A stretch of 64,000 nt of DNA, from NCBI GenBank assembly GCA_017502125.1, contig JAFVVN010000009.1:62001-126000 (forward strand), given 5' to 3'. Both the position numbers and the translations under genes were made by a program. Below are positions 1-64,000 of the stretch, one piece after another. The notes beneath the pieces were generated by a model that searched no databases, was not told the DNA's origin, and saw only the letters and a program-made list of their open reading frames with translations. The DNA comes from Bacteroidales bacterium. GTDB lineage: Bacteria; Bacteroidota; Bacteroidia; Bacteroidales; UBA932. The number at the start of each line of letters is the position of its first letter. The stretch's first letter is position 1.

Positions 1-1
1 G

Positions 2-3000
2 GGCAAGTTCATAAGCGAATGGAGCGAGGGTAAAGAACTGGATATGAGCAGATTCGCAAAAGGAATCTCCTTTGCTGTATATGGAAGGGCAAGAGGACTT
101 CTCGATCACCTCAGCACCAGCGTGAACATTTCATCACTTATAGGAAAGGCGAATGCCAGCCTTCAGCTGGACAACATAATCACAGACAGCAGACCGTTCG
201 GAATCTCAGGTACAGTATCCACCGTCGATCTTGATGCCGGCAGAATCATCGGAACCGATCTTGTGCATCAGGTGAGCATGGAGAGCGGCTTCAAAGCGAA
301 GCTGGGCAGAAATCTGGACTTCCCTGAGGTGGTGCTGGACTCACTCAAGGTGGACAGACTCCTTCTCAACGGATATGACTACAGAAGCCTGGCAGCGACC
401 GGCGAAGTGGCATCAAAGACATTCACAGGCAAGGTCATATGCAACGACCCGAGCCTGAACTTCCTTTTTGACGGAAACGTTGCACTGGCACCTGAGGACG
501 GAAATGCAAAATATGATTTTCTCATCGACATATCCCACGCCGACCTTCATGCCATGAACATAGACAAGAGGGGGAAATCTGAAGTCAGACTCCGCACGGA
601 GGCGGATGTGAAGAGTCTTGGTGGAGGTGAACTGGTGGGAAATATCGACATAACTGACATGTCTCTTGCTAACTCCGAGGGCAAATATGACATAGGTGAC
701 CTGAACCTAAGGTCACTCGGGCGCGATGATGATTTCAAGGTAAGTTTCACTTCATCATTTGCAGAAGGCACGTACACAGGAACGGCTCCGGTGACCCAGT
801 TCGTAAAGGATGCCCAGGGGATCACATTCACCAGAGAGCTCCCGGCTCTTTTCAGGAATGCGGAATACGAGTGGACAGGCAACGTCTACAATGTGGACTT
901 CAAGTTCAACAATATGATTGACCTTCTGGCCTTTGCCCTGCCGGGACTGTATATAGAATCAGGAACATCCCTCACTGCCGGCATAGACAAGGAGGGGCTG
1001 CTCAAGGGACATATAAATTCAGGACGACTTGCCTTCAAGAAACATTATCTCAAAGGGTTTTCAGCAGAGGTAAACAATCTGGATGACAATCTTACGGGAG
1101 ACATCCTGTGCGATGAGATCCAGGTTTCGTCACTCAGACTGAGCGACAATCACCTTCAGATCTATGCCAACGACAATCACATAGGAACTGGATACACCTA
1201 TGACAATCACAGCAACCTGACCAACCGTGGAGAATTCGTGGTACACGGAGACCTGAAGAGAGAGAACGACACTCTCGCCCTCGGAATGAACATCATGCAG
1301 TCGGTGCTCTACCTCAATTCAAGAGAATGGAACATACTTCCGTCATCGTTGAAGATCAAAGGCAAGGATATTGACGTGGATTCGTTCTGTCTCAGTTCAG
1401 GAGAAGAGGAAATAAGGATCAGCGGAGCGACATCGGCAACCAGGAAGGACAGTCTCACGTTGAATCTGCAGAGATTCGACATATCCATTCTAAACTCGCT
1501 TCTTCCGGAGTTCGGTCTGAAAGGAGCTCTGAGTGGAGAAGCCCTTCTTACTTCGCCTATGGACAAGATGCAGATAGACGCAGGCCTGCTCTGTGACTCC
1601 ACATATATCGCTGACGTTCCTCTTGGAGTGCTCCAGATAGGAGGTCAATGGATGAACAACGACAAACGACTGCACATCAATCTCCGTAACGATCTGGACG
1701 GCAGGACAAGTGTGATCGCCGACGGAAACATCTTCCCTAAGGAAAGAAAGATAGATGCCAAGGCAGGACTGGACAGACTGAATGTGGGATATATACAACC
1801 GCTTCTGAGAGATATATTCAGCGAAATGGGCGGTTTCATAAGCGGAGGAATAAGTCTGAAGGGGCCGTTCGATAACATGGAGATCAGCAGCATGGGCGGC
1901 AAACTTGAAGAAGGTCTGCTAAAGATTGCATATACAAATGTTCCGTATTATGCTGACGGAACGTTCCATATCGACAGCAAGGGCGTATACTTTGACGACA
2001 TAAAGGTCAAGGACAGATACAACGGAAGCGGAGAAGTGACCGGAAGCATAAACTGGGACCATTTCAGAGACATCTCGTTCGACACAAGGCTCAGAGTGGA
2101 CCAGATCGAAGGAGTAAACCTCACCGAAGACATGAGCGAAACCTTCTACGGCAATATATTCGGAACCGGAAACGTAGCTATAACAGGACCGGTAAGCGCA
2201 ATCCACCTGAATATAGATGCCGTGACGGCAAAGACCGGACAGCTTCATATCCCCCTCACCGCCGGCGAAGATGCCGGAAGGACCAACCTCCTGAAATTCA
2301 AGGAAGTGGAGAAGGAGGTTCATATAGATCCATACGAGGCAATGATGACGGCGATAAGGAAGAAGGAAGAGAAGGAAAGTGATTTCAATCTCAGGCTGAG
2401 GGTCAATGCACAGCCGACAGTCGAGGCCTTCGTGGAGATAGACAAGTCAAGCGGAAACGTTCTCAACGGACGAGGAAGCGGAATCATCGACCTGGAAGTG
2501 GGGACCGACGTGTTCAACATAAACGGAGACTACACCCTCACCGGAGGAAACTATAAGTTCGTGGCAATGGGACTGGTGAGCAGGGACTTTGAGATTCAGG
2601 AGGGCAGTTCGATAAGGTTCAAGGGAGATATCATGGAGAGTACTCTGGACATCGACGCGCTATACAGGACCAAGGCATCCCTTTCCACCCTCATCGCGGA
2701 CACTACATCTGTCGCCAACAGGCGCACCGTGGAATGCGGAATCAGCATCACTGACCAGCTGAGCAACCCTCGGCTGAGTTTCTCGATAGAGATTCCTGAC
2801 CTTGACCCTACCATCAAGTCACGAGTGGAGAGTGCCCTCAGCACGGAAGACAAGGTGCAGAAGCAGTTCCTCTCGCTGATTCTCTCGAACAGCTTCCTAC
2901 CTGACGAGCAGTCCGGAATCGTGAACAACTCCTCTATGCTTTATTCCAATGTGACTGAGATGCTGGCCAACCAGCTGAGTAACATATTCCAGAAACTCGA

Positions 3001-3445
3001 CATCCCGCTTGACCTCGGACTGAACTATCAGCCGAACGAGAAGGGAAACGACATATTCGACGTGGCCGTTTCTACCCAGCTGTTCAACAACAGGGTGATC
3101 GTGAACGGAAGCGTAGGAAACAAGCAATACAACAGCGGAGGAACGCAAGACGTGGTGGGAGACCTGGATATAGAAATCAAGATCGACAGGTCGGGCTCTT
3201 TCCGACTGAACCTGTTCTCGCACTCAGCGGACACATACACGAACTATCTTGACAACTCTCAGCGAAACGGTGTGGGTCTCACCTATCAGACCGAGTTCAA
3301 CCGAATTGGCCAGTTCTTCAGGAACATGTTCATGAGCAAGGCCAAGAGACAGGCAGCCAGGATGGCGGAGGAACAGGCCATGATAGACGGAGGAAAGGTC
3401 GAGATCAAGATCGAGGCACCACAGGAAAAACCTAAAAAGAAATGA
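2..3445 (+). CDS. tamB: TamB-like translocation/assembly module protein (5' truncated)
   Basis: The frame is open to the left edge, so 1147 residues of a longer protein are visible; the ATG at 44 is internal. The protein is a long beta-rich, AsmA/TamB-type repeat chain with many GxxxL and DxxL strands. The last 300 residues carry the conserved TamB (DUF490) C-terminal block, including LGLNYQPNEKG and NNRVIVNGSVGNKQY, and the protein ends in a Lys-rich tail. TamB spans from the inner membrane towards the outer membrane and is thought to help move phospholipid or assist outer-membrane protein assembly. The stop overlaps the next start (ATGA), so translation with the methylase gene downstream is probably coupled. 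Confidence 0.88.
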   Translation, partial: GKFISEWSEGKELDMSRFAKGISFAVYGRARGLLDHLSTSVNISSLIGKANASLQLDNIITDSRPFGISGTVSTVDLDAGRIIGTDLVHQVSMESGFKAKLGRNLDFPEVVLDSLKVDRLLLNGYDYRSLAATGEVASKTFTGKVICNDPSLNFLFDGNVALAPEDGNAKYDFLIDISHADLHAMNIDKRGKSEVRLRTEADVKSLGGGELVGNIDITDMSLANSEGKYDIGDLNLRSLGRDDDFKVSFTSSFAEGTYTGTAPVTQFVKDAQGITFTRELPALFRNAEYEWTGNVYNVDFKFNNMIDLLAFALPGLYIESGTSLTAGIDKEGLLKGHINSGRLAFKKHYLKGFSAEVNNLDDNLTGDILCDEIQVSSLRLSDNHLQIYANDNHIGTGYTYDNHSNLTNRGEFVVHGDLKRENDTLALGMNIMQSVLYLNSREWNILPSSLKIKGKDIDVDSFCLSSGEEEIRISGATSATRKDSLTLNLQRFDISILNSLLPEFGLKGALSGEALLTSPMDKMQIDAGLLCDSTYIADVPLGVLQIGGQWMNNDKRLHINLRNDLDGRTSVIADGNIFPKERKIDAKAGLDRLNVGYIQPLLRDIFSEMGGFISGGISLKGPFDNMEISSMGGKLEEGLLKIAYTNVPYYADGTFHIDSKGVYFDDIKVKDRYNGSGEVTGSINWDHFRDISFDTRLRVDQIEGVNLTEDMSETFYGNIFGTGNVAITGPVSAIHLNIDAVTAKTGQLHIPLTAGEDAGRTNLLKFKEVEKEVHIDPYEAMMTAIRKKEEKESDFNLRLRVNAQPTVEAFVEIDKSSGNVLNGRGSGIIDLEVGTDVFNINGDYTLTGGNYKFVAMGLVSRDFEIQEGSSIRFKGDIMESTLDIDALYRTKASLSTLIADTTSVANRRTVECGISITDQLSNPRLSFSIEIPDLDPTIKSRVESALSTEDKVQKQFLSLILSNSFLPDEQSGIVNNSSMLYSNVTEMLANQLSNIFQKLDIPLDLGLNYQPNEKGNDIFDVAVSTQLFNNRVIVNGSVGNKQYNSGGTQDVVGDLDIEIKIDRSGSFRLNLFSHSADTYTNYLDNSQRNGVGLTYQTEFNRIGQFFRNMFMSKAKRQAARMAEEQAMIDGGKVEIKIEAPQEKPKKK

Positions 3446-4155
3446 CAGAAACAAAAGGAAAACTCTATCTCATACCCTCCCCTCTCGGGGAAAATGACCC
3501 GGCTGAAGTGATCCCAGCCCCAGTTCTTGAATCTCTCGGCAGGTTCAGGACATTCGTGGTGGAAGAGGTGCGGACGGCACGCAGATATCTTTCACGTGCC
3601 GGATTGCGAGGACATATCGGCGAACTCGAGTTCCACGAACTTAACGAGCATACGGACCAGGCGACCATCGAAAGTTACATAAAGCTTTTCGACGGGGGCA
3701 ATGATGTAGCACTCATTTCGGAAGCCGGTCTGCCTGCTGTGGCTGACCCGGGCGCACAACTGGTCGCATTGGCACACGGATATGGGATTGAGGTGGTTCC
3801 GTACGTCGGTCCTTCATCTCTCATGCTTGCGCTCATGGCTTCGGGACTGAACGGCCAGTCATTCGCCTTCTGCGGATACATACCGGCTAAGACTGAGGAA
3901 CGCAGAAGCCGTCTCCGCACTCTGGAGAAAGTGTCAGGCCAGCTCAGGCAGACCCAGATCCTGATTGAGACTCCATACAGGAACGATTCTCTGTTCAGCG
4001 ACATTCTGGCAGTGTGCGGCCCATCCACAAGGGTCTGCGTTGCATGCAATATCACCATGCCGGACGCATACATCAAGACCATGAAGGTCTCCCAGTGGAA
4101 GAAGGCCGGGCTTGTAATAGGCAAAAGACCGTGTGTATTTCTGATATTAGCGTGA
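3442..4155 (+). CDS. SAM-dependent methyltransferase, RsmI/tetrapyrrole methylase family
   Basis: This 237-residue protein opens with KLYLIPSPLGEN and has the methylase-fold motifs VEEVRTARRYLSRAG, LISEAGLPAVADPG and VGPSSLMLALMASGL, then IETPYRN. These match the RsmI branch of tetrapyrrole methylases, which 2'-O-methylates 16S rRNA C1402. It is about 40 residues shorter than typical RsmI and has SEAG where RsmI usually has SDAG. It therefore fits the short Bacteroidota paralogue annotated only as SAM-dependent methyltransferase, and the exact substrate is uncertain. The start overlaps the tamB stop and the end is 1 nt from folB, which suggests one operon. Confidence 0.8.
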   Translation: MTETKGKLYLIPSPLGENDPAEVIPAPVLESLGRFRTFVVEEVRTARRYLSRAGLRGHIGELEFHELNEHTDQATIESYIKLFDGGNDVALISEAGLPAVADPGAQLVALAHGYGIEVVPYVGPSSLMLALMASGLNGQSFAFCGYIPAKTEERRSRLRTLEKVSGQLRQTQILIETPYRNDSLFSDILAVCGPSTRVCVACNITMPDAYIKTMKVSQWKKAGLVIGKRPCVFLILA

Positions 4156-4156
4156 T

Positions 4157-4522
4157 ATGAACAATATAGGAGTAATAGAACTTGAAGGAATGGAGTTCAA
4201 GGCATATCACGGATGTCTTGAACAGGAAAAGGTCCGCGGGAATCTTTTCACTGTGGATTTCCGTGCGGAGCTGGACCTTTCTGCCGCAGCCCAGAGCGAC
4301 AGGCTGTCCGACACCCTGAATTATGGGGAGATATATGACATCGTGGCTGAGGAGATGTCGGTGCCGTCGGAGCTGCTGGAGAATGTGGCGGGAAGGATCG
4401 TGAAGGCCATAGAAGGCAGGTTTCCTCAGCTGGTTTCCTTTTCTGTCAGGGTGTCCAAGAGGAAACCGCCGGTGGATGGAGTGGCACAGTGGTCCAGGGT
4501 TACACTATATTCAAATCTATAA
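4157..4522 (+). CDS. folB: dihydroneopterin aldolase
   Basis: The 121-residue length is typical of FolB. Family motifs are GMEFKAYHGCLEQE near the N-terminus, VDFRAELDLSAA, LNYGEIYDIV and the C-terminal SVRVSKRKPPVDG. FolB converts 7,8-dihydroneopterin to 6-hydroxymethyl-7,8-dihydropterin and glycolaldehyde in folate synthesis. The conserved Glu in LEQE and the Lys in VSKRKPP correspond to the pterin-binding and catalytic positions. It starts 1 nt after the rsmI-like stop and is the last gene before an inverted-repeat element. Confidence 0.92.
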   Translation: MNNIGVIELEGMEFKAYHGCLEQEKVRGNLFTVDFRAELDLSAAAQSDRLSDTLNYGEIYDIVAEEMSVPSELLENVAGRIVKAIEGRFPQLVSFSVRVSKRKPPVDGVAQWSRVTLYSNL

Positions 4523-4526
4523 TCAT

Positions 4527-4639
4527 GTAATGGTATACAGACCTGACAAAACTAAATCCCTCCTACGACTTCGTCGCGGGTCCCTCCCGTTCACAAGGCC
4601 ACGGGCGGCAATGGTTCTGCCTGATCTGTATACCATTAC
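4527..4639. repeat. 113-bp MITE-like element with 15-bp perfect terminal inverted repeats
   Basis: GTAATGGTATACAGA at 4527-4541 is an exact reverse complement of 4625-4639. Beyond it the arms continue to match imperfectly for about 15 more bases (11 of 15). The interior holds a CGAC-TTC-GTCG mini-hairpin flanked by two copies of TCCCTCC. It fills nearly all of the folB-mtaB gap. No clear target-site duplication is visible. It could be a non-autonomous element or a structured intergenic RNA. Confidence 0.6.
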
Positions 4640-4654
4640 CGGCAACACTGAATT

Positions 4655-5908
4655 ATGTATAAGATAGCATATATTACGCTGGGGTGCAAGCTGAATTATG
4701 CGGAGACTTCGACCTATGAGAGGGAGCTGGCACAGGCAGGATTTGAGGCGGTTCCATGGACCAAGGGGGCGGATGTCTTCCTCGTGAACACATGCACCGT
4801 GACAGAACATTCCGACAAGAAGAGCCGCAATATCATAAGGAAGCTGCACAGGCAGAATCCTGAGGCTACTATATATGTAACAGGCTGTTCTGCCCAGTTG
4901 CGACGCGCTGATTATGAGGCGATTGAAGGAGTCAAAAGAGTCTTCGGGGCTACTGAAAAGAGTGCTGTCGTGCCTACGATTCTGGCAGACATGAGGGGTG
5001 AGGAATGCTGCGGTCATGGAGTGGGTACATTCTTTCCTGCATATTCGAGCGGAGAGAGGACACGCTCATTCCTTAAGGTTCAGGACGGGTGCGACTATAA
5101 ATGTCACTATTGCACGGTGCCATATGCCCGAGGCGAAAGCCGTAATATTCCGATTGCCGAGATAATCCCGCAGGCGGAAGCCATAGCGGCAGAGGGCATA
5201 AAGGAGATTGTTCTGACCGGGGTGAACACCGGAGATTTCGGAAAGAGCACAGGAGATACATTCTTTGAACTCATCAGGCAGCTTAATGCTGTGGAAGGCA
5301 TTGAGAGATACCGCATTTCATCCATCGAGCCTAATCTTCTCACAGAGGAGATGATAGATTGGATAACATCTGGCACCAAGTTCCTCCCCCACTACCACAT
5401 ACCTCTCCAGTCAGGCTGTGACACCATCCTCCGTGAGATGGGACGCCGCTATGACACGGCCGCATTTGCCCATAAGATACAATATATAAGGGAACGGTCA
5501 GAGAAGCCCGGCGGGCTGAAGGTCTTCTTCGGGATAGATGTGATAGTCGGATTCCCGGGAGAGACTGACGAACTGTTCGAGGAGACATATACCTTCCTAC
5601 GTGATGTCGTGCGCCCAGCCTTCATCCATATATTCCCATATTCCCGTCGTGCGGGAACCCCGGCAGCTGCACGAAAAGACCAGGTGCAGGATTCTGTGAA
5701 GACTCTCAGGGTCCAGAGGCTGGAGGCACTGTGTCAGGAACTGCATGAGAAGTTCGTAAGGGAGCATAAAGGGCTGACTGGAAAGGTTCTGTTCGAGAGC
5801 ACTGACAGGAACGGAATGATGGAGGGATATACGGAGAACTATATCAGGGTGACAGCGCCATACGACAGCACCGCCATCAACAACATCATCGAAATCGAAA
5901 TTCAATAA
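4655..5908 (+). CDS. mtaB: tRNA (N6-threonylcarbamoyladenosine-37-C2)-methylthiotransferase
   Basis: This 417-residue radical-SAM methylthiotransferase has the three N-terminal UPF0004 cysteines (LGCKLNYAET, VNTCTVTE, YVTGCSAQ). The radical-SAM cluster motif is CDYKCHYC with cysteines at about residues 146, 150 and 153, followed by ARGESRN. A TRAM-like C-terminal part follows. The LGCKLNYAET start and overall length fit MtaB better than MiaB or RimO. It adds methylthio to t6A37 of tRNAs. The ATG lies 15 bp after the inverted-repeat element, so that element sits in its leader. Confidence 0.92.
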   Translation: MYKIAYITLGCKLNYAETSTYERELAQAGFEAVPWTKGADVFLVNTCTVTEHSDKKSRNIIRKLHRQNPEATIYVTGCSAQLRRADYEAIEGVKRVFGATEKSAVVPTILADMRGEECCGHGVGTFFPAYSSGERTRSFLKVQDGCDYKCHYCTVPYARGESRNIPIAEIIPQAEAIAAEGIKEIVLTGVNTGDFGKSTGDTFFELIRQLNAVEGIERYRISSIEPNLLTEEMIDWITSGTKFLPHYHIPLQSGCDTILREMGRRYDTAAFAHKIQYIRERSEKPGGLKVFFGIDVIVGFPGETDELFEETYTFLRDVVRPAFIHIFPYSRRAGTPAAARKDQVQDSVKTLRVQRLEALCQELHEKFVREHKGLTGKVLFESTDRNGMMEGYTENYIRVTAPYDSTAINNIIEIEIQ

Positions 5909-5956
5909 ATAGCCGTGACACATATCTGTGTAATACTCAGCGATTTTAGAGGTTTA

Positions 5957-5980
5957 GCTCGCAGTCATTTGACAGCGAGC
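5957..5980. other. near-perfect palindromic hairpin downstream of mtaB
   Basis: GCTCGC-A-GTCA-TT-TGAC-A-GCGAGC forms a 10-bp stem with one A/A mismatch. No T-run follows on either strand, so it is not a standard terminator. The rest of the 130-bp mtaB-hydrolase gap holds only a small ACACA/TGTGT hairpin at 5920-5934, and no promoter was found there. Confidence 0.4.
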
Positions 5981-6038
5981 CAAAGACGTAAAGCAATGAG
6001 AATCAGATAGATACGCTGCACAAGAAAATGATTGTCAT

Positions 6039-6806
6039 ATGAAAAAGGTCAGACTGGAATTTTTAGGAACCGGAACATCGCAGGGTGTGCCTATGATCGG
6101 GTGCAGCTGCGAGGTGTGCAGCAGTTCAGACCCGCGTGACAAGAGGCTGAGGGCAAGCGTGCTGGTGGACTACTGCGGGAAACGCTTTCTGGTGGATGCC
6201 GGACCTGATTTCAGGCAGCAGATGCTCCGTGCAGGGGTGTCACATGTCGATGCTATCCTTCTGACTCATAACCACAAGGACCACACCGGGGGTCTGGACG
6301 ACATCAGGGCGTTCAACTATCTGGAAAAGTCGGCGACCCAGATATATTGCGAGAAATATGTGGAGGAATCCCTGCGTAAGGAATATTCCTATGCCTTTGC
6401 CGAGGAGAAATATCCAGGAGCACCGGAGTGGGAGGTTCACCTTATAGACGACAAGCCTTTCAGCATAGAGGGAGTGGAAATCATCCCCATCAGGGGAAAG
6501 CACTTCACCCTGCCTGTACTTGGATACCGCTTCGGAGACATCGCCTACTGCACGGACATGAACCGTATACCCGACGAAGAGTTCGCAAAACTTGAGGGGC
6601 TTGACCACTTCATTATAAACTGCGTGAGGCGAGGCAGACATATATCTCACTTTTCATTGGAGGGTGCACTGGAAGTTGCCGCCCGGGTGGGTGCAAGACA
6701 CACATGGCTCACCCATCTATCTCACCAGCTGCCACGATACGAGAATCTTCTGGCGGAACTGCCGGAAGGAGTGGAACCGGCATATGACGGTCTTGTAATA
6801 TATTGA
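6039..6806 (+). CDS. MBL-fold metal-dependent hydrolase, PhnP-like
   Basis: The 255-residue metallo-beta-lactamase-fold protein starts LEFLGTGTSQGVPMIGC, a typical opening of the PhnP-type branch. A cysteine pair (CSCEVC) follows near residue 25, a possible structural zinc site. The metal motif is THNHKDHTGGLDD near residue 75. Later ligands fit IRGKHFTLPVLGYR, YCTDMN and the final LTHLSHQ. PhnP acts on cyclic ribose phosphates, but in Bacteroidota this branch lies outside phn operons, so the substrate is unknown. It converges with recQ, leaving 10 bp between the stops. Confidence 0.82.
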   Translation: MKKVRLEFLGTGTSQGVPMIGCSCEVCSSSDPRDKRLRASVLVDYCGKRFLVDAGPDFRQQMLRAGVSHVDAILLTHNHKDHTGGLDDIRAFNYLEKSATQIYCEKYVEESLRKEYSYAFAEEKYPGAPEWEVHLIDDKPFSIEGVEIIPIRGKHFTLPVLGYRFGDIAYCTDMNRIPDEEFAKLEGLDHFIINCVRRGRHISHFSLEGALEVAARVGARHTWLTHLSHQLPRYENLLAELPEGVEPAYDGLVIY

Positions 6807-6816
6807 CAGATAAGGC

Positions 6817-8727
6817 CTAAGGGCGACTGTTTGGAACAAGGCCCTTGTCAATCAAGTCTCTAAGCAACTCGATGACTTCCGTTGTGGGGCAGACCGTTGG
6901 AGAGGTAAACCTTTTCTTTATATCATCCAACGTGTACTTTCCTGCCTTGTCCACATTTATGAACCTCACCAAGGCATCACTCAAGGAATCAGGTCCGTCA
7001 ACTGCCTTGGCTGCATGGGAACGGCAGATGTCGCAGGTTCCGCAGTCCGCAGATTCAGTCTGACCGAAGTAGTCCAGAAGATATGAACTGCGGCATGTGT
7101 CATCCTCAGACACATAATCGATCATCTTCTGCATCCTTTCCAGGCTTGAAGACTTCAGGAGGTCATATTTCTCGGGATCCAGATTCACGTTCTTCGGACG
7201 GAGACGGTCATGATGAAGAAAGAGGACGGTGGCATGGTCGCATGGGACATATCGTATCACATGCTCCAGGGATAACTTATACAGAAGCTGCCTCAGGGCA
7301 GGTACCTGCACACCGATCCGCGATGCAATGAAGTCTTCATCAATGGGAACGGGATATGAGAACAGGCCGGTATAGCGGCGCATGAGGGTTTCAAGGAGCT
7401 GGACCATCTTGTGATCAGGCAGCTGAACGTCGTAGAGCTCGCTTCTGTCAAGACGTATCTGAATCTTCGTGGAAATGTCCACATCTTCAGAAAGCGTCCA
7501 GTGGCCTGAACGTTCAAGATATACTATGGCATAATAGGCCGAGGCACGCTGGAGCTTGAAATGACGGCAGAACTCGTCAAGGTCGAACTTGAGCTGACGT
7601 CCGGCACCGGCATCGTAAGGGATGTCATAGAATATATGTACCTTATGATATATGTCCTCTATATATTCAAGTGAAGGGAATGAGACTGTCGCAATCTGGC
7701 GCAGACGCTTCAGATCGGAGGAATTCCATAGCATGACAGCATAGCTTCTCTTTCCGTCACGACCTCCGCGACCGGCCTCCTGAAAGTATGCCTCAGGGCT
7801 GTCCGGAACATCAAAATGCACGACAAAACGCACATCTGGCTTGTCTATGCCCATTCCAAAGGCATTCGTGCAGACCATCACCCTGATGGTTCCGTCCTTC
7901 CATCCGGCCTGCCTATCTGAACGGGAGTCAGTTCCGAGACCGGCATGATAGAATGATGAAGATATACCGTTGGAAGTCAGGAAGGCAGCAAGGTCCTCTG
8001 TCTTCTTCCTGTTGCGGACATAGACTATTCCTGTGCCGTACACGTTTGAGCATATGTTAAGAAGCTGCCCGAGCTTATCCTCGGTATGTCGGACTATATA
8101 TGACAGGTTCGGTCTCTCAAAACCGCTTTTAATCAGGCATTTATCTTGGAAACAAAGCCTCTCCATAATATCCTCCGCCACCTTAGGCGTGGCTGTGGCT
8201 GTAAGGGCTATCAGCGGTGCATCGACCATTTCGCGGATCTGTCCGATATTGAGATAGTCGGGGCGGAAATCATAACCCCACTGGGAAATGCAATGAGCCT
8301 CGTCGACGACTATGAAACTCACCTTCATCTCCTGGAGATAATTCCTGAAGAGCCGGGTTCCGAGACGCTCCGGTGAGACATACAGGAACTTGAAATCACC
8401 GTAGGCGGCATTATTCAGGGTGAGTTCGACTTCACGGGGGCTCATTCCGGCATTGACACAGAGGGCCTTGATGCCGCGGTCAGTCAGATTCTGGACCTGA
8501 TCCTTCATCAGGGCTATCAATGGAGTGACCACTATGGCAATCCCCTCCCTCATCATGGCCGGAACCTGGAAGCAGACAGACTTTCCACCACCTGTAGGGA
8601 GGATGGCAAGCACATCCCTTCCCTCCAAAGCAGTCCGGACTATGTCTTCCTGCATCGGACGGAAGGAATCATATCCCCAGTATTCCCTCAGCACATCAAT
8701 CGGCGTATTTCCTGACATATTTTCCAT
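6817..8727 (-). CDS. recQ: ATP-dependent DNA helicase RecQ
   Basis: This is a 3'-5' DExH helicase of about 636 residues. Visible parts are ILPTGGGKS (Walker A), VDEAHCISQWGYDFRPDY (motif II and the RecQ-specific loop), LTATATPKV (motif III), GMGIDKPDVR (motif V) and QEAGRGGRDG (motif VI). The RQC zinc cysteines follow in CRSSY and CGTCDIC. A short winged region ends the protein and there is no clear HRDC domain. The open frame extends to an ATG at 8764-8766, but that codon overlaps the -7 element TACATTTG, so I place the start at MENMSG (8727); 8718 is also possible. It is divergent from pckA. Confidence 0.9.
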   Translation of the reverse strand: MENMSGNTPIDVLREYWGYDSFRPMQEDIVRTALEGRDVLAILPTGGGKSVCFQVPAMMREGIAIVVTPLIALMKDQVQNLTDRGIKALCVNAGMSPREVELTLNNAAYGDFKFLYVSPERLGTRLFRNYLQEMKVSFIVVDEAHCISQWGYDFRPDYLNIGQIREMVDAPLIALTATATPKVAEDIMERLCFQDKCLIKSGFERPNLSYIVRHTEDKLGQLLNICSNVYGTGIVYVRNRKKTEDLAAFLTSNGISSSFYHAGLGTDSRSDRQAGWKDGTIRVMVCTNAFGMGIDKPDVRFVVHFDVPDSPEAYFQEAGRGGRDGKRSYAVMLWNSSDLKRLRQIATVSFPSLEYIEDIYHKVHIFYDIPYDAGAGRQLKFDLDEFCRHFKLQRASAYYAIVYLERSGHWTLSEDVDISTKIQIRLDRSELYDVQLPDHKMVQLLETLMRRYTGLFSYPVPIDEDFIASRIGVQVPALRQLLYKLSLEHVIRYVPCDHATVLFLHHDRLRPKNVNLDPEKYDLLKSSSLERMQKMIDYVSEDDTCRSSYLLDYFGQTESADCGTCDICRSHAAKAVDGPDSLSDALVRFINVDKAGKYTLDDIKKRFTSPTVCPTTEVIELLRDLIDKGLVPNSRP

Positions 8728-8754
8728 ATAAATGATGCCGCTCGAAAAGCATAG

Positions 8755-8762
8755 CAAATGTA
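8755..8762 (-). promoter_or_regulatory. recQ promoter -7 element
   Basis: TACATTTG fits the Bacteroidota TAnnTTTG -7 consensus. No good -33 is visible. Initiation about 5 nt downstream would leave a leader of about 20 nt before the recQ ATG at 8727, which decides that start. Confidence 0.5.
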
Positions 8763-8784
8763 GCAAAATTATTGCACGCGAATG

Positions 8785-8815
8785 ATTGTAGAATCATAAA
8801 AAAGTCTTAATTTTG
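8785..8815 (+). promoter_or_regulatory. pckA promoter
   Basis: ATTG at 8785-8788 (-33) is followed after 19 nt by TAATTTTG at 8808-8815 (-7). Spacing and sequence fit the Bacteroidota sigma-ABfr consensus. The predicted leader to the pckA ATG at 8863 is about 42 nt. Confidence 0.65.
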
Positions 8816-8862
8816 CGTGGATATAGAAAAAAGAGTTAAACCTTAATATATTTTAAAGAATT

Positions 8863-10470
8863 ATGAGCACAATTGATTTGACCAAGTATGGTATTACCGA
8901 CGTGAAGGAAGTTCTTCACAACCCATCTTACGAGGTTCTCTTCGCTGAGGAGACAGATCCAAGCCTCGAGGGATACGAGAAAGGCCAGCTTACAGAGCTT
9001 GATACCATCAACGTAATGACAGGTATCTACACAGGACGTTCTCCTAAGGACAAGTTCTTCGTGATGAACGAGGCAAGCAAGGACACTGTATGGTGGACTT
9101 CAGAGGAGTACAAGAATGACAACAAGCCATGTTCTGAGGAAGCTTGGGCAGACCTCCGCGCAAAGGCCATCAAGCAGCTCAACACAGCTAAGAAGCTCTA
9201 TGTAGTTGATACATTCTGCGGTACAAACGAGGCTACACGTCTTAAGGTACGTTTCATCATGGAAGTTGCATGGCAGGCACATTTCGTAAAGAACATGTTC
9301 ATCCGCCCTACTGAGGAGGAGCTTGCAAACTATGGTGAGCCTGATTTCGTATCATTCAACGCTGCAAAGGCAAAGGTTGACAACTATAAGGAGCTCGGCC
9401 TCAACTCAGAGACTGCAACTGTATTCAACATCAAGACTAACGAGCAGGTTATCCTCAATACATGGTATGGTGGTGAGATGAAGAAGGGTATCTTCTCACT
9501 CATGAACTACTACAACCCACTCAAGGGCATCGCTTCAATGCACTGCTCTGCAAACACAAACATGGAGGGTACAAGCACAGCTATCTTCTTCGGTCTTTCA
9601 GGAACAGGTAAGACTACCCTTTCAACAGACCCTAAGCGTCTGCTTATCGGTGACGACGAGCACGGCTGGGATGACGAGGGTGTATTCAACTACGAAGGCG
9701 GATGCTACGCTAAGGTAATCAACCTTGACCCAGAGTCTGAGCCAGATATCTACAACGCAATCAAGAGAAACGCTCTCCTCGAGAACGTTACAGTTGATGC
9801 AAACGGTAAGATCGACTTCGCAGACAAGAGCGTAACCGAGAACACTCGCGTTTCTTACCCTATCGACCACATCAAGAACATCGCAGTTCCTTCAAAGGGT
9901 CCTCACGCTCAGCAGGTTATCTTCCTTTCAGCTGACGCATTCGGAGTTCTTCCTCCAGTGTCTATCCTCACTCCAGAGCAGACTCAGTACTACTTCCTTT
10001 CAGGATTTACCGCTAAGCTTGCCGGTACAGAGCGTGGTATCACTGAGCCTACTCCTACATTCTCAGCTTGCTTCGGTGCAGCATTCCTTTCACTCCACCC
10101 AACCAAGTACGGTGAGGAGCTCGTAAAGAGAATGGAGAAGGTTGGTGCCAAGGCATACCTCGTTAACACAGGATGGAACGGAACAGGTAAGCGTATCTCC
10201 ATCAAGGACACCCGCGGAATCATTGACGCTATCCTCGATGGCTCAATCGACAAGGCTCCTACAAAGCAGATCCCTTATTTCAACTTCACAGTTCCTACAG
10301 AACTCCCTAACGTTGATCCAGCTATCCTCGACCCACGCGACACTTACGAGTGCGCTTGCCAGTGGGAGGAGAAGGCTAAGGACCTCGCAGGCCGCTTCAT
10401 CAAGAACTTCGCTAAGTTCACTGGTAACGACCTCGGTAAGTCTCTCGTAGCAGCTGGTCCAGCTCTCTAA
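8863..10470 (+). CDS. pckA: phosphoenolpyruvate carboxykinase (ATP)
   Basis: The 535-residue protein has the usual length and motifs of ATP-type PEPCK. Visible are [10 protein letters not shown] (substrate region), the kinase-1a P-loop [11 protein letters not shown] at about 245-255, the metal and kinase-2 motif [17 protein letters not shown], and [13 protein letters not shown] near 455. It interconverts oxaloacetate and PEP; in anaerobic Bacteroidales it often runs towards oxaloacetate in fumarate and succinate fermentation. Codon use is far more biased than its neighbours (mostly AAG, CTC, CTT, GTT and GCA/GCT), which points to very high expression. It has its own promoter and terminator, so it is monocistronic. 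Confidence 0.97.
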
Positions 10471-10495
10471 TCTGAACTGACTACAGATTCATATC

Positions 10496-10528
10496 AAGGC
10501 AGTGGCTTCGGTCACTGCCTTATTTTAT
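10496..10528 (+). terminator. rho-independent terminator of pckA
   Basis: AAGGCAGTG (10496-10504) pairs with CACTGCCTT (10513-10521) around a short TTCG-containing loop. The T-rich run TATTTTAT follows. Confidence 0.85.
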
Positions 10529-10570
10529 ATCATGACCTGTACTCCACCGACAGAGACAGTTGCTTGTGAA

Positions 10571-10717
10571 CCATCGACTGAGAGCATGGTTTGTTGCACC
10601 ATCGCCTGAGAGCAGCCTCATCCGCAGCAGGTTTTTAACGCCTCAGAGCAGAAACGCATACAGCTGATACACAGTCGATTACGATAAATCACCTGTGTAA
10701 AATGGAGCAGGCGATTT
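10571..10717. repeat. degenerate direct repeats and hairpin in a 350-bp gene-free gap
   Basis: ACCATCGACTGAGAGCA (10571-10587) recurs as ACCATCGCCTGAGAGCA (10599-10615), a 28-bp period. A weaker third copy (AACGCCTCAGAGCA) ends at 10650. AAATCACCTG (10686-10695) pairs with CAGGCGATTT (10708-10717), a 10-bp stem with one wobble. The pckA-ABC gap (10471-10822) otherwise holds the pckA terminator and no convincing ORF. Confidence 0.4.
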
Positions 10718-10795
10718 AACGTAAGGTGCTGGTTTACAGGAGAATGGATAACAAGCTACAGAATGAGATCTGCGTCAGATTGTACCCTTCCCAGT

Positions 10796-10819
10796 CAGAT
10801 GAAGCGGGGCTTTCATCTG
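10796..10819 (-). terminator. possible terminator hairpin after the ABC exporter gene
   Basis: CAGATGAA (10796-10803) pairs with TTCATCTG (10812-10819), just after the exporter stop on the minus strand. No T-run follows, so termination is only suggested. Confidence 0.35.
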
Positions 10820-10822
10820 GGA

Positions 10823-12517
10823 TCAGCCGAGACGGAGGACGGAGTCGCAAAAATCGATGATACGATCGCGATGGGTGATGAAGATCATCGTGTGGTCAGG
10901 GAGTTCTGAGGTGAGACGCTCCAGCAGAGTAGATTCTGTCTGGGCATCGAGGGCGGAACTGAACTCATCCAAAAGGAGGATGCTGCCGGGACGAAGAAGG
11001 GCACGGGCTATGGCAATACGCTGAGCCTGGCCTTCAGAGAGACCTGCACCTGACTCAAAACACTGAGTGTCAAGACCGTCAGAGAGTTCGAACACGAAAT
11101 CTGCCGCTGCGGTGTGCAGTACCTTGCAGAGCTGTTCCTCAGTGGCGTCGGGATTTCCCATCAGGAGGTTCTCACGGATGGTGCCGCTGAACAGAGTGTT
11201 GCCCTGAGGGACATAGACCAGATTGCAGCGGGTGGCAGGTGAAGCCTCCGGAGTAGGTGCTGCCGGGTGGGTATCAGGAGACGGATTGGCTGAGTCCCCC
11301 TGCTGAGCAGCATCTGAGGAGGAAGAGTAGAGGTGTACGGAACCTTTGTCCGGTCTAAGCAGGGCAAGCATAAGACGGATGAGCGTACTCTTTCCCACAC
11401 CAGTCGGTCCGACGATGGCTGTGCGGCTTCCTGGACGGAAGTCATGTGAAAATCCAGCCAGGATATCCCTGTCAGAATCAGGATATGCAAATGTGACATC
11501 CTGGAAACGCACTCCGGCTGGCGCATCGAGCAGCCTGGTCTCCCCCTTCTCTTCACGAGGGAGGGCTTCAAGCTCCATCAGACGGTCAATAGATGCCGTG
11601 GCATGAATGACGGCCGGTACCTGACTGCTCAGGTCGACCAGAGGTCTCTGGATCTGTCCGACAAGCTGAAGAAAGGCAGTCATCATACCATATGTCACTG
11701 CCCCTGAACTGATTCCCCATACTCCCCACAGGAAGGCAACCGCATGACCGGCCGAGAAGGCCAGGGAAATGACGATCCTTGAAAGAATCGTGAAGCGGGC
11801 GCGGCGCATCTCATTACCATACAGACGTGTCTGAAGACCACCAAGTGTGTCACTGCTCGTCCCGACATACTCAAGAGTCTGTAGAAGAGTGAGATGCTGG
11901 AAACTTTCCTGAAGATGAGCCTGAACCTTGGAATCACTTGATCTGATGTCCAGAGTGAGATTCCTTATGCGGGAGGTAACGAACTTGCCCACCACGAGTC
12001 CAATAGGCACAATAACCACTACGATGAGGGCGAGTCTGACATCAAGATAGACCAGAAAGCCAAAGGCTGCAAGAAACTGCAGCATGGTCCCGAAGAGATT
12101 CGGCACCGAACCGGCAAGAGTGGAAGCCACCTGACGCACATCCTCCTGAAGTCGGTTGAGTACATCACCCGAATGATGACGCGAACCACCATCGTTGCGT
12201 ACATGCATGAGGGCATCGAAAAGATTATATCGGAGACGGTTCTTGAGTGCGATCTCCGTTCTTGTCTGAAGATAGGTACGCAGGGCATTGAACATTATAC
12301 GCAGGACTATCACCACAGCCAGGGCGACAGCCCATATCTCAAGACCGGTCCCGACCGGCCGGCCTCCGAGGATGGCTACAGCCACATCCACAAGTTTCTT
12401 GCTGACGTACACAAAAGCGACGGAACACACGGCAAGCATCACATGGCAGAACATCATACATGTGACGGATGCCCAATAAGGGCGCAGAGCCTTAAAGAAC
12501 CATCGCAGATATTTCAT
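10823..12517 (-). CDS. ABC exporter, fused membrane and ATPase domains
   Basis: The 564-residue half-transporter has about six membrane segments in residues 1-300. The ATPase domain follows, with Walker A GPTGVGKST, Q-loop YVPQGNTLFSGTI, signature LSEGQAQRIAIARAL, Walker B ILLLDEFSSALD and H-loop ITHRDR. The segment between Walker A and the Q-loop carries an odd insert of about 35 residues rich in Ser, Pro, Ala and Asp (for example SSSSDAAQQGDS), replacing the usual short loop. No C39 peptidase domain is present. It lies 85 bp downstream of an HPr-kinase-like gene on the same strand, and with the neighbouring S26-like and NTP_transf_5 genes it resembles peptide (RiPP) export sets. The substrate is unknown; lipid export is an alternative. 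Confidence 0.85.
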   Translation of the reverse strand: MKYLRWFFKALRPYWASVTCMMFCHVMLAVCSVAFVYVSKKLVDVAVAILGGRPVGTGLEIWAVALAVVIVLRIMFNALRTYLQTRTEIALKNRLRYNLFDALMHVRNDGGSRHHSGDVLNRLQEDVRQVASTLAGSVPNLFGTMLQFLAAFGFLVYLDVRLALIVVVIVPIGLVVGKFVTSRIRNLTLDIRSSDSKVQAHLQESFQHLTLLQTLEYVGTSSDTLGGLQTRLYGNEMRRARFTILSRIVISLAFSAGHAVAFLWGVWGISSGAVTYGMMTAFLQLVGQIQRPLVDLSSQVPAVIHATASIDRLMELEALPREEKGETRLLDAPAGVRFQDVTFAYPDSDRDILAGFSHDFRPGSRTAIVGPTGVGKSTLIRLMLALLRPDKGSVHLYSSSSDAAQQGDSANPSPDTHPAAPTPEASPATRCNLVYVPQGNTLFSGTIRENLLMGNPDATEEQLCKVLHTAAADFVFELSDGLDTQCFESGAGLSEGQAQRIAIARALLRPGSILLLDEFSSALDAQTESTLLERLTSELPDHTMIFITHRDRIIDFCDSVLRLG

Positions 12518-12602
12518 AACTACATTGTCTATTTTATATCAATTCCTCGCTGCTGCTGGAAGGTAACACCCATATGAGAGCAGGCAAAGGCCATCGGGGA
12601 AA

Positions 12603-13496
12603 CTACTTTACAGTAACAGCAGCACAGCAGGTATGGGCAGCATCCGCATCCGGCAGACACTCAAGATGCCAGCCATCGACCTTGCGGATGACGCTCTCCA
12701 CAGTCTTATGGAGGGCATCGGTAGATCTACGGTCCCACCTCATGCAGGAACAAGCCGGCATCAGCGAAGCATAGGCCTGAAGAGGGGCAAGCTTGGAAAT
12801 CTTATTGTATGGAGCCTGAGAAAGCCGTACCACCCCATTCAAAGGAAGGACGATATTCTTATAGCAAGGAGTCTTTCCGCTCCATGGACTTCCATATACA
12901 TTCACTGCTCCATCGATGACTCTGATCACCGGATTGTCATCATTAAGGAGCCAGGTACCTTCTATATTCTCAAGCCAGAGACGACTGTGCGTGCTCTTTC
13001 CAGTGCCGCTGCGGCCAAGGAAGACATATCCACCACCTTCGTAGGCCACGACAGAGGCATGAATCATCAAAGTGTCGTACGCTGAAGTATTGAAAGTATA
13101 CAGAAGCATCATGGAATTGCTCAGGGAGAACTCCATGAGACGGGAGGCATGAGCCCGTGGGATATATACTATATTGTCAGAATAGTCCTCAGATGGCTTC
13201 AGGATGCAGTCCGGGCGGGACTTGGAATATGAGAAACCGAAATTGAAATGTCCGTCTTCAGCCTCGAAAAGCCAGAAATACGGGGCCTCGTCATTCATGA
13301 CATCCTTAACTGCACCAGGATCGATCTCGTGAAGATCATCAGCAAATTCCACCCTCAGGTGAAAAAGAGGGGCCACAGAGTCATCTTCACAAAGGAATGG
13401 CTCATAAGGAGCAAGATGGTCCTCCTTGGAGAAACCGTCAGGCAAGGTCACAGCAAAAGCATGACCAGCCACAACATATTTATGCATATTTTCCAT
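12603..13496 (-). CDS. HPr kinase-like P-loop protein (RiPP-cluster type)
   Basis: The C-terminal half has an HPrK-type P-loop, FLGRSGTGKST, followed by LLNDDNPVIRVIDG and YGSPWSGKTPCYKN, as in HprK-like proteins of lasso-peptide and PqqD-type clusters. The N-terminal half (HKYVVAGHAFAV and onward) is the usual accessory region. The true HprK N-domain and HPr-binding features are absent, so it is not the carbon-control kinase. The frame extends upstream to 13583, but a -7 element TATCTTTG at 13505-13512 places initiation just before ATG 13496, an almost leaderless mRNA; ATG 13487 is the alternative. Some lasso-cluster homologues phosphorylate the peptide; here the substrate is unknown. Confidence 0.7.
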   Translation of the reverse strand: MENMHKYVVAGHAFAVTLPDGFSKEDHLAPYEPFLCEDDSVAPLFHLRVEFADDLHEIDPGAVKDVMNDEAPYFWLFEAEDGHFNFGFSYSKSRPDCILKPSEDYSDNIVYIPRAHASRLMEFSLSNSMMLLYTFNTSAYDTLMIHASVVAYEGGGYVFLGRSGTGKSTHSRLWLENIEGTWLLNDDNPVIRVIDGAVNVYGSPWSGKTPCYKNIVLPLNGVVRLSQAPYNKISKLAPLQAYASLMPACSCMRWDRRSTDALHKTVESVIRKVDGWHLECLPDADAAHTCCAAVTVK

Positions 13497-13504
13497 ATAT
13501 TTTT

Positions 13505-13534
13505 CAAAGATAGGAAAATTTATCCGTACTTTTG
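13505..13534. promoter_or_regulatory. overlapping divergent promoters (HprK-like / S26-like genes)
   Basis: The minus strand carries TATCTTTG at 13505-13512 with a TTTG about 22 nt upstream at 13535-13538. The plus strand carries TACTTTTG at 13527-13534. The plus -7 abuts the minus -33, so the two promoters probably cannot be occupied together. Confidence 0.55.
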
Positions 13535-13612
13535 CAAAGTTCGGTATTTCAAAGGAAAACACCATGTCATATCGAACAGGCAAAACAGCCGGAACCGCTA
13601 TACAGACAGAAA

Positions 13613-14086
13613 ATGACCAGAACGATAACGATAGACAAGGCCATAATGATGGAGGAAATCAGACAGCTGATTTCTGAAGGAAAGACCGTGACCATCACAG
13701 TCAAGGGCAACAGCATGAACCCGTTTGTAGTCCATCTGAGAGACCAGATGACCCTTGGGCCGTGGAGAAAGGAAGACATCAGGAAAGGGACTGTGGCCCT
13801 GGTCAGAGACACAAGAGGCAATCACCTGATACACAGAATCATAGAGGTTCACCCGGACAGAGTGGTCCTTCTCGGAGACGGAAATGTCAAGCTGACGGAA
13901 ACAGCCACATGGGACAATATCATAGGTATAATGTACTCCATCACCCGCAAGGGCAGGACTTATACACCTCAAAGCATGATATGGCGGATATATTCAGCCA
14001 TATGGATGTTCCTGACCCCGGTCCGCCGATGGCCGTTAGGGCTTTGGCGACGGATCTTTCCACAGCCGGTGATGCCACGAAGATAA
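13613..14086 (+). CDS. S24/S26-family signal-peptidase-like protein
   Basis: From the ATG at 13613 this is 157 residues; the frame is open to 13532, but that lies within the predicted promoter and leader. The motif KGNSMNPF carries the nucleophilic Ser of the SipW/Sec11 type. LIHRIIEV, with a His in place of the usual Lys, and LLGDGN follow, as in archaeal and SipW signal peptidases. A hydrophobic stretch near the C-terminus (IYSAIWMFLTPVRRWPLGLW) could anchor it in the membrane. Homologues are common beside NTP_transf_5, HprK-like and ABC genes in Bacteroidota peptide clusters, where leader processing is a reasonable guess. Confidence 0.7.
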   Translation: MTRTITIDKAIMMEEIRQLISEGKTVTITVKGNSMNPFVVHLRDQMTLGPWRKEDIRKGTVALVRDTRGNHLIHRIIEVHPDRVVLLGDGNVKLTETATWDNIIGIMYSITRKGRTYTPQSMIWRIYSAIWMFLTPVRRWPLGLWRRIFPQPVMPRR

Positions 14087-14121
14087 CAGAATCAGCCCCG
14101 CAAATGCGAGGCTGATTCTGT
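14086..14121. terminator. bidirectional terminator between convergent genes
   Basis: ACAGAATCAGCC (14086-14097) pairs perfectly with GGCTGATTCTGT (14110-14121), with a further CGC/GCG inside. T-rich or A-rich sequence flanks both sides. It lies between the S26-like and NTP_transf_5 stops. Confidence 0.75.
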
Positions 14122-14122
14122 A

Positions 14123-15250
14123 CTATTTACTTAGATGTGTGAGATCGTTTAAGACCTGCACTATACCTGTTCGGAACGTATTTCCAAACTCACGCAGAGC
14201 GATTTCGGGGAAGAGGAAGAAGAGACCGAAGTAGCGTGATATGTGGCACATAAGCGAGTACAACTTTTCATAGATATAATGTCTGGTGCGCTTACGGCCA
14301 TATGCTGTCTGTCTTCCGAAGTTTCCTTCCCTCAGCACCCTTTTCAGAATGCGGGCGGACTTACGGCTAAGACGAGAATCGTAAAGCGGCATTTCCTCTG
14401 CCGGAAGTCCCAGATAGTCCACCAGAACGCAGCCCAGTGCCTTCCACGGTTTCAGCAGGTGCATTTCTGTGAGGATAGATTCAAGGTAGTCCACAGACAA
14501 GCTGCCGTGACAGGCATGAAGAATCATCATCCAGTCGCAGAACTGTCTCAGACCGATGCCACCATTAATGAAATGGTGCCAAAGATGGTAGAATATAAAG
14601 AAAACATTGAAATTATCTGACGGAGTGTTCACAGGGACTCCACCGAAATCAAAGACCTTGAGATCCTTCGTAACACCCTCATAGGCATATCTTTGGAGAA
14701 TCTCATTCTGTTTCCTGAAGGAATCCTGAGAAACATATCTGTGTACCTCCACCGTAACAATCCCCAGCTCTGCATGAAAATGCTTGCCGACTTCCAATGC
14801 GGACCTCTTGTCGATTCCGCTTACCACAGGAAGGAGAGCATCATATGCCCTGGAGTAGTTCTCCTGACCGACATAAAGGTCTATGTCTCCACACTGACGA
14901 AGTTCAGGCACAGGATAGTAGCGGGCAATTCCCTGCCCCTTCAGCAACACAGACTCCACTCCTGCCTCACGAAGCGTCGACACCACCTTGATCAAGGAAC
15001 TGTTCAGAAGGTTGTGGGAGCCAAGGTTCTGGACGGGAATCATCTTCAGCTTAGAGAGCAATCCGGCAGGCAAACACTCTCTGATTTCAGGAGTGCGCAT
15101 AAGCACATCGCCCACCAGCCCGGTTAGAGTCTGAATCTTGGCCAGAGCCATTACCTGTCCCCATTCTGAAAACCCTTCCGGAACTACCACCGGAGTCTTC
15201 CAGAAGGCAGCGCGGACAGCACTGAAAAACACTTTCTCGTATTGTTTCAT
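14123..15250 (-). CDS. nucleotidyltransferase-fold protein, NTP_transf_5 family
   Basis: The 375-residue protein has the polymerase-beta-like signature LLKGQGIARYY...CGDIDLYV near residues 105-130. GDIDLYV supplies the two metal-binding Asp residues. The all-helical C-terminal part, with HLWHHFINGGIGLRQFCDW, is typical of the uncharacterised nucleotidyltransferase family that accompanies HprK-like and S26-like genes in lasso and related clusters. Its own operon is different: it starts 6 bp after manC and so belongs to the ugd-aminotransferase-manC transcript. It may modify a peptide or a sugar carrier; the substrate is unknown. Confidence 0.72.
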   Translation of the reverse strand: MKQYEKVFFSAVRAAFWKTPVVVPEGFSEWGQVMALAKIQTLTGLVGDVLMRTPEIRECLPAGLLSKLKMIPVQNLGSHNLLNSSLIKVVSTLREAGVESVLLKGQGIARYYPVPELRQCGDIDLYVGQENYSRAYDALLPVVSGIDKRSALEVGKHFHAELGIVTVEVHRYVSQDSFRKQNEILQRYAYEGVTKDLKVFDFGGVPVNTPSDNFNVFFIFYHLWHHFINGGIGLRQFCDWMMILHACHGSLSVDYLESILTEMHLLKPWKALGCVLVDYLGLPAEEMPLYDSRLSRKSARILKRVLREGNFGRQTAYGRKRTRHYIYEKLYSLMCHISRYFGLFFLFPEIALREFGNTFRTGIVQVLNDLTHLSK

Positions 15251-15256
15251 ATCCGA

Positions 15257-16300
15257 TTATTTCTCAAAATCCTTAATTCTTTGTTCCTCGCTCAGGCGAC
15301 AGATCAGCACCCTTCCCTCTCGTTCCACCACAATACAGTCCTCAATACCTTCCAGAACCACACTTGCAGCATAAGGAGCATGGACTATACAACCTTTGCA
15401 ACCATAAAGATGCACATTGTCCCCCACCACAGCATTGCCGTTTTCGTCATGAGGCAAAAGAGTCCATAGTGAACCCCATGTGCCCACGTCGCTCCATCCG
15501 AAGTCAGAAGGGAAAGTATATATATAGTCAGCCTTTTCCATGACGGCATAGTCGATGGATATCTTCTCGCATGTAGGGAAGACTTCCCCTAGCACTTCTG
15601 CCTCACGAGGGGTGAAGAAGGCCTCGGACATAAGGTCCATCTTATCTGCAATGGATGGGGCAAATGCACGGAGCGAGTCGACTATTGTGGTGACATTCCA
15701 GACGAAGATTCCGGCGTTCCAAAGATAATTCCCGGCTGCAAGATAGTCCTGAGCCACCTCAAGAGACGGCTTCTCCTTGAAAGCCTCCACTGCACAGATC
15801 TCACTTCCTTCCAATGTCTCCGATGCAGCTATATATCCATATCCGGTCTCCGGTCTGGTAGGCTTGATGCCAAGAGTCAGAATCCTCTTGCCCTGTGCCG
15901 TGAAATCCAGAGCTGCACGGACGATTCTCCTGAACTCATCCACATCGGTCACAAGAGCATCTGAAGGAGTGACCACGATGTTCGCATCAGGATCCTTCGC
16001 CTTGATCTTCCAGCAGGCATAGGCGATGCATGGAGCAGTGTTCCGTGCACAAGGCTCAGCAAGGATATTCTCTTCAGGAATCTCAGGAAGCTGATTCCTG
16101 ACCATTCCCACATAAGCCTCGCTTGTCACGACCCACATGTTCGACATCTGGCACAAAGGGGCGAACCTTTCCACTGTCATCTGTATCATGGTCTTCCCAC
16201 AGCCCATCACATCGATGAACTGCTTGGGATATTCCGGAGTACTCATGGGCCAGAACCTGCTACCCACTCCTCCTGCCATAATCACTACATGTGAATTCAT
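15257..16300 (-). CDS. manC: mannose-1-phosphate guanylyltransferase
   Basis: The 347-residue enzyme is a stand-alone GDP-mannose pyrophosphorylase without the isomerase domain. The nucleotide-binding signature MAGGVGSRFWPMSTPEYPKQF (split across 21 positions from residue 8) opens it. TPSDALV, AFKEKPS, YLWNAGIFVW and SIDYAVMEKAD are further family motifs. It makes GDP-mannose from Man-1-P and GTP, feeding mannose, fucose or related residues into surface glycans. It sits in a tight minus-strand operon: 8 bp after a 48-residue ORF and 6 bp before the NTP_transf_5 gene. Confidence 0.93.
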   Translation of the reverse strand: MNSHVVIMAGGVGSRFWPMSTPEYPKQFIDVMGCGKTMIQMTVERFAPLCQMSNMWVVTSEAYVGMVRNQLPEIPEENILAEPCARNTAPCIAYACWKIKAKDPDANIVVTPSDALVTDVDEFRRIVRAALDFTAQGKRILTLGIKPTRPETGYGYIAASETLEGSEICAVEAFKEKPSLEVAQDYLAAGNYLWNAGIFVWNVTTIVDSLRAFAPSIADKMDLMSEAFFTPREAEVLGEVFPTCEKISIDYAVMEKADYIYTFPSDFGWSDVGTWGSLWTLLPHDENGNAVVGDNVHLYGCKGCIVHAPYAASVVLEGIEDCIVVEREGRVLICRLSEEQRIKDFEK

Positions 16301-16308
16301 CTTCGGAC

Positions 16309-16455
16309 CTAATCTTTGCTATTATTCTTCTCTTCCTCAAGACGCTTACGATAAGCATCCATACGTTTCTTCCAGGCAACCTGCTTTGCCCGTGCCTCCT
16401 TAGCCTTGCGTGCCTGCAGGTCCTCCATCTTCTTTTCCAGATAGTTGTCAGCCAT
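16309..16455 (-). CDS. conserved-looking 48-residue charged small protein
   Basis: The ORF encodes 48 residues starting MADNYLEKKMEDLQARKAK and ending EEEKNNSKD. It is nearly all Lys, Arg, Glu, Ala and Gln, and is predicted to be one continuous charged helix or coiled coil. It fits exactly between the aminotransferase stop (13 bp upstream) and the manC start (8 bp downstream), which supports a real gene in the operon. Small proteins with a MADNYLEKK start are familiar to me from Bacteroidales genomes, but no function is known. Confidence 0.7.
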   Translation of the reverse strand: MADNYLEKKMEDLQARKAKEARAKQVAWKKRMDAYRKRLEEEKNNSKD

Positions 16456-16468
16456 GTCCTGTCATCAG

Positions 16469-17677
16469 TTATAATGTCCTTCCAGGATAGGCCTCCAAAG
16501 CCTTCTCCAGAATAAGAAGCGCCCTCTGTATATCCTCCTTCTTCAATACATAAGCCAGACGGACCTGATTCCTTCCAAGAGAGGAATCAGAGTAGAAGCC
16601 TGACGCAGGAGCCATCATGATGGTCTCGCCCTCATACTCAAACTCGGACAGGCACCACGCACAGAACTTATCTGCGTCATCCACAGGAAGCTGCGCGACA
16701 GTATAGAATGCGCCCATAGGAATAGGGGTATAACATCCCGGAATCCTGTTGATTCCGTCGATCATGCACTTACGTCTCTCGACATATTCCTCATATACAT
16801 CACGGGAATATTGTTCAGTCCCCTCGATGGAAGCCTCAGCAATGATCTGACCTATCAGAGGAGGCGATAGCCTTGCCTGACAGAACTTCATGACAGTCTT
16901 GCGTACTGCTTCATTCTTTGTGATCAGGGCACCGATTCGGATTCCACACTCAGAATAACGCTTTGATACTGAATCAATAAGGACCACATTCTGCTCAATA
17001 CCCTTAAGGTGCATGGCAGAAATATATGGACTGCCGGTGTAGATGAACTCACGATAGACCTCATCTGAGAAAAGGTAAAGATTATATTTCTTAACAAGGT
17101 CTCTGATCTGGTTCATCTCCCTCTGAGTATAGAGGTAACCGGTCGGGTTATTCGGGTTACATATAAGAATAGCCTTGGTCCTCTCGTTGATAAGTTCCTC
17201 GAACTTCTCCACCTTAGGAAGACAGAAGCCTTCCTCGATGGTGGTGGTCACCGTGCGGATCACAGCACCGGCCGAAATGGCAAAGCTCATGTAATTGGCA
17301 TATGCAGGCTCGGACACGATGATCTCATCTCCAGGATTGAGACAGCTCATAAAGGCAAAGAGCACAGCCTCGGAACCCCCGGAAGTGATGATGATCTCAT
17401 CAGGAGTCAACTTGATCTGATACCTCTCATAATAATCCACAAGCGCCTTACGCAGAGACAGATACCCCTGCGACGGGCTATATTCCAATGTCTTCCTGTC
17501 GATTGTCTTAAGCACATCCAATGCCTTCTGTGGAGTCGGCAGATCCGGCTGTCCGATGTTAAGTCTGTACACCTTGACTCCCCTATCCTCAGCCGCATAA
17601 GCAAGAGGCGCCAACTTCCTGATCGGCGACTCCGGCATCTCCAGACCCCTCTGAGATATCTTTAAACCATTATCCAT
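16469..17677 (-). CDS. PLP-dependent aminotransferase, class I/II (AspC-like)
   Basis: The 402-residue fold-type I aminotransferase shows LNIGQPDLPTPQ near the N-terminus, ITSGGSEAVLFAF, NPNNPTGYLYT, SDEVYREF and the PLP lysine in DSVSKRYSECGIRIG. It probably transfers amino groups from aspartate or another amino acid to a 2-oxoacid. The frame stays open to 17812, but the extra 45 codons overlap the ugd 3' end and do not look like family sequence, so I start at MDNGLKIS (17677), 19 bp after ugd. It is in the ugd-manC operon but is not obviously a sugar enzyme. Confidence 0.88.
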   Translation of the reverse strand: MDNGLKISQRGLEMPESPIRKLAPLAYAAEDRGVKVYRLNIGQPDLPTPQKALDVLKTIDRKTLEYSPSQGYLSLRKALVDYYERYQIKLTPDEIIITSGGSEAVLFAFMSCLNPGDEIIVSEPAYANYMSFAISAGAVIRTVTTTIEEGFCLPKVEKFEELINERTKAILICNPNNPTGYLYTQREMNQIRDLVKKYNLYLFSDEVYREFIYTGSPYISAMHLKGIEQNVVLIDSVSKRYSECGIRIGALITKNEAVRKTVMKFCQARLSPPLIGQIIAEASIEGTEQYSRDVYEEYVERRKCMIDGINRIPGCYTPIPMGAFYTVAQLPVDDADKFCAWCLSEFEYEGETIMMAPASGFYSDSSLGRNQVRLAYVLKKEDIQRALLILEKALEAYPGRTL

Positions 17678-17696
17678 AAATATTCGTTCTATATAG

Positions 17697-19019
17697 CTAG
17701 TCCCTTCTGAAAACGTCGCGGGTATAGACCTTATCAGCCACATCATCCAGGCAGGAATCATAGCGGTTGGCGATGATGGCGTGGCACTGAGCCTTGAAGG
17801 CCGCCAAGTCATTCACCACCCTGCTGCCGAAGAATGTGGTGCCATCTTCGAGAGTCGGCTCATAAATCACCACCGTCGCACCCTTCGCCTTGATACGCTT
17901 CATCACGCCCTGGATCGCGCTCTGACGGAAATTATCACTGTTCGCCTTCATCGTCAAACGATACACACCCACAACAACCTCACGCTCCGAAGCCGCACCA
18001 AACTCATTATTGGAAGTATAGTTATAATACCCCGCCTTAGCCAACACCTGATCAGCAATGAAGTCCTTACGGGTACGGTTGCTCTCCACGATGGCCGTCA
18101 TCATATTCTGAGGCACATCATCATAGTTCGCAAGCAACTGCTTCGTATCCTTTGGGAGACAATACCCGCCATATCCGAACGACGGATTGTTGTAATGGCT
18201 GCCGATTCGAGGATCAAGGCCGACACCATTGATAATAGCCTGAGTGTCAAGACCCTTCATTTCCGCGTACGTATCCAGCTCATTGAAATACGACACACGT
18301 AGAGCCAGATAAGTATTCGCGAACAACTTCACCGCCTCAGCCTCCTTCAAGCCCATAAAGAGAGTAGGAATATCCTCTTTAATCGCACCTTCCTGAAGCA
18401 GACCGGCAAATGTCCTTGCCGCAGCATTCATACGGTCAAAATCCGCAATCATCGCAATGGCCCGGTTCTCATCATCAAAATTGTCGATCAACTTTGGAGT
18501 ACCCACAATGATTCTTGAAGGATAGAGATTATCATATAAAGCCTTGGACTCACGAAGGAACTCCGGAGAGAAAAGCAGATTGAACTTCTTGCCACGCAGA
18601 TTCTCAGAGTATGCAAAACGAAGAGCATACTTAACATAAAGACTGCGACAATATCCCACTGGAATGGTCGATTTGATGACCATAACCGCATCCGGATTAA
18701 CCTCAAGAACCAGGTCAATCACCGCCTCAACTGCCGAAGTGTCAAAGAAATTCTTCTTTGCATCATAGTTGGTCGGAGCTGCAATCACCACAAACTCCGC
18801 ATCACGATACGCTGCTGCGCCGTCAAGAGTCGCCGTCAGATCCAACTCCTTCTCAGCAAAAAACTTCTCAATATATTCATCCTGGATAGGGCTTAGCCTG
18901 CGATTGATCTTATCCACCTTCTCAGGGATCACATCCACAGCTGTAACTGTGTGATTCTGTGCCAGAAGTGTGGCCATCGACAGACCCACATATCCTGTAC
19001 CTGCTACTGCTATCTTCAT
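17697..19019 (-). CDS. ugd: UDP-glucose 6-dehydrogenase family
   Basis: The 440-residue nucleotide-sugar dehydrogenase starts [20 protein letters not shown] (Rossmann GxGxxG). It has ESTIP-type motif [19 protein letters not shown], the substrate-loop [16 protein letters not shown] and the catalytic-Cys motif [11 protein letters not shown]. The product is UDP-glucuronate if the substrate is UDP-glucose; the C-terminal region fits the short Ugd type. The frame is open to 19169, but the upstream part runs through a non-coding RNA locus, so the start is 19019. Together with the downstream UDP-uronate epimerase it would supply UDP-GlcA and UDP-GalA to the surface glycan. Confidence 0.88.
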
Positions 19020-19049
19020 AAATTTATTTTTATTTTTCTTTAAATAAAC

Positions 19050-19057
19050 TATCTTTG
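19050..19057 (+). promoter_or_regulatory. -7 promoter element of ncRNA copy A
   Basis: TATCTTTG is a perfect TAnnTTTG match on the plus strand, in an AT-rich stretch with no clear -33. It lies about 50 nt before the conserved RNA core, the same offset as the TACTTTCG element of copy B. Confidence 0.55.
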
Positions 19058-19059
19058 CA

Positions 19060-19198
19060 CTTAAGGAAGTAAAACGTGGCCTGGAAGGGGGAATAAGTCC
19101 TAGTGCAAAGTCCCGCCATCTGCCCCCGCAAAAGCAATTCCACCACGATTCCCTGGGCATCTCATACAAGCAGTCTCAATCGAGGCTGCTTGTTTTTA
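19060..19198 (+). ncRNA. candidate structured small RNA, copy A
   Basis: The interval is bounded by a -7 element (19050-19057) and a terminator (19167-19197). It folds as P1: CGTGG 19075-19079 with CCACG 19143-19147, continued by TGGAA 19082-19086 with TTCCA 19138-19142. P2 is GGGGG 19087-19091 with CCCCC 19123-19127. P3 is the mini-hairpin GC-AAAA-GC at 19128-19135. The P2 loop carries GTGCAAAGTCCCGCC (19103-19117), shared with copy B (25428-25566), whose stems differ in sequence but not in layout. ATTCCCTGG follows P1. It is divergent from ugd and runs into the 3' end of the XRE gene. The Rfam family is unknown; Bacteroidales-1 and Bacteroides sRNA families are alternatives to test. Confidence 0.72.
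19167..19197 (+). terminator. rho-independent terminator of ncRNA copy A
   Basis: CAAGCAG (19167-19173) pairs with CTGCTTG (19186-19192), extended inside by CTC/GAG, and is followed by TTTTT. It lies at the stop of the opposing XRE gene (19196). Confidence 0.85.
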
Positions 19199-19885
19199 AG
19201 AATGAACATCAATCGCTGTAATACAATATTGTACATTCGTACCATCACTCCCCTTCTGACCGACAGTCAATCTCACCAAGCCGATAGCCGGACAATTATA
19301 TTCCATAATAAGCATACGTTTAAATCCTCTCTGATTCTTGGTTTTAGGGTTTATCGGCTTACTTTCTTTCAAAACAGCATTAGGCAAAATCGCATCCAAC
19401 TGTAAAACCGCAAGAGTTGAAAGATATCGTAATGATGCGTGACCTGCCGTCTCATTAACGGATATATACTTTATGTGAATATAGTCGTTCAACGACTTAT
19501 TGAAAATTCTTCTTTCCTCGTGTCTGATCATCCACTGAAAATAGAACTTCCTGATTATACGATTCCTACTCCTTCTATCCTCGACAGCATCACCAGTTGG
19601 CACATCCTCCGGATGAATCTCTAAATTTTCATTAATTTGCTCTCCTGCACCCGATTCAAGAATTGGCAAATCAAAGACATCAGGCTCATCAACATAGCCT
19701 ACCAGCATCTCCAACGGGACTCCCAGCACCTCTGCAGCACGCGAAATAGTCTCCAGATTATTTGTTTGAAAGAGCACATTCACGTTCTGCCTCTGAATCC
19801 CCATCCTTCTGGCGAATTCAGCCTTGGTCATTCCCACCTGTTCAAGAAGCAGCGCCCCCCTTTCCTCAAAATAAATTCCTTTCAT
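19196..19885 (-). CDS. XRE-type HTH protein with an unrecognised C-terminal domain
   Basis: Residues 1-65 form a Cro/C1 helix-turn-helix: MTKAEFARRMGIQRQNVN, then ISRAAEVLGVPLEMLVGY. Residues 70-115 are a variable linker. Residues 125-229 form a separate domain (NDYIHIKYISVNETAGHAS...RMLIMEYN...GLVRLTVG) that I do not recognise; it recalls the small nuclease-like domains of phage polyvalent proteins, which is a guess. The gene is isolated, has its own promoter with overlapping palindromes, and its ATG lies at the predicted transcription start, so the mRNA is probably leaderless. Autoregulation is likely. Confidence 0.65.
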   Translation of the reverse strand: MKGIYFEERGALLLEQVGMTKAEFARRMGIQRQNVNVLFQTNNLETISRAAEVLGVPLEMLVGYVDEPDVFDLPILESGAGEQINENLEIHPEDVPTGDAVEDRRSRNRIIRKFYFQWMIRHEERRIFNKSLNDYIHIKYISVNETAGHASLRYLSTLAVLQLDAILPNAVLKESKPINPKTKNQRGFKRMLIMEYNCPAIGLVRLTVGQKGSDGTNVQYCITAIDVHS

Positions 19886-19889
19886 GAAG

Positions 19890-19941
19890 CAAAGATAATG
19901 TAATATTCAATTATTACAAAACTCTGCAGGAATAATTGAAT
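19890..19941 (-). promoter_or_regulatory. XRE gene promoter with overlapping operator-like palindromes
   Basis: TATCTTTG (-7, 19890-19897) lies 19 nt from TTTG (-33, 19917-19920). ATTCAATTATT (19905-19915) is a perfect inverted copy of AATAATTGAAT (19931-19941), and TGTAATA (19899-19905) of TATTACA (19912-19918). Both flank or cover the -33, as expected for an autorepressor. Confidence 0.6.
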
Positions 19942-19979
19942 CAGGGATTATTACCAGAGTACCTGCAAGGGTCAATGTC

Positions 19980-21020
19980 TTACTTATAATATTCCTTATA
20001 CCACCTGGCGAAGGCTCTGAGACCGTCGCGAAGAGATGTGGACGGCTTGAAACCGAAATCGCGTTCAAGAGCCGATGTATCTGCATATGTGACCGGAACA
20101 TCACCCGGCTGCATCGGTACAAGCTCCTTATGAGCCTCGAAATCGTAGTCTGCAGGAAGCACACCTGCCGCGAGAAGTTCCTCCTGAAGAATTGTCACGA
20201 AATCGAGAAGGTTCTCCGGCTGATTGTTACCGATATTATAGACTGCATACGGAGGAACCGGAAGCCCGTCTTCTCCCACCTGCTTTGCCGGAGCCTTCTG
20301 CATCACACGGATGACGCCCTCGACAATATCATCTACGTAGGTAAAGTCGCGCTTGCAGTTGCCGTAGTTGAATATCTGTATCTTCTCACCCTTCACAAGT
20401 TTGTTCGTAAATCCGAAATAAGCCATGTCAGGACGTCCTGCAGGACCATACACTGTGAAGAAACGCAGACCTGTAGATGGGATATTATAGAGTTTGCTGT
20501 ATGCGTGCGCCATCAATTCGTTGCTCTTCTTTGTGGCAGCATAAAGAGAGACAGGATTGTCCACCTTGTCATCAGTCGAATACGGCACCTTCTTGTTTGA
20601 GCCATAAACCGACGAAGAAGAAGCATATACAAGATGCTCCACTCCACCCTCATACTGCCCGTATGAATGACGGCATGCCTCGAGAATATTATAGAATCCT
20701 ATAAGGTTTGCCTCGATATAAGCTCCTGGATTCGTAATGCTGTAACGAACACCTGCCTGAGCAGCAAGGTTAACCACAACCTGAGGCTTATAATCAGCGA
20801 ACACCTTGTCAATCAACTCCTTGTCTGCGATATTTCCTTTAATGAAGGTAAAGTCGGGATACTTCTCCAGCTGAGCGAGACGTTCCTCCTTCAAGCGGAC
20901 ATCGTAATAGTCATTCATATTGTCGATACCCACAACCGTAGGATTATCGTATCTTTTATAGATTGCCTTCACCAGATTGCTTCCTATGAATCCGGCTGCA
21001 CCTGTAACTAATATTGTCAT
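19980..21020 (-). CDS. UDP-glucuronate 4-epimerase-like NAD-dependent epimerase
   Basis: The 346-residue extended SDR has TGAAGFIGSNLVK (NAD binding), the catalytic Ser region YASSSSVYG, and YAATKKSNE carrying YxxxK. KVPYSTDDKVDNPVSLYA and FFTVYGPAGRPDMA are typical of UDP-GlcA 4-epimerases. These interconvert UDP-GlcA and UDP-GalA. It is the last gene of an operon with a nucleotidyltransferase (2-bp gap), a galacturonokinase-like GHMP kinase and a PolyVal-type kinase, and it would link ugd-derived UDP-GlcA with UDP-GalA. Confidence 0.87.
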   Translation of the reverse strand: MTILVTGAAGFIGSNLVKAIYKRYDNPTVVGIDNMNDYYDVRLKEERLAQLEKYPDFTFIKGNIADKELIDKVFADYKPQVVVNLAAQAGVRYSITNPGAYIEANLIGFYNILEACRHSYGQYEGGVEHLVYASSSSVYGSNKKVPYSTDDKVDNPVSLYAATKKSNELMAHAYSKLYNIPSTGLRFFTVYGPAGRPDMAYFGFTNKLVKGEKIQIFNYGNCKRDFTYVDDIVEGVIRVMQKAPAKQVGEDGLPVPPYAVYNIGNNQPENLLDFVTILQEELLAAGVLPADYDFEAHKELVPMQPGDVPVTYADTSALERDFGFKPSTSLRDGLRAFARWYKEYYK

Positions 21021-21022
21021 AA

Positions 21023-21754
21023 TTATCCAAATAATTTCTTAGCTTCTTCGTAACTGTCAAGACTTCCGATATCAAAACGACCGGCAGTCATCGGCCATGC
21101 ATGCATGACCGTATTATCCACCATATAATGAGCAAGATTGCCCGGAGCATCCTTGCCGCATCCGTTCTCCACACTGTGACGCACAAGGTCCAGGTCCTTC
21201 TTCAGATAGATATAGAAAGGAGGTACAGCCCAATGCGACTTAGGCACCTGAGGTTTCTCCTCCATATTCAGAACCTTGTTATCCCCATCAAGAACGACTA
21301 CCCCCGTTCTCTGAAGTCTCTCTATGCTCGGTTGTTCGTGACACATAATGCACGAGGAATCCTTCTCCATGGCAAAATCCACGAACTCGCGGAAACTGAA
21401 CATCAGGATATTGTCAGCCGCCACCACAAGCAGATCATCATCTATCGAAAGTTTATCCATCGCGAAAAGAAGGTCGCACACAGCCCCAAGACGGGTCTCG
21501 TTTGTCGAAGTGCCATCATCAACGATGGTAACTGGCTTAGTATAAGTCTGAGCTGCAGCCCACTCCTCGAATATATGGGCAAAACGATGGTTGGTGATGA
21601 TTATATGCTCGTCGATGTCAGGAATCCTGTCGATATCGTCCAGCATACGACCGAGAATGGTTGACTCCCCTATCTGCAGGAGAGGCTTAGGAAAATTTCT
21701 GGTAAGTTCGCCTAAACGGGTCGCATATCCAGCAGCAATTACGATATTCTTCAT
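21023..21754 (-). CDS. sugar-1-phosphate nucleotidyltransferase
   Basis: The 243-residue enzyme starts MKNIVIAAGYATRLGELTRN and continues FPKPLLQIGESTIL, a hexose-1-P nucleotidyltransferase signature with Tyr in place of the usual Gly-Xaa. NMEEKPQVPKSHW supplies the EKP motif and FDIGSLDSYEEA ends it. The frame extends to 21787, but the family start is at 21754. Sitting between a galacturonokinase-like gene and an epimerase, it most plausibly activates a uronic-acid 1-phosphate with UTP. That is inference from context. Confidence 0.85.
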   Translation of the reverse strand: MKNIVIAAGYATRLGELTRNFPKPLLQIGESTILGRMLDDIDRIPDIDEHIIITNHRFAHIFEEWAAAQTYTKPVTIVDDGTSTNETRLGAVCDLLFAMDKLSIDDDLLVVAADNILMFSFREFVDFAMEKDSSCIMCHEQPSIERLQRTGVVVLDGDNKVLNMEEKPQVPKSHWAVPPFYIYLKKDLDLVRHSVENGCGKDAPGNLAHYMVDNTVMHAWPMTAGRFDIGSLDSYEEAKKLFG

Positions 21755-21845
21755 TATACCTGTAGCAGTTATATATTGTTCTTGCACTTGATACCCTCAA
21801 AAAGCAGGGTACCACGAGCATTTTCATATTGAAAGTGCGCGAGGT

Positions 21846-22988
21846 CTAAACAAATCGGGCACCGTCGTCAGTCTTGCAGAAATGGATTTCAAATGTGTCT
21901 GCATATTCCGGGAACATTCGGAGATACTCACTGGTAATCTGCTCACGAATCTGCTCCTTCCTGGCCGGATCGACAAGAGCAATGCAAGCCCCTTTGAAAC
22001 CGGCACCACTGAAACGACCGCCGTAGATTCCCTCACACTGACGCATTATGTTATATATAGCTATGAGTTCCTCGCTGCCACACTCATAATTCTTGATCGA
22101 ACTCTGGCAACTGTCGAAACTCAACTGTCCGAAAAGTGCAAGATTGCCTGTTTCCCAAGCGGTCACCCCCTTGCGTACACGTTTGTACTCGCTATAGAAA
22201 TGCTCCGCACGACGGGCAAAACGCGGAGGCATCTTTTCCTTTGTGAGATCATAAGTCTCCTTCGGAATATCACGAAGATAAGTCTTGTCAAACGACTTCA
22301 GAGGCATCCCGGTATAGGCCATCATATTCCAGGCAGCAGTTTTGCATTCAGCCACGCGTAGATTATAATCGCTGCTCACAAGGCTACGGGTGAGCCCTGA
22401 GAAAATGATAGCTATCTCGAACTCCGGCATGCGAGGATTCTTCTTGATGATGCGGTACTGCTCGGAATCCGTATCGAGGAAAAGAAGCGAATCCTTCTCC
22501 CCCAGCACGATACAAGCCTGATCCAGAATACCGTTTGTCAGTCCGATATACTCCCTTTCTGCCTGACTTGCTGTCTTTATCACCTCCATCTTCGAAAGAG
22601 TGATATCATTAGCCTTGGCCAGAGCCATAACATATGCCGTCAGCACAGCAGCGCTGCTGGATAGCCCCCCGACAGGCAGGCTTCCCTTAATCACTCCACT
22701 TATTCCACGCCTCAATTCAAAACGTCTCTTCAGAGCATATTTTGCACCACGCGCATAATCGCCCCAATTCCCTTCCTTCATCTGAACAGGCTTCGTCACA
22801 TCAAAACAGACCTCACCATCAAAAGTAAGACTTTTCAGATGCACCAGACCATCCTCAGTCGGAGTGAACCAGAGATCCACACCCTTGTCGAAAGCGAAAC
22901 CAGTCACCAGCCCGTGCTGATGATCCACGTGAGCCCCCAAAGGACACACGCGATACGGTGAAAAAATGTGATATTTGTAATTGTTCAT
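21846..22988 (-). CDS. GHMP kinase, galacturonokinase-like
   Basis: The 380-residue GHMP-fold sugar kinase has FSPYRVCPLGAHVDHQHG near the N-terminus, where galactokinases have GRVNLIGEHTDY. The ATP-binding motif is LPVGGLSSSAAV near residue 110 and the C-terminal motif is GRFSGAGFKGACIA. From memory the PYRxCPLGAHxDHQxG form is the hallmark of plant galacturonokinase. It would phosphorylate D-galacturonate (or a related uronate) at C1. Start 22988 (MNNYKYH) is preferred over 23033. It is followed after 91 bp by the nucleotidyltransferase; that gap has two small hairpins. Confidence 0.78.
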   Translation of the reverse strand: MNNYKYHIFSPYRVCPLGAHVDHQHGLVTGFAFDKGVDLWFTPTEDGLVHLKSLTFDGEVCFDVTKPVQMKEGNWGDYARGAKYALKRRFELRRGISGVIKGSLPVGGLSSSAAVLTAYVMALAKANDITLSKMEVIKTASQAEREYIGLTNGILDQACIVLGEKDSLLFLDTDSEQYRIIKKNPRMPEFEIAIIFSGLTRSLVSSDYNLRVAECKTAAWNMMAYTGMPLKSFDKTYLRDIPKETYDLTKEKMPPRFARRAEHFYSEYKRVRKGVTAWETGNLALFGQLSFDSCQSSIKNYECGSEELIAIYNIMRQCEGIYGGRFSGAGFKGACIALVDPARKEQIREQITSEYLRMFPEYADTFEIHFCKTDDGARFV

Positions 22989-23035
22989 AAAATATATTTG
23001 ACTAACAGCGAGAACCTTTAAGAGTGTTATCAATC

Positions 23036-23911
23036 CTATACCCCAACAGAGCCGACAATATAGTCTCTCCAGTCATAAAATGGGTCGGAGAAATTGATTT
23101 CTGGCTGAGGAAACTGATAATTCCCTCCACATTCAAGGGATGGAACATTCAAACGGCAATCCGCATCAATAACATTTAATCCAGATTCACCTTTGATAAC
23201 ATTGAACTCATTAAGATCCCCGACATACAGGAAATCAGTCTTAAAATTAAGATGCATCCCATAATCCATACCAGCATCCTCGAATCCCATTTTATACATA
23301 AATGACATCCGTTCAGATTCAGTTATCAAATCTCCCACTACATAGGGTTGGGAAACAACTACGACAAAATCTCCATTACAACCTCTCGCAAAGCCGATAA
23401 CCTTCAAGGTCGTCTCTGGAAACAAGGCATTATGTATAATGATTCTATCTAACGCTAGACGAAGCACTGTGTAATGCTTCAAAGAAATTAACTTATAGAC
23501 AATTCTATTATGGACATCAAAATAGACAACACTTTCAGATCCGTTGTCTTGTAATAAACAAAGATTGTCAAGATATTCCTCCGGATTTTCAATCCACACT
23601 CCTGACAATCTCGCCCATATCTCAACTATATGTTCTTGAATAGCCGCTTCGCCGACGAGGTCATCCGTATCATAGATCTGCCTTGTCTCAGACTCTGTGC
23701 AAGGACATCCTCTACAGATAACGGACGCAGCGCACAAGATTTCCGATCCCTTAGACAGGCCTGACTGTTGCGCATATGGAATTCGTTCAAATACTGCTGC
23801 TCCATTTTTAATATCCTCCGCTATTAATTCTAAATCTGATAAATTCTTATCTGTAAAACCTTCATTCCATACTCTTTGGTTAATGTCATTCAACCGCTCA
23901 AAATCACTCAT
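23036..23911 (-). CDS. kinase-like protein of the phage polyvalent (Kinase-PolyVal) type
   Basis: From about residue 125 the sequence reads SVVYFDVHNRIVYKL, DRIIIHNALFPET, VVVVSQPYVVG, YVGDLNEFNVI and LNVIDADCRLN. This order (Lys in YKL, HNxLFP, QPYV, a D...N catalytic-loop equivalent, then an IDxD metal motif) fits the small kinase fold found in phage and ICE polyvalent proteins. Residues 1-120 are helical with an odd CRGCPC cluster near 68-73. It is a stand-alone protein heading the galacturonokinase operon (47-bp gap). Its target is unknown, and catalytic competence is inferred. Confidence 0.6.
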   Translation of the reverse strand: MSDFERLNDINQRVWNEGFTDKNLSDLELIAEDIKNGAAVFERIPYAQQSGLSKGSEILCAASVICRGCPCTESETRQIYDTDDLVGEAAIQEHIVEIWARLSGVWIENPEEYLDNLCLLQDNGSESVVYFDVHNRIVYKLISLKHYTVLRLALDRIIIHNALFPETTLKVIGFARGCNGDFVVVVSQPYVVGDLITESERMSFMYKMGFEDAGMDYGMHLNFKTDFLYVGDLNEFNVIKGESGLNVIDADCRLNVPSLECGGNYQFPQPEINFSDPFYDWRDYIVGSVGV

Positions 23912-23949
23912 AACTCATCAATAAACATTCCAAAATTATACGACAACAA

Positions 23950-23979
23950 CAAAGTTACGAAAAGTATTTGAAATTCAAA
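23950..23979 (-). promoter_or_regulatory. promoter of the PolyVal kinase / uronate operon
   Basis: TAACTTTG at 23950-23957 (-7) is preceded after 18 nt by TTTG at 23976-23979 (-33). The leader to ATG 23911 is about 35 nt. The rest of the 196-bp gap holds an AACCG/CGGTT hairpin near 23995-24015 that may end the upstream aminotransferase transcript. Confidence 0.65.
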
Positions 23980-24107
23980 CATTTTCAAGAATAACCGCCT
24001 CTATCGGTTACTCTTTGCATTTATACAACCGGATTGTACCGATGACTAGTCTAGGTTAGTGTCTAATCTGCATCCTTGCGGGATTAAGGCTATGGAAACT
24101 TAGAAAA

Positions 24108-25388
24108 TTATTTCACTATCGCTTCCTTGATGCAATCGACAATATAGCGAACATCATCATCAGTCACACAAGGACCTGCCGGAAGACAGATGCCTACCTT
24201 GAAAATCTCCTCCGACACGCCATTCACGTATGCTGGAGCGGCAGCATACACCGGCTGCTTATGCATAGGCTTCCATACAGGGCGAGCCTCAACCTTCTTA
24301 GAAAGCATGAACATGCGAAGAGCCTCCACATTATCGTTTGGCTGACAATCTGTAGTAGCGCTATCAACTGCCTTAATCACTCCAGCAGCACCACCCACGG
24401 CCGAAGTAATCACCTCTTTATAAGCATCCTCCTGCCCCACAATCTTCACAGACGGATCAATAGTTGCAGTACAAAGCCAGAAATTAGAATCATAACGACC
24501 GTCATTAGGCTGATCATGCAAAGTAATACCAGGAATATCCTTCAACAACTGACGATACAACTCTTGAACATGCTTATGGTGAGAAATATGATCATCCAGC
24601 ACCGTCATCTGACCACGACCAATACCTGCACAAACATTACTCATACGATAATTATAGCCGATAGCAGTATGCTCATAATAAGGATATGCATCACGAGCCT
24701 GAGTCGCATACCACATTATCTGATTAGCATCCTCAACAGAACGACAGATAAGCGCACCACCACCCGATGTGGTAATCATCTTATTACCATTGAATGAAAG
24801 CACACCAAAACGGCCGAAAGTACCAAGCACCTGACCATTGAAGCGAGAACCCATACCCTCGGCAGCATCCTCAATTACAGGGATACCATATTTATCAGCA
24901 ACAGCCATGATACGCTCACAATCATACGGCATACCATAAAGTGCCACAGGAATAATCGCCTTCGGATACTTGCCAGTCTTCTCCTTACGATCAAGAATAG
25001 CCTTCTCAAGAAGCTCCGGGTCCATATTCCAAGTATCACGCTCACTATCAATGAACACAGGAGTAGCACCAAGATAAGTGATAGGATGCGAAGAAGCACA
25101 GAAAGTAAAGGTCTGCACACACACCTCATCACCAGCCTGCACACCACAAGCAATCAAAGCCAAATGCACTGCAGCTGTACCAGCAGAAAGGCAAACAACC
25201 TTGCGGTCAAGCTTACTGCCATCGTCCATAGCATTCGCGAAATCAGCAAGATTCTGCTCAAAAGCATTCACATTCGGTCCCATCGGCACAACCCAATTGG
25301 TATCAAAAGCCTCCTTTACATATTTCTGTTCAACACCTTCCTCGCTCATATGAGCAAGGCACAGGTAAATTGTTTTTCTTTCTGACAT
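24108..25388 (-). CDS. DegT/DnrJ/EryC1/StrS sugar aminotransferase, WcfR/PglE-like
   Basis: The 426-residue PLP enzyme has CLSAGTAAVHLALIACG, QTFTFCASSHPITYLGATP, PVALYGMPYDC, VIEDAAEGMGS and the lysine motif LSFNGNKMITTSGGG. It belongs to the nucleotide-sugar 4-aminotransferases that aminate UDP-4-keto-6-deoxy sugars. The FlaA1/PglF-like dehydratase (53168-55111) would supply the substrate and the WcfS/PglC-like transferase (31121-31813) would use the product, as in the B. fragilis PSA WcfR/WcfS pair. Here that pair is split by about 5.5 kb of defence-like genes. An acetyltransferase (PglD) is not seen, which favours AATGal over bacillosamine. Confidence 0.87.
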   Translation of the reverse strand: MSERKTIYLCLAHMSEEGVEQKYVKEAFDTNWVVPMGPNVNAFEQNLADFANAMDDGSKLDRKVVCLSAGTAAVHLALIACGVQAGDEVCVQTFTFCASSHPITYLGATPVFIDSERDTWNMDPELLEKAILDRKEKTGKYPKAIIPVALYGMPYDCERIMAVADKYGIPVIEDAAEGMGSRFNGQVLGTFGRFGVLSFNGNKMITTSGGGALICRSVEDANQIMWYATQARDAYPYYEHTAIGYNYRMSNVCAGIGRGQMTVLDDHISHHKHVQELYRQLLKDIPGITLHDQPNDGRYDSNFWLCTATIDPSVKIVGQEDAYKEVITSAVGGAAGVIKAVDSATTDCQPNDNVEALRMFMLSKKVEARPVWKPMHKQPVYAAAPAYVNGVSEEIFKVGICLPAGPCVTDDDVRYIVDCIKEAIVK

Positions 25389-25417
25389 ATTTATGCTGTT
25401 TTGTTGATTATTTTATC

Positions 25418-25425
25418 TACTTTCG
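25418..25425 (+). promoter_or_regulatory. -7-like element of ncRNA copy B
   Basis: TACTTTCG differs from TAnnTTTG by one base. A TTTTG lies upstream at 25399-25403 with shorter than usual spacing. The offset to the conserved RNA core (51 nt) matches copy A (53 nt). Confidence 0.45.
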
Positions 25426-25427
25426 CA

Positions 25428-25566
25428 GTTAAGAATTAAGTCGCGTCTCAGATGAGGTAAATCGTTTCGTGCAAAGTCTCCGCCCCGAGCCTCACCATAA
25501 GGTAAACATCCGCCGCGTATTCCTGGAGCAAAGATTAAAGGATGCTCATCAGAGCATCCTTGTTTG
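25428..25566 (+). ncRNA. candidate structured small RNA, copy B
   Basis: It has the same architecture as copy A. P1 is CGCG 25442-25445 with CGCG 25514-25517, plus GAT 25451-25453 with ATC 25508-25510. P2 is GAGG 25454-25457 with CCTC 25490-25493. P3 is ACC-ATAA-GGT at 25494-25503. The P2 loop contains GTGCAAAGTCTCCGCC (25469-25484), one base longer than in copy A. TATTCCTGG follows P1, then a terminator. Primary sequence outside the core has diverged while pairing is kept. It lies between the wcfR-like gene and the 310-residue cassette protein, on the opposite strand to both. Confidence 0.7.
25538..25566 (+). terminator. rho-independent terminator of ncRNA copy B
   Basis: AAGGATGCTC (25538-25547) pairs perfectly with GAGCATCCTT (25552-25561) around loop ATCA, followed by TTTG. 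The T-run is short (TTGTTTG). Confidence 0.75.
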
Positions 25567-25618
25567 TATACATCTAACTCAATTATTGGACTTTCTCATC
25601 TGTTCACGTTTTATTCTT

Positions 25619-26551
25619 TTATTTATCATTATCTACCCACTCCACCATCCTGCGGTAAAGCGGTGCCATCAACGTCAACTTGTCATCCTGCCCTCCGTAT
25701 ATTGGCAGCGTCATCATCCAGCCATGGTAACGGAGAACCTGATAGAACTGAAGAAAGCCAAGAAGCGACGTCTTCTGATCAGGACGGAAAAGAATATCTG
25801 AATGATACCTATATATTGACAGTAGCAACGTTCCTCGACACGACTCACAATCCTGAAAAATCGAAGACCCAGTATACTTCGGATTCAGATTTCCTACGGT
25901 TTCATACAACCCTTCGCATCGCTTCTTAAACTCAATATCAAATTCCATTGCATAATGCTTCTCATTCAGTAACCTGCAAACGATCTCCTTATCCGCCTCA
26001 CTTTCAAGATTATCCATCTGCTCCATCAGAAGTCGCGAACTCTCAGGTACTTTATGAATCTCGCAGCCTGCAGAAGTATCCGAAAGTTCCTTAGTCAATT
26101 CATATGACTTCTCATAATCCCACCACAACTTCATCTTCACCACCTCATCATACACAAAACGATGATCAAAAGTATAAGTCAACTTATACTCACCAGCCTC
26201 AAGCCCCAGCTTCTCATTCACCGTCTTCTCCAACTCTATCGTCACATCATTTTCGTAATAATCGTAATCGCAATACGTCAAGATTTCATCGATTCCCCGC
26301 CCGAAGAACAGTTCCATCGCCTCAACATTCCCATCCCTCTCAACATCACGCACCATACGTCCATCATCATACTTGCACATAATAGGCAGCGCAATTGGAG
26401 TAAAGTCCAGCCCTGGTGCGAACTCCACCGGATCAAAAGCATACTTTGCCATCTTCTGCGGTGTCACATGCAACCCAAGAAACAACGTAATATCATCTCC
26501 CGGCCTTACCGGCAGACGCGACAGAAATCCTATGCAATTATAGCTTCCCAT
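25619..26551 (-). CDS. unknown 310-residue cassette protein
   Basis: I do not recognise a named family. The N-terminus, MGSYNCIGFLSRLPVRPGDD, looks like a Bacteroidota hypothetical family with an MGxYNxxGFxSxLPxxxGD start. The middle is rich in Asp, Glu and Tyr (DYDYYENDVTIELE), and a single CESC pair occurs near residue 235. No membrane segment or signal peptide is seen. It begins 18 bp after the GHKL-nuclease stop, so it is probably the last gene of the cassette operon. A role with its neighbours is inference only. Confidence 0.55.
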   Translation of the reverse strand: MGSYNCIGFLSRLPVRPGDDITLFLGLHVTPQKMAKYAFDPVEFAPGLDFTPIALPIMCKYDDGRMVRDVERDGNVEAMELFFGRGIDEILTYCDYDYYENDVTIELEKTVNEKLGLEAGEYKLTYTFDHRFVYDEVVKMKLWWDYEKSYELTKELSDTSAGCEIHKVPESSRLLMEQMDNLESEADKEIVCRLLNEKHYAMEFDIEFKKRCEGLYETVGNLNPKYTGSSIFQDCESCRGTLLLSIYRYHSDILFRPDQKTSLLGFLQFYQVLRYHGWMMTLPIYGGQDDKLTLMAPLYRRMVEWVDNDK

Positions 26552-26569
26552 AGCGGCACAGAACTATAT

Positions 26570-28582
26570 CTATCTAGTATTCAAACTCAATATATCTCTG
26601 CATAATGCATCTGCCCCTTCTCTCGACTTCTTGTATGCATTGACTTCGTCATAAATAACCTGCCGATCGAACTGTAGTTTCTCAAGCATAAACTTCTCCC
26701 GATGTTCAAATGTGAGGAAAACGTCATCCCAAGTCATCGCATAAATTTCAAAATTATCCTTGTAGTGCACGAGCATTGCTCTATTCTTATCAGAAAAGGT
26801 CTGGTATTCTCCTTTGATATAATTATCTACCTCCTTTCCAACTACAATAAAAGTCCACTTGCGCTGGTGGGATTGAAAATGGGGCTCGTTTAATATTATA
26901 TCTCTATAATCCTCTATCTGCCTCAATTGTTCTTTACCAATAACAACAGACGGTCGCTTAAGTTCCACTATTATATTTTCTTCCAAAAAAGATGAATATG
27001 CATACCCCGGTAATTTCTGACTACGGGACATAAAAATATCGGGTCTCTTACGAGCATCTTCCAAAGTAAATTCTCCCATCTTAGAAGCTCCATCTAACAA
27101 GTAAGTATATTTCATCAATGCTGAAGTGAATGGAATATCAGCAGACACTAAGTTGTATTGCTCCCCAAATAACCAATAATTCTCTTCTATTATTTTCTGT
27201 ATATGATCACGCTCAGTTGTGAATTTTTCAAAATCATATACAAGTTCCTTCAACCCTTCTATCACAATGAGACGATTGCGAATCAAATTTATAGAAGAAT
27301 TGATTCGGCTTAAAGTCGTGGCGCGTAATGTTGCGTTAAGTTCCTCTCTTTCTTCAGGAGACAGTCGCACAACTCCCTCAATAATATTTATAACATTGCT
27401 CCTTTCATTCGAGTCCAGCAATAAATTCAAGAAACCGACCATTGTCTTTCTCTGCTCGGTTGTAAGTTTCTGAAATATTTTTGGCTGAACAGTATATATG
27501 CCCTGAATAGCACCAATTAGATCTTTTTTCCGACTTTTTCCATATCTATCATCCGAGAACGTTGGCAAGATTCCATCTCTCTCATATTGAACAATGAGTT
27601 CATTTGCACCAACCTTTTTGATAAAATCTTTTTCTTTCTTTGCGAGATATTCCTTCAGACGTTTAATGAGTTTTTTATAGATGTCATCACTCTGATTTAC
27701 CAAACCATCAAATCGCTCTCCATCTTCTTTGTCCCATGTGAACTTATTAAAATAAGATGAAGTCACATAAAGACTATGATGAAATGTTGTGGACTTATTA
27801 TTGAACGAAGTCAAAACCTTGACCACTTCACGAAGATTGGAATTAAGCATGTAATAATAGTATTTATCAGAAATCTTTGTATTCCAGCGAATAAAATTAC
27901 ACTTAAACGAATACTCTCCGACTGTCAGTTTCCACTCTTCTTCATCTCCAATTATACTGCGGTAGTCTAGTTCAACTCCGTCAATTTTTATTGTATAACC
28001 CTTTGATTGGTTCAATAGTAAGAACCAGGCAAACTCACTCGCAAGATAATGGGTAAAAGAATCATTTGTAAAATTATTCTCTGATAGATTAGAGCGCATT
28101 TCTAAAAACTGTACAACCGTACCTGTAGCCTGTATCTCATCACATGCGATAGGCGCTGGATCAGATGCCTCATACTCTGATCTATCAGACGAATAAATCT
28201 TAATCTCATACTGTTTTATACAACGATCATCATCTCTATATCGTGTTCTCCATAACACACCGCCTGATATGACATTATATGAGAAGCGTCCCTTACCTTT
28301 GCGTCCTCTAGTGTCTGATAATCGTTGATATGTCTGAGCTTTATTTGAGTCTAAGAATGTACCAAACGTGTTTGGTAAGTCAGAATAATCAATGCCACTT
28401 CCGTTATCAATTATCCACAGCCCATCAATCCCTCCAAGTTCATTTCGAGAATAACGAATTTCGACACAGGAAGCACCTGCATCAAATCCATTCCAAATAT
28501 ATTCGGCAATAGCTTTCTTATAATCGTCAGTAAGGCCAGAATTTAGGACACTCTTACTATTAGCGGATAGTTTATACTTCAT
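26570..28582 (-). CDS. GHKL ATPase fused to a Shedu-like (DUF4263) nuclease domain
   Basis: Residues 1-300 form a GHKL ATPase: N-box AIAEYIWNGFDAGA, G1 IIDNGSGID, G2 GRKGKGRFSYN. A middle region of about 180 residues is helical. From about residue 470 a PD-(D/E)xK-like domain follows: ENYWLFGEQYNLV, RKRPDIFM, EENIIVELKRPSVV and RQIEDYRDI, matching the DUF4263 pattern of Shedu defence nucleases (Asp in RPDI, E-x-K in ELKRP, conserved Gln). The frame starts with TTG at 28588; the ATG at 28582 is preferred. It begins just after the DUF2971 stop. It is probably an anti-phage ATPase-nuclease; the exact subtype is unassigned. Confidence 0.75.
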   Translation of the reverse strand: MKYKLSANSKSVLNSGLTDDYKKAIAEYIWNGFDAGASCVEIRYSRNELGGIDGLWIIDNGSGIDYSDLPNTFGTFLDSNKAQTYQRLSDTRGRKGKGRFSYNVISGGVLWRTRYRDDDRCIKQYEIKIYSSDRSEYEASDPAPIACDEIQATGTVVQFLEMRSNLSENNFTNDSFTHYLASEFAWFLLLNQSKGYTIKIDGVELDYRSIIGDEEEWKLTVGEYSFKCNFIRWNTKISDKYYYYMLNSNLREVVKVLTSFNNKSTTFHHSLYVTSSYFNKFTWDKEDGERFDGLVNQSDDIYKKLIKRLKEYLAKKEKDFIKKVGANELIVQYERDGILPTFSDDRYGKSRKKDLIGAIQGIYTVQPKIFQKLTTEQRKTMVGFLNLLLDSNERSNVINIIEGVVRLSPEEREELNATLRATTLSRINSSINLIRNRLIVIEGLKELVYDFEKFTTERDHIQKIIEENYWLFGEQYNLVSADIPFTSALMKYTYLLDGASKMGEFTLEDARKRPDIFMSRSQKLPGYAYSSFLEENIIVELKRPSVVIGKEQLRQIEDYRDIILNEPHFQSHQRKWTFIVVGKEVDNYIKGEYQTFSDKNRAMLVHYKDNFEIYAMTWDDVFLTFEHREKFMLEKLQFDRQVIYDEVNAYKKSREGADALCRDILSLNTR

Positions 28583-28588
28583 AATCAA

Positions 28589-29401
28589 TTATATTTTGAC
28601 TAAATGTCCTAACGAACTGGACTTTACAATAGCATTAGGAGCATAAAGTCTTACTAGAGCATCAACGATAGTCCTTTGGCCTTCTGTAGCGCTAGGACTC
28701 AGAGTAATTTCCATTTTATCAAGAATTCTTTCATCAAGACTCATAAAATACTTCGTGAAAGCTAGTTCTTTATTTTGCAGGCACGCATTAAACGCTAATG
28801 TCCCAACATCATCTTGATTTGGACACATTATAGGATTAAACGGAAATATTGTCAAAGCAAAGCGAGTTTCATTTTGAAAAGCCCAGCGTCTATGCTTATA
28901 ACGTCCAATCTCACCAAATGATATATTACCAGTATATGTACCGTCTTCGTTAGGTGTTATAATAACAGAATCTCTTGTCTTAGTCGCAACATTGTCAACA
29001 TATTGAACTTTACGATAAAAGTAATCACTATCTATTGACTGATTTGGTAAAATAAAGTAGTCTTCGTTCTCAAATTCTTCAGATGGTAACGATAAAACCA
29101 TGCTACCTGCCCACTGTTGCCCGCCCCATTTCGGATCATTAATGAAGTACTTCTTGAACATGTCTTTCTCAAGACCTATCCTGACACCAAACTTATCACC
29201 ACCATACATTTTCCACAGAGGGATACTCTCCTCATCTGATTCTGTCCAACACGATACAAACACATATCGTCCCACATAAATACCAGAAGAGCATACACTA
29301 CCTTCCTCTAGATCATCAACACAATCAAGACGATTAAACAACAAGGTCTTATTCTTTAGTATAAGGGCGAGGGATTCTACCGTTGTATAATGGTATATCA
29401 T
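28589..29401 (-). CDS. DUF2971 family protein
   Basis: The 270-residue protein opens MIYHYTTVESLALILKN and has LLFNRLDCVDDLEEG, VFVSCWTESDEESIPLWKMYG and the FGVRIGL and RRWAFQNETRFAL blocks that define DUF2971. The HYT...SxWTE...WxxYG order recalls ADP-ribosyltransferase-like folds, but catalytic activity is unproven. DUF2971 genes are frequent in defence islands. Its stop is adjacent to the GHKL-nuclease start, so the two are probably translationally coupled. Confidence 0.75.
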   Translation of the reverse strand: MIYHYTTVESLALILKNKTLLFNRLDCVDDLEEGSVCSSGIYVGRYVFVSCWTESDEESIPLWKMYGGDKFGVRIGLEKDMFKKYFINDPKWGGQQWAGSMVLSLPSEEFENEDYFILPNQSIDSDYFYRKVQYVDNVATKTRDSVIITPNEDGTYTGNISFGEIGRYKHRRWAFQNETRFALTIFPFNPIMCPNQDDVGTLAFNACLQNKELAFTKYFMSLDERILDKMEITLSPSATEGQRTIVDALVRLYAPNAIVKSSSLGHLVKI

Positions 29402-29529
29402 TTTTAGCTTATACTCCCTTATTATTGGGATTTTACTCGATTCTCAATTGAAATTCCTACAGAAACTGTTCATTCATGTCTATTTACGGACTGATATCGT
29501 ATTCATGTATTTCCTTTGCGGAATCGGAA

Positions 29530-30015
29530 TCATTCCGATGATGACATCTCTGACTCATAAGTCTTCTTAGGACAAATACGGACGGACTCGCCATCTATTT
29601 CTATAATTCCTCTACTTTGCATTCCCTGAAGACAATAGAAAACATCTGCAGATGTCATCTGAACCTTATCTGCAATATCGCTTATTTTAACTTTTGGTTG
29701 ACGAGACTCAAATATTACTGAATAAACCTCGAAATCCTTACTCTGTATTAAATTATCACTAAATTTTCCTGGAAATAGTTGGTTTTGCATTGCTCTATTA
29801 TTCTCGCGAACAATATCATATGTAGAACTATACATTTTATCGAATAATTTCTCCAGACACTTCACACTTTCGCTAATTGATGAATAAAGAGCCACCGTCC
29901 GTTCATTTTCTTCTTTGCTCCATAGATAGAATAGCGCAGAAAAGATTATTGACACAATAGCTAGTGTGATAGATACGACTCCCATTATGAGATTTATTAA
30001 AGCAAATGTATCCAT
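29530..30015 (-). CDS. membrane-anchored winged-helix protein
   Basis: Residues 5-32 (ALINLIMGVVSITLAIVS and on) are a single strong membrane segment. Residues 40-75 (ERTVALYSSISESVKCLEKL) are a likely coiled coil. Residues 105-150 form a winged-helix-like unit (VKISDIADKVQMTSADVFYC, then LQGMQSRGIIEIDG). No named family is recognised. It starts 4 bp after the SinR/Cas2-like stop, so the two are one unit. A sensing or scaffold role is possible. A 128-bp AT-rich gap separates it from the DUF2971 gene. Confidence 0.6.
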   Translation of the reverse strand: MDTFALINLIMGVVSITLAIVSIIFSALFYLWSKEENERTVALYSSISESVKCLEKLFDKMYSSTYDIVRENNRAMQNQLFPGKFSDNLIQSKDFEVYSVIFESRQPKVKISDIADKVQMTSADVFYCLQGMQSRGIIEIDGESVRICPKKTYESEMSSSE

Positions 30016-30019
30016 ATCA

Positions 30020-30301
30020 TCATTCCCAATAATTATCTGGAAGACCTTTAATCCAATTGTACTCTTCTTGAGTAAATCCGACAGCAGCCCACTGAGGCTT
30101 GACTGCTATAACAAACAACAAATCCCCTTTGTCAATGTATTGCTTTAAATAATCCCGCAATTCAACTGATGTCTTTGATGAAGCAACAAGCCATACAGAT
30201 CCTGTTTGATGCCACCAGGGTCCAAATGACTTAATACTTTCATGTAATTCTTCGAAATTACGATTGGGATTCTTCATATCATACGAGATACAGTACACCA
30301 T
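30020..30301 (-). CDS. SinR/Cas2-like small protein
   Basis: The 93-residue protein begins MVYCISYDMKNPNRNFEEL, followed by IKSFGPWWHQTGSVWLVAS and LLFVIAVKPQWAAVGF. This is the ferredoxin-like pattern of the SinR branch of the Cas2/VapD superfamily (Y-x-x-S-Y-D-L/M, then WxxxxSxWLV). No Cas1 and no CRISPR repeats occur in the window, so it is not an adaptation gene here. VapD relatives are RNases; activity is unproven. It starts the intact part of the defence-like cassette. Confidence 0.72.
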   Translation of the reverse strand: MVYCISYDMKNPNRNFEELHESIKSFGPWWHQTGSVWLVASSKTSVELRDYLKQYIDKGDLLFVIAVKPQWAAVGFTQEEYNWIKGLPDNYWE

Positions 30302-30389
30302 AAATTTTTAAAAACTTTGTAAAATATAAGATTATATTATCCGAATTATATTAAGGCACATTTCCAACTATAAGTCATTTTTTAACTTA

Positions 30390-31100
30390 TCATACAGAAG
30401 TCTTAGTCAGCAACTCATTTTGAAAAGTTGGATAATGCGTACTAACGAATGAGACAAAATTTGGTAGATCAGTAGATTTTTCTAATATAATATATTCTAT
30501 AGCATCTATCGCCACCTCAATATTAGGAAGATAACTTAGTGCAATTCGTTTTCTATAATGAATTAATTCTGACTCATTTTTGTATGAGACCACTTCCATT
30601 TGCTCAATATTTCCTACAATTCTCCACTCTCGTTCATTGTAGAACTTTCGATTTTTAAAGTATAGCTCACCATCATTCTCAAAAACCTGCTTTCCATATA
30701 CTTGCTTTAGTCAAGAAGTAAACCAGGGTGAAGACTTAAAAAAATCTATGCTATTAGAATTACTATTATGAGGGATTCCACCTGTTTTAGAGTGGCTATA
30801 GAAAACTGGAGATGCGCCTAATGTTTTCAATGCAGATCTTTTAATTCCAATCGCATACGCACCATACCAATTTACATGATTCTTAACCATAGACAATGAC
30901 AATGATATACTATCAACAAAATAAGCCAACTTCGTTCCCGCTATCTTTTCATAGATCTTACTAAACTTGAATCCACTTATTCTTCGACCAGAACTAGGAT
31001 TAAGAATCTTTTCAATAACATTATATGAGGATGTAAAATGAAAGAGAGTTTGAGAACTAATATTTGTTCTTTATGGATATGAACCAATTGTACTATTCAT
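30390..31100 (-). pseudogene. AbiGi-like abortive-infection gene, two in-frame stops
   Basis: One continuous 236-codon frame runs from ATG 31100 to 30390 with only two interruptions: TAA at 31071-31073 and TGA at 30711-30713. Reading through gives SSQTLFHFTSSYNVIEKIL, AYFVDSISLSLS, NWYGAYAIGIKRSALK, LGASPVFYSH and NEREWRIVG, the order found in AbiGi-type proteins. No frameshift is visible. The partner AbiGii is absent. The gene starts 20 bp after the wcfS-like stop. It is probably a recently inactivated defence gene, unless the stops are assembly errors. Confidence 0.65.
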
Positions 31101-31120
31101 AATTTACATCGAACTTAATA

Positions 31121-31813
31121 TCATATTATCTCACCAGCATACTCAATCTTCTTACCAAGCACAGTAGCAAAGATCATCTGAATATCCTTAACAAAGCTAT
31201 AATTTCTATAATAATAGCAATTCAAACGAACCTTGTCTGGATAAATTACATTATCATTATACCATATAGCGATCTCCTGATCTGTCATAACAGAGAAATC
31301 AGGCAATTCGGCAAACTTAGCCACTTGTTCGTTCTTTCCCGCCTTGATCTGAGCAACAAATTCAGCTATCATCTCATCTTCGACACGATACTTCAAAGTA
31401 GCTGGACCTGTAATGCCAGGACGAAGTTTCAACACATCACAATCATCACCCATAAGTTTATCAGCATAACCAGGAACATCCGGACGTGGTCCCACGAAAC
31501 TCATATTGCCAATCAGCACATCCCACAACCCAGGCAACTCATCAATCTTATAATGACGAAGCTTTGCCCCAAATGGAGTGATACGGTTGTCTCCAGCCAC
31601 TGATACTGTGGAGCCCGAATGCTTTACTGTCATAGAGCGGAACTTATGGCAGGTAAACAGCTTACCATCCTTGCCAACACGCTTCTGACAGAAGAACGCC
31701 GGCCCACCTGGCATCTTAATCTTTATCAGTATCGCCACCAGTGGATACACCCACCATATCAGCAGCAAGCCACACAGAGCCGCTACTCTATCGAAAATCC
31801 ATTTGAGAATCAT
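31121..31813 (-). CDS. initiating sugar-phosphate transferase, WcfS/PglC-like
   Basis: This 230-residue monotopic phosphoglycosyltransferase has one N-terminal hydrophobic helix (DRVAALCGLLLIWWVYPLVA). The catalytic block is FFCQKRVGKDGKLFTCHKFR, then HYKIDELPGLWDVLIGNMS and FVGPRPDVPGYA with the DE dyad, and LRPGITGPA. It transfers a sugar 1-phosphate from UDP-sugar to undecaprenyl phosphate, starting the repeat unit. Its partner aminotransferase lies at 24108-25388 beyond the defence-like cassette. The start overlaps the preceding glycosyltransferase stop by 4 bp. Confidence 0.92.
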   Translation of the reverse strand: MILKWIFDRVAALCGLLLIWWVYPLVAILIKIKMPGGPAFFCQKRVGKDGKLFTCHKFRSMTVKHSGSTVSVAGDNRITPFGAKLRHYKIDELPGLWDVLIGNMSFVGPRPDVPGYADKLMGDDCDVLKLRPGITGPATLKYRVEDEMIAEFVAQIKAGKNEQVAKFAELPDFSVMTDQEIAIWYNDNVIYPDKVRLNCYYYRNYSFVKDIQMIFATVLGKKIEYAGEII

Positions 31814-32592
31814 ATAGTATATTTCTTTACATATTTCAATTTCTTATACACCCCGAACACCATATTCCAAGCTGTCAGCCAAAGCGAATGAATGGCATTA
31901 TTACCATTTGCCTCATGGAAAAGCTTATAGTGCCACTTCATCAAGGTAGCATATCCATGGGTAGAGATACTACCAGCGCGCCCCCTACGATACTTTGCCA
32001 ATGGCTCTGCCAACAAGTAACAATCCGCCTTATGGCACACCCTCAGCCACATAGCATAGTCATTGTTCTTCTTGATGTCAGCTATCTGTAGCAAACCTAC
32101 ATGTTCTCGGTCATACATCACCGTCAAGCATCCCGGCCAGCAGAAGTTATACATTCCCCTACGGCTCACATGCTTCGGCCCACTGATCAGCACCCCCGTC
32201 TCCTTGCCAATCTCATCCATCTCCACATATTCTGTATACGAGAAATGATAGCCGTTCTCCACCATGAAACGAATCTGCATCTCTAGTTTCTTTGGATGCC
32301 ACAAATCATCCGAATCCAAGAACGCGATCCACTTGCCTTGAGCCCTGCGAAGCGCATTGTTACGGGTAATAGCTGCCCCCGAGTTCTTCGGATTGCAGAT
32401 ATACTTAATACGACTATCCGCCTTCAGATAAGGCTCTATCTGCTCACGGGTGTTGTCCGTACTACAATCGTCTGAAATAATCATCTCCCAATTCTGGTAC
32501 GTCTGAGCCTGTACCGAACGGATGGTCTCGCAGATAAAAGCGGCACAGTTCCATGTGGGGGTGATGACACTCACTAAGCCGTACTCATTCAT
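31810..32592 (-). CDS. glycosyltransferase family 2
   Basis: The 260-residue GT-A enzyme has SVITPTWNCAAFICETIRSV, NWEMIISDDCSTDNT and the metal-binding WIAFLDSDDLW. It probably adds a sugar to the undecaprenyl-linked repeat unit on the cytoplasmic side. The acceptor and donor cannot be read from the sequence. It sits in the capsule operon, overlapping the wcfS-like gene by 4 bp. Confidence 0.9.
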   Translation of the reverse strand: MNEYGLVSVITPTWNCAAFICETIRSVQAQTYQNWEMIISDDCSTDNTREQIEPYLKADSRIKYICNPKNSGAAITRNNALRRAQGKWIAFLDSDDLWHPKKLEMQIRFMVENGYHFSYTEYVEMDEIGKETGVLISGPKHVSRRGMYNFCWPGCLTVMYDREHVGLLQIADIKKNNDYAMWLRVCHKADCYLLAEPLAKYRRGRAGSISTHGYATLMKWHYKLFHEANGNNAIHSLWLTAWNMVFGVYKKLKYVKKYTI

Positions 32593-32608
32593 ATATTAAT
32601 TCGTTCAT

Positions 32609-33508
32609 TTACTCAGTAACTTTTACCACTCGATTATCTTTTATCTCTAAATTATAGTACTTCATCATATTTCTAATTTGCACATCATTTTGGTTTTCAT
32701 GACAATTCTGACTAGCCAAGGAGGAATGATAATGAAAGTACTGATAAAAGTTATCTAAGCCAATATAAGTATACCCATTACGTTTAAGAACAATCTGTCT
32801 TGTTCCATTAAGAACTCCCATAAAATAGAACCACACATCATCTGCTAATGGCGTAAGACTCATAAATAAGTCCTTTCTGCAGATATCCTTATATAGGTAT
32901 TCTTTCTTGTATAGGCAGCCAGCTCCTCCAGTAGGGAATACCATACCTTCACGCACATCACTAATCGTGTCATCCCAGGTATTGTATTCTGCAAATTGAT
33001 TACCATCCGCATGAGGTCTATGTGCACGATGAGTGATTATACAACCTGGATTCTGCTTATGCGCTTCAATCAATCGTTCGACCATATTCCATCGACAATA
33101 GAGATCATCATCAACTGTTATGATCACATCATTTGGATATGTTTCCAAAGTTGGTATCAACTTTTTAAAAGAGCGTAAATCCTCACAATATTTGACAGTA
33201 AGAAGACCTTTCTGCTTAAGACTAGCTATACGTTTTGGTAGCTTTTCATCATTCCAATTATCGCTATCAAGCCATAGGACAATTTCGTCAGGCCTATAAG
33301 TTTGACTTAATAACGAATATATAGAATAAGCTAATACATTATTTACACGTCTCCCATAAGATGTAAGGGAAACTATAACTCTTTCCTCACCTTCTACTCT
33401 TAGCCTATTGAGAGGTTTAAAGTTGGGTGTATATAATTTATATCCCAATTTTATTAGTTCTCCCACACAAGATTCTGTAAGAGTTTTAAATTTCCTGAAA
33501 TTCATCAT
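32609..33508 (-). CDS. capsular glycosyltransferase, GT-A type
   Basis: About 299 residues. Motifs are VIVSLTSYGRRVNNVLAYSI, SLLSQTYRPDEIVLWLD, DVIITVDDDLYC (DDD metal site) and ITHRAHRP. It belongs to a GT2-like group common in Bacteroidota capsule loci. The frame extends to 33547, into the acyltransferase 3' end; the ATG at 33508 (or 33505) is the likely start, 11 bp after that stop. Donor and linkage are unknown. Confidence 0.82.
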   Translation of the reverse strand: MMNFRKFKTLTESCVGELIKLGYKLYTPNFKPLNRLRVEGEERVIVSLTSYGRRVNNVLAYSIYSLLSQTYRPDEIVLWLDSDNWNDEKLPKRIASLKQKGLLTVKYCEDLRSFKKLIPTLETYPNDVIITVDDDLYCRWNMVERLIEAHKQNPGCIITHRAHRPHADGNQFAEYNTWDDTISDVREGMVFPTGGAGCLYKKEYLYKDICRKDLFMSLTPLADDVWFYFMGVLNGTRQIVLKRNGYTYIGLDNFYQYFHYHSSLASQNCHENQNDVQIRNMMKYYNLEIKDNRVVKVTE

Positions 33509-33519
33509 GTGATATAATT

Positions 33520-34536
33520 TTATCGTTTTCCTAGTACATACCTGCACAGAACATTACTCTTGGATAACACAGTGATCACCATCAGACAAACAAGTGTACA
33601 TATTAACGAAAAAAACGCACAAATTATAAATATCGTAAAAGGATCAACATTTGAAATCCAGCCCTGTCCTCTAAAATCAGGTAAAAAGAAATACTGCAAC
33701 AAGTATATTCCGAAACTATTTTTTGCTACCAGATTGATGATTTTAGCACATCTTCCATCTGATTTCACTTGCTTAGAAGATTCATAGAGAAGCATCACTA
33801 CTATATACAACCCCAAATATCTAAGTAGTATATCATTTAGGAGACGTTCTAATATATTGGGGAACAATTCTTCATATCTAAGCATGAAGAAGATTATAAA
33901 GAACAGTCCTACACAAATTGTTCTCAGTAATTCACTATCAAGTATTCGCAAATAATACTTCGAGAAATATTTAGCAAACATTCCCAAAGTAAAGAAATGT
34001 AAATACTTTGTCAGATGATTTAATTCAATTACTTCAAGGTATTTATCACCAGCTCCTGTGCTCAGATAGCCAATACCAGCGACAGAAAGAATGGTCATAA
34101 AAATCAATTGCTGTTTTTCTGTTTTCGTCACCAGACAAACAATGTAATATATGATAAAGCATTCCAATAATACACATCCAAACCAGTATTTTCCGAAACC
34201 TTCTGTAAAATCTATCCCCGTCTTTCTAGACAGAGCCCAAAACAACGAGAAAATAATCGTTGGTATCAATAACATCGTTACTTTCTTCCAAGCATTTATG
34301 AGATATTCGCTTATTGCCTTACGCGACTTTAATGCTAAATATCCGCTCACAAAGAAGAACGCCGGCATATTGAATGTGTAAATCAAATCACTTACTATAC
34401 TTCCACTAAGTCCAAACCCAAACAATTCAACATGACCATAAATGACACAAATAATTCCTATACACTTTATAAAGTCGAGGTAAATAACTCGCCCCCCCCC
34501 GAAAGTTAAATTATTAATAGTCTGTGTATTACCCAT
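33520..34536 (-). CDS. acyltransferase family 3 (OafA/WecH-like), G9 tract in coding sequence
   Basis: The 338-residue integral membrane protein has about ten membrane segments. YLDFIKCIGIICVIYGHVE carries the conserved His of acyltransferase 3, followed by MPAFFFVSGYLALKSR. It probably O-acetylates the surface glycan. Codons 12-14 (GGG GGG GGG) are a homopolymeric G9 tract at 34492-34500, 11 codons after the ATG and before the first membrane helix. Slippage there would frameshift the gene, so it may be phase-variable. The present length gives an intact frame. Confidence 0.88.
   Translation of the reverse strand: MGNTQTINNLTFGGGRVIYLDFIKCIGIICVIYGHVELFGFGLSGSIVSDLIYTFNMPAFFFVSGYLALKSRKAISEYLINAWKKVTMLLIPTIIFSLFWALSRKTGIDFTEGFGKYWFGCVLLECFIIYYIVCLVTKTEKQQLIFMTILSVAGIGYLSTGAGDKYLEVIELNHLTKYLHFFTLGMFAKYFSKYYLRILDSELLRTICVGLFFIIFFMLRYEELFPNILERLLNDILLRYLGLYIVVMLLYESSKQVKSDGRCAKIINLVAKNSFGIYLLQYFFLPDFRGQGWISNVDPFTIFIICAFFSLICTLVCLMVITVLSKSNVLCRYVLGKR
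34492..34500 (-). repeat. G9 homopolymer tract inside the acyltransferase gene
   Basis: Nine C on the plus strand (nine G in the coding strand) follow codon TTC and precede CGA. A gain or loss of one base would shift the reading frame at codon 12-14. Confidence 0.85.
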
Positions 34537-34564
34537 ATTGACTAACTATTTACAGTTTTGTTTC

Positions 34565-35713
34565 TTATAATATAATCGATTCAATAATACCCTTCATATC
34601 CACAGAATCAAAATAGTTCATTGCACCTTGCTTATATTTAGGTAAAGCATCAATTACTTTCTCAATTGTTGATATTATTTGATCAGCTCTCATTGGATAC
34701 GGAATACATTCTCCACATCCATACTCAAGATATGTATATTTTAAAGCTGGTATATCATTAGAAATCATTGGTATACCAAACTTTGCATATTCAAAGATCT
34801 TATTCGGAGCACAATATAACGGGTTTAACGTTAAAGCGATTTGTCCTTTACGAGGGAAATAAGAAAGCACTCCTATTGAAGCTAATTTTGTTATCAACAA
34901 ATGATATGGTGGTCGTATAAAAGGTATAAATATTATTCTATCCGATTCATACTGTTTCTTCAGTCTATCATACATATCACTTCCCTTACCCATCGCTATA
35001 AATGCATAGTCATCAGGTAATGCGCTGACAGCCTCACAGAACTCCTCCAATTTACGTTCCCCATCTAAGAAGATTCCTTGATAGAGAATCACTTTTTTGT
35101 TAGCTATTTTAGAACAAACAAATTCCACTAATTCTTTAACATCAGAGGGTATATCTATTAATTCCTCATCTTCTACAACCACCTTGTTAGGTAACACAAT
35201 AGGTAGTTCTTTTAATTGAAGCATACCTTTTAAAATTTGAGCTCTATTATACTCACAGCACACGATTTTATCAGCCTTTGACATTACTGAGGCTATATCA
35301 TATGATGGATTTAATAGTCTATATTTCCAATTTAGTTTCGGCTCTACATGTTCGAATAGATGAAGTATTGTTTTATACTTACCGATAATATCACTCAACA
35401 ATACAATAGTTTCAGATTGTATAATCCACACCCTATCATCTTTGGTAATATCGGCATTTTGAAGGTATCTTTTTACTTGTGATTTAAATAGAAGTTGTTG
35501 CTTAAACTTAGTTATAAGATTAGCTTCACCATTATATGCCACAGTAGGCCAAAATTCAACACCTTCACTTTCGAATTTTTTCCTTGCAGCCACATCTGAA
35601 TATACGCCAATATGAACAGGCCTAGTGCCCATCTGAGATAATAACCGTAGTATTGTCAATACTGGAGGATAATGCATAATATCCTCTTTAAGGATGATAA
35701 AAACTCTTTTCAT
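34565..35713 (-). CDS. glycosyltransferase, GT-B fold (GT4-like)
   Basis: The 382-residue protein has an N-terminal domain (KRVFIILKEDIMHYPPVLTI) and a C-terminal domain with KVILYQGIFLDGERKLEEF, DYAFIAMGKGSDM and IFEYAKFGIPMISNDIPAL. The last is the nucleotide-sugar site, with Glu in FEYAKFG, as in GT4 enzymes. Codons are AT-rich, as in its neighbours. It probably extends the repeat unit. It is separated by 3 bp from the Wzy candidate. Confidence 0.82.
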   Translation of the reverse strand: MKRVFIILKEDIMHYPPVLTILRLLSQMGTRPVHIGVYSDVAARKKFESEGVEFWPTVAYNGEANLITKFKQQLLFKSQVKRYLQNADITKDDRVWIIQSETIVLLSDIIGKYKTILHLFEHVEPKLNWKYRLLNPSYDIASVMSKADKIVCCEYNRAQILKGMLQLKELPIVLPNKVVVEDEELIDIPSDVKELVEFVCSKIANKKVILYQGIFLDGERKLEEFCEAVSALPDDYAFIAMGKGSDMYDRLKKQYESDRIIFIPFIRPPYHLLITKLASIGVLSYFPRKGQIALTLNPLYCAPNKIFEYAKFGIPMISNDIPALKYTYLEYGCGECIPYPMRADQIISTIEKVIDALPKYKQGAMNYFDSVDMKGIIESIIL

Positions 35714-35716
35714 TGT

Positions 35717-36955
35717 TTATGTATTATTGAACAAACATTTATTTTTCAAAGCGATCGCTGGCAATAAATACAAAGCCATAGTATTCGTAAAATAGACTGA
35801 TGCGACCATAGATAAAACTATTAATGTAAATAATAAAGATTTTCCGCATAGAGTATTACCTTTCCATAAATATCTAAAAAATAAAAACATTATGAATATA
35901 CCTATGTATCCAGTATATATTAAGACATTCTGAAAGGCATTAAAGTATGTAACCATATCATTTTTGCCATACAATGCAGATATTACAGGCGAATTATACG
36001 CACAACTCTGAATGTAGGAATCATGATCATTACCTATTATTTTGTATAAATTTGAATATTCTGAAAAAATGAAGAATCCTTGATATATTCTCATAAATGT
36101 CGAACTTGCATAGCCTTTATCAACTGTATCTTCAACACCGACTGTACTAATTCGTTCATTCATTTCTATTCCAGCATCAGTTTTAAAATAAACAGTTAAC
36201 AATAGAACAGACAACAAAAAGCCCATGACCAAAGATGAAACCAACTTTATACCTTTTTGTTTTTTTATAATATTAATTATATAACAAATGAACGATGCCA
36301 ACAAGCCGACCATACCATTCCCGGTTTTAGAGCATAATAAAGTTAAAACAAGTATGGAAATCAGCATCCAATTCTTTTTCTTATTATAGAATAATTCCAA
36401 AATCAACAGTGGTAATAAATACTGTGCAAAAACAGCAGGTTCCTTAAAAAGTGATGCTGAACGACTCCACTCCATTGTTAACTGAATATACTCTTGACCA
36501 TCTTCCATTACCGCTATTGGTAAGAAAGGAAAAACAGATGGTATATGTACACCTAAAACTCTTCCGAGTTCTTGTATATAAAAATAGATAATAACAAATC
36601 CCGCTATCTTTTTATATTTAGATATAAAATAATCCAAATCAAAAAGATCAATAAACATAATGTAAGTGATAATAATTCTTAGTATGCCTAAAGGAAGAAA
36701 TTCTACTAATGATGAACTTGATAAAATATGTGATAGATACCACCATCCGAAATAGAAAATAAGAGTATGGGGAACTTTTGTATTTCTTATACCATGATTT
36801 AGCAAATGGCATAACGCCAAGAATGATATTACAATGAACGAGAAATCAAATTTTCCCCATCCGTAACATTGAAGAATTGGAGATAGTAACAACAAAACCA
36901 TCACAATTCGTGCGAATAGAGATGGCTGTTTACAATAACTATTATATATTCCCAT
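35717..36955 (-). CDS. Wzy-like O-antigen/capsule polymerase
   Basis: The 412-residue protein has about 11 predicted membrane segments and a large periplasmic loop near residues 250-330 (EMNERISTVGVEDTV through SYIQSCAYNSPV). This layout fits Wzy polymerases, which share little sequence. Motifs such as ASLFKEPAVFAQYLLPL and TGNGMVGLLASF recall the Wzy/RfaL group. It would polymerise repeat units in the periplasm after Wzx flipping. The call rests on topology, context and the need for one polymerase in the locus. Confidence 0.7.
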   Translation of the reverse strand: MGIYNSYCKQPSLFARIVMVLLLLSPILQCYGWGKFDFSFIVISFLALCHLLNHGIRNTKVPHTLIFYFGWWYLSHILSSSSLVEFLPLGILRIIITYIMFIDLFDLDYFISKYKKIAGFVIIYFYIQELGRVLGVHIPSVFPFLPIAVMEDGQEYIQLTMEWSRSASLFKEPAVFAQYLLPLLILELFYNKKKNWMLISILVLTLLCSKTGNGMVGLLASFICYIINIIKKQKGIKLVSSLVMGFLLSVLLLTVYFKTDAGIEMNERISTVGVEDTVDKGYASSTFMRIYQGFFIFSEYSNLYKIIGNDHDSYIQSCAYNSPVISALYGKNDMVTYFNAFQNVLIYTGYIGIFIMFLFFRYLWKGNTLCGKSLLFTLIVLSMVASVYFTNTMALYLLPAIALKNKCLFNNT

Positions 36956-36963
36956 ACGGACTA

Positions 36964-38172
36964 TTATCTCACGAATTTATTTTTAATGAAGGCAGCAAAT
37001 TTCCAGATACTTTTTAGAACCGGAGTAGCCTGAATAACATTAAAGAAAGATATTCTGTTATAATAAGGAGACCTAAATTCATTACAAGCTATAGATTTAT
37101 AACCTCTAATTTTTATTTGCTCATAAATACCCTCTCTGTTCCTATTTTTTTCAGATACCTGTACTAAATTTCGATTATACTTAGCACCAGCGGCAACAGT
37201 AGAAATATAGAATTCACAATTATTCTTTACTATATTAAAGACGGTCTTTCCTCTTCGCGTATTTAGCAGCAACAGAGACACTCCATTCCTTCTATTCATT
37301 TCAGGGAAGAACTCTTTTATACCCCAATAATCTGCTAATGTAATATCTCCTTGTCGTGGAATTCTAGCAAAGGGACAATCATAACAAGAATACCGTGAAG
37401 TCATACCATACATAAAACTATATAGGTAAGGACTAAGGTCGTATGATGAGAATTTATACCTCTTTCTCTTTCCCTCATGATTAGTAAGGTAAAAAATCTC
37501 GCATCCTCCCCATCCTTCATTATTTCTGAATTGATAATCGGATACTTTACCCTTGTATTTTTCTTCCAAATACTTAATATGCTGATCAAATAGCCACTGG
37601 CTTGGGACTCCATGACATACAAGATCAGAGGTGAGAAGAGTGTCGTAATCCTTACGCAAAAAAGACTTCAATCCTGCTACCTGACATCCTGTTCCCACAA
37701 AATAGCACCAACGTCCAGCCTTCAGTTCTTTCTTTATGTCGGCAAACACTTGCTGCAAGTCGCTCTGTACGTATTTTGAGCCACGAAGCAGATTAAGATC
37801 TTCGAAATTATCAACACCTATATGCTTTACCTGATGGTTTTCGTCCATGGTTGCTCCATACACCTTTCCACCTTGATTAAGAATCCAAGTGGCAATAGCA
37901 TAGAACATTCCACCACTGGAACTCATCTTCCGTTGTTCTACCTCCTTCACCATAGCAGCATACACCTCAGGTGTTTCGGTATTGCTATAATTCGGATGCT
38001 CTACAGGGCATACACGTTCGCAAAGGCCACAATCTATGCACTTATCTTTGTTAATTGTAGGATACAAGAATCCCTCCTCATCCTTTTTGAATGAGATAGC
38101 ATTTACTGGACATGCCTGCTCACAGGCAGTACATGCACAACATTCCGATTTAGCTAATGTCTTGAAATACAT
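36964..38172 (-). CDS. FrhB-like iron-sulfur protein of polysaccharide loci
   Basis: The 402-residue protein starts with two 4Fe-4S motifs, CTACEQACPVNAISF and CIDCGLCERVCPVEH. A coenzyme F420 hydrogenase beta-subunit-type domain follows (SSGGMFYAIATWIL, GTGCQVAGLKSFL, YDCPFARIPRQGDITLADYWG). Proteins of this type are frequent beside pyruvyltransferases in Bacteroides capsule loci. A redox step on a sugar or carrier is assumed, not shown. Its start overlaps the pyruvyltransferase stop. Confidence 0.83.
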   Translation of the reverse strand: MYFKTLAKSECCACTACEQACPVNAISFKKDEEGFLYPTINKDKCIDCGLCERVCPVEHPNYSNTETPEVYAAMVKEVEQRKMSSSGGMFYAIATWILNQGGKVYGATMDENHQVKHIGVDNFEDLNLLRGSKYVQSDLQQVFADIKKELKAGRWCYFVGTGCQVAGLKSFLRKDYDTLLTSDLVCHGVPSQWLFDQHIKYLEEKYKGKVSDYQFRNNEGWGGCEIFYLTNHEGKRKRYKFSSYDLSPYLYSFMYGMTSRYSCYDCPFARIPRQGDITLADYWGIKEFFPEMNRRNGVSLLLLNTRRGKTVFNIVKNNCEFYISTVAAGAKYNRNLVQVSEKNRNREGIYEQIKIRGYKSIACNEFRSPYYNRISFFNVIQATPVLKSIWKFAAFIKNKFVR

Positions 38173-39254
38173 TATTGCAACGCTTTAGTTAAGAAATCAT
38201 ATGCCTTTTGGCGTTCCTGCTGTAATACGTTATTGGTATGACTGAAGTCTGCAATTTCATTCATTTGCTCTTCTGAAATCTCCTCTTCCAAAAGACGAGA
38301 GTTCAATCCACAAAGATTGAGGATGCTTGTGATGCGAGTAGAGAAGCTGGATGGCATGTATGTCCAAAACTGCTTGTTCAAGTTAATTGAAAAAGCGGTT
38401 CCGTGGAATGAGTTGGTCATTACCACTTCCGCATGGAGAATCAACGAAAGTACCTCACCTGGGTTTACAAAGTAAATTGTCTTGTCTGCATACTTATCTT
38501 TGATTACATTATCCGAATATGAAACCACCTTCAGATTCTTCTCCTTAGCTATCTTACGGACAGAACGATATATCAAATCCTTATCCTTGATATTGTAAGG
38601 GAGATATACAAAGAGGTACTTATCTTTAACAAGACGTTTCGATGCAAAAGTTTTCCACTCTTCCTTATTCAGCATAAAAGTTGGATCCAACAAATGTGTT
38701 GCATTAACTCCCATTTTTCCTAACAACTCAACTGCAGACTGTTCACGAACAGATATAGCAGCGTACTGCGATAACTGTTCTTTAACATAAGCAGCATAAT
38801 CTTCCGGTAATGAAGTCATACCAATAGAAGAAGCGTATGCAATTTTCTTCCCAACAATACCATCAAAGAAATAATGCGTATCATTACCTTCATTATGCGT
38901 ATAGTTCCAAAGTTGGTCACTGCCAGATATGTATATGTCAGCCTTTGGACATCGTTTTATAAAATCATCTTCTGCATAGATTGGTTTTGAGACTTTACAA
39001 TGCTTATTAAGATAGCTATCAAATTTATACCTTGTAATTACTTGTATCGGGAAAAATAAAAATCTTCTTAGAAACTTCAGAATACTAGAAAAAGAGGTTT
39101 GCCAATATCGCTTATATGTCACACGAGAGGGTACATAGTTTACACATATAGGTAAATATCCTAGTTTCTTCAAAACTTCAGAGGTAGCGATTGCTTGTAG
39201 TTTTGAGCCAAAGTTAAATCCAACATGAACTGTTATAAAAGATACTTTTATCAT
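38172..39254 (-). CDS. polysaccharide pyruvyl transferase family protein
   Basis: About 360 residues from MIKVSFITVHVG; the frame upstream to 39281 overlaps the next gene. Motifs include GSKLQAIATSEVLKKLG, the IYISGSDQLWN block and TNSFHGTAFSINL, all typical of the CsaB-like pyruvyltransferase family. It would add a ketal-linked pyruvate from PEP to a sugar, giving a negative charge. Such genes often sit with FrhB-like proteins, as here (1-nt overlap). Confidence 0.87.
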   Translation of the reverse strand: MIKVSFITVHVGFNFGSKLQAIATSEVLKKLGYLPICVNYVPSRVTYKRYWQTSFSSILKFLRRFLFFPIQVITRYKFDSYLNKHCKVSKPIYAEDDFIKRCPKADIYISGSDQLWNYTHNEGNDTHYFFDGIVGKKIAYASSIGMTSLPEDYAAYVKEQLSQYAAISVREQSAVELLGKMGVNATHLLDPTFMLNKEEWKTFASKRLVKDKYLFVYLPYNIKDKDLIYRSVRKIAKEKNLKVVSYSDNVIKDKYADKTIYFVNPGEVLSLILHAEVVMTNSFHGTAFSINLNKQFWTYMPSSFSTRITSILNLCGLNSRLLEEEISEEQMNEIADFSHTNNVLQQERQKAYDFLTKALQ

Positions 39255-40111
39255 TTCTTTACACATCTCACTATAAAACACTTAAATTCACTCCACCAAT
39301 ACAGGGCATTGAGAAGTGGAACTGTTAAAGCAGCATATTTATCAAATCGTTTGTGATATAGAATTCTTCCACGATGTATCATAAGACGCTGTCTCTTATG
39401 CGAAGCTTCTAAATTAATCGTTTTAGAGTGTTCATGAAGATAAACACAATCTAATATCAAATAATTACTTAAACCTGCAAGTTGAACAATCTTTCCTGTA
39501 AATCTTTCTTCTCCAAACAAGAAAGTACTCTCATCAAAAAAGCCTAGATCTTCAAATACTTTATAGTTAACAAAAAGAAAAGCACCGGGAACGAAACCAA
39601 CCCTTTGTACATTTTTGAATTCCGTGTTCGATTGATACTTATGTTGTTTTGGCCTAAACAAATGAGTATACATTCCTATATCATAACATAAATCTGGTAC
39701 TCTCATTTCTGGGAATGAAAGAATAGAACCATCAGGTAATTTCTGTAATGGAGAGATAATTGCCGGTTTCTCTAATTTTCCATAAATGCTACATAATGAG
39801 TCTATTATATCCCAAGAAAAATGAACATCATTATTCATGATACACACAAATTCTGGACTATACTTCCTCGCATACCTTAAGCCAAAGTTATTTCCCTTTG
39901 CATAACCACCATTTTCTGGAGAAAGAATTACGTCTACATACTCGTTATCAGCAAAAGTTTTAGAAATTTCCTCAAAGGACTCATTAGGTGAAGCATTATC
40001 AACGATAAGTATTTTAAAATCCTTTCGGTCTGTTTGCAAAAGTTCATTAGTAACTCTTATTGTGTCAGAGTAAGTTTTGAAATTCAATATTAAATATAAA
40101 ACCTTAGTCAT
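39251..40111 (-). CDS. glycosyltransferase family 2 (rhamnosyltransferase-like)
   Basis: The 286-residue GT-A enzyme shows VLYLILNFKTYSDTIRVTNE, FKILIVDNASPNESF, PENGGYAKGNNFGLRYA and the metal site CIMNNDVHFSW. The NGGYAKGNN motif is usual in WcaA/RfbF-type rhamnosyltransferases, and the locus encodes a full dTDP-rhamnose pathway, so rhamnose is a plausible donor. The gene abuts wzx by one base. Confidence 0.87.
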   Translation of the reverse strand: MTKVLYLILNFKTYSDTIRVTNELLQTDRKDFKILIVDNASPNESFEEISKTFADNEYVDVILSPENGGYAKGNNFGLRYARKYSPEFVCIMNNDVHFSWDIIDSLCSIYGKLEKPAIISPLQKLPDGSILSFPEMRVPDLCYDIGMYTHLFRPKQHKYQSNTEFKNVQRVGFVPGAFLFVNYKVFEDLGFFDESTFLFGEERFTGKIVQLAGLSNYLILDCVYLHEHSKTINLEASHKRQRLMIHRGRILYHKRFDKYAALTVPLLNALYWWSEFKCFIVRCVKK

Positions 40112-41553
40112 TATTTATTTCTGAATTTAGACCACATTGCAATCAAATTATCTCTTAGTAATGTATTCTTGAGAACATAATACTCTAATCCTATCCAGCC
40201 TACAAAGGATATTAAACTTATTACCACTAAACCAATCAATCCATTATCAATATGACGAACACATAAATATGATAGTAATATTATTGGAATGGCATAAATC
40301 GACCTAATGAGAACTGCCTTAACAGGCATAGAATAACCGACATATTTATATACAAAATACTGAGCAGAAATCATTACGGCAATTTCACTTATAACCCACA
40401 CGATAGCAGTACCGGTAGAGGCTAATAATGGTACTATTATAATATTGCCTAATAAAGCGACAGATGCTCCTATTATAGAGTTACGAAGAATTGCAGTGTC
40501 CTTCTTCATTGGTGACAACATCTGCAACACCAATATCTGTTCATATCCGCAAATTAACATCAATGGCATGACTATTCTCATAGGCATAATAGCTCCTTCA
40601 TAGCCATCACCTGCTACAATACGAATAATCTCTGGAGCACAAAACTCTGCGATAATAATAATAGGTATGACAAACGCAAATAATAGATCTACAGATTTAT
40701 TCGTAAGCTTCTTAAATTCATCAATCTTCCCTTCGCTCAACAATGCACTCATTCTTGGTATCATAACACCAGTAAATGCAGAATAAAAAGAAAGTATTAT
40801 TGCAAATAACTTAGTAGCAGTTGTATAATATCCAACCTCAACGGTATTGGTAACAAACCCTAAATATGCAACATTGAATGTTGTATACATTGAGGTAAGC
40901 AACATATATGTACCTAAAATAAGAAAGGATTTAACATATGGGGTAAAATTGATTTCTTTTAAAGAGACACGTACAAATTTCTTACTATATAATAGATTTA
41001 CAATAGCATTAGCCACTACCATAAATGAAGTCAAAAAGAAATAGAGCAAATAATCGTCTGCAGTCTTTACAAAAAACAATACAGAAACCACATATAAAGC
41101 TCTAATAATTATTGAGCGTGTAGTTATATATTTAAAATCCTCAAGCCCTTTGAACAACCATTCAACCAAGAGCGTGTTCGCAAGTACTTTTGCTGCTCCT
41201 ATGTAGAATAAAGATTTATGTTCATATAATTGAGGTACAAACAGTATTGCTAACAGTAATAAGATAATTGCTATTATAGTAGCAGTTAGGTTGAGGAATA
41301 AAAGATTATTAAAAGTTTTTGAGAGTTTTTCTTTATCTCCTTTAACACGAGCTATTTCTCTAATGCCAATGGTAGTTATACCCATCATAGAGATATATAT
41401 AAAGTACTGTACAATACTATCTACAAAGTTGCAGATACCAATATTATTCACTCCAAGTACTCTGGTAACGTACGGAAATGTAATCAAGGGAAATAGATAT
41501 CCTGATACTGTAAGGATACTACTATATACTACATTCTTCTTTATTGAACTCAT
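40111..41553 (-). CDS. wzx: Wzx-type oligosaccharide flippase
   Basis: The 480-residue protein has 12-14 membrane helices. The start KNVVYSSILTVSGYLFPLIT, FPYVTRVLGVNNIGICNFVD and the loop GIREIARVKGDKEKLS are typical of the polysaccharide biosynthesis/MOP flippase family. It would move undecaprenyl-linked repeat units across the inner membrane. AT-rich codon use fits the rest of the region. The 93-bp gap before wecB carries an imperfect inverted repeat. Confidence 0.9.
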   Translation of the reverse strand: MSSIKKNVVYSSILTVSGYLFPLITFPYVTRVLGVNNIGICNFVDSIVQYFIYISMMGITTIGIREIARVKGDKEKLSKTFNNLLFLNLTATIIAIILLLLAILFVPQLYEHKSLFYIGAAKVLANTLLVEWLFKGLEDFKYITTRSIIIRALYVVSVLFFVKTADDYLLYFFLTSFMVVANAIVNLLYSKKFVRVSLKEINFTPYVKSFLILGTYMLLTSMYTTFNVAYLGFVTNTVEVGYYTTATKLFAIILSFYSAFTGVMIPRMSALLSEGKIDEFKKLTNKSVDLLFAFVIPIIIIAEFCAPEIIRIVAGDGYEGAIMPMRIVMPLMLICGYEQILVLQMLSPMKKDTAILRNSIIGASVALLGNIIIVPLLASTGTAIVWVISEIAVMISAQYFVYKYVGYSMPVKAVLIRSIYAIPIILLSYLCVRHIDNGLIGLVVISLISFVGWIGLEYYVLKNTLLRDNLIAMWSKFRNK

Positions 41554-41574
41554 TAAAAGATGTCTTGTGCATTA

Positions 41575-41645
41575 ATTGTCAATATTCGCCGCAAGAAATT
41601 CATTTTTTCTCATCGGGAACTAACAACAGTTCAATATTAGACAAT
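41575..41645. repeat. imperfect inverted repeat between wzx and wecB
   Basis: ATTGTCAATATT (41575-41586) and AATATTAGACAAT (41633-41645) are complementary except for one bulged base, with 46 nt between them. It may be a footprint of an old insertion or an mRNA hairpin. Confidence 0.35.
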
Positions 41646-41646
41646 C

Positions 41647-42792
41647 TTACTTCAACGCATCCGCAATTCTACCACAAGCCAAACCATCACCATAAGGATT
41701 AACAGCCTGAGACATCTTAGCATAAGCCTCAGCATCCTCAAGGAGAGTGCTTACCTCATTCATGATCTTATCGTAGTCAGTACCTACAAGATGTACAGTA
41801 CCGCTCTCCAAAGCCTCTGGGCGCTCGGTAGTATCACGCATCACAAGCACTGGCTTGCCAAGACCTGGAGCTTCTTCCTGAATTCCGCCGGAATCTGTAA
41901 GAACGATAGTAGCCTTAGACATCAAGTGAACGAACTCAAGATACTGGAGTGGCTCAATGAAGAAGAAGTTAGGACGAGTAAGATCTTCTCCAAACACTTC
42001 ATGTATAGGCTTACGCACGTTAGGATTCAAGTGCATCGGGTAAACGAAGTCAACTTCCGGATATTTCTCAGAAAGATCCTTCATAGCAGTCACCATACGT
42101 ATGAAGCCATCACCAAAGTTTTCACGTCTATGACCAGTGATAAGCACAAGCTTCTTTCCGTCTGTTAAACGTGTTACATCGTAACCAGCATTGAGAAGAA
42201 CTGCATCCTGCTCCTTGGCAAGAACTTCATCATTCCTCAATTTATTAACAACCATATGCAGGGCATCAATCACTGTATTACCTGTCACGAAAATCTGTCC
42301 CATTGCCTTCTCCTCGATGAGGTTCCTCTCTGAAAGAGGTGTTGGAGAGAAGTTGTAAGTAGCAATACGACCTGTCACCTGACGGTTCATCTCCTCTGGC
42401 CATGGACTATAAATATTGTGTGTACGAAGACCTGCCTCTACGTGGCCTACAGGAATCTGAGCATAGAATGCTGCAAGAGCAGCTGCTGTAGAAGTAGTAG
42501 TGTCACCATGAACAAGCACTACATCAGGACGACACTCCTTGAATACGTCACGCATACCATTGAGAATACGTACTGTCACATCTGTCAAGTCCTGACCCTG
42601 CTTCATAATGTTAAGGTCAATATCAGGTGTCACCTCAAAAATCTTGAGCACCTGATCCAGCATCTCTCTGTGCTGACCGGTTACACATACGATAGTTTCA
42701 AATTCATCAGCTCGTTTCTGAAATTCCTTCACGAGCGGGCACATTTTGATTGCTTCTGGTCTTGTGCCGAAGACTAGCATAACTTTTTTCAT
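41647..42792 (-). CDS. wecB: UDP-N-acetylglucosamine 2-epimerase
   Basis: About 381 residues from MKKVMLVFGTRPEAIKMCPL; the longer frame to 42828 adds non-family residues. Motifs are VTGQHREMLDQV, VHGDTTTSTAAALAAFY, HVEAGLRTHN, PEEMNRQ, ITGHRRENFG and TDSGGIQEEAPGLGKP. It converts UDP-GlcNAc to UDP-ManNAc. No dedicated ManNAcA dehydrogenase is next to it. It lies 3' of the galE remnant. Confidence 0.95.
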   Translation of the reverse strand: MKKVMLVFGTRPEAIKMCPLVKEFQKRADEFETIVCVTGQHREMLDQVLKIFEVTPDIDLNIMKQGQDLTDVTVRILNGMRDVFKECRPDVVLVHGDTTTSTAAALAAFYAQIPVGHVEAGLRTHNIYSPWPEEMNRQVTGRIATYNFSPTPLSERNLIEEKAMGQIFVTGNTVIDALHMVVNKLRNDEVLAKEQDAVLLNAGYDVTRLTDGKKLVLITGHRRENFGDGFIRMVTAMKDLSEKYPEVDFVYPMHLNPNVRKPIHEVFGEDLTRPNFFFIEPLQYLEFVHLMSKATIVLTDSGGIQEEAPGLGKPVLVMRDTTERPEALESGTVHLVGTDYDKIMNEVSTLLEDAEAYAKMSQAVNPYGDGLACGRIADALK

Positions 42793-42834
42793 ATAGTGTA
42801 TTTTAATTTTCTTTAAACATTGATCCAATACAGT

Positions 42835-43851
42835 TTACCTATACCCCTCCGGATTCCCCCTCTGCCACTTCCAACTATCTCTGACCATCTCCTCAATACC
42901 ATACTGCACCTCCCATCCAAGCTCAGGCTTCGCCTTCACAGGATCGCAATAGCAGGTTGCGATATTTCCAACTCTACGAGGCTTAATACTATATGGAACT
43001 TCAACATCGTTAATCTTTACAAAAGCATTAACCGTATCAAGCACACTATAGCCATGACCAGTTCCCATGTTGTAAATACCAACTCCACAATTGTTTACAA
43101 TTGCCTTAAGAGCAGCCACATGTCCATTTGCAAGATCAACAACATGGATATAATCTCTTACACCTGTACCATCATGGGTTGGGTAGCCATTACCAAACAC
43201 ACCTAACTCTACTCTCTTTCCAACTGCTACCTGAGTAATATAAGGCATAAGGTTATTAGGAATTCAGTTAGGATTCTCGCCTATTCTACCCGATGCGTGA
43301 GCACCAACAGGATTAAAGTATCGAAGGATAACTACATTCCATTCATTATCTGCCTCCTGAACATCAATTAACACCTGCCCAAGCATACTTTTAGTCCAGC
43401 CATAAGGATTGGTACAAACGCCTTTAGGACAATTCTCGGTAATTGGAATCTATACAGGATCACCATAGACTGTTGCTCTACTACTGAAGATAATATTCTT
43501 GTAATCGTGATTTCTCATCACTTCAACAAGTACAAGAGTACCAGCAATGTTGTTATCGTAGTATTCAAGAGGCTTCTCCACACTCTCTCCTACAACTTTG
43601 AGACCTGCAAAATGGATACATGCATCAAACTTATGCTCAGCAAACACCCTCTCAATACCAGCACAATCCCTAATATCTACCTCATAAAACGGAATCGCCT
43701 CAACTCCAATAATTTTTGCAACCCTCCCCAAAGAAAACGGATTACTATTACTCAAGTTATCCACTACCACAGCGGAATGACCTGCATTATATAGTTCTAA
43801 CAATATATGGGAGCCTATGTATCCGGCTCAACCAGTTAATAGGATTTAAAT
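42835..43851 (-). pseudogene. galE: UDP-glucose 4-epimerase, inactivated by in-frame nonsense codons
   Basis: A full GalE frame is readable from 43851 to 42835 without any frameshift, but the first codon is ATT, and stops fall at 43846-43848 (TAA), 43828-43830 (TGA in LLTG*AGYIGSH), in VYGDPV*IPITE near 43450 (TAG) and in GENPN*IPNNLMPY near 43260 (TGA). The expected start reads MKILLTGGAGYIGSH. The catalytic Ser region is FSSRATVYG, with Arg for the usual Ser. Several lesions are single G-to-T changes. UDP-galactose supply must come from elsewhere, or the stops are consensus errors. Confidence 0.8.
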
Positions 43852-44100
43852 TTATATCAATGACATAGATAGGAACAATGTTTCTCGAACAATAAGTCTG
43901 GATAATATCCCTTGCAGCATCCATTCAGTCTGGTAATCGAAGTCGAATTTCTCTAAATCTTCGCTGCTATACATCTTTGGCATTTTTGTCACAAAGCTAT
44001 TATAGTCATGGGCTATGCCCTTTGTCGACCACAACCTTTCTGACCATGTGATTTTGACTAAAATAAATTCTTTTATAAATCCTAAATCAGAATACAGCAC
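43852..44100 (-). CDS. short hypothetical ORF or gene remnant
   Basis: The 82-codon frame starts with GTG and overlaps the end of the preceding gene by 19 bp, ending at the galE remnant start. It reads well as protein (SSEDLEKFDFDYQTEWMLQG) but matches nothing I recognise. It may be the 3' remnant of a lost gene rather than a working one. Confidence 0.3.
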   Translation of the reverse strand: MLYSDLGFIKEFILVKITWSERLWSTKGIAHDYNSFVTKMPKMYSSEDLEKFDFDYQTEWMLQGILSRLIVRETLFLSMSLI

Positions 44101-44801
44101 GAACCGCCACCAATTTGATCATCTGTTTCGTTTGCACTGAGATTGTCATAAACTCCACTTCTACTATTCCAAAACAATTCCCAACTGTCCCTCATCTTCA
44201 GAAAACTATTATAATCACATTGATTATGTGCTAATTCTAAAATCTCTTTATAACCTTCAACACTTTTCTTAGTTTGTCTATGCAAATGAATCTTACTACA
44301 CCTATTGGTATTAGGGTCAATCATTATTGTATAACATTGCCCAGATCGGGTAATAATTCCATGACATTTTCCAGTTAAGGGCTCAGTTTCCTTTGAACCG
44401 GGTTTGAACATTATCAGCTCATCAATAATATTCTTATTTTTTAGAACAAAATCGGCCCAAGCCTTCCTACAATCCAAGTCCTGACATCTATCAGTGTGAA
44501 TATGTGCAACATAATAAGTTTCGCAGATCCTAAAACGAGCCATGATGCAGCCTGTGAAATTAAAACTTATAGCATCATTCAGGACTGGATAAATAGCAAT
44601 TTTTTTTGTCGCCTCATCCCAAAAAACAGCTTGGACCTTTAATCCATTAAATGTATGTGACGCACCATAGGTACAAAACTTTCCTCCAAAACAACGTTGT
44701 GTTCCATCATTATCGCGCCGTGCACGAATTGATAAATCATTCGCAAGTGTAGGGAAAAACGAGGGATCTGCATAAAGTTTATCAATTATTGTCATCACCA
44801 A
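44082..44801 (-). CDS. unknown Cys-rich protein linked to DUF2589 genes
   Basis: The 239-residue protein has no named family I recognise. It has paired cysteines in RCFGGKFCTYG, NFTGCIMARFRICETYYVAH, HTDRCQDLDCRKAW and a GGGSCCILI C-terminus. The block FTGCIMARF...YVAHIHTD...CRKAW looks like a conserved domain. There is no signal peptide. It begins 2 bp after the first DUF2589 gene, so the three genes form one module inserted between rfbB and galE. The function is unknown. Confidence 0.6.
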   Translation of the reverse strand: MVMTIIDKLYADPSFFPTLANDLSIRARRDNDGTQRCFGGKFCTYGASHTFNGLKVQAVFWDEATKKIAIYPVLNDAISFNFTGCIMARFRICETYYVAHIHTDRCQDLDCRKAWADFVLKNKNIIDELIMFKPGSKETEPLTGKCHGIITRSGQCYTIMIDPNTNRCSKIHLHRQTKKSVEGYKEILELAHNQCDYNSFLKMRDSWELFWNSRSGVYDNLSANETDDQIGGGSCCILI

Positions 44802-44803
44802 CT

Positions 44804-45400
44804 CTACTCTTTATTCCCCGGCAACGGCTCCACACAAGAAGCCATGATATCCATCAACTTACTCAGACCTTCTGTCTGTCTCTGCTGACGAGCAGACACA
44901 TGCACCTGATATTTGGCTGTCTGGTTGGTTGAGCGTGTATTCTCACGTGAAGAAGACACCTTACCGCTTACATTCACAGAACCACCACCAAAACAGCCGA
45001 ACTTAAAATTTGCATTGGCACTGGTGCTCCCTTCACTGGCAGATTTATCTGTGGAGGTCTCTGTGGCTGTAACCTCCATCTGGAAATCAACCTGAACATC
45101 ATCAATCAAAAGATTTGGAAGAGGAACAAGTCCAAGGAACGGGGCCTGAACCCTTATATCTTGAGGTTTAGGTGAACCTTCAATAGGTCTCTGAAGATTG
45201 AACTCGACCATACGGGTCTTACCTTCATCATTGAAACCGATCTCAGTCATGAACTCATAGGCAGACTGAGCAAGTTTCTTCTGAGAATCGCACACTGCAA
45301 CCAAAGGAGCTGCTACGAGTTCTGCGATAGGAATACCGACAAATTTGTTTGAAACACTGTTTGGATCAGGATTAGTAACCTGCTTGTTGTTATCTGCCAT
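44804..45400 (-). CDS. DUF2589 family protein (long paralogue)
   Basis: The 198-residue protein has GIPIAELVAAPLVAVCDSQ and FQMEVTATETSTDKSASEGS, followed by a Ser/Gly-rich segment, then QVHVSARQQRQTEGLSKLMD. This matches the DUF2589 layout: an N-terminal helix (sheet partner), a strand-rich core and a basic amphipathic C-terminus. The biological role of DUF2589 is unknown. It lies 32 bp downstream of a second, shorter DUF2589 gene. Confidence 0.78.
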   Translation of the reverse strand: MADNNKQVTNPDPNSVSNKFVGIPIAELVAAPLVAVCDSQKKLAQSAYEFMTEIGFNDEGKTRMVEFNLQRPIEGSPKPQDIRVQAPFLGLVPLPNLLIDDVQVDFQMEVTATETSTDKSASEGSTSANANFKFGCFGGGSVNVSGKVSSSRENTRSTNQTAKYQVHVSARQQRQTEGLSKLMDIMASCVEPLPGNKE

Positions 45401-45432
45401 AGTACTGAATGTTAAAATTGTTTATATTTGGA

Positions 45433-45954
45433 TTATTGTTTTTCGTTTGTAGTGTCTCCGATTTCAAATGAAGAGATGGTCTTGTCATACTCATCTACAA
45501 CACGAGACAATCCTTCCGGAATAGGGGTTGCCTCAAACTTGATTTTAACGTGCATGCTGGAATGGTCATTCTTGCCATCAAAACTTACTTCAAGTTTGGA
45601 ACGTTTGAGACGGTTGTCAAAGGCGACTTCTTTTTCACCAGTATTGAATCCCTCCTGAGCCACTTTCTTCTTAAGATCCACATCGAGGACGTTGACATGG
45701 AAGTCCATTTCAACCTCCTTGATGTTGACTGTAGAAGGATTTACGATGGAAATGAGAGGTACATCAACCGCTGTCTTTTCGTCTACCCATATACGCTTTT
45801 TCAATGGAACGCCATCTTCCGTGAAATACCTTGCGAGAAGCTCGATATTTCTAGTCTCGATCATCTCCATAGCAGCATTTACAGAGTGCTGCAGACCGCG
45901 AATCAGGTCGGATAAGGTTTGTGAACTTTGGTTGTCTTTATTCCAGAATGCCAT
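45433..45954 (-). CDS. DUF2589 family protein (short paralogue)
   Basis: The 173-residue protein has LSDLIRGLQHSVNAAMEMIE, VPLISIVNPSTVNIKEVEMD, FHVNVLDVDLKKKV and a final VVDEYDKTI. The same strand and helix order as the neighbouring DUF2589 protein is visible, but the sequence is diverged, so they are old paralogues. It starts 11 bp after the rfbB stop, within the capsule operon. Confidence 0.7.
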   Translation of the reverse strand: MAFWNKDNQSSQTLSDLIRGLQHSVNAAMEMIETRNIELLARYFTEDGVPLKKRIWVDEKTAVDVPLISIVNPSTVNIKEVEMDFHVNVLDVDLKKKVAQEGFNTGEKEVAFDNRLKRSKLEVSFDGKNDHSSMHVKIKFEATPIPEGLSRVVDEYDKTISSFEIGDTTNEKQ

Positions 45955-45965
45955 GATGCAAGTGT

Positions 45966-47099
45966 TTAGCGTCCTTTATACATATCTTGGTAGTATTTCT
46001 CATACTCACCCGAAGTGATATTATCCATCCACTCCTGGTTATCGAGATACCATCTCACTGTCTTCTCTATTCCCTCCTCAAACTGAAGGCTTGGTTCCCA
46101 GCCAAGTTCCTTCTGAAGTTTGGTGCTATCGATAGCATAACGGGCATCGTGTCCAAGACGGTCGGTTACATATGTAATCAAATCAAGTGAGTGTCCTTCT
46201 GGGTTTCCAAGGATCTTATCCACTGTCTTGATCATAACCTTAATCAGGTCTATATTCTTCCACTCATTAAAGCCACCAATGTTGTAAGTTTCATTGATAC
46301 GCCCTTCGTGAAAAATGGTATCGATTGCTCTAGCATGATCCTCAACGTACAACCAGTCACGAACATTCTCGCCCTTTCCGTATACTGGAAGAGGCTTACG
46401 ATTTCGGATATTATTAATAAACAATGGAATTAGCTTTTCTGGGAACTGATAAGGGCCGTAGTTGTTCGAGCAATTAGTCACGATAGTTGGCATACCGTAA
46501 GTATCATGGTACGCTCTAACAAAGTGATCCGACGAAGCCTTAGAAGCTGAATATGGTGAATGAGGATTATATTTAGTTGTCTCATAAAAGAAATCATCAC
46601 CATAAGCCTTATGACCTTCAGAAGAAGCCGCAGTCTTGAAAGGAGGCTCTATTCCTTCAGGATGATTCATACTCAATGCACCGTAAACCTCGTCAGTAGA
46701 AATATGATAAAATCTCTTGCCATCATATTTCTCTGGCAAAGACTCCCAATAAAGCTTTGCAGCCTGAAGAAGTGCAAGAGTTCCCATTACATTTGTTTTT
46801 GCAAATGTGAAAGGATCCTTGATACTTCTATCCACATGTGACTCAGCAGCCAAATGGATGATACCATCGATCTTCTCATCCTGCATCAACTGATAGAAAG
46901 CCTCAAAATCGCAGATATCCATCTTAACGAATTTGTAGTTAGGCTTATCCTCAATATCTTTTAGGTTTGCCAAGTTACCTGCATAGGTAAGCTTGTCAAG
47001 GTTGATGATATTATACTCAGGATACTTGTTTACGAAAAGACGAACAACGTGGCTACCTATAAAACCAGCACCTCCGGTTATGACGATATTGCGCTTCAT
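45966..47099 (-). CDS. rfbB: dTDP-glucose 4,6-dehydratase
   Basis: The 377-residue SDR enzyme shows ITGGAGFIGSHVVRLF, IIHLAAESHVDRSI, HISTDEVYG, SPYSASKASSDHFVRAYHDT (YxxxK) and TNCSNNYGPYQFPEKLI. It makes dTDP-4-keto-6-deoxyglucose. The insert HPEGIEPPFKTAASSEG is usual in Bacteroidota RfbB. It belongs to an rfbA-C-D-B set with gaps of 2-3 bp. Confidence 0.96.
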   Translation of the reverse strand: MKRNIVITGGAGFIGSHVVRLFVNKYPEYNIINLDKLTYAGNLANLKDIEDKPNYKFVKMDICDFEAFYQLMQDEKIDGIIHLAAESHVDRSIKDPFTFAKTNVMGTLALLQAAKLYWESLPEKYDGKRFYHISTDEVYGALSMNHPEGIEPPFKTAASSEGHKAYGDDFFYETTKYNPHSPYSASKASSDHFVRAYHDTYGMPTIVTNCSNNYGPYQFPEKLIPLFINNIRNRKPLPVYGKGENVRDWLYVEDHARAIDTIFHEGRINETYNIGGFNEWKNIDLIKVMIKTVDKILGNPEGHSLDLITYVTDRLGHDARYAIDSTKLQKELGWEPSLQFEEGIEKTVRWYLDNQEWMDNITSGEYEKYYQDMYKGR

Positions 47100-47101
47100 T
47101 A

Positions 47102-48043
47102 TTACATTGATTTCAAGTTAGTTATACACTTCTTAAGCGAATCAGTCCAGTATGGAACCTCAACACCAAATACACTTTTTATTTTAGACTTATCAAGAAC
47201 TGAGTAAGATGGTCTCTTTACTGGGCTTGGGAAGTCGATGCTGTAACATGGCATTACATTACATTCTGTTGTTCCATTGTACTCTGCAATCATCTTGGTG
47301 AAGTCGAACCAGCTGCAGACGCCTTCGTTGCTGTAGTGGTACACGCCTGACTTGGCATAAGATGCCCGATCAGAAAGATTCCCGATCAAGTCGGGAATGA
47401 CGCATTTAGCATAATCATCTAGAACTACTACAATTGCCTTCGCTAAATCTAATGCATAAGTTGGAGTTCCTACTTGGTCGAAGACTACTTTAAGTTCTGG
47501 TTTGGTAGCTGTTAGGTTCATCATGGTTTTGCAGAAGTTCTTTCCGTACTCACTGTAGAGCCATGCTGTACGGATGATAACGTGGTTGCATCCTGTTGAG
47601 ATAATCTTCTGCTCTCCATGAAGTTTTGTAAGTCCATAAACTCCAGTTGGAGTTCCTATCTGATCTTCTTTGCAAGGAGTATTGTATGGTTCTGCTCCAA
47701 AAACGTAATCTGTAGAGATATGCACGAGTAGACCACCAACTTCTTTCATTACTTTTGCAAGGTTCTCAGGGGCAGTAGCATTTAGTTTCTCTACCAGTCC
47801 GTACTTCTCCGGATCTTCAGCACCATCTACATTTGTCCAAGCGGCACAGTTTACTATTGCTTTCACGTCTTGTTCCTCAGCCATCTGCCTGATGGCTTCA
47901 AGATCAGTAATATCAAGATAAGTCGTCTCTAATCCCTCAACTTGGTTTACATCAGTGAAGATATATTTGTCTTGGCTTTCTCTTGCCAACATACGCATTT
48001 CGTTTCCCAGCTGACCATTGGCTCCTGTTACTAGAATATTCAT
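47102..48043 (-). CDS. rfbD: dTDP-4-dehydrorhamnose reductase with a REP-derived insert
   Basis: The 313-residue reductase has VTGANGQLGNEMR, IVNCAAWTNVDGAED, HISTDYVFGAEPYNTP, YGLTKLHGE (YxxxK) and IIRTAWLYSEYGKN. Between DLAKAIVVVLDDYAK and SGVYHYSNEG it carries about 18 extra residues, CVIPDLIGNLSDRASYAK, encoded by a REP palindrome inserted in frame. The insert lies in a surface loop near the substrate region. The gene is otherwise intact and probably active. Confidence 0.93.
   Translation of the reverse strand: MNILVTGANGQLGNEMRMLARESQDKYIFTDVNQVEGLETTYLDITDLEAIRQMAEEQDVKAIVNCAAWTNVDGAEDPEKYGLVEKLNATAPENLAKVMKEVGGLLVHISTDYVFGAEPYNTPCKEDQIGTPTGVYGLTKLHGEQKIISTGCNHVIIRTAWLYSEYGKNFCKTMMNLTATKPELKVVFDQVGTPTYALDLAKAIVVVLDDYAKCVIPDLIGNLSDRASYAKSGVYHYSNEGVCSWFDFTKMIAEYNGTTECNVMPCYSIDFPSPVKRPSYSVLDKSKIKSVFGVEVPYWTDSLKKCITNLKSM
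47378..47398. repeat. REP palindrome inserted in frame in rfbD
   Basis: ATTCCCGA-TCAAG-TCGGGAAT is a perfect 8-bp stem with a 5-nt loop, followed by GAC. The flanks in the coding strand are the similar TATGCTAAAT and TATGCCAAGT, which could be a duplicated target. The same architecture recurs at 50737-50757. Confidence 0.8.
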
Positions 48044-48046
48044 GTT

Positions 48047-48628
48047 TTACTCAAACTCTGGATAAAGGTTCATATCAATTGAGAACGGACTATCAAAGTC
48101 TTTAAGTAAGGCATGCTTTAAGTCTTTTTCTGAAAGTAACGCCTTGTCTGTAGGAATCTGCCAGTCTATTCCCAAGCTTTCGTCTAAAATACTGATTCCT
48201 CCATCTGCCTGTGGAGCATAGAAGTTGTCACATTTGTACTGGAAGATGGCAGTCTCACTAAGCACTGCAAAGCCATGAGCAAAGCCTCTTGGAACAAAGA
48301 ACTGACGGTGGTTGTCCTCAGAGAGTTCTACTGCTACATGCTGGCCATAAGTAGGACTTCCTTTACGGATATCTACAGCAACGTCCAAGACCTTACCCTT
48401 TACACAACGAACAAGCTTACTTTGCGTGAAAGGAGGTGCTTGGAAATGCAAACCTCTCATTACTCCGTAGCTTGACATACTTTCGTTGTCTTGTACGAAG
48501 TTTATCTTTCTTACTTTCTCTTCGAATTCTCTTTGTGAGAAGCTTTCAAAGAAGTAGCCACGTGCATCACCAAATACTTTTGGCTCGATGATCACTAAAC
48601 CTTCTATAGCTGTTTTGATTACTTCCAT
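48047..48628 (-). CDS. rfbC: dTDP-4-dehydrorhamnose 3,5-epimerase
   Basis: The 193-residue cupin-type epimerase has GDARGYFFESFSQREF, FVQDNESMSSYGVMRGLHFQ (catalytic His), KLVRCVKGKVLDVAVDIR, FVPRGFAHGFAVLS and a Tyr in FQYKCDNFY. It acts between RfbB and RfbD in dTDP-L-rhamnose synthesis. It starts 2 bp after the rfbA stop. Confidence 0.96.
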   Translation of the reverse strand: MEVIKTAIEGLVIIEPKVFGDARGYFFESFSQREFEEKVRKINFVQDNESMSSYGVMRGLHFQAPPFTQSKLVRCVKGKVLDVAVDIRKGSPTYGQHVAVELSEDNHRQFFVPRGFAHGFAVLSETAIFQYKCDNFYAPQADGGISILDESLGIDWQIPTDKALLSEKDLKHALLKDFDSPFSIDMNLYPEFE

Positions 48629-48630
48629 GC

Positions 48631-49536
48631 TTAGTCAAGGTTTGGTTTACCTGTTTCTTTGATTTCATCAATAACTTTGAGAAGGTACTGGCCATATTGG
48701 TTCTTGATCATTGGCTGGGCAAGTTCACGCATACGCTCTTCTGTAATCCAACCTTGGCGATAAGCGATACCTTCCAAGCAAGCAATCTTGAGTCCCTGAC
48801 GTTTTTCGAGTACTTCCACATAAGTTGAAGCTTCTGACAAAGAGTCATGAGTACCTGTATCAAGCCATGCAAAACCACGACCGAGAGTCTGAACTTTGAG
48901 TTCTCCGTCTTTGAGGAACTCCTGATTAACTGTTGTGATCTCGTATTCACCACGAGCTGAAGGTTTGATGTTAGCAGCAACATCTACTACTTTGTTTGGA
49001 TAGAAATACAGACCAACAACAGCGTAGTTTGATTTTGGTTGTGCTGGTTTTTCTTCAATGCTCAAGCAGTTTCCTTCTTTATCGAACTCTGCTACGCCGT
49101 AGCGCTCTGGATCATTTACCCAGTAACCGAATACTGTGGCTTTCTTTTCCTCTTCAGCTGTTCTTACTGCCTCTTTGAGCATTTTGGTAAATCCTGCTCC
49201 GTGAAAGATATTATCGCCTAATACTAAGCAAGCGCTATCGTCACCAATGAAATCTTTTCCAATGGTGAATGCCTGAGCAAGTCCATCTGGTGATGGCTGT
49301 TCTGCATATTCAAAGTGTACACCATAGTCAGATCCATCTCCAAGAAGGCGTTTGAAGCCTGGAAGATCATGCGGAGTTGAGATGATAAGGATATCTCTGA
49401 TACCTGCAAGCATGAGTACGCTGATCGGGTAATAAACCATCGGTTTATCGTAAATAGGCATCAACTGCTTGCTGATTCCTTTAGTGATCGGATAAAGGCG
49501 AGTTCCTGAGCCGCCTGCCAGTACTATTCCTTTCAT
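48631..49536 (-). CDS. rfbA: glucose-1-phosphate thymidylyltransferase
   Basis: About 301 residues from [20 protein letters not shown]. Further motifs are [56 protein letters not shown] and [14 protein letters not shown]. It makes dTDP-glucose from Glc-1-P and dTTP. The frame runs up to 49560, but the family start is at 49536. The 76-bp gap to the Wzz gene holds an AGCACTC/GAGTGCT hairpin. Confidence 0.96.
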
Positions 49537-49612
49537 AATAATCAATAAACAGTGAAGCACTCAAATCGTAAGGTGAGTGCTCAATTACTTATTAAGTGTT
49601 TAATTAAATGCA

Positions 49613-50719
49613 TTACCTAAGGTTTTCCTTCAGTTTCTTCCAGCACTCCTCACCGAAGAGGACCCAAGCGGCTGAGATGCAGCCGGCGAGGAAGGTGAAG
49701 ATGACGAGGAGTTTGGCTTTACTTGGGGCTGCCTTCTTTATTGGAACCTTTACGTCTTCAAGGATGACGAAGACTGGTTTTGCCTGCTCGGCCTGAATGC
49801 GGGCACCTTCAAGTTGAGTTGCAACTTGAGAGTAGACCTGGTAGGCAAGGTTCATCTCCTGCTGGAGACGTTCACGTTCTGCGTTGGCACTCTGGAGGAC
49901 TACGCTTTTGTTGGCATCCATGTATGCGGCGTAGGTTTGCTGAGCTTTGTAGTAGTCAGCCTTACGCTGTTCGCAGATGACTTCAAGGTTCTTGACATCC
50001 TGACGGGCCTTAGAGGTGCGGTAGTCGGTCATATAGTCCTTCAGGTTTTCTGTCACTGCCTGCATCACTGTGGCAACAACGAGAGGATCCTGCATTTCGA
50101 GGCTCATCTGGGTCTTGAGGGACTTCTTGTCTACATTGACCATGATGTTCTCGGCAAAGTACTTGACCACTCCTCTTTCCTTTTTAGGAAGGTTGGTCGG
50201 ATCGAGGGTGCCATCACCGGTTTCCTCTTCTTCCTTGTCAGGGGTTACCAGATCTATGCACCAGCCAAGGACCTTGAATGGGAACTTGATCACTGCACTC
50301 CACCAAGGGGCTCTCTGGTATTCCTTCATATACTCAAGAAGCGGTGCAGTGATGACGCTATCCTTTCTTTCGAAGGTCACGGGAAGGTCGAAAAGATTTA
50401 CGATGAACGCGGTGGAGTGGACAACATCAGGGTATGTCTCAGCATCGATGGCGTCCACACTGTTGTTAAGGTTCACTCCCATCATGGAAGCGATGGTGCT
50501 AACTCCGCTACCTGTCCTCTGCTGAACTTCTGGAACGAGAGTGACACCAGCCTTATAGGTCTTAGGGATGCTGAAACCCGCCACGAGACCGATTACTGCA
50601 CCTACGCAGCACCATTTGATGATCAGCATTCTCTTTTTCCAGAGTTTGGAGATCAGTTCCATGATGTCGATTTCGGATTCTTCTTCGTGGTATGGAGGGT
50701 TAGGTATGTTTTCTTGCAT
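49613..50719 (-). CDS. Wzz-type chain-length determinant protein
   Basis: The 368-residue protein has an N-terminal Wzz domain (EIDIMELISKLWKKRMLIIK, then a membrane helix GAVIGLVAGFSI), a central coiled coil (residues 220-310, rich in QAER and LQQEMNL) and a C-terminal membrane helix (LLVIFTFLAGCISAAWVLFG). The kinase domain of Wzc is absent. It controls polymer length together with Wza. The gene lies between rfbA and the Wza-like gene; a REP element separates it from the latter. Confidence 0.88.
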   Translation of the reverse strand: MQENIPNPPYHEEESEIDIMELISKLWKKRMLIIKWCCVGAVIGLVAGFSIPKTYKAGVTLVPEVQQRTGSGVSTIASMMGVNLNNSVDAIDAETYPDVVHSTAFIVNLFDLPVTFERKDSVITAPLLEYMKEYQRAPWWSAVIKFPFKVLGWCIDLVTPDKEEEETGDGTLDPTNLPKKERGVVKYFAENIMVNVDKKSLKTQMSLEMQDPLVVATVMQAVTENLKDYMTDYRTSKARQDVKNLEVICEQRKADYYKAQQTYAAYMDANKSVVLQSANAERERLQQEMNLAYQVYSQVATQLEGARIQAEQAKPVFVILEDVKVPIKKAAPSKAKLLVIFTFLAGCISAAWVLFGEECWKKLKENLR

Positions 50720-50736
50720 ATTATATCTGATTTAGG

Positions 50737-50757
50737 ATGCCCGGACAAGCCGGGCAT
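50737..50757. repeat. REP palindrome between the Wza- and Wzz-like genes
   Basis: ATGCCCGG-ACAAG-CCGGGCAT has a perfect 8-bp stem and the CAAG loop, and is followed by GAC. Its form equals the rfbD copy with two compensated base changes. Confidence 0.75.
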
Positions 50758-50768
50758 GACTATATGAG

Positions 50769-53168
50769 TTATCTTAAGAGGTTACCGATTGTGGCGATCA
50801 TTGTACCGAGTGATGCAGCCGTTGTGGATATGCTGAGAATTTCCTGGAGCTGACCATCCTTTGTACGTTTCTGAGGAACGACGATCTCACATCCGGGTTC
50901 AACGACTTTCTTGCTGAACCTTCTGGCACGTTCAATCTTTCCGTTCAGATATATTATATAGGCCTTGTTCTTCTTTGAACGATAGCCATAGCCTCCAGCC
51001 TGTGCGACATAATCAGTCACTCTCATATTAGGGCTGTAGGTAACTGTATTAGGATACATCACGTTACCAGTGATTCTGACTGTATTGATGTATTCCGGAA
51101 CTCCAAGAACGTCTCCTGCTCTGAGCACGAGATCAGCATCACCGCCAGGATTGGCAAGAGCCTTGCTAAGGTCTATTCCCACAAAATAGTTGGTCTTGAG
51201 GTCAAGATTCTCGACATTGATGCTGTCTTTAGCAGAATCAAGAAGGTCGATGGTGGACTGCATTCTTGTCTGTTCTTCTCCGATGACATTACGAAGGAGT
51301 CGTGCGCCCTTGACATAGGCCCACTGAGTGAGACCCCCGGATTTCTTGACAAGGTCGCTGAGGCGCTCCTCTTTCTTGGTCAGAGTGTATTCTCCAGGAA
51401 AGACGACTTCACCTGTCACCCTCACGGTCTTCTGCTCCTCATATCCAGGACTTCTACGGACCATGATCTGGTCGTAAGGCTTAAGCACAAAGTCCACTTC
51501 ACCGTCAAGCACATAACCATCCTTGAAAGAGAACGTAAAGAGCTCACCAATGGTCTCAGAAGGTGTTTCTGTTGTCGGGTTCTTTATTCTTCTGCCGACA
51601 TCGATCTTGACCATTGAAGCTGACTCAAGAAGACCTCCTGCAAGCATGATGGCATCTTCAAGTGTCATGTTGTCTGCATAGACATAGGCACCGGGCTTTG
51701 CAACTTCTCCGGAGACGGTGATGTTGCCTATGTCGTTGAGATCGTGAATGCTCGGAATATAGAGCACATCATTCTTCTGGAGTTCAATATCTGAGGCAGT
51801 TCCGGCAAGCACTGCTTTGATGTCAACAGGGAGGATTTCAAGTGTAAGATCATCACGCTCACGGGTGATGAGAGCACGATTGGTAAATGCCTCGCCTTTC
51901 AAGCCCTCAGCTTTGGCAATGAGCTGAGATACAGTGCGGATGTCACCTCCAAGCTGATAGGTGCCGGGACGATAGACAGCTCCCTTGATCTCTATCTTGT
52001 TTTCGAATCTGTCGAGCATTGCTCCCACAGCGATTGCGTCTCCATCAACAAGCTTGAAATCAGGATATTCAGGCTCGTCAATAGTAAAGATCTGATACTC
52101 AGAACCATTCTTACGTATCATACGGAGGTTCTTCTTGTAGGCGTCACCAGTGAATCCCGCAGCATAGTCGACAAGATCGGCTATGGTCTCGCCTTCAACG
52201 AGTTCATAGGACATAGGACGCTTGATATTTCCGGTGATGTCGACTACGATTTCGTAGGTAGGGACATTGATTATGTCTCCTTCTTCGAGGATTGTGTCGA
52301 TCATCTTTCCTTCGCGGATGAAATCATAGATGTCAAGATGGGCAATGACCTTTCCTTTCCTTATGAGCTGAATGTCTCTGAGTGTACCGAGATTATTGAC
52401 TCCACCTGCGCTGTAGAGAGCGTGATAGATGTTGGAAAGGGACGAGAGATAGTATGTACCAGGGTTAGTCACTTCACCCATAACATGAACCTGGATGGTC
52501 CTGATGTTGCCGAGAGTCAGCTTGATGTCGGACTTGGCGTTTTCACCGTCCACGGAGTAGATCTGTCCAAGCCTGCGACGCATATACGAATCTGCTTCCT
52601 TCACGGTCATCCCGTTGAGGTTCACCAGTCCGAGATCAGGGATATTGATGGTTCCGTCCGGAGAAATGACCTGACGGATATTCGCCTGGTTAGCTCCCCA
52701 GATGTCGATGAAGATCTCATCTCCAGGACCGAGGACATAGTTCTGAGGAGTCGGAAGATTACTGCTTGGTGCAAAGGAGAGTTCTCTGGTGGTGAAGATC
52801 TCGCGACCGAAGATTTTCTTTTCTCCCGGATCAGCAACTTCCATAGACACTGCATCGATATCACCGGCATCTGTAGAGAGGGCACCGTCATTAAGTCTTC
52901 TCTGACGCTCCTGAGCACCAGCGACTTTGGCTGCCTCTGTCTGAGAGGCCTGTTCCTCTTCATATCTTGCCTTGATGCGTTCAGCCTGTTCCTGAGTCAC
53001 ACCTCTGGTTACAAGTTCTCTCGCCATTTCCTTCTGCGAGGTTCCGGTGGCCATACCGTGCTTGACGTATTCAATCACGGCATCATCAGACATCTGTGCC
53101 GCCGCCGGAATGGAGGCAAAGGCAAGAGCAGATGCTACAAAAAATAATGTTGTAAGTTTCTTAAGCAT
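50769..53168 (-). CDS. Wza-like outer-membrane polysaccharide export protein (SLBB repeats)
   Basis: The 799-residue protein has a signal peptide (KLTTLFFVASALAFASIPAA). The Poly_export domain is near residues 140-220 (NYVLGPGDEIFIDIWGANQ, ISPDGTINIPDLG). Multiple SLBB domains follow (VHVMGEVTNPGTYYLSSLS, VTGEVVFPGEYTLTKKEERL, VRITGNVMYPNTV). The early segment (MATGTSQKEMARELVTRG) is a helical extension common in Bacteroidota. It forms the export channel for the capsule. The start overlaps the dehydratase stop by one base. Confidence 0.9.
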   Translation of the reverse strand: MLKKLTTLFFVASALAFASIPAAAQMSDDAVIEYVKHGMATGTSQKEMARELVTRGVTQEQAERIKARYEEEQASQTEAAKVAGAQERQRRLNDGALSTDAGDIDAVSMEVADPGEKKIFGREIFTTRELSFAPSSNLPTPQNYVLGPGDEIFIDIWGANQANIRQVISPDGTINIPDLGLVNLNGMTVKEADSYMRRRLGQIYSVDGENAKSDIKLTLGNIRTIQVHVMGEVTNPGTYYLSSLSNIYHALYSAGGVNNLGTLRDIQLIRKGKVIAHLDIYDFIREGKMIDTILEEGDIINVPTYEIVVDITGNIKRPMSYELVEGETIADLVDYAAGFTGDAYKKNLRMIRKNGSEYQIFTIDEPEYPDFKLVDGDAIAVGAMLDRFENKIEIKGAVYRPGTYQLGGDIRTVSQLIAKAEGLKGEAFTNRALITRERDDLTLEILPVDIKAVLAGTASDIELQKNDVLYIPSIHDLNDIGNITVSGEVAKPGAYVYADNMTLEDAIMLAGGLLESASMVKIDVGRRIKNPTTETPSETIGELFTFSFKDGYVLDGEVDFVLKPYDQIMVRRSPGYEEQKTVRVTGEVVFPGEYTLTKKEERLSDLVKKSGGLTQWAYVKGARLLRNVIGEEQTRMQSTIDLLDSAKDSINVENLDLKTNYFVGIDLSKALANPGGDADLVLRAGDVLGVPEYINTVRITGNVMYPNTVTYSPNMRVTDYVAQAGGYGYRSKKNKAYIIYLNGKIERARRFSKKVVEPGCEIVVPQKRTKDGQLQEILSISTTAASLGTMIATIGNLLR

Positions 53169-55111
53169 TATATTAAATCGTTTCTGTTTATTTCAAGATC
53201 GTATTTTTCAAACTCGGAGTTTTTGCTGAGGAACTCCGGAACCGTCCTCTTCATCAGACGTACCATGTCCGGAATATTGACTGCAACGGCATAGTCCTCA
53301 AGTTCCTTGACGGTCTTAAGGGCACGTTCATATTCATATTGACGAACTTTGGCTACATTGATCCGGTCGTGGGTTGTAGGGTCGGTGTTTTCCTTGGTGG
53401 AAAGGACTTCCTCATAGAGTTTCTCGCCTGGGCGCAGACCGCTGTATTCTACCATGATGTCCTTGTCCGGAACAAAGCCGGCCAGGGTGATCATCTTTCT
53501 GGCAAGGGTGTCAATCTTGACCGACTCACCCATATCGAAGACGAAGATCTGATTTCCTGTGGACATCGTTGCTGCTTCCATCACCAGACGGCAGGCCTCC
53601 GGAATGGTCATGAAGAACCTTGTGATCTCCGGATGAGTCACTGTCACAGGACCTCCCTTGGCAATCTGTTCCCTGAACCTCGGAATCACAGAACCGTTGC
53701 TGCCGAGCACATTTCCGAAACGGGTGGTGACGAACTTGGTCTTTCCCTTGATCTCTCCCCTTTCCATTGCCAGACCGAGAGACTGGACATAGATCTCGGC
53801 AAGACGCTTGGTGCAGCCCATGATGTTGGTCGGATTCACAGCCTTGTCGGTAGAGATCATAACCATCTTCTCGACATCGTACTGGACACATTTGTCAGCA
53901 ACATTTCTTGAACCGGTGACATTCACGCGGACCGCCTCGCAGGGATTTTCCTCCATAAGAGGCACATGTTTGTAGGCAGCAGCGTGGAAGACAACCTGAG
54001 GGCGGAACTTTCTGAACACATAGTCCAGACGTGGTTCCTGACGCACATCACCTATTACCGGTTCAAAATCCAGATCCGTGAAACGTTCTTCAAGCTCGAG
54101 GCGGAGATTGTGCATAGGGGTCTCGCCATTGTCGAAAAGGATGAGTTTCTTCGGACCGAAGGATGCCAGCTGGCGGCAAAGCTCGGAGCCGATGGATCCT
54201 GCCGATCCGGTTACAAGCACAGTCTTACCTCCGAAGTTCTCGATGATTTTGTCCATCGAGAGCTGGATCTCTTCACGTCCGAGAAGGTCCTCTATCTTGA
54301 TCTCACGGATGGATGAGCGCATTATCTTGCCGTCTATGACCTCATCGATGGACGGAGCGACAAGCAGCTTGACCTGGGTTTCCTGACAGTACTCGACAAG
54401 TCTCGGAGCCTCGCTCTTGAGAGCTGTCTCATTCGGGAAGAGTATCGCGTCAAGGAAGAATCTTTCACGGAAGAGGGTCAGATCCTCTTTCTTGTCGAAG
54501 TAGAAGATCTTCTCTCCACCAAGTTTCTGACCGCGAAGACGTCGGCCAAAGTTGAGATATCCTATGATGTTGTAGTGCGGAGAGTTTATAAGTCTCTGCA
54601 CTAAGGCGACTGACTTGTCATCAACTCCATAAATCATCACATTCATTCTCTTTCTGGATGAGATGACCTTTTCGCGGAGCATGTCGTAGGCAATGATCAT
54701 CGCTACGCGTACCATGAGGAGGAAGATGATGGTGAACGAGCAGTCGAGGAGGATGAGCAGGCCGTAGTAGGTGTCCACGAACGGGAGAAGCATCATCACG
54801 AGACCAACGCTGAGGGACTTGAGGAAAGAGGCAAGACATATCTTGGCAAATTCCTTCAGGGTGGTGTGTCGCACAATGGCACGGAAAGTCTTGAGAAGGA
54901 TGAAATAGACGAGAGAGAAGAGCAATGCAAGTCCTACCCATGTGAGGACGAACATATCCGTGAGCACATCATGCGAAATGAGCAGGCGCTCGAAGATGAG
55001 GGATGCAACTGACGCAGCGAATGAACACAGAAGGTCAATCGCCAGGATGAGTTTCGAACTGAAGAATCTGTCAAGATGTAGTTTTGCAACTATTTTCTCT
55101 ATTGTGGACAT
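53168..55111 (-). CDS. membrane NDP-sugar 4,6-dehydratase, PglF/FlaA1/CapD family
   Basis: The 647-residue protein has four membrane helices in residues 20-150, a CoA-binding-like domain (NVMIYGVDDKSVALVQRL) and a C-terminal SDR (VLVTGSAGSIGSELCRQLA, VFHAAAYKHVPLME, MISTDKAVNPTNIMGCTKRL with the MxxxK form). It would convert UDP-GlcNAc to a 4-keto-6-deoxy product used by the WcfR-like aminotransferase. It is the first gene after the capsule leader and promoter. Confidence 0.9.
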   Translation of the reverse strand: MSTIEKIVAKLHLDRFFSSKLILAIDLLCSFAASVASLIFERLLISHDVLTDMFVLTWVGLALLFSLVYFILLKTFRAIVRHTTLKEFAKICLASFLKSLSVGLVMMLLPFVDTYYGLLILLDCSFTIIFLLMVRVAMIIAYDMLREKVISSRKRMNVMIYGVDDKSVALVQRLINSPHYNIIGYLNFGRRLRGQKLGGEKIFYFDKKEDLTLFRERFFLDAILFPNETALKSEAPRLVEYCQETQVKLLVAPSIDEVIDGKIMRSSIREIKIEDLLGREEIQLSMDKIIENFGGKTVLVTGSAGSIGSELCRQLASFGPKKLILFDNGETPMHNLRLELEERFTDLDFEPVIGDVRQEPRLDYVFRKFRPQVVFHAAAYKHVPLMEENPCEAVRVNVTGSRNVADKCVQYDVEKMVMISTDKAVNPTNIMGCTKRLAEIYVQSLGLAMERGEIKGKTKFVTTRFGNVLGSNGSVIPRFREQIAKGGPVTVTHPEITRFFMTIPEACRLVMEAATMSTGNQIFVFDMGESVKIDTLARKMITLAGFVPDKDIMVEYSGLRPGEKLYEEVLSTKENTDPTTHDRINVAKVRQYEYERALKTVKELEDYAVAVNIPDMVRLMKRTVPEFLSKNSEFEKYDLEINRNDLI

Positions 55112-55298
55112 GCTTGTAAATTTCTAACTGATAAAACTTTATAACGTTTTCAAAGGGAGGTCCAGACACGACGGAAGGACACCAAGAAAATGCCTTTTCT
55201 CAGCGTCAGAGGGAAAATTACACGCGCCTTCCCTTAGGCCGAATCGAAATGCGCTATCCAGCAACAAGCTACAATTCAGCATTTATTGTGCAAAATAT
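55112..55298 (-). promoter_or_regulatory. capsule operon leader, likely UpxY antitermination target
   Basis: This is about 187 nt between the capsule promoter and the dehydratase ATG. It can fold AGAAAA-TGCC-TTTTCT at 55185-55200 and GGGAA...TTCCC near 55207-55230. A long leader of this kind follows UpxY-controlled promoters in Bacteroides. No coding frame is convincing. Confidence 0.45.
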
Positions 55299-55334
55299 CC
55301 CTACAAAGGTAGGGTTTATAATGCAATAAAGCAA
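55299..55334 (-). promoter_or_regulatory. capsule operon promoter with a palindrome across the -7
   Basis: TACCTTTG at 55304-55311 (-7) lies 20 nt from TTG at 55332-55334 (-33). The -7 sits in the palindrome CCCTAC-CTTT-GTAGGG (55299-55314). The palindrome could be a regulator site or a small hairpin at the 5' end of the transcript. The G10 tract lies 8 bp upstream of the -33. Confidence 0.65.
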
Positions 55335-55342
55335 GTAATTTA

Positions 55343-55352
55343 CCCCCCCCCC
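55343..55352 (-). repeat. G10 tract just upstream of the capsule promoter
   Basis: Ten C on the plus strand (ten G in the transcribed direction) lie between the upxY stop (55397) and the promoter -33. The position suits length-dependent modulation of promoter activity. Confidence 0.8.
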
Positions 55353-55396
55353 ATTTGATATATTTAGCTACGCTAAAGGGATATTCGGATGAAGTT

Positions 55397-55930
55397 TTAA
55401 AGGATTTCCAGTTCTTCCGGTTTGACAAAAGTGGTAGCAATTGCCAGCATGCCAGGAAGTTCCACCATAACACGGCGTGACCTCTTGACTCTGATGACTG
55501 TGCCTTCGACTCCTGCAAATGAACCAGATTTGACCCTGACACGGGCCCCCTCACGGAGTTTGGCACTGATCTCCTTGATGTAGATTACGTCGTCCACCAT
55601 ACACATGGCGATCTTGATGAAATCTTCCATCGCCTTATCGGGAACAACTATCGGCTGGCGGGTGGATTTGTCCCATATGAAACTGGCTAGACATCCCTCC
55701 CCCATGGACTTCATGAAAAGGTCGAGATCGGCTCTGATAGCCTTGACGAAACAAAGATTGGAGACTGCAGGGACCACTTTGACGACCTTCTTGCCCTGCT
55801 TTTCGAAAGTGCGGCGGCACATTGGCACAAAAGTCTGGAAACCAGCTTCCTGCAGCAGTGCCTGAAACTTGAGTTCCCGACTGTACGTTACCCTTACGGG
55901 GTACCATCGTCTGTCGTCACGATCGCTCAT
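55397..55930 (-). CDS. UpxY/NusG-like capsule transcription antiterminator
   Basis: The 177-residue protein has an N-terminal NGN domain (WYPVRVTYSRELKFQALLQE, FQTFVPMCRRTFEKQGKK) and a C-terminal KOW motif (LREGARVRVKSGSFAGVEGT). This matches UpxY-type NusG paralogues, which act on their own capsule operon. No UpxZ inhibitor follows. It begins 15 bp after the tmRNA 3' end with no terminator or promoter in between, so it is probably transcribed by read-through from ssrA. Confidence 0.87.
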   Translation of the reverse strand: MSDRDDRRWYPVRVTYSRELKFQALLQEAGFQTFVPMCRRTFEKQGKKVVKVVPAVSNLCFVKAIRADLDLFMKSMGEGCLASFIWDKSTRQPIVVPDKAMEDFIKIAMCMVDDVIYIKEISAKLREGARVRVKSGSFAGVEGTVIRVKRSRRVMVELPGMLAIATTFVKPEELEIL

Positions 55931-55945
55931 TGATAGATTTCTTTG

Positions 55946-56341
55946 TGGAGATGGGCGGACTCGAACCGCCGTCCAAACACCGCACCAGAGGGCTTTCTAC
56001 ACGCTTAGTCTGCCTTTGGTTTTCGACTCAGGGCTGCCGGTAGACAGGCCATCCTGAGCTTATCCTCTGAATCTTGACGGAGCTTAAAGGACTCACTCCG
56101 AGCATCCGGTTTGGATGATACCCCGGATTTCAGCCATAACCGGACTAAAGGCTGAAGGGATACTCGTCGGCGACGCAGCCTTGGCGTCGCGGATTAAGGT
56201 AGTGTGCTTTGCAGACTACGCAGCGAGTGCATAAGAGTTGTTGCCAACTAATTGTTTGAAGGCCGAGATTTACGGGCAAACCTACAACGCCCGGCGTGCT
56301 TACCGTCCAATGTCTGATGCTGTCAAAACCAAAACATCCCC
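55946..56341 (-). ncRNA. ssrA: transfer-messenger RNA
   Basis: The 5' end GGGGATG (56335-56341) pairs with CATCTCC next to the encoded CCA (55946-55948), with one G-U pair. The T-arm reads GGACTCGAACCGCC on the plus strand. The tag frame GGC AAC AAC TCT TAT GCA CTC GCT GCG TAG (56216-56245) encodes GNNSYALAA, a Bacteroidota-type proteolysis tag. Together these give a 396-nt one-piece tmRNA for rescue of stalled ribosomes. Confidence 0.95.
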
Positions 56342-56351
56342 ATTGTGTAAC

Positions 56352-56382
56352 AAAAAAGCCTCGCAAATACTGTGCAAGGCTT
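56352..56382 (-). terminator. rho-independent terminator of tRNA-Val
   Basis: AAGCCTTGCA pairs over 10 bp (one G-U) with TGCGAGGCTT around loop CAGTATT, followed by TTTT. It lies between the tRNA and the ssrA 5' end. Confidence 0.85.
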
Positions 56383-56386
56383 CTAG

Positions 56387-56461
56387 TGGGAGCAGAGGGA
56401 GTCGAACCCCCGACCCTCTGCTTGTAAGGCAGATGCTCTAAACCAACTGAGCTATGCTCCC
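56387..56461 (-). tRNA. tRNA-Val (anticodon TAC)
   Basis: This is a 75-nt cloverleaf: acceptor GGGAGCA/TGCTCCC, D-arm GCTC...GAGC, anticodon arm CTGCC-TTACAA-GCAG with anticodon TAC, T-arm GGGGGTTCGACTCCC. CCA is not encoded. Confidence 0.97.
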
Positions 56462-56532
56462 TCAAACAGGACTGCAAATATACGGATAATTTTGTGAGTT
56501 CCAAAAAATATTTGCAAAATCCTGCATAAATC

Positions 56533-56952
56533 TTAGTTTGCCCTCACTGGTGCAGGCTGCTTCTGCTCCTTAGCTGCTTCGACTCCTGCAATCTTGTCGA
56601 ATTCAGCCTCAGTGATCATGCGGCAGTTACCGTTGAAGGTGGAACCAAGCTCCACAGAAAGCCTCTTTACATGGAGGTTTCCGTTCACAGTACATCCCTC
56701 CTTGAGCGCGAGGGTGTCCTTCACGAAGACGTTGCCCTCTACCTTGCCCCAAAGGTCGATATTTCCACAGATGATATCACCCTGGATATGAGCCTTTTCT
56801 CCCACCACAACACGTCCCTTTGACTGCACTTTGCCTTCAAAAGCACCGTCGATGCGGATGTCGTATGGGGAAACGATCTCACCCTTGATGACGGTTCCCG
56901 CAGAGATTCTGCTGATTGAATTTACATTCACCTCTGTTTCTAACTTTGCCAT
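56533..56952 (-). CDS. bactofilin
   Basis: The 139-residue protein has the beta-helical bactofilin core: SRISAGTVIKGEIVSPYDIR, IDGAFEGKVQSKGRVVVG, EKAHIQGDIICGNIDLWG, VEGNVFVKDTLALKEG, then VNGNLHVKRLSVELG. The disordered tail (KEQKQPAPVRAN) is typical. Bactofilins form nucleotide-free cytoskeletal filaments on the membrane and often organise envelope synthesis. It lies downstream of secA with a degenerate REP between them. Confidence 0.92.
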   Translation of the reverse strand: MAKLETEVNVNSISRISAGTVIKGEIVSPYDIRIDGAFEGKVQSKGRVVVGEKAHIQGDIICGNIDLWGKVEGNVFVKDTLALKEGCTVNGNLHVKRLSVELGSTFNGNCRMITEAEFDKIAGVEAAKEQKQPAPVRAN

Positions 56953-56993
56953 AATCTTTTGTATGTTTTATTGTTTGTATTTTCATTTTTTAG

Positions 56994-57017
56994 ATTCCTC
57001 AACAAGCTCGGAATGAC
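56994..57017. repeat. degenerate REP-like palindrome between secA and bactofilin genes
   Basis: ATTCC (56994-56998) pairs with GGAAT (57010-57014), with the CAAG loop and a following GAC, as in the two better copies. The stem interior is mismatched. Two more CGGAATGA fragments follow before the secA stop at 57056. Confidence 0.5.
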
Positions 57018-57055
57018 AGGTCGGAATGATCGTCCGGGAGGGCCGGAATGACAGA

Positions 57056-60000
57056 TCAGGCCTGCTTTCCGTGACAGTTCTTGTACTTCTTGCCGGAACC
57101 GCAAGGACAAGGGTCGTTACGTCCCACCTGCTTCTCCACATGCACAGGCATATTGCTCTTTGAGTCAGGACCGTTGGTCACCAGATCAGTTCTCGAGGTC
57201 TGCATCTGGCTCATATCCGGCTTACGCTGCTGTGCCGGGGCCTTGGCCTGAGAAGCATCACGCAGCGGAATGAATGCACGGAGAAGGAATGAGAGAACAT
57301 CCTTGTTCAATTCCTCCAGCATCTGGCTGAAGAGGTTGAAACTCTCGAATTTATAAATAAGGAGCGGATCCTTCTGCTCATATGTGGCATTCTGGACAGA
57401 CTGCTTGAGATCGTCCATATCACGAAGATGTTCCTTCCAATGCTCATCCACCTGGTAGAGCGTGATGGTCTTGCTGAGCGCCCTGGCAATCTCACGGCCC
57501 TCTGACTCATAAGCCTTCTTGAGATCAACGGAGAGAGTCAGCATCTTGCGTCCGTCAGAGATAGGAATTGCCATGTTCTGATACAGCGCACCCTGCTTCT
57601 CATACACTTCCTTGATGATAGGGAATGCCCTCTGGACCATGGTGTCCATACGGCGCTCATATGTCGTAAGCATCTGAGCATGAAGCTTCTCCACAAGTTC
57701 TGCAGGCTTTGCGTGATTATAGAACTCTTCATCGAATCCAGGCTCGATGGACAGGGACATCATGATGTTCTCAGCGAAGTCCTCGTACATCATTCCCTCT
57801 GACTTGTCCACCACGATCTGAGCGATGTCCTGCATCATGTTCATGACGTCTATCTCCACCCTTTCACCAGAAAGAGCATTACGTCTCTTGGTGTATATCA
57901 CCTCACGCTGGGAGTTCATGACATCGTCATATTCAAGGAGTCTCTTACGGATACCGAAGTTGTTCTCCTCAACCTTCTTCTGGGCTCTTTCGATGGAGTT
58001 GTTCAGCATAGGAGCTTCAAGGGCTTCATTCTCCTGCATTCCAAGACGGTCCACCACACTGGCAATCTTCTCGGAACCGAAGAGACGCATGAGCTTGTCC
58101 TCAAGAGATACATAGAAGATGGATGAACCCGGGTCTCCCTGACGCCCTGAACGTCCACGGAGCTGACGGTCTACACGACGGCTGTCATGACGCTCTGTTC
58201 CGATGATGGCAAGTCCGCCTGCCGCCTTCACTTCGTCCGGCAGCTTGATGTCGGTACCTCGACCGGCCATATTGGTGGCGATGGTCACTGTACCAGGCTC
58301 TCCGGCATGCCTTACCACCTCAGCCTCACGTGCATGCTGCTTGGCATTGAGGACCTGGTGCTGGATGCCACGAAGGCGGAGCATACGGCTCAGGAGCTCG
58401 GATGTCTCCACGTCAGTAGTACCCACGAGGACAGGTCTGCCCTCTGCAGTGAGTTCACCGATCTTGTTGATTACAGCCTCGAATTTAGCCTTCTTGGTCT
58501 TATATACAAGGTCATTCTGGTCGTGACGCGCGATAGGTCTGTTGGTCGGGATGACCACCACGTCCAGCTTGTAGATGGACCAGAATTCACCCGCTTCGGT
58601 CTCAGCCGTACCGGTCATGCCGGCAAGCTTGTGATACATACGGAAATAGTTCTGGAGCGTGATGGTCGCGAAGGTCTGGGTCGCAGCCTCCACCTTCACG
58701 TTTTCCTTAGCCTCGACAGCCTGATGGAGTCCATCGCTCCAACGGCGGCCCTCCATGATACGTCCGGTCTGCTCGTCAACGATCTTTACCTTGCCGTCAG
58801 CAATGATATAGTCAATTTCCTTGTCGAACATGGTGTATGCCTTAAGGAGCTGATTCACAGTGTGCACGCGCTCTGATTTAAGTGCAAATTCAGCAAGGAT
58901 ATCGTCCTTCTTGACCTGCTTCTCCTCAGGGGAGAGATCCTTGTTCTTCTGGACATCTGCAATGGCTGCACCGACGTCAGGAAGCACGAAGAAGTTCGAG
59001 TCGGAAAGGTTGCCGGTGATCAGGTCACGGCCCTTGTCGGTCATGTCCACAGAGTGCTGCTTCTCGTTGATCACGAAATAGAGTTCATCGGTGATGAAAG
59101 GCATCTCGCGCTCGTTGTCCTGGATGTAATAGTTCTCCACTTTCTGGAGGAGCTGCTTCATACCCGGCTCACTGAGGAACTTGATGAGAGGCTTATATTT
59201 AGGATATCCCTTGAATGCTCTGAAAAGGAGGACTCCTCCTTCCTTCTCGTTGCCTTCCGAGATAAGTTTCTTTGCTTCGTTAAGGAGCTGGTTCACGAGA
59301 GTTTTCTGTGCGCTGTAAAGGCGCTCGACATATGGCTTGAACTCCATGAACTGCTGGTCTTCCCCCTTAGGGACAGGACCGGAGATGATGAGAGGGGTAC
59401 GGGCATCGTCAATGAGCACCGAGTCCACCTCATCGACAATGGCAAAATGGTGCTTGCGCTGAACGAGGTCGTTCTGGGACACAGCCATATTGTCACGGAG
59501 GTAGTCAAAGCCGAACTCGTTGTTCGTACCGAAGGTGATGTTGCATGCATATGCCTTTCTGCGGGCATCGCTGTTAGGCTGATGCTTGTCGATGCAGTCA
59601 ACGCTCAGGCCATGGAACTGATAGAGAGGGCCCATCCACTCGGAGTCTCGTTTTGAGAGGTAGTCATTCACTGTGACCACATGTACACCCTTGCCGGCGA
59701 GGGCATTCAGGAATACAGGAAGGGTAGCCACGAGGGTCTTTCCCTCTCCTGTCGCCATCTCGGCTATCTTACCCTGATGGAGGACGATACCACCGATGAG
59801 CTGAACATCATAGTGGACCATGTCCCAGGTCATCTCGTTTCCACCAGCCATCCAGTGGTTCTGCCAGAGGGCATAGTCACCTTCGATGCTTACGAATTCC
59901 TTGGTGGCACTGAGATTGCGGTCGAATTCCGTGGCCTTCACCTTTATGACAGGGTTCTCCTTGAAACGGCGCGCCGTCGACTTCATTATCGCGAAAGCCT

Positions 60001-60328
60001 CCGGAAGAATTTCATCGAGGACCTTCTCTATGGTCTCGTCAACTTTCTTGACCAGTCTGTCGGACTCGGTGGCAAGTGCCTCCTTCTGGCTGAGAGGAAT
60101 CTCCTTCTCAAGTTCTTCCTTTATCTGCGCTATGCGTGCTTCATCTTCTGCAATCGCTGCCCTGATCCTGTCCTTGAGGGCCTGGCATCTCTCTCTGAGT
60201 TCGTCGTCCGAAAGCGTATCGATGGACTTATATGCTGCGAGGACCTTGTCCAGAGTGGGCCTGATGGCCTTCATGTCACGATCCGCCTTCGTACCGAAAA
60301 TCTTTTTAAAAACGTCTGTAAATGACAT
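57056..60328 (-). CDS. secA: preprotein translocase ATPase SecA
   Basis: About 1090 residues from [12 protein letters not shown]; the ATG at 60337 is an alternative. Motifs are [20 protein letters not shown] (Walker A), [16 protein letters not shown] (DEVD), [31 protein letters not shown] and the C-terminal zinc SEC-C motif [13 protein letters not shown]. The extra length compared with E. coli SecA (901 aa) is usual in Bacteroidota, which carry an insert after the DEAD motif. It powers SecYEG export. Confidence 0.97.
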
Positions 60329-60388
60329 ATATATCAACTTTTAAATAAACAATGCAGGCTGCTTGGCCGATACGGCACAAACAACCTA

Positions 60389-60420
60389 CAAATATAGTGA
60401 CAATCTATGATTTAGACAAA
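60389..60420 (-). promoter_or_regulatory. secA promoter
   Basis: TATATTTG at 60389-60396 (-7) lies 20 nt from TTTG at 60417-60420 (-33). The leader to the secA start is about 55 nt. The promoter is in the 140-bp gap after rnhA. Confidence 0.65.
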
Positions 60421-60479
60421 TTTAGAGGTACAAGTCTGACAAAATGACAGAAATAAAATATAAAAGAAGACAGGCAATG

Positions 60480-60980
60480 CTATATCAAAGAAGTTTCCTC
60501 AGGGGTATATCCTGCGTCAGGGGGCAACTGTCTGCCAGCAGCAACCGCACCGGCTCCGGCCGCAACTGCCAGAGCATCACACCTCTCGTTTTCAGGATGT
60601 CCGGCATGTCCCTTTATCCAATGGAAAGTCACTCTGTGACGTCGCAGAAGAGGCAGCAGACGCATCCACAGATCCGGATTCTTGACCTTTGCGAAGCCCT
60701 TCCTCTGCCAGCCTTCAAGCCATCCTTTGTTGATGGCATTGACCACGTAGGAAGAGTCACTCCAGACATGCACCTCGGCATTCATCCATCTGACCGCCTC
60801 CAGCCCTTTTATCACCGCCAGAAGTTCCATTCTGTTATTTGTGGTGAGACTGAATCCTTCCGACAGCTCCATCTCACGCCCCGCACATTTGAGGACGACT
60901 CCATAGCCACCAGGGCCGGGGTTCCCGCTGGAAGCGCCGTCAGTATAAAGGTATATAGGGGGCCTGGGCTGCTGTTCCAT
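60480..60980 (-). CDS. rnhA: ribonuclease HI
   Basis: The 166-residue protein has the four acidic catalytic residues in YTDGASSGNPGPGGYG (Asp), NRMELLAVIKGLEA (Glu), VWSDSSYVVNAI (Asp) and CDALAVAA (Asp). The basic-loop segment KGWLEGWQRKGF is typical of E. coli-like RNase HI. It degrades RNA in RNA-DNA hybrids. It starts just after the pdxA stop, and the end (about 20 residues, GAGAVAAGRQLPPDAG) is an unstructured tail. Confidence 0.95.
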   Translation of the reverse strand: MEQQPRPPIYLYTDGASSGNPGPGGYGVVLKCAGREMELSEGFSLTTNNRMELLAVIKGLEAVRWMNAEVHVWSDSSYVVNAINKGWLEGWQRKGFAKVKNPDLWMRLLPLLRRHRVTFHWIKGHAGHPENERCDALAVAAGAGAVAAGRQLPPDAGYTPEETSLI

Positions 60981-60981
60981 A

Positions 60982-62064
60982 CTACTCTATGATTCTTCCT
61001 CCACGAGGTTTTATCTCAGTGTCAGGCATCTGCACAGTCATACGGTTCGCGATGAGATCGTCATAGTCGGCACGTCTGTTATAGATATCGATAGCGGCAT
61101 AGATCGATGATATCATCGAGCGTGGATCGGCAATGTCGCGACCAGCCATTTCATATGCGGTTCCATGATCCGGAGAGGTCCTGACTATAGGGAGTCCCGC
61201 CGTGAAGTTCACGCCTTCCTCGAATGCAAGGGCCTTGAACGGGGTGAGTCCCTGGTCGTGATACATGGCCAGCACGGCATCATACCGGCTATAGTTTCCA
61301 AGACCGAAGAACCCGTCAGGAGAATATGGGCCGAAGGCCATGATGCCTTCCTCGTTGGCTGCCTGTACTGCCGGAAGGATGACCTGCTGCTCCTCATCGC
61401 CGAGAAGTCCTCCGTCGCCGCAGTGCGGATTGAGACCAAGAACGGCAATCTTAGGTGCATCAATTCCGAAGTCCCTCTGGAGAGATGTCTTCATAAGACG
61501 GAGCTTGCTGAGAATCTTCTCGGTGGTGATGTTGGCACAGACATCCTTCAATGGGATATGACCTGTCACGACGCCTACCTTGAGCCTGTCACAGACCATG
61601 ATCATAGCCACTTCATCCACACCGAATTCCTTCTCAAGATATTCAGTGTGACCTGTATATCCGAAACCTTCGTCCACCATCGCCCTCTTGTTTATCGGAG
61701 CAGTCACAAGGACATCTATATATCCGTTCTTTATATCTTCCACGGCTCTTTCAAGCGAGGTCATCGCGGACTTGGCCGACTCGGGAGTGGGCTGACCAGG
61801 CTCCACAAAGACATTCTCCGGAAGGCAGTTGACAATGTTTACCCTCTTATGATGAACGTCCTTTGCAGAATTTATCACATTCGTATTTATCTGGTCGATG
61901 TTGTGGATATGCTTCTTATAGAATCCGAAGATCTTGGACGAACCATAGATTACAGGAGTGCACAAGTCAAGCATTCTTTCGTCAGCCAATGCCTTGATTA
62001 TCACTTCATATCCGATCCCGTTTCCGTCACCTTGCGTGATTCCTACTACTAATTTTCTTGCCAT
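60982..62064 (-). CDS. pdxA: 4-hydroxythreonine-4-phosphate dehydrogenase
   Basis: The 360-residue enzyme begins VVGITQGDGNGIGYEVIIKA. Metal ligands and substrate motifs include VTAPINKRAM, GHTEYLEKEF, LNPHCGDGGLLG, AMYHDQGLTPFKAL and RTSPDHGTAYEMAG. It acts in the DXP-dependent vitamin B6 pathway. A -7 element TATATTTG lies upstream at 62096-62103, and it is divergent from recG. Confidence 0.95.
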   Translation of the reverse strand: MARKLVVGITQGDGNGIGYEVIIKALADERMLDLCTPVIYGSSKIFGFYKKHIHNIDQINTNVINSAKDVHHKRVNIVNCLPENVFVEPGQPTPESAKSAMTSLERAVEDIKNGYIDVLVTAPINKRAMVDEGFGYTGHTEYLEKEFGVDEVAMIMVCDRLKVGVVTGHIPLKDVCANITTEKILSKLRLMKTSLQRDFGIDAPKIAVLGLNPHCGDGGLLGDEEQQVILPAVQAANEEGIMAFGPYSPDGFFGLGNYSRYDAVLAMYHDQGLTPFKALAFEEGVNFTAGLPIVRTSPDHGTAYEMAGRDIADPRSMISSIYAAIDIYNRRADYDDLIANRMTVQMPDTEIKPRGGRIIE

Positions 62065-62095
62065 ATGAGGTTAAATGTTTCTTAATAAAATCTCG

Positions 62096-62163
62096 CAAAT
62101 ATAATCATTTTTCGGGAAGGGTTCCGATAATATTGGAAGTTCATGTGGGATTTTGTATATTTG
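62096..62163. promoter_or_regulatory. divergent pdxA and recG promoters
   Basis: The minus strand has TATATTTG (62096-62103), without a clear -33, for pdxA. The plus strand has TTG (62133-62135), 20 nt, then TATATTTG (62156-62163) for recG, whose ATG is at 62201. Confidence 0.6.
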
Positions 62164-62200
62164 CCATGGTTTGGCACATATAGGTGCTATCTTTACGGCT

Positions 62201-64000
62201 ATGAACGGTTTGGATATGGACATACAGTTTCTGCCGGGAGTCGGTCCCAAGAGGGCTGACCTGCTGGAAAAGGAGCTTGGAGTGGCCTCGGTGGGTGACC
62301 TGCTGAGGCTCTACCCGTTCCGTTACATAGACAAGAGCTCCATAACCAGGATATGCGATGTGAGGCCGGACATGGCCTATATCCAGATCCGGGCAAGGGT
62401 GACACGGGTGGAGCTGTTCGGTCCTTCATCCTCGGCTGTGGATGCACCTGCCCCTGTTTCCAATCCTAAAGAAAAAGCCCTGAAATTCAATACCATACGC
62501 AGAATGAGCGCGTGGATAAGCGACGGGACAGGAGAGATGGAGACAGTGTATTTCAAGGGAATAAAGTGGATGTACGAAAAGCTGAAGGTCGGTCAGGAGT
62601 TCTTGTTCTTCGGCAAGCCTTCCGCTTTCAACGGACGGATCAATATGGTTCATCCTGAGGTGGATGATGTGAGCAAGGCTGCCGGAATCCCGGCTCAAAG
62701 TGCCTCTTCGGCAACCGCTGAGGCGATAGGTGCAGGGTCCACGATGACAGGAGTCTATCCGAGTACCGAGAAGCTGAAGAACAGCGGGATCACTGGCAAG
62801 GTCATGACCAGGCTGGCAGCTGGGGCACTGGAAAAAGGACTCCCATATGTTCAGGAATCGCTGCCGGAATATATAATGAAGGAATGTGGGCTGGTTCCTA
62901 TTCATTTTGCCCTTAGGAACATCCATTTTCCTAAGGATATGACATCGCTTGAAAGGGCAAAGTACAGGCTGAAGTTCGAGGAGCTCTTCTATCTCCAGCT
63001 CTCGCTTCTGAAGCAGAAATACGTCCGCAGCAGGGCTGAACAGGGCATTCAGATGCCACGGGTGGGTGAGGCATTCAACAGATGCTACGAATCACTCCCC
63101 TTCCCTCTGACCGGAGCCCAGAAGAGGGTGATCACCGAGATACGCAACGACATGAAGAGCGGGCATCAGATGAACCGTCTTCTTCAGGGAGATGTGGGAA
63201 GCGGAAAGACCATGGTGGCTGTGCTGACGGCCCTGATAGCGATAGGAAACGGATATCAGGCGTGCATAATGGCCCCAACAGAAGTCCTTGCCCAGCAGCA
63301 TTTTAAGAATATACAGAAGTTCCTTGAACCTACAGGGGTCCGCTCTGCCCTTCTCACGGGAAGCAGCAAGACCTCAGAGAGACGGGATGTGCATCAGGGA
63401 TTGGAAGATGGAAGCATAGGAATCATAGTGGGCACTCATGCCCTGATCGAGGACAATGTGATATTCCGGAATCTTGGACTGGCCATAATAGACGAGCAGC
63501 ACAGGTTCGGTGTGGAGCAGAGGTCAAAACTCTGGAGAAAGGCATCGTGCGGGGCACCTCCTCATGTGCTTGTGATGACTGCGACACCTATTCCCCGCAC
63601 TCTGGCGATGACTCTATACGGTGATCTGGATGTGTCGGTGATAGACGAACTTCCTCCTGGAAGAAAGCCTGTGCAGACCATCCATGCCACCGAGGGGAAG
63701 CGTCCTGCGCTCTATAAGTTCATGCGCGACCAGATTGCGCTGGGACGACAGGTCTTTGTCGTATATCCCCTCATCAACGAAACAGAAAAGCTTGATTACC
63801 AAAGCCTTGAAGCAGGAGCTGAGGAAATCATCAAGCACTTCCCTTTCCCGCCATACAAGACTGCTGTCGTGCACGGCAAGCAGACGAACGACGTGAAGAA
63901 ATTCAACATGGATGCATTCGCCGCCGGAAGGGCGGACATACTTGTGGCGACATCTGTGATCGAGGTGGGTGTGGATGTGCCGAACGCTTCCGTAATGGTC
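62201..64000 (+). CDS. recG: ATP-dependent DNA helicase RecG (3' truncated by window)
   Basis: The frame runs from ATG 62201 to the right edge (600 codons). Residues 1-230 form the wedge/OB domain (FLPGVGPKRADLLEKELGV, YPFRYIDKSS). Helicase domain 1 has LTGAQKRVITEI, LLQGDVGSGKTMVA (Walker A), APTEVLAQQH, IIDEQHRFGVEQR (DEQH) and MTATPIPRTLAMT. Domain 2 starts with VVYPLINE and ends with ATSVIEVGVDVPNA. A Ser/Ala/Thr-rich insert in the wedge (residues 165-190) is unusual. RecG reverses stalled forks. Confidence 0.95.
   Translation, partial: MNGLDMDIQFLPGVGPKRADLLEKELGVASVGDLLRLYPFRYIDKSSITRICDVRPDMAYIQIRARVTRVELFGPSSSAVDAPAPVSNPKEKALKFNTIRRMSAWISDGTGEMETVYFKGIKWMYEKLKVGQEFLFFGKPSAFNGRINMVHPEVDDVSKAAGIPAQSASSATAEAIGAGSTMTGVYPSTEKLKNSGITGKVMTRLAAGALEKGLPYVQESLPEYIMKECGLVPIHFALRNIHFPKDMTSLERAKYRLKFEELFYLQLSLLKQKYVRSRAEQGIQMPRVGEAFNRCYESLPFPLTGAQKRVITEIRNDMKSGHQMNRLLQGDVGSGKTMVAVLTALIAIGNGYQACIMAPTEVLAQQHFKNIQKFLEPTGVRSALLTGSSKTSERRDVHQGLEDGSIGIIVGTHALIEDNVIFRNLGLAIIDEQHRFGVEQRSKLWRKASCGAPPHVLVMTATPIPRTLAMTLYGDLDVSVIDELPPGRKPVQTIHATEGKRPALYKFMRDQIALGRQVFVVYPLINETEKLDYQSLEAGAEEIIKHFPFPPYKTAVVHGKQTNDVKKFNMDAFAAGRADILVATSVIEVGVDVPNASVMV

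What the first reader, a model, noticed from the sequence alone, without database searches (positions are those of the whole stretch)
19050..25566. Two copies of a structured small RNA with covarying stems in the polysaccharide region
Loci 19060-19198 and 25428-25566 (plus strand) share a TAnnTTTG-like start, a core GTGCAAAGTC(T)CCGCC at the same distance from it (53 and 51 nt), a three-way junction and a terminator. Stems change together: P1 CGTGG/CCACG against CGCG/CGCG, P2 GGGGG/CCCCC against GAGG/CCTC, P3 GC-AAAA-GC against ACC-ATAA-GGT. Conserved loop with varying but pairing stems is the signature of a functional RNA. Both are divergent from capsule-related genes (ugd, wcfR-like). The unpaired core could be a seed that binds several mRNAs.
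Basis: partly seen in the sequence, partly recalled or inferred. Interest (0 to 1): 0.85.

Follow-up and report, generated by a model that had tools for sequence, protein, structure and literature searches.

The report
RNA gene facing its protein partner
Two small folded RNAs in a gut bacterium belong to a family absent from the RNA library searched, and its members usually sit head-on against a gene for one kind of uncharacterised protein, which suggests a two-part protein-RNA module, perhaps a toxin with an RNA antidote.

Summary
The two RNAs are real. A covariance model finds the family in 65 of 398 genomes of the window's family (93 copies, up to 4 per genome), with no Rfam match. The 'unpaired core' is not a free seed: its C-rich tail forms a pseudoknot with a G-run just 3' of P1, with compensatory changes, including CTCC/GGAG in the window's second copy. 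The main result is a partner: the RNA lies convergently at the 3' end of a gene for an LPD3-like protein (Pfam PF18798); copy 1 faces window 19196-19885. From the protein side, 74 of 80 loci carry the RNA there. A second LPD3 subfamily has its own pseudoknotted RNA at the same place (29 of 35). Of 18 further stand-alone LPD3 genes, 13 show a convergent promoter-plus-terminator unit, against 12 of 555 control genes. Proteins rarely lack the RNA (7 of 84); RNAs often lack the protein (72 of 164). Best reading: a type III-like toxin with RNA antidote, or a related RNP, in a convergent layout. Toxicity, binding and nuclease fold are untested.

The parts
19050..19057 (+). TATCTTTG, -7 promoter-like element of RNA copy 1
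   Evidence: a similar element in 82 of 94 family rows
19062..19198 (+). RNA copy 1, family 1 (covariance model hit 19048-19161 plus terminator; ends inferred)
19103..19117 (+). conserved core GTGCAAAGTCCCGCC; CCC 19112-19114 is the 5' side of the pseudoknot
19155..19157 (+). GGG, 3' side of the pseudoknot
19166..19198 (+). terminator hairpin and T-run; reaches the 3' end of the partner gene
19196..19885 (-). partner gene: HTH (Cro/CI-type) plus LPD3-like C-terminal domain, 229 aa, convergent with RNA copy 1
   Evidence: Pfam HTH_3 E 1.9e-4 and LPD3 E 3.1e-4, both below the curated cut-off; AlphaFold2 mean pLDDT 84.4, block means 88-96 over residues 91-220
25418..25425 (+). TACTTTCG, -7 promoter-like element of RNA copy 2
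25430..25566 (+). RNA copy 2, family 1, without a protein partner (orphan; ends inferred)
   Evidence: no LPD3 match beside it
25478..25481 (+). CTCC, 5' side of the pseudoknot (variant)
25525..25528 (+). GGAG, compensating 3' side of the pseudoknot
25538..25562 (+). terminator hairpin of RNA copy 2

Best explanation
Each RNA is one half of a two-gene protein-RNA module. The other half is a small LPD3-domain protein, with or without an N-terminal HTH, encoded head-on so that the two genes meet at their 3' ends. Shown here: near-obligate pairing seen from the protein side, matched protein and RNA subfamilies, a pseudoknotted fold with compensatory changes, and RNAs that occur without the protein or beside its remains. 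Inferred: the RNA is transcribed from its own promoter, folds into a pseudoknotted three-way junction and binds its cognate LPD3 protein directly, holding it inactive; the LPD3 protein is a growth-inhibiting effector, possibly an RNase, released when the RNA is lost, degraded or titrated, for instance during phage infection. Orphan RNAs such as copy 2 would be leftover or kept antidotes.
For: Protein side: 74 of 80 loci found by protein carry the RNA at the 3' end on the opposite strand. The 6 misses: L136 (RNA at 1026-1143, just past the ORF end at 1006, but the tblastn match ran to 1292), L144 and L200 (26 and 117 bases left on the contig piece), L159 (RNA-like hit on the 5' side), L175 and L199 (no family-1 RNA; by eye another promoter-hairpin unit). 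Over 398 genomes: group A 46 of 49 with family-1 RNA; group B 29 of 35 with family-2 RNA. Further stand-alone LPD3 genes: 13 of 18 with convergent promoter plus terminator, against 12 of 555 control genes, Fisher 4e-16. RNA and protein distances correlate (Mantel r 0.48, 0 of 2000 permutations, 45 pairs). Asymmetry: no protein match beside 36 of 93 family-1 and 36 of 71 family-2 RNAs, only fragments beside 9 and 4, while 7 of 84 proteins of groups A and B lack a modelled RNA. RNAs counted as unpaired keep their base pairs (94.1% against 95.2%) and promoter (41 of 49 against 41 of 45). Families 1 and 2 share, by eye, a GRGG-AAU-UCG//CGA-G-CCYC stem. One stretch of the own genome joins a family-2 and a family-1 RNA between one promoter and one terminator.
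Against: No experiment and no expression data. No match over a curated cut-off to a toxin, antitoxin or nuclease family; weak ones exist: HigA and BrnA antitoxins through the HTH (E 0.006-0.06) and HEPN in one distant member (E 0.018). PDB sequence matches were weak and to the HTH part. The AlphaFold model exists, but no fold search could be run. The His that looks catalytic in distant LPD3 proteins is not invariant in this subfamily. 13 of 26 fragment-tier protein hits lack RNA. The detector was written after seeing the LPD3 loci. Genomes are related and mostly draft MAGs, so counts are not independent.
Confidence: 0.55

Rival explanations
1. The LPD3 protein is an RNA chaperone or regulator and the RNA is the working part, for instance a trans-acting sRNA or decoy; orphan RNAs use copies of the protein encoded elsewhere or none.
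For: RNAs occur and stay structured without an adjacent protein; the HTH in many partners suggests regulation.
Against: RNA sequences differ between LPD3 subfamilies while the layout stays the same, which fits a protein-binding partner better than a conserved mRNA seed.
Confidence: 0.22
2. A defence ribonucleoprotein: protein and RNA together form the active complex, and the RNA is not merely an inhibitor.
For: Patchy multi-copy distribution; LPD3 was described as a domain of phage and conjugative-element conflict proteins (PMC5512222 passages).
Against: No PADLOC match to the partner beyond a weak hit over the HTH; solo RNAs would be useless in an obligate active complex.
Confidence: 0.13
3. 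One reading: a stand-alone mRNA-regulating sRNA linked to capsule genes.
For: Own promoter and terminator; both window copies lie in a polysaccharide region.
Against: Core tail paired in a pseudoknot; genome-wide link is to LPD3 genes.
Confidence: 0.06
4. RNA and protein are linked only because a shared bidirectional terminator or cassette travels as one piece.
For: The 3' ends meet or overlap.
Against: Different RNA families occupy the same place in matching protein subfamilies, and RNA folds show compensatory changes.
Confidence: 0.04

Closest known systems
Type III toxin-antitoxin systems (ToxIN, CptIN, TenpIN)
   Same: Small protein gene plus a pseudoknotted cognate RNA as a compact two-gene unit, with matched RNA and protein subfamilies; a few RNAs with repeated or fused units (L251, own contig C76).
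   Different: Known type III loci are operons with the repeat RNA upstream of the toxin, one promoter and a terminator between (PMC5086642 passages). Here the RNA is convergent at the 3' end with its own promoter, usually a single unit, and the protein resembles LPD3. Toxicity unknown.
AbiF with its RNA (RCd22, C. difficile)
   Same: A toxic Abi_2 protein is neutralised by direct RNA-protein contact (PMC12373285 abstract and outline).
   Different: The partner protein here did not match Abi_2.
LPD3 domain (PF18798) of polyvalent proteins
   Same: The partner is a near relative or member; four distant stand-alone members match at E 2e-21 to 4e-17.
   Different: Named as a domain without known function in phage and conjugative-element proteins (PMC5512222 passages), and seen beside DUF2213 in another paper (PMC8770471 passage); those passages mention no RNA partner.
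FopS and GibS sRNAs of Bacteroides thetaiotaomicron
   Same: Small RNAs of Bacteroidales, multi-copy in the case of FopS, with sigma-ABfr promoters for FopS.
   Different: FopS are about 65-70 nt mRNA-binding RNAs that repress susC genes (PMC11697453 passages; the word pseudoknot does not occur there). No alignment against FopS was made.

Membership tests
Type III toxin-antitoxin | RNA upstream of the toxin in one operon, terminator between them | tested here: not met
   RNA convergent at the 3' end with its own promoter
Type III toxin-antitoxin | RNA made of tandem repeats | tested here: not met
   Single unit in the family-1 and family-2 alignments; by eye two similar units in L251 and fused unlike units in C76
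Type III toxin-antitoxin | Pseudoknotted RNA | tested here: met
   Compensatory pseudoknot in family 1; family-2 pseudoknot pairs formed in 25 of 25 rows but vary on one side only
Type III toxin-antitoxin | Protein of the ToxN, CptN or TenpN families | tested here: not met
   No such family among the matches of Pfam, NCBIfam, PHROGs, PADLOC or PDB sequence searches; a fold comparison was not possible
Type III toxin-antitoxin | Endoribonuclease toxin inhibited by direct RNA binding | not testable with these tools
   needs the bench
Type I toxin-antitoxin | RNA antisense to the toxin mRNA and blocking its translation | tested here: not met
   Overlap limited to the terminator and gene 3' end
LPD3 (PF18798) | Score over the curated cut-off of 27 bits | tested here: inconclusive
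   Window partner 21.4 bits; related L099 protein 29.2 bits; of six distant stand-alone proteins four at 63-77 bits, two at 22 and 26
Any Rfam 15 family | Match at gathering score | tested here: not met
   Window, 18900-25800 up to E 10 with one unrelated weak hit, 20 loci of group B with only tRNAs
AbiF/Abi_2 | Abi_2 domain in the partner | tested here: not met
   one orphan RNA (L117) lies near an Abi_2 gene

The most novel reading that the evidence does not exclude
LPD3 stand-alone proteins across Bacteroidales are effectors of a new kind of protein-RNA toxin-antidote system in which the antidote RNA is a convergent gene, and many unrelated RNA folds have evolved or been swapped as antidotes for one protein family; orphan and fused RNAs act as kept immunity to several such toxins.
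Probability: 0.45. Interest if true: 0.9.

Novelty: new variant of a known kind. Interest (0 to 1): 0.78.

Why it matters
It gives a domain of unknown function (LPD3) a consistent RNA partner, brings two RNA families without an Rfam match, and predicts a protein-RNA toxin-antidote layout not described in the passages I saw. If true, the convergent layout makes further members easy to find, and a simple expression test would decide the function.

Tried and rejected
Rfam matches: none. Phage, plasmid and viral carriage: no match for the two proteins tried in plasmids, one in phages, the protein alignment in viral contigs (154 pattern hits, none confirmed), or two exact RNA patterns in viral contigs. 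A shared alternative partner for orphan RNAs: none seen; the gene facing copy 2 (25619-26551) has no Pfam match. mRNA-seed reading: not supported. Wider spread: PF18798 in 18 of 247 order genomes, own included, and 2 of 247 phylum genomes at a stricter limit, own not among them; family-1 RNA in 3 of 109 order genomes, own included. Print: in the listings I saw no paper pairing LPD3 with an RNA; some listings were capped (81: 20 of 23; 132: 12 of 42), only open-licence PMC is held, and the candidate lists of PMC8040213 (search listing only) were not checked. BECR-like RNase fold: recalled idea, not tested.
Full report
What was checked. The two loci were read and folded. Both have a TAnnTTTG-like promoter, the shared core and a terminator. 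Rfam gave nothing for them. The exact core with a 0-2 base gap occurs only at these two places in the own genome and in 3 more of 199 genomes searched, own included, again with promoter and terminator by eye.

Family 1. A covariance model from five sequences matched 65 of 398 genomes of the window's family, 93 hits at E<=0.01, 1 to 4 per genome; among genomes at least 90% complete it matched 41 of 206. The own genome has four: the two window copies, one on contig C47 and one on C76. Rerun on 89 fetched loci it gave 94 matches, the weakest (L044:9282, E 0.001) probably chance. On 89 distinct rows the structure P1, P1b, P2 plus pseudoknot is 94.8% paired with changes on both sides in 13 of 16 pairs; one P1b pair is unformed in 47 rows. 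P1, P1b and P2 were part of the model, so the alignment leans to them; the pseudoknot was not. Core and 3' tail go together (94 rows): CCCC/GGGG in 76, TCCC/GGG in 6, CCTC/GAGG in 4, CTCC/GGAG in window copy 2; in 5 rows my expression did not read the core; one row with a lost 3' end (L103) breaks it, and the probable chance hit is left over. On an alignment of 30 sequences made without any structure, RNAalifold returned only this pseudoknot, with a change on both sides in each of its 3 pairs. A terminator-like hairpin with T-run follows 78 of 93 evaluable copies.

The partner. Clustering the neighbours gave one cluster in 46 of 89 loci (48 proteins), mostly convergent and directly downstream; the next largest cluster was in 6 loci. 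Several further loci hold pieces of the gene beside the RNA. The window member, 19196-19885 on the minus strand, has a Cro/CI-type HTH and an LPD3-like C-terminal domain, both just under Pfam's cut-offs. Searching the species genomes with the protein alignment gave 276 pattern hits, 235 relatives, 80 kept; by their titles almost all are Bacteroidales or Bacteroidia assemblies, many from herbivore guts. 74 of the 80 have family-1 RNA at the 3' end on the other strand; this includes one weak hit (L195, E 0.085) and one cut by a contig end (L146). The six misses are listed under evidence.

Two matched subfamilies. The protein profile over the same 398 genomes matched 81 genomes, 110 hits. Group A (49 hits of 200 bits or more): 46 beside family-1 RNA, 2 of these also beside family 2; 3 without: G390 and G341 end at contig ends, and G307, whose contig length equals that of L159, where an RNA-like hit lies on the 5' side. 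Group B (35 hits, 90 to 165 bits): 29 beside a different RNA, family 2, 2 beside family 1, 4 without: G086 at a contig end, G146 with a third RNA type by eye (L230), G179 and G104 not inspected. In the lowest tier of 26 fragments, 13 have no RNA. Family 2 is a pseudoknotted three-way junction: on 25 rows 97.5% paired, 6 of 19 pairs with changes on both sides, covariation score above all shuffles, though the count of pair types is not exceptional (64 of 500 shuffles reach it); its pseudoknot pairs are formed in every row but vary on one side only. It occurs in 53 of 398 genomes, 71 hits, and 20 of its group's loci showed no Rfam match besides tRNAs. Both families share by eye a stem with an AAU/G internal loop.

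Beyond these subfamilies. PF18798 gave 28 matches in 18 of 247 genomes of the order. I took 17 of the 28, leaving out the window's own match and ten in long, mostly multi-domain frames, and added L230 of group B. Past the stop most have a convergent TAnnTTTG promoter and a hairpin with T-run near or over the stop, with different RNA sequences; L251 holds two similar repeat units, and L270 carries a family-1-like RNA in another bacterial family. A detector for that layout fired in 13 of these 18, in 42 of 48 cluster members and in 12 of 555 control genes (Fisher 4e-16 and 4e-47). The detector was written after seeing the LPD3 loci, controls came from the family loci, and related sequences are not independent, so these probabilities overstate the case. 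The five that failed: L254, L269, L256, L265 and L272 (the last with an interrupted frame).

Who keeps whom. At E<=1e-5, 36 of 93 family-1 and 36 of 71 family-2 RNAs have no protein match beside them, and 9 and 4 only a fragment. Flanks of the family-2 orphans were mostly not fetched, and contig ends were not removed from these counts. RNAs counted as unpaired keep structure and promoter about as well as paired ones; its ORF calling counted 45 of 94 as paired and missed some partners that one search found (for example L045). An antidote that outlives its toxin fits this; so would an RNA with a job of its own.

Protein fold. After many refusals for queue length a model was obtained: mean pLDDT 84.4, block means 88-96 over most of the C-terminal domain, with helices and a C-terminal set of four strands. 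No fold search could be run, so a nuclease fold remains a recalled idea. In the broad alignment a GLKH and a YYDH motif mark several distant members, but the His is not kept throughout the window's subfamily.

Reading. The RNAs are the RNA half of a convergent protein-RNA module. A type III-like toxin-antidote function is my best guess at 0.55. It is not a member of type III as defined, because operon layout, repeats and toxin family were tested and not met.

Noticed in passing
own genome contig C76:531-713 (L038): One promoter and one terminator enclose a family-2 RNA followed directly by a family-1 RNA; overlapping hits of both models also in L117, L121 and L123.
   Followed up: partly
L251, past the LPD3 stop: The convergent RNA holds two similar units of about 26 nt.
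   Followed up: no
window 25619-29401, minus strand: Gene trio beside the orphan copy 2: a 310-aa protein without Pfam match, an HSP90-like ATPase protein and a DUF2971 protein; might be a defence cassette.
   Followed up: no
window 23036-23911, minus strand: Polyvalent-type kinase domain (PF18762) inside the polysaccharide region.
   Followed up: no
window 19053-19060 and 19103-19110: The core GTGCAAAG of copy 1 is the reverse complement of CTTTGCAC at its own promoter; the promoter consensus alone may explain it.
   Followed up: no
L117 5131-5829: An Abi_2 gene lies near an orphan family-2/family-1 RNA.
   Followed up: no
L086, just after the RNA: Part of the 3' half of the RNA appears duplicated downstream.
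   Followed up: no
window 55943-56461, minus strand: tmRNA and a tRNA gene.
   Followed up: no
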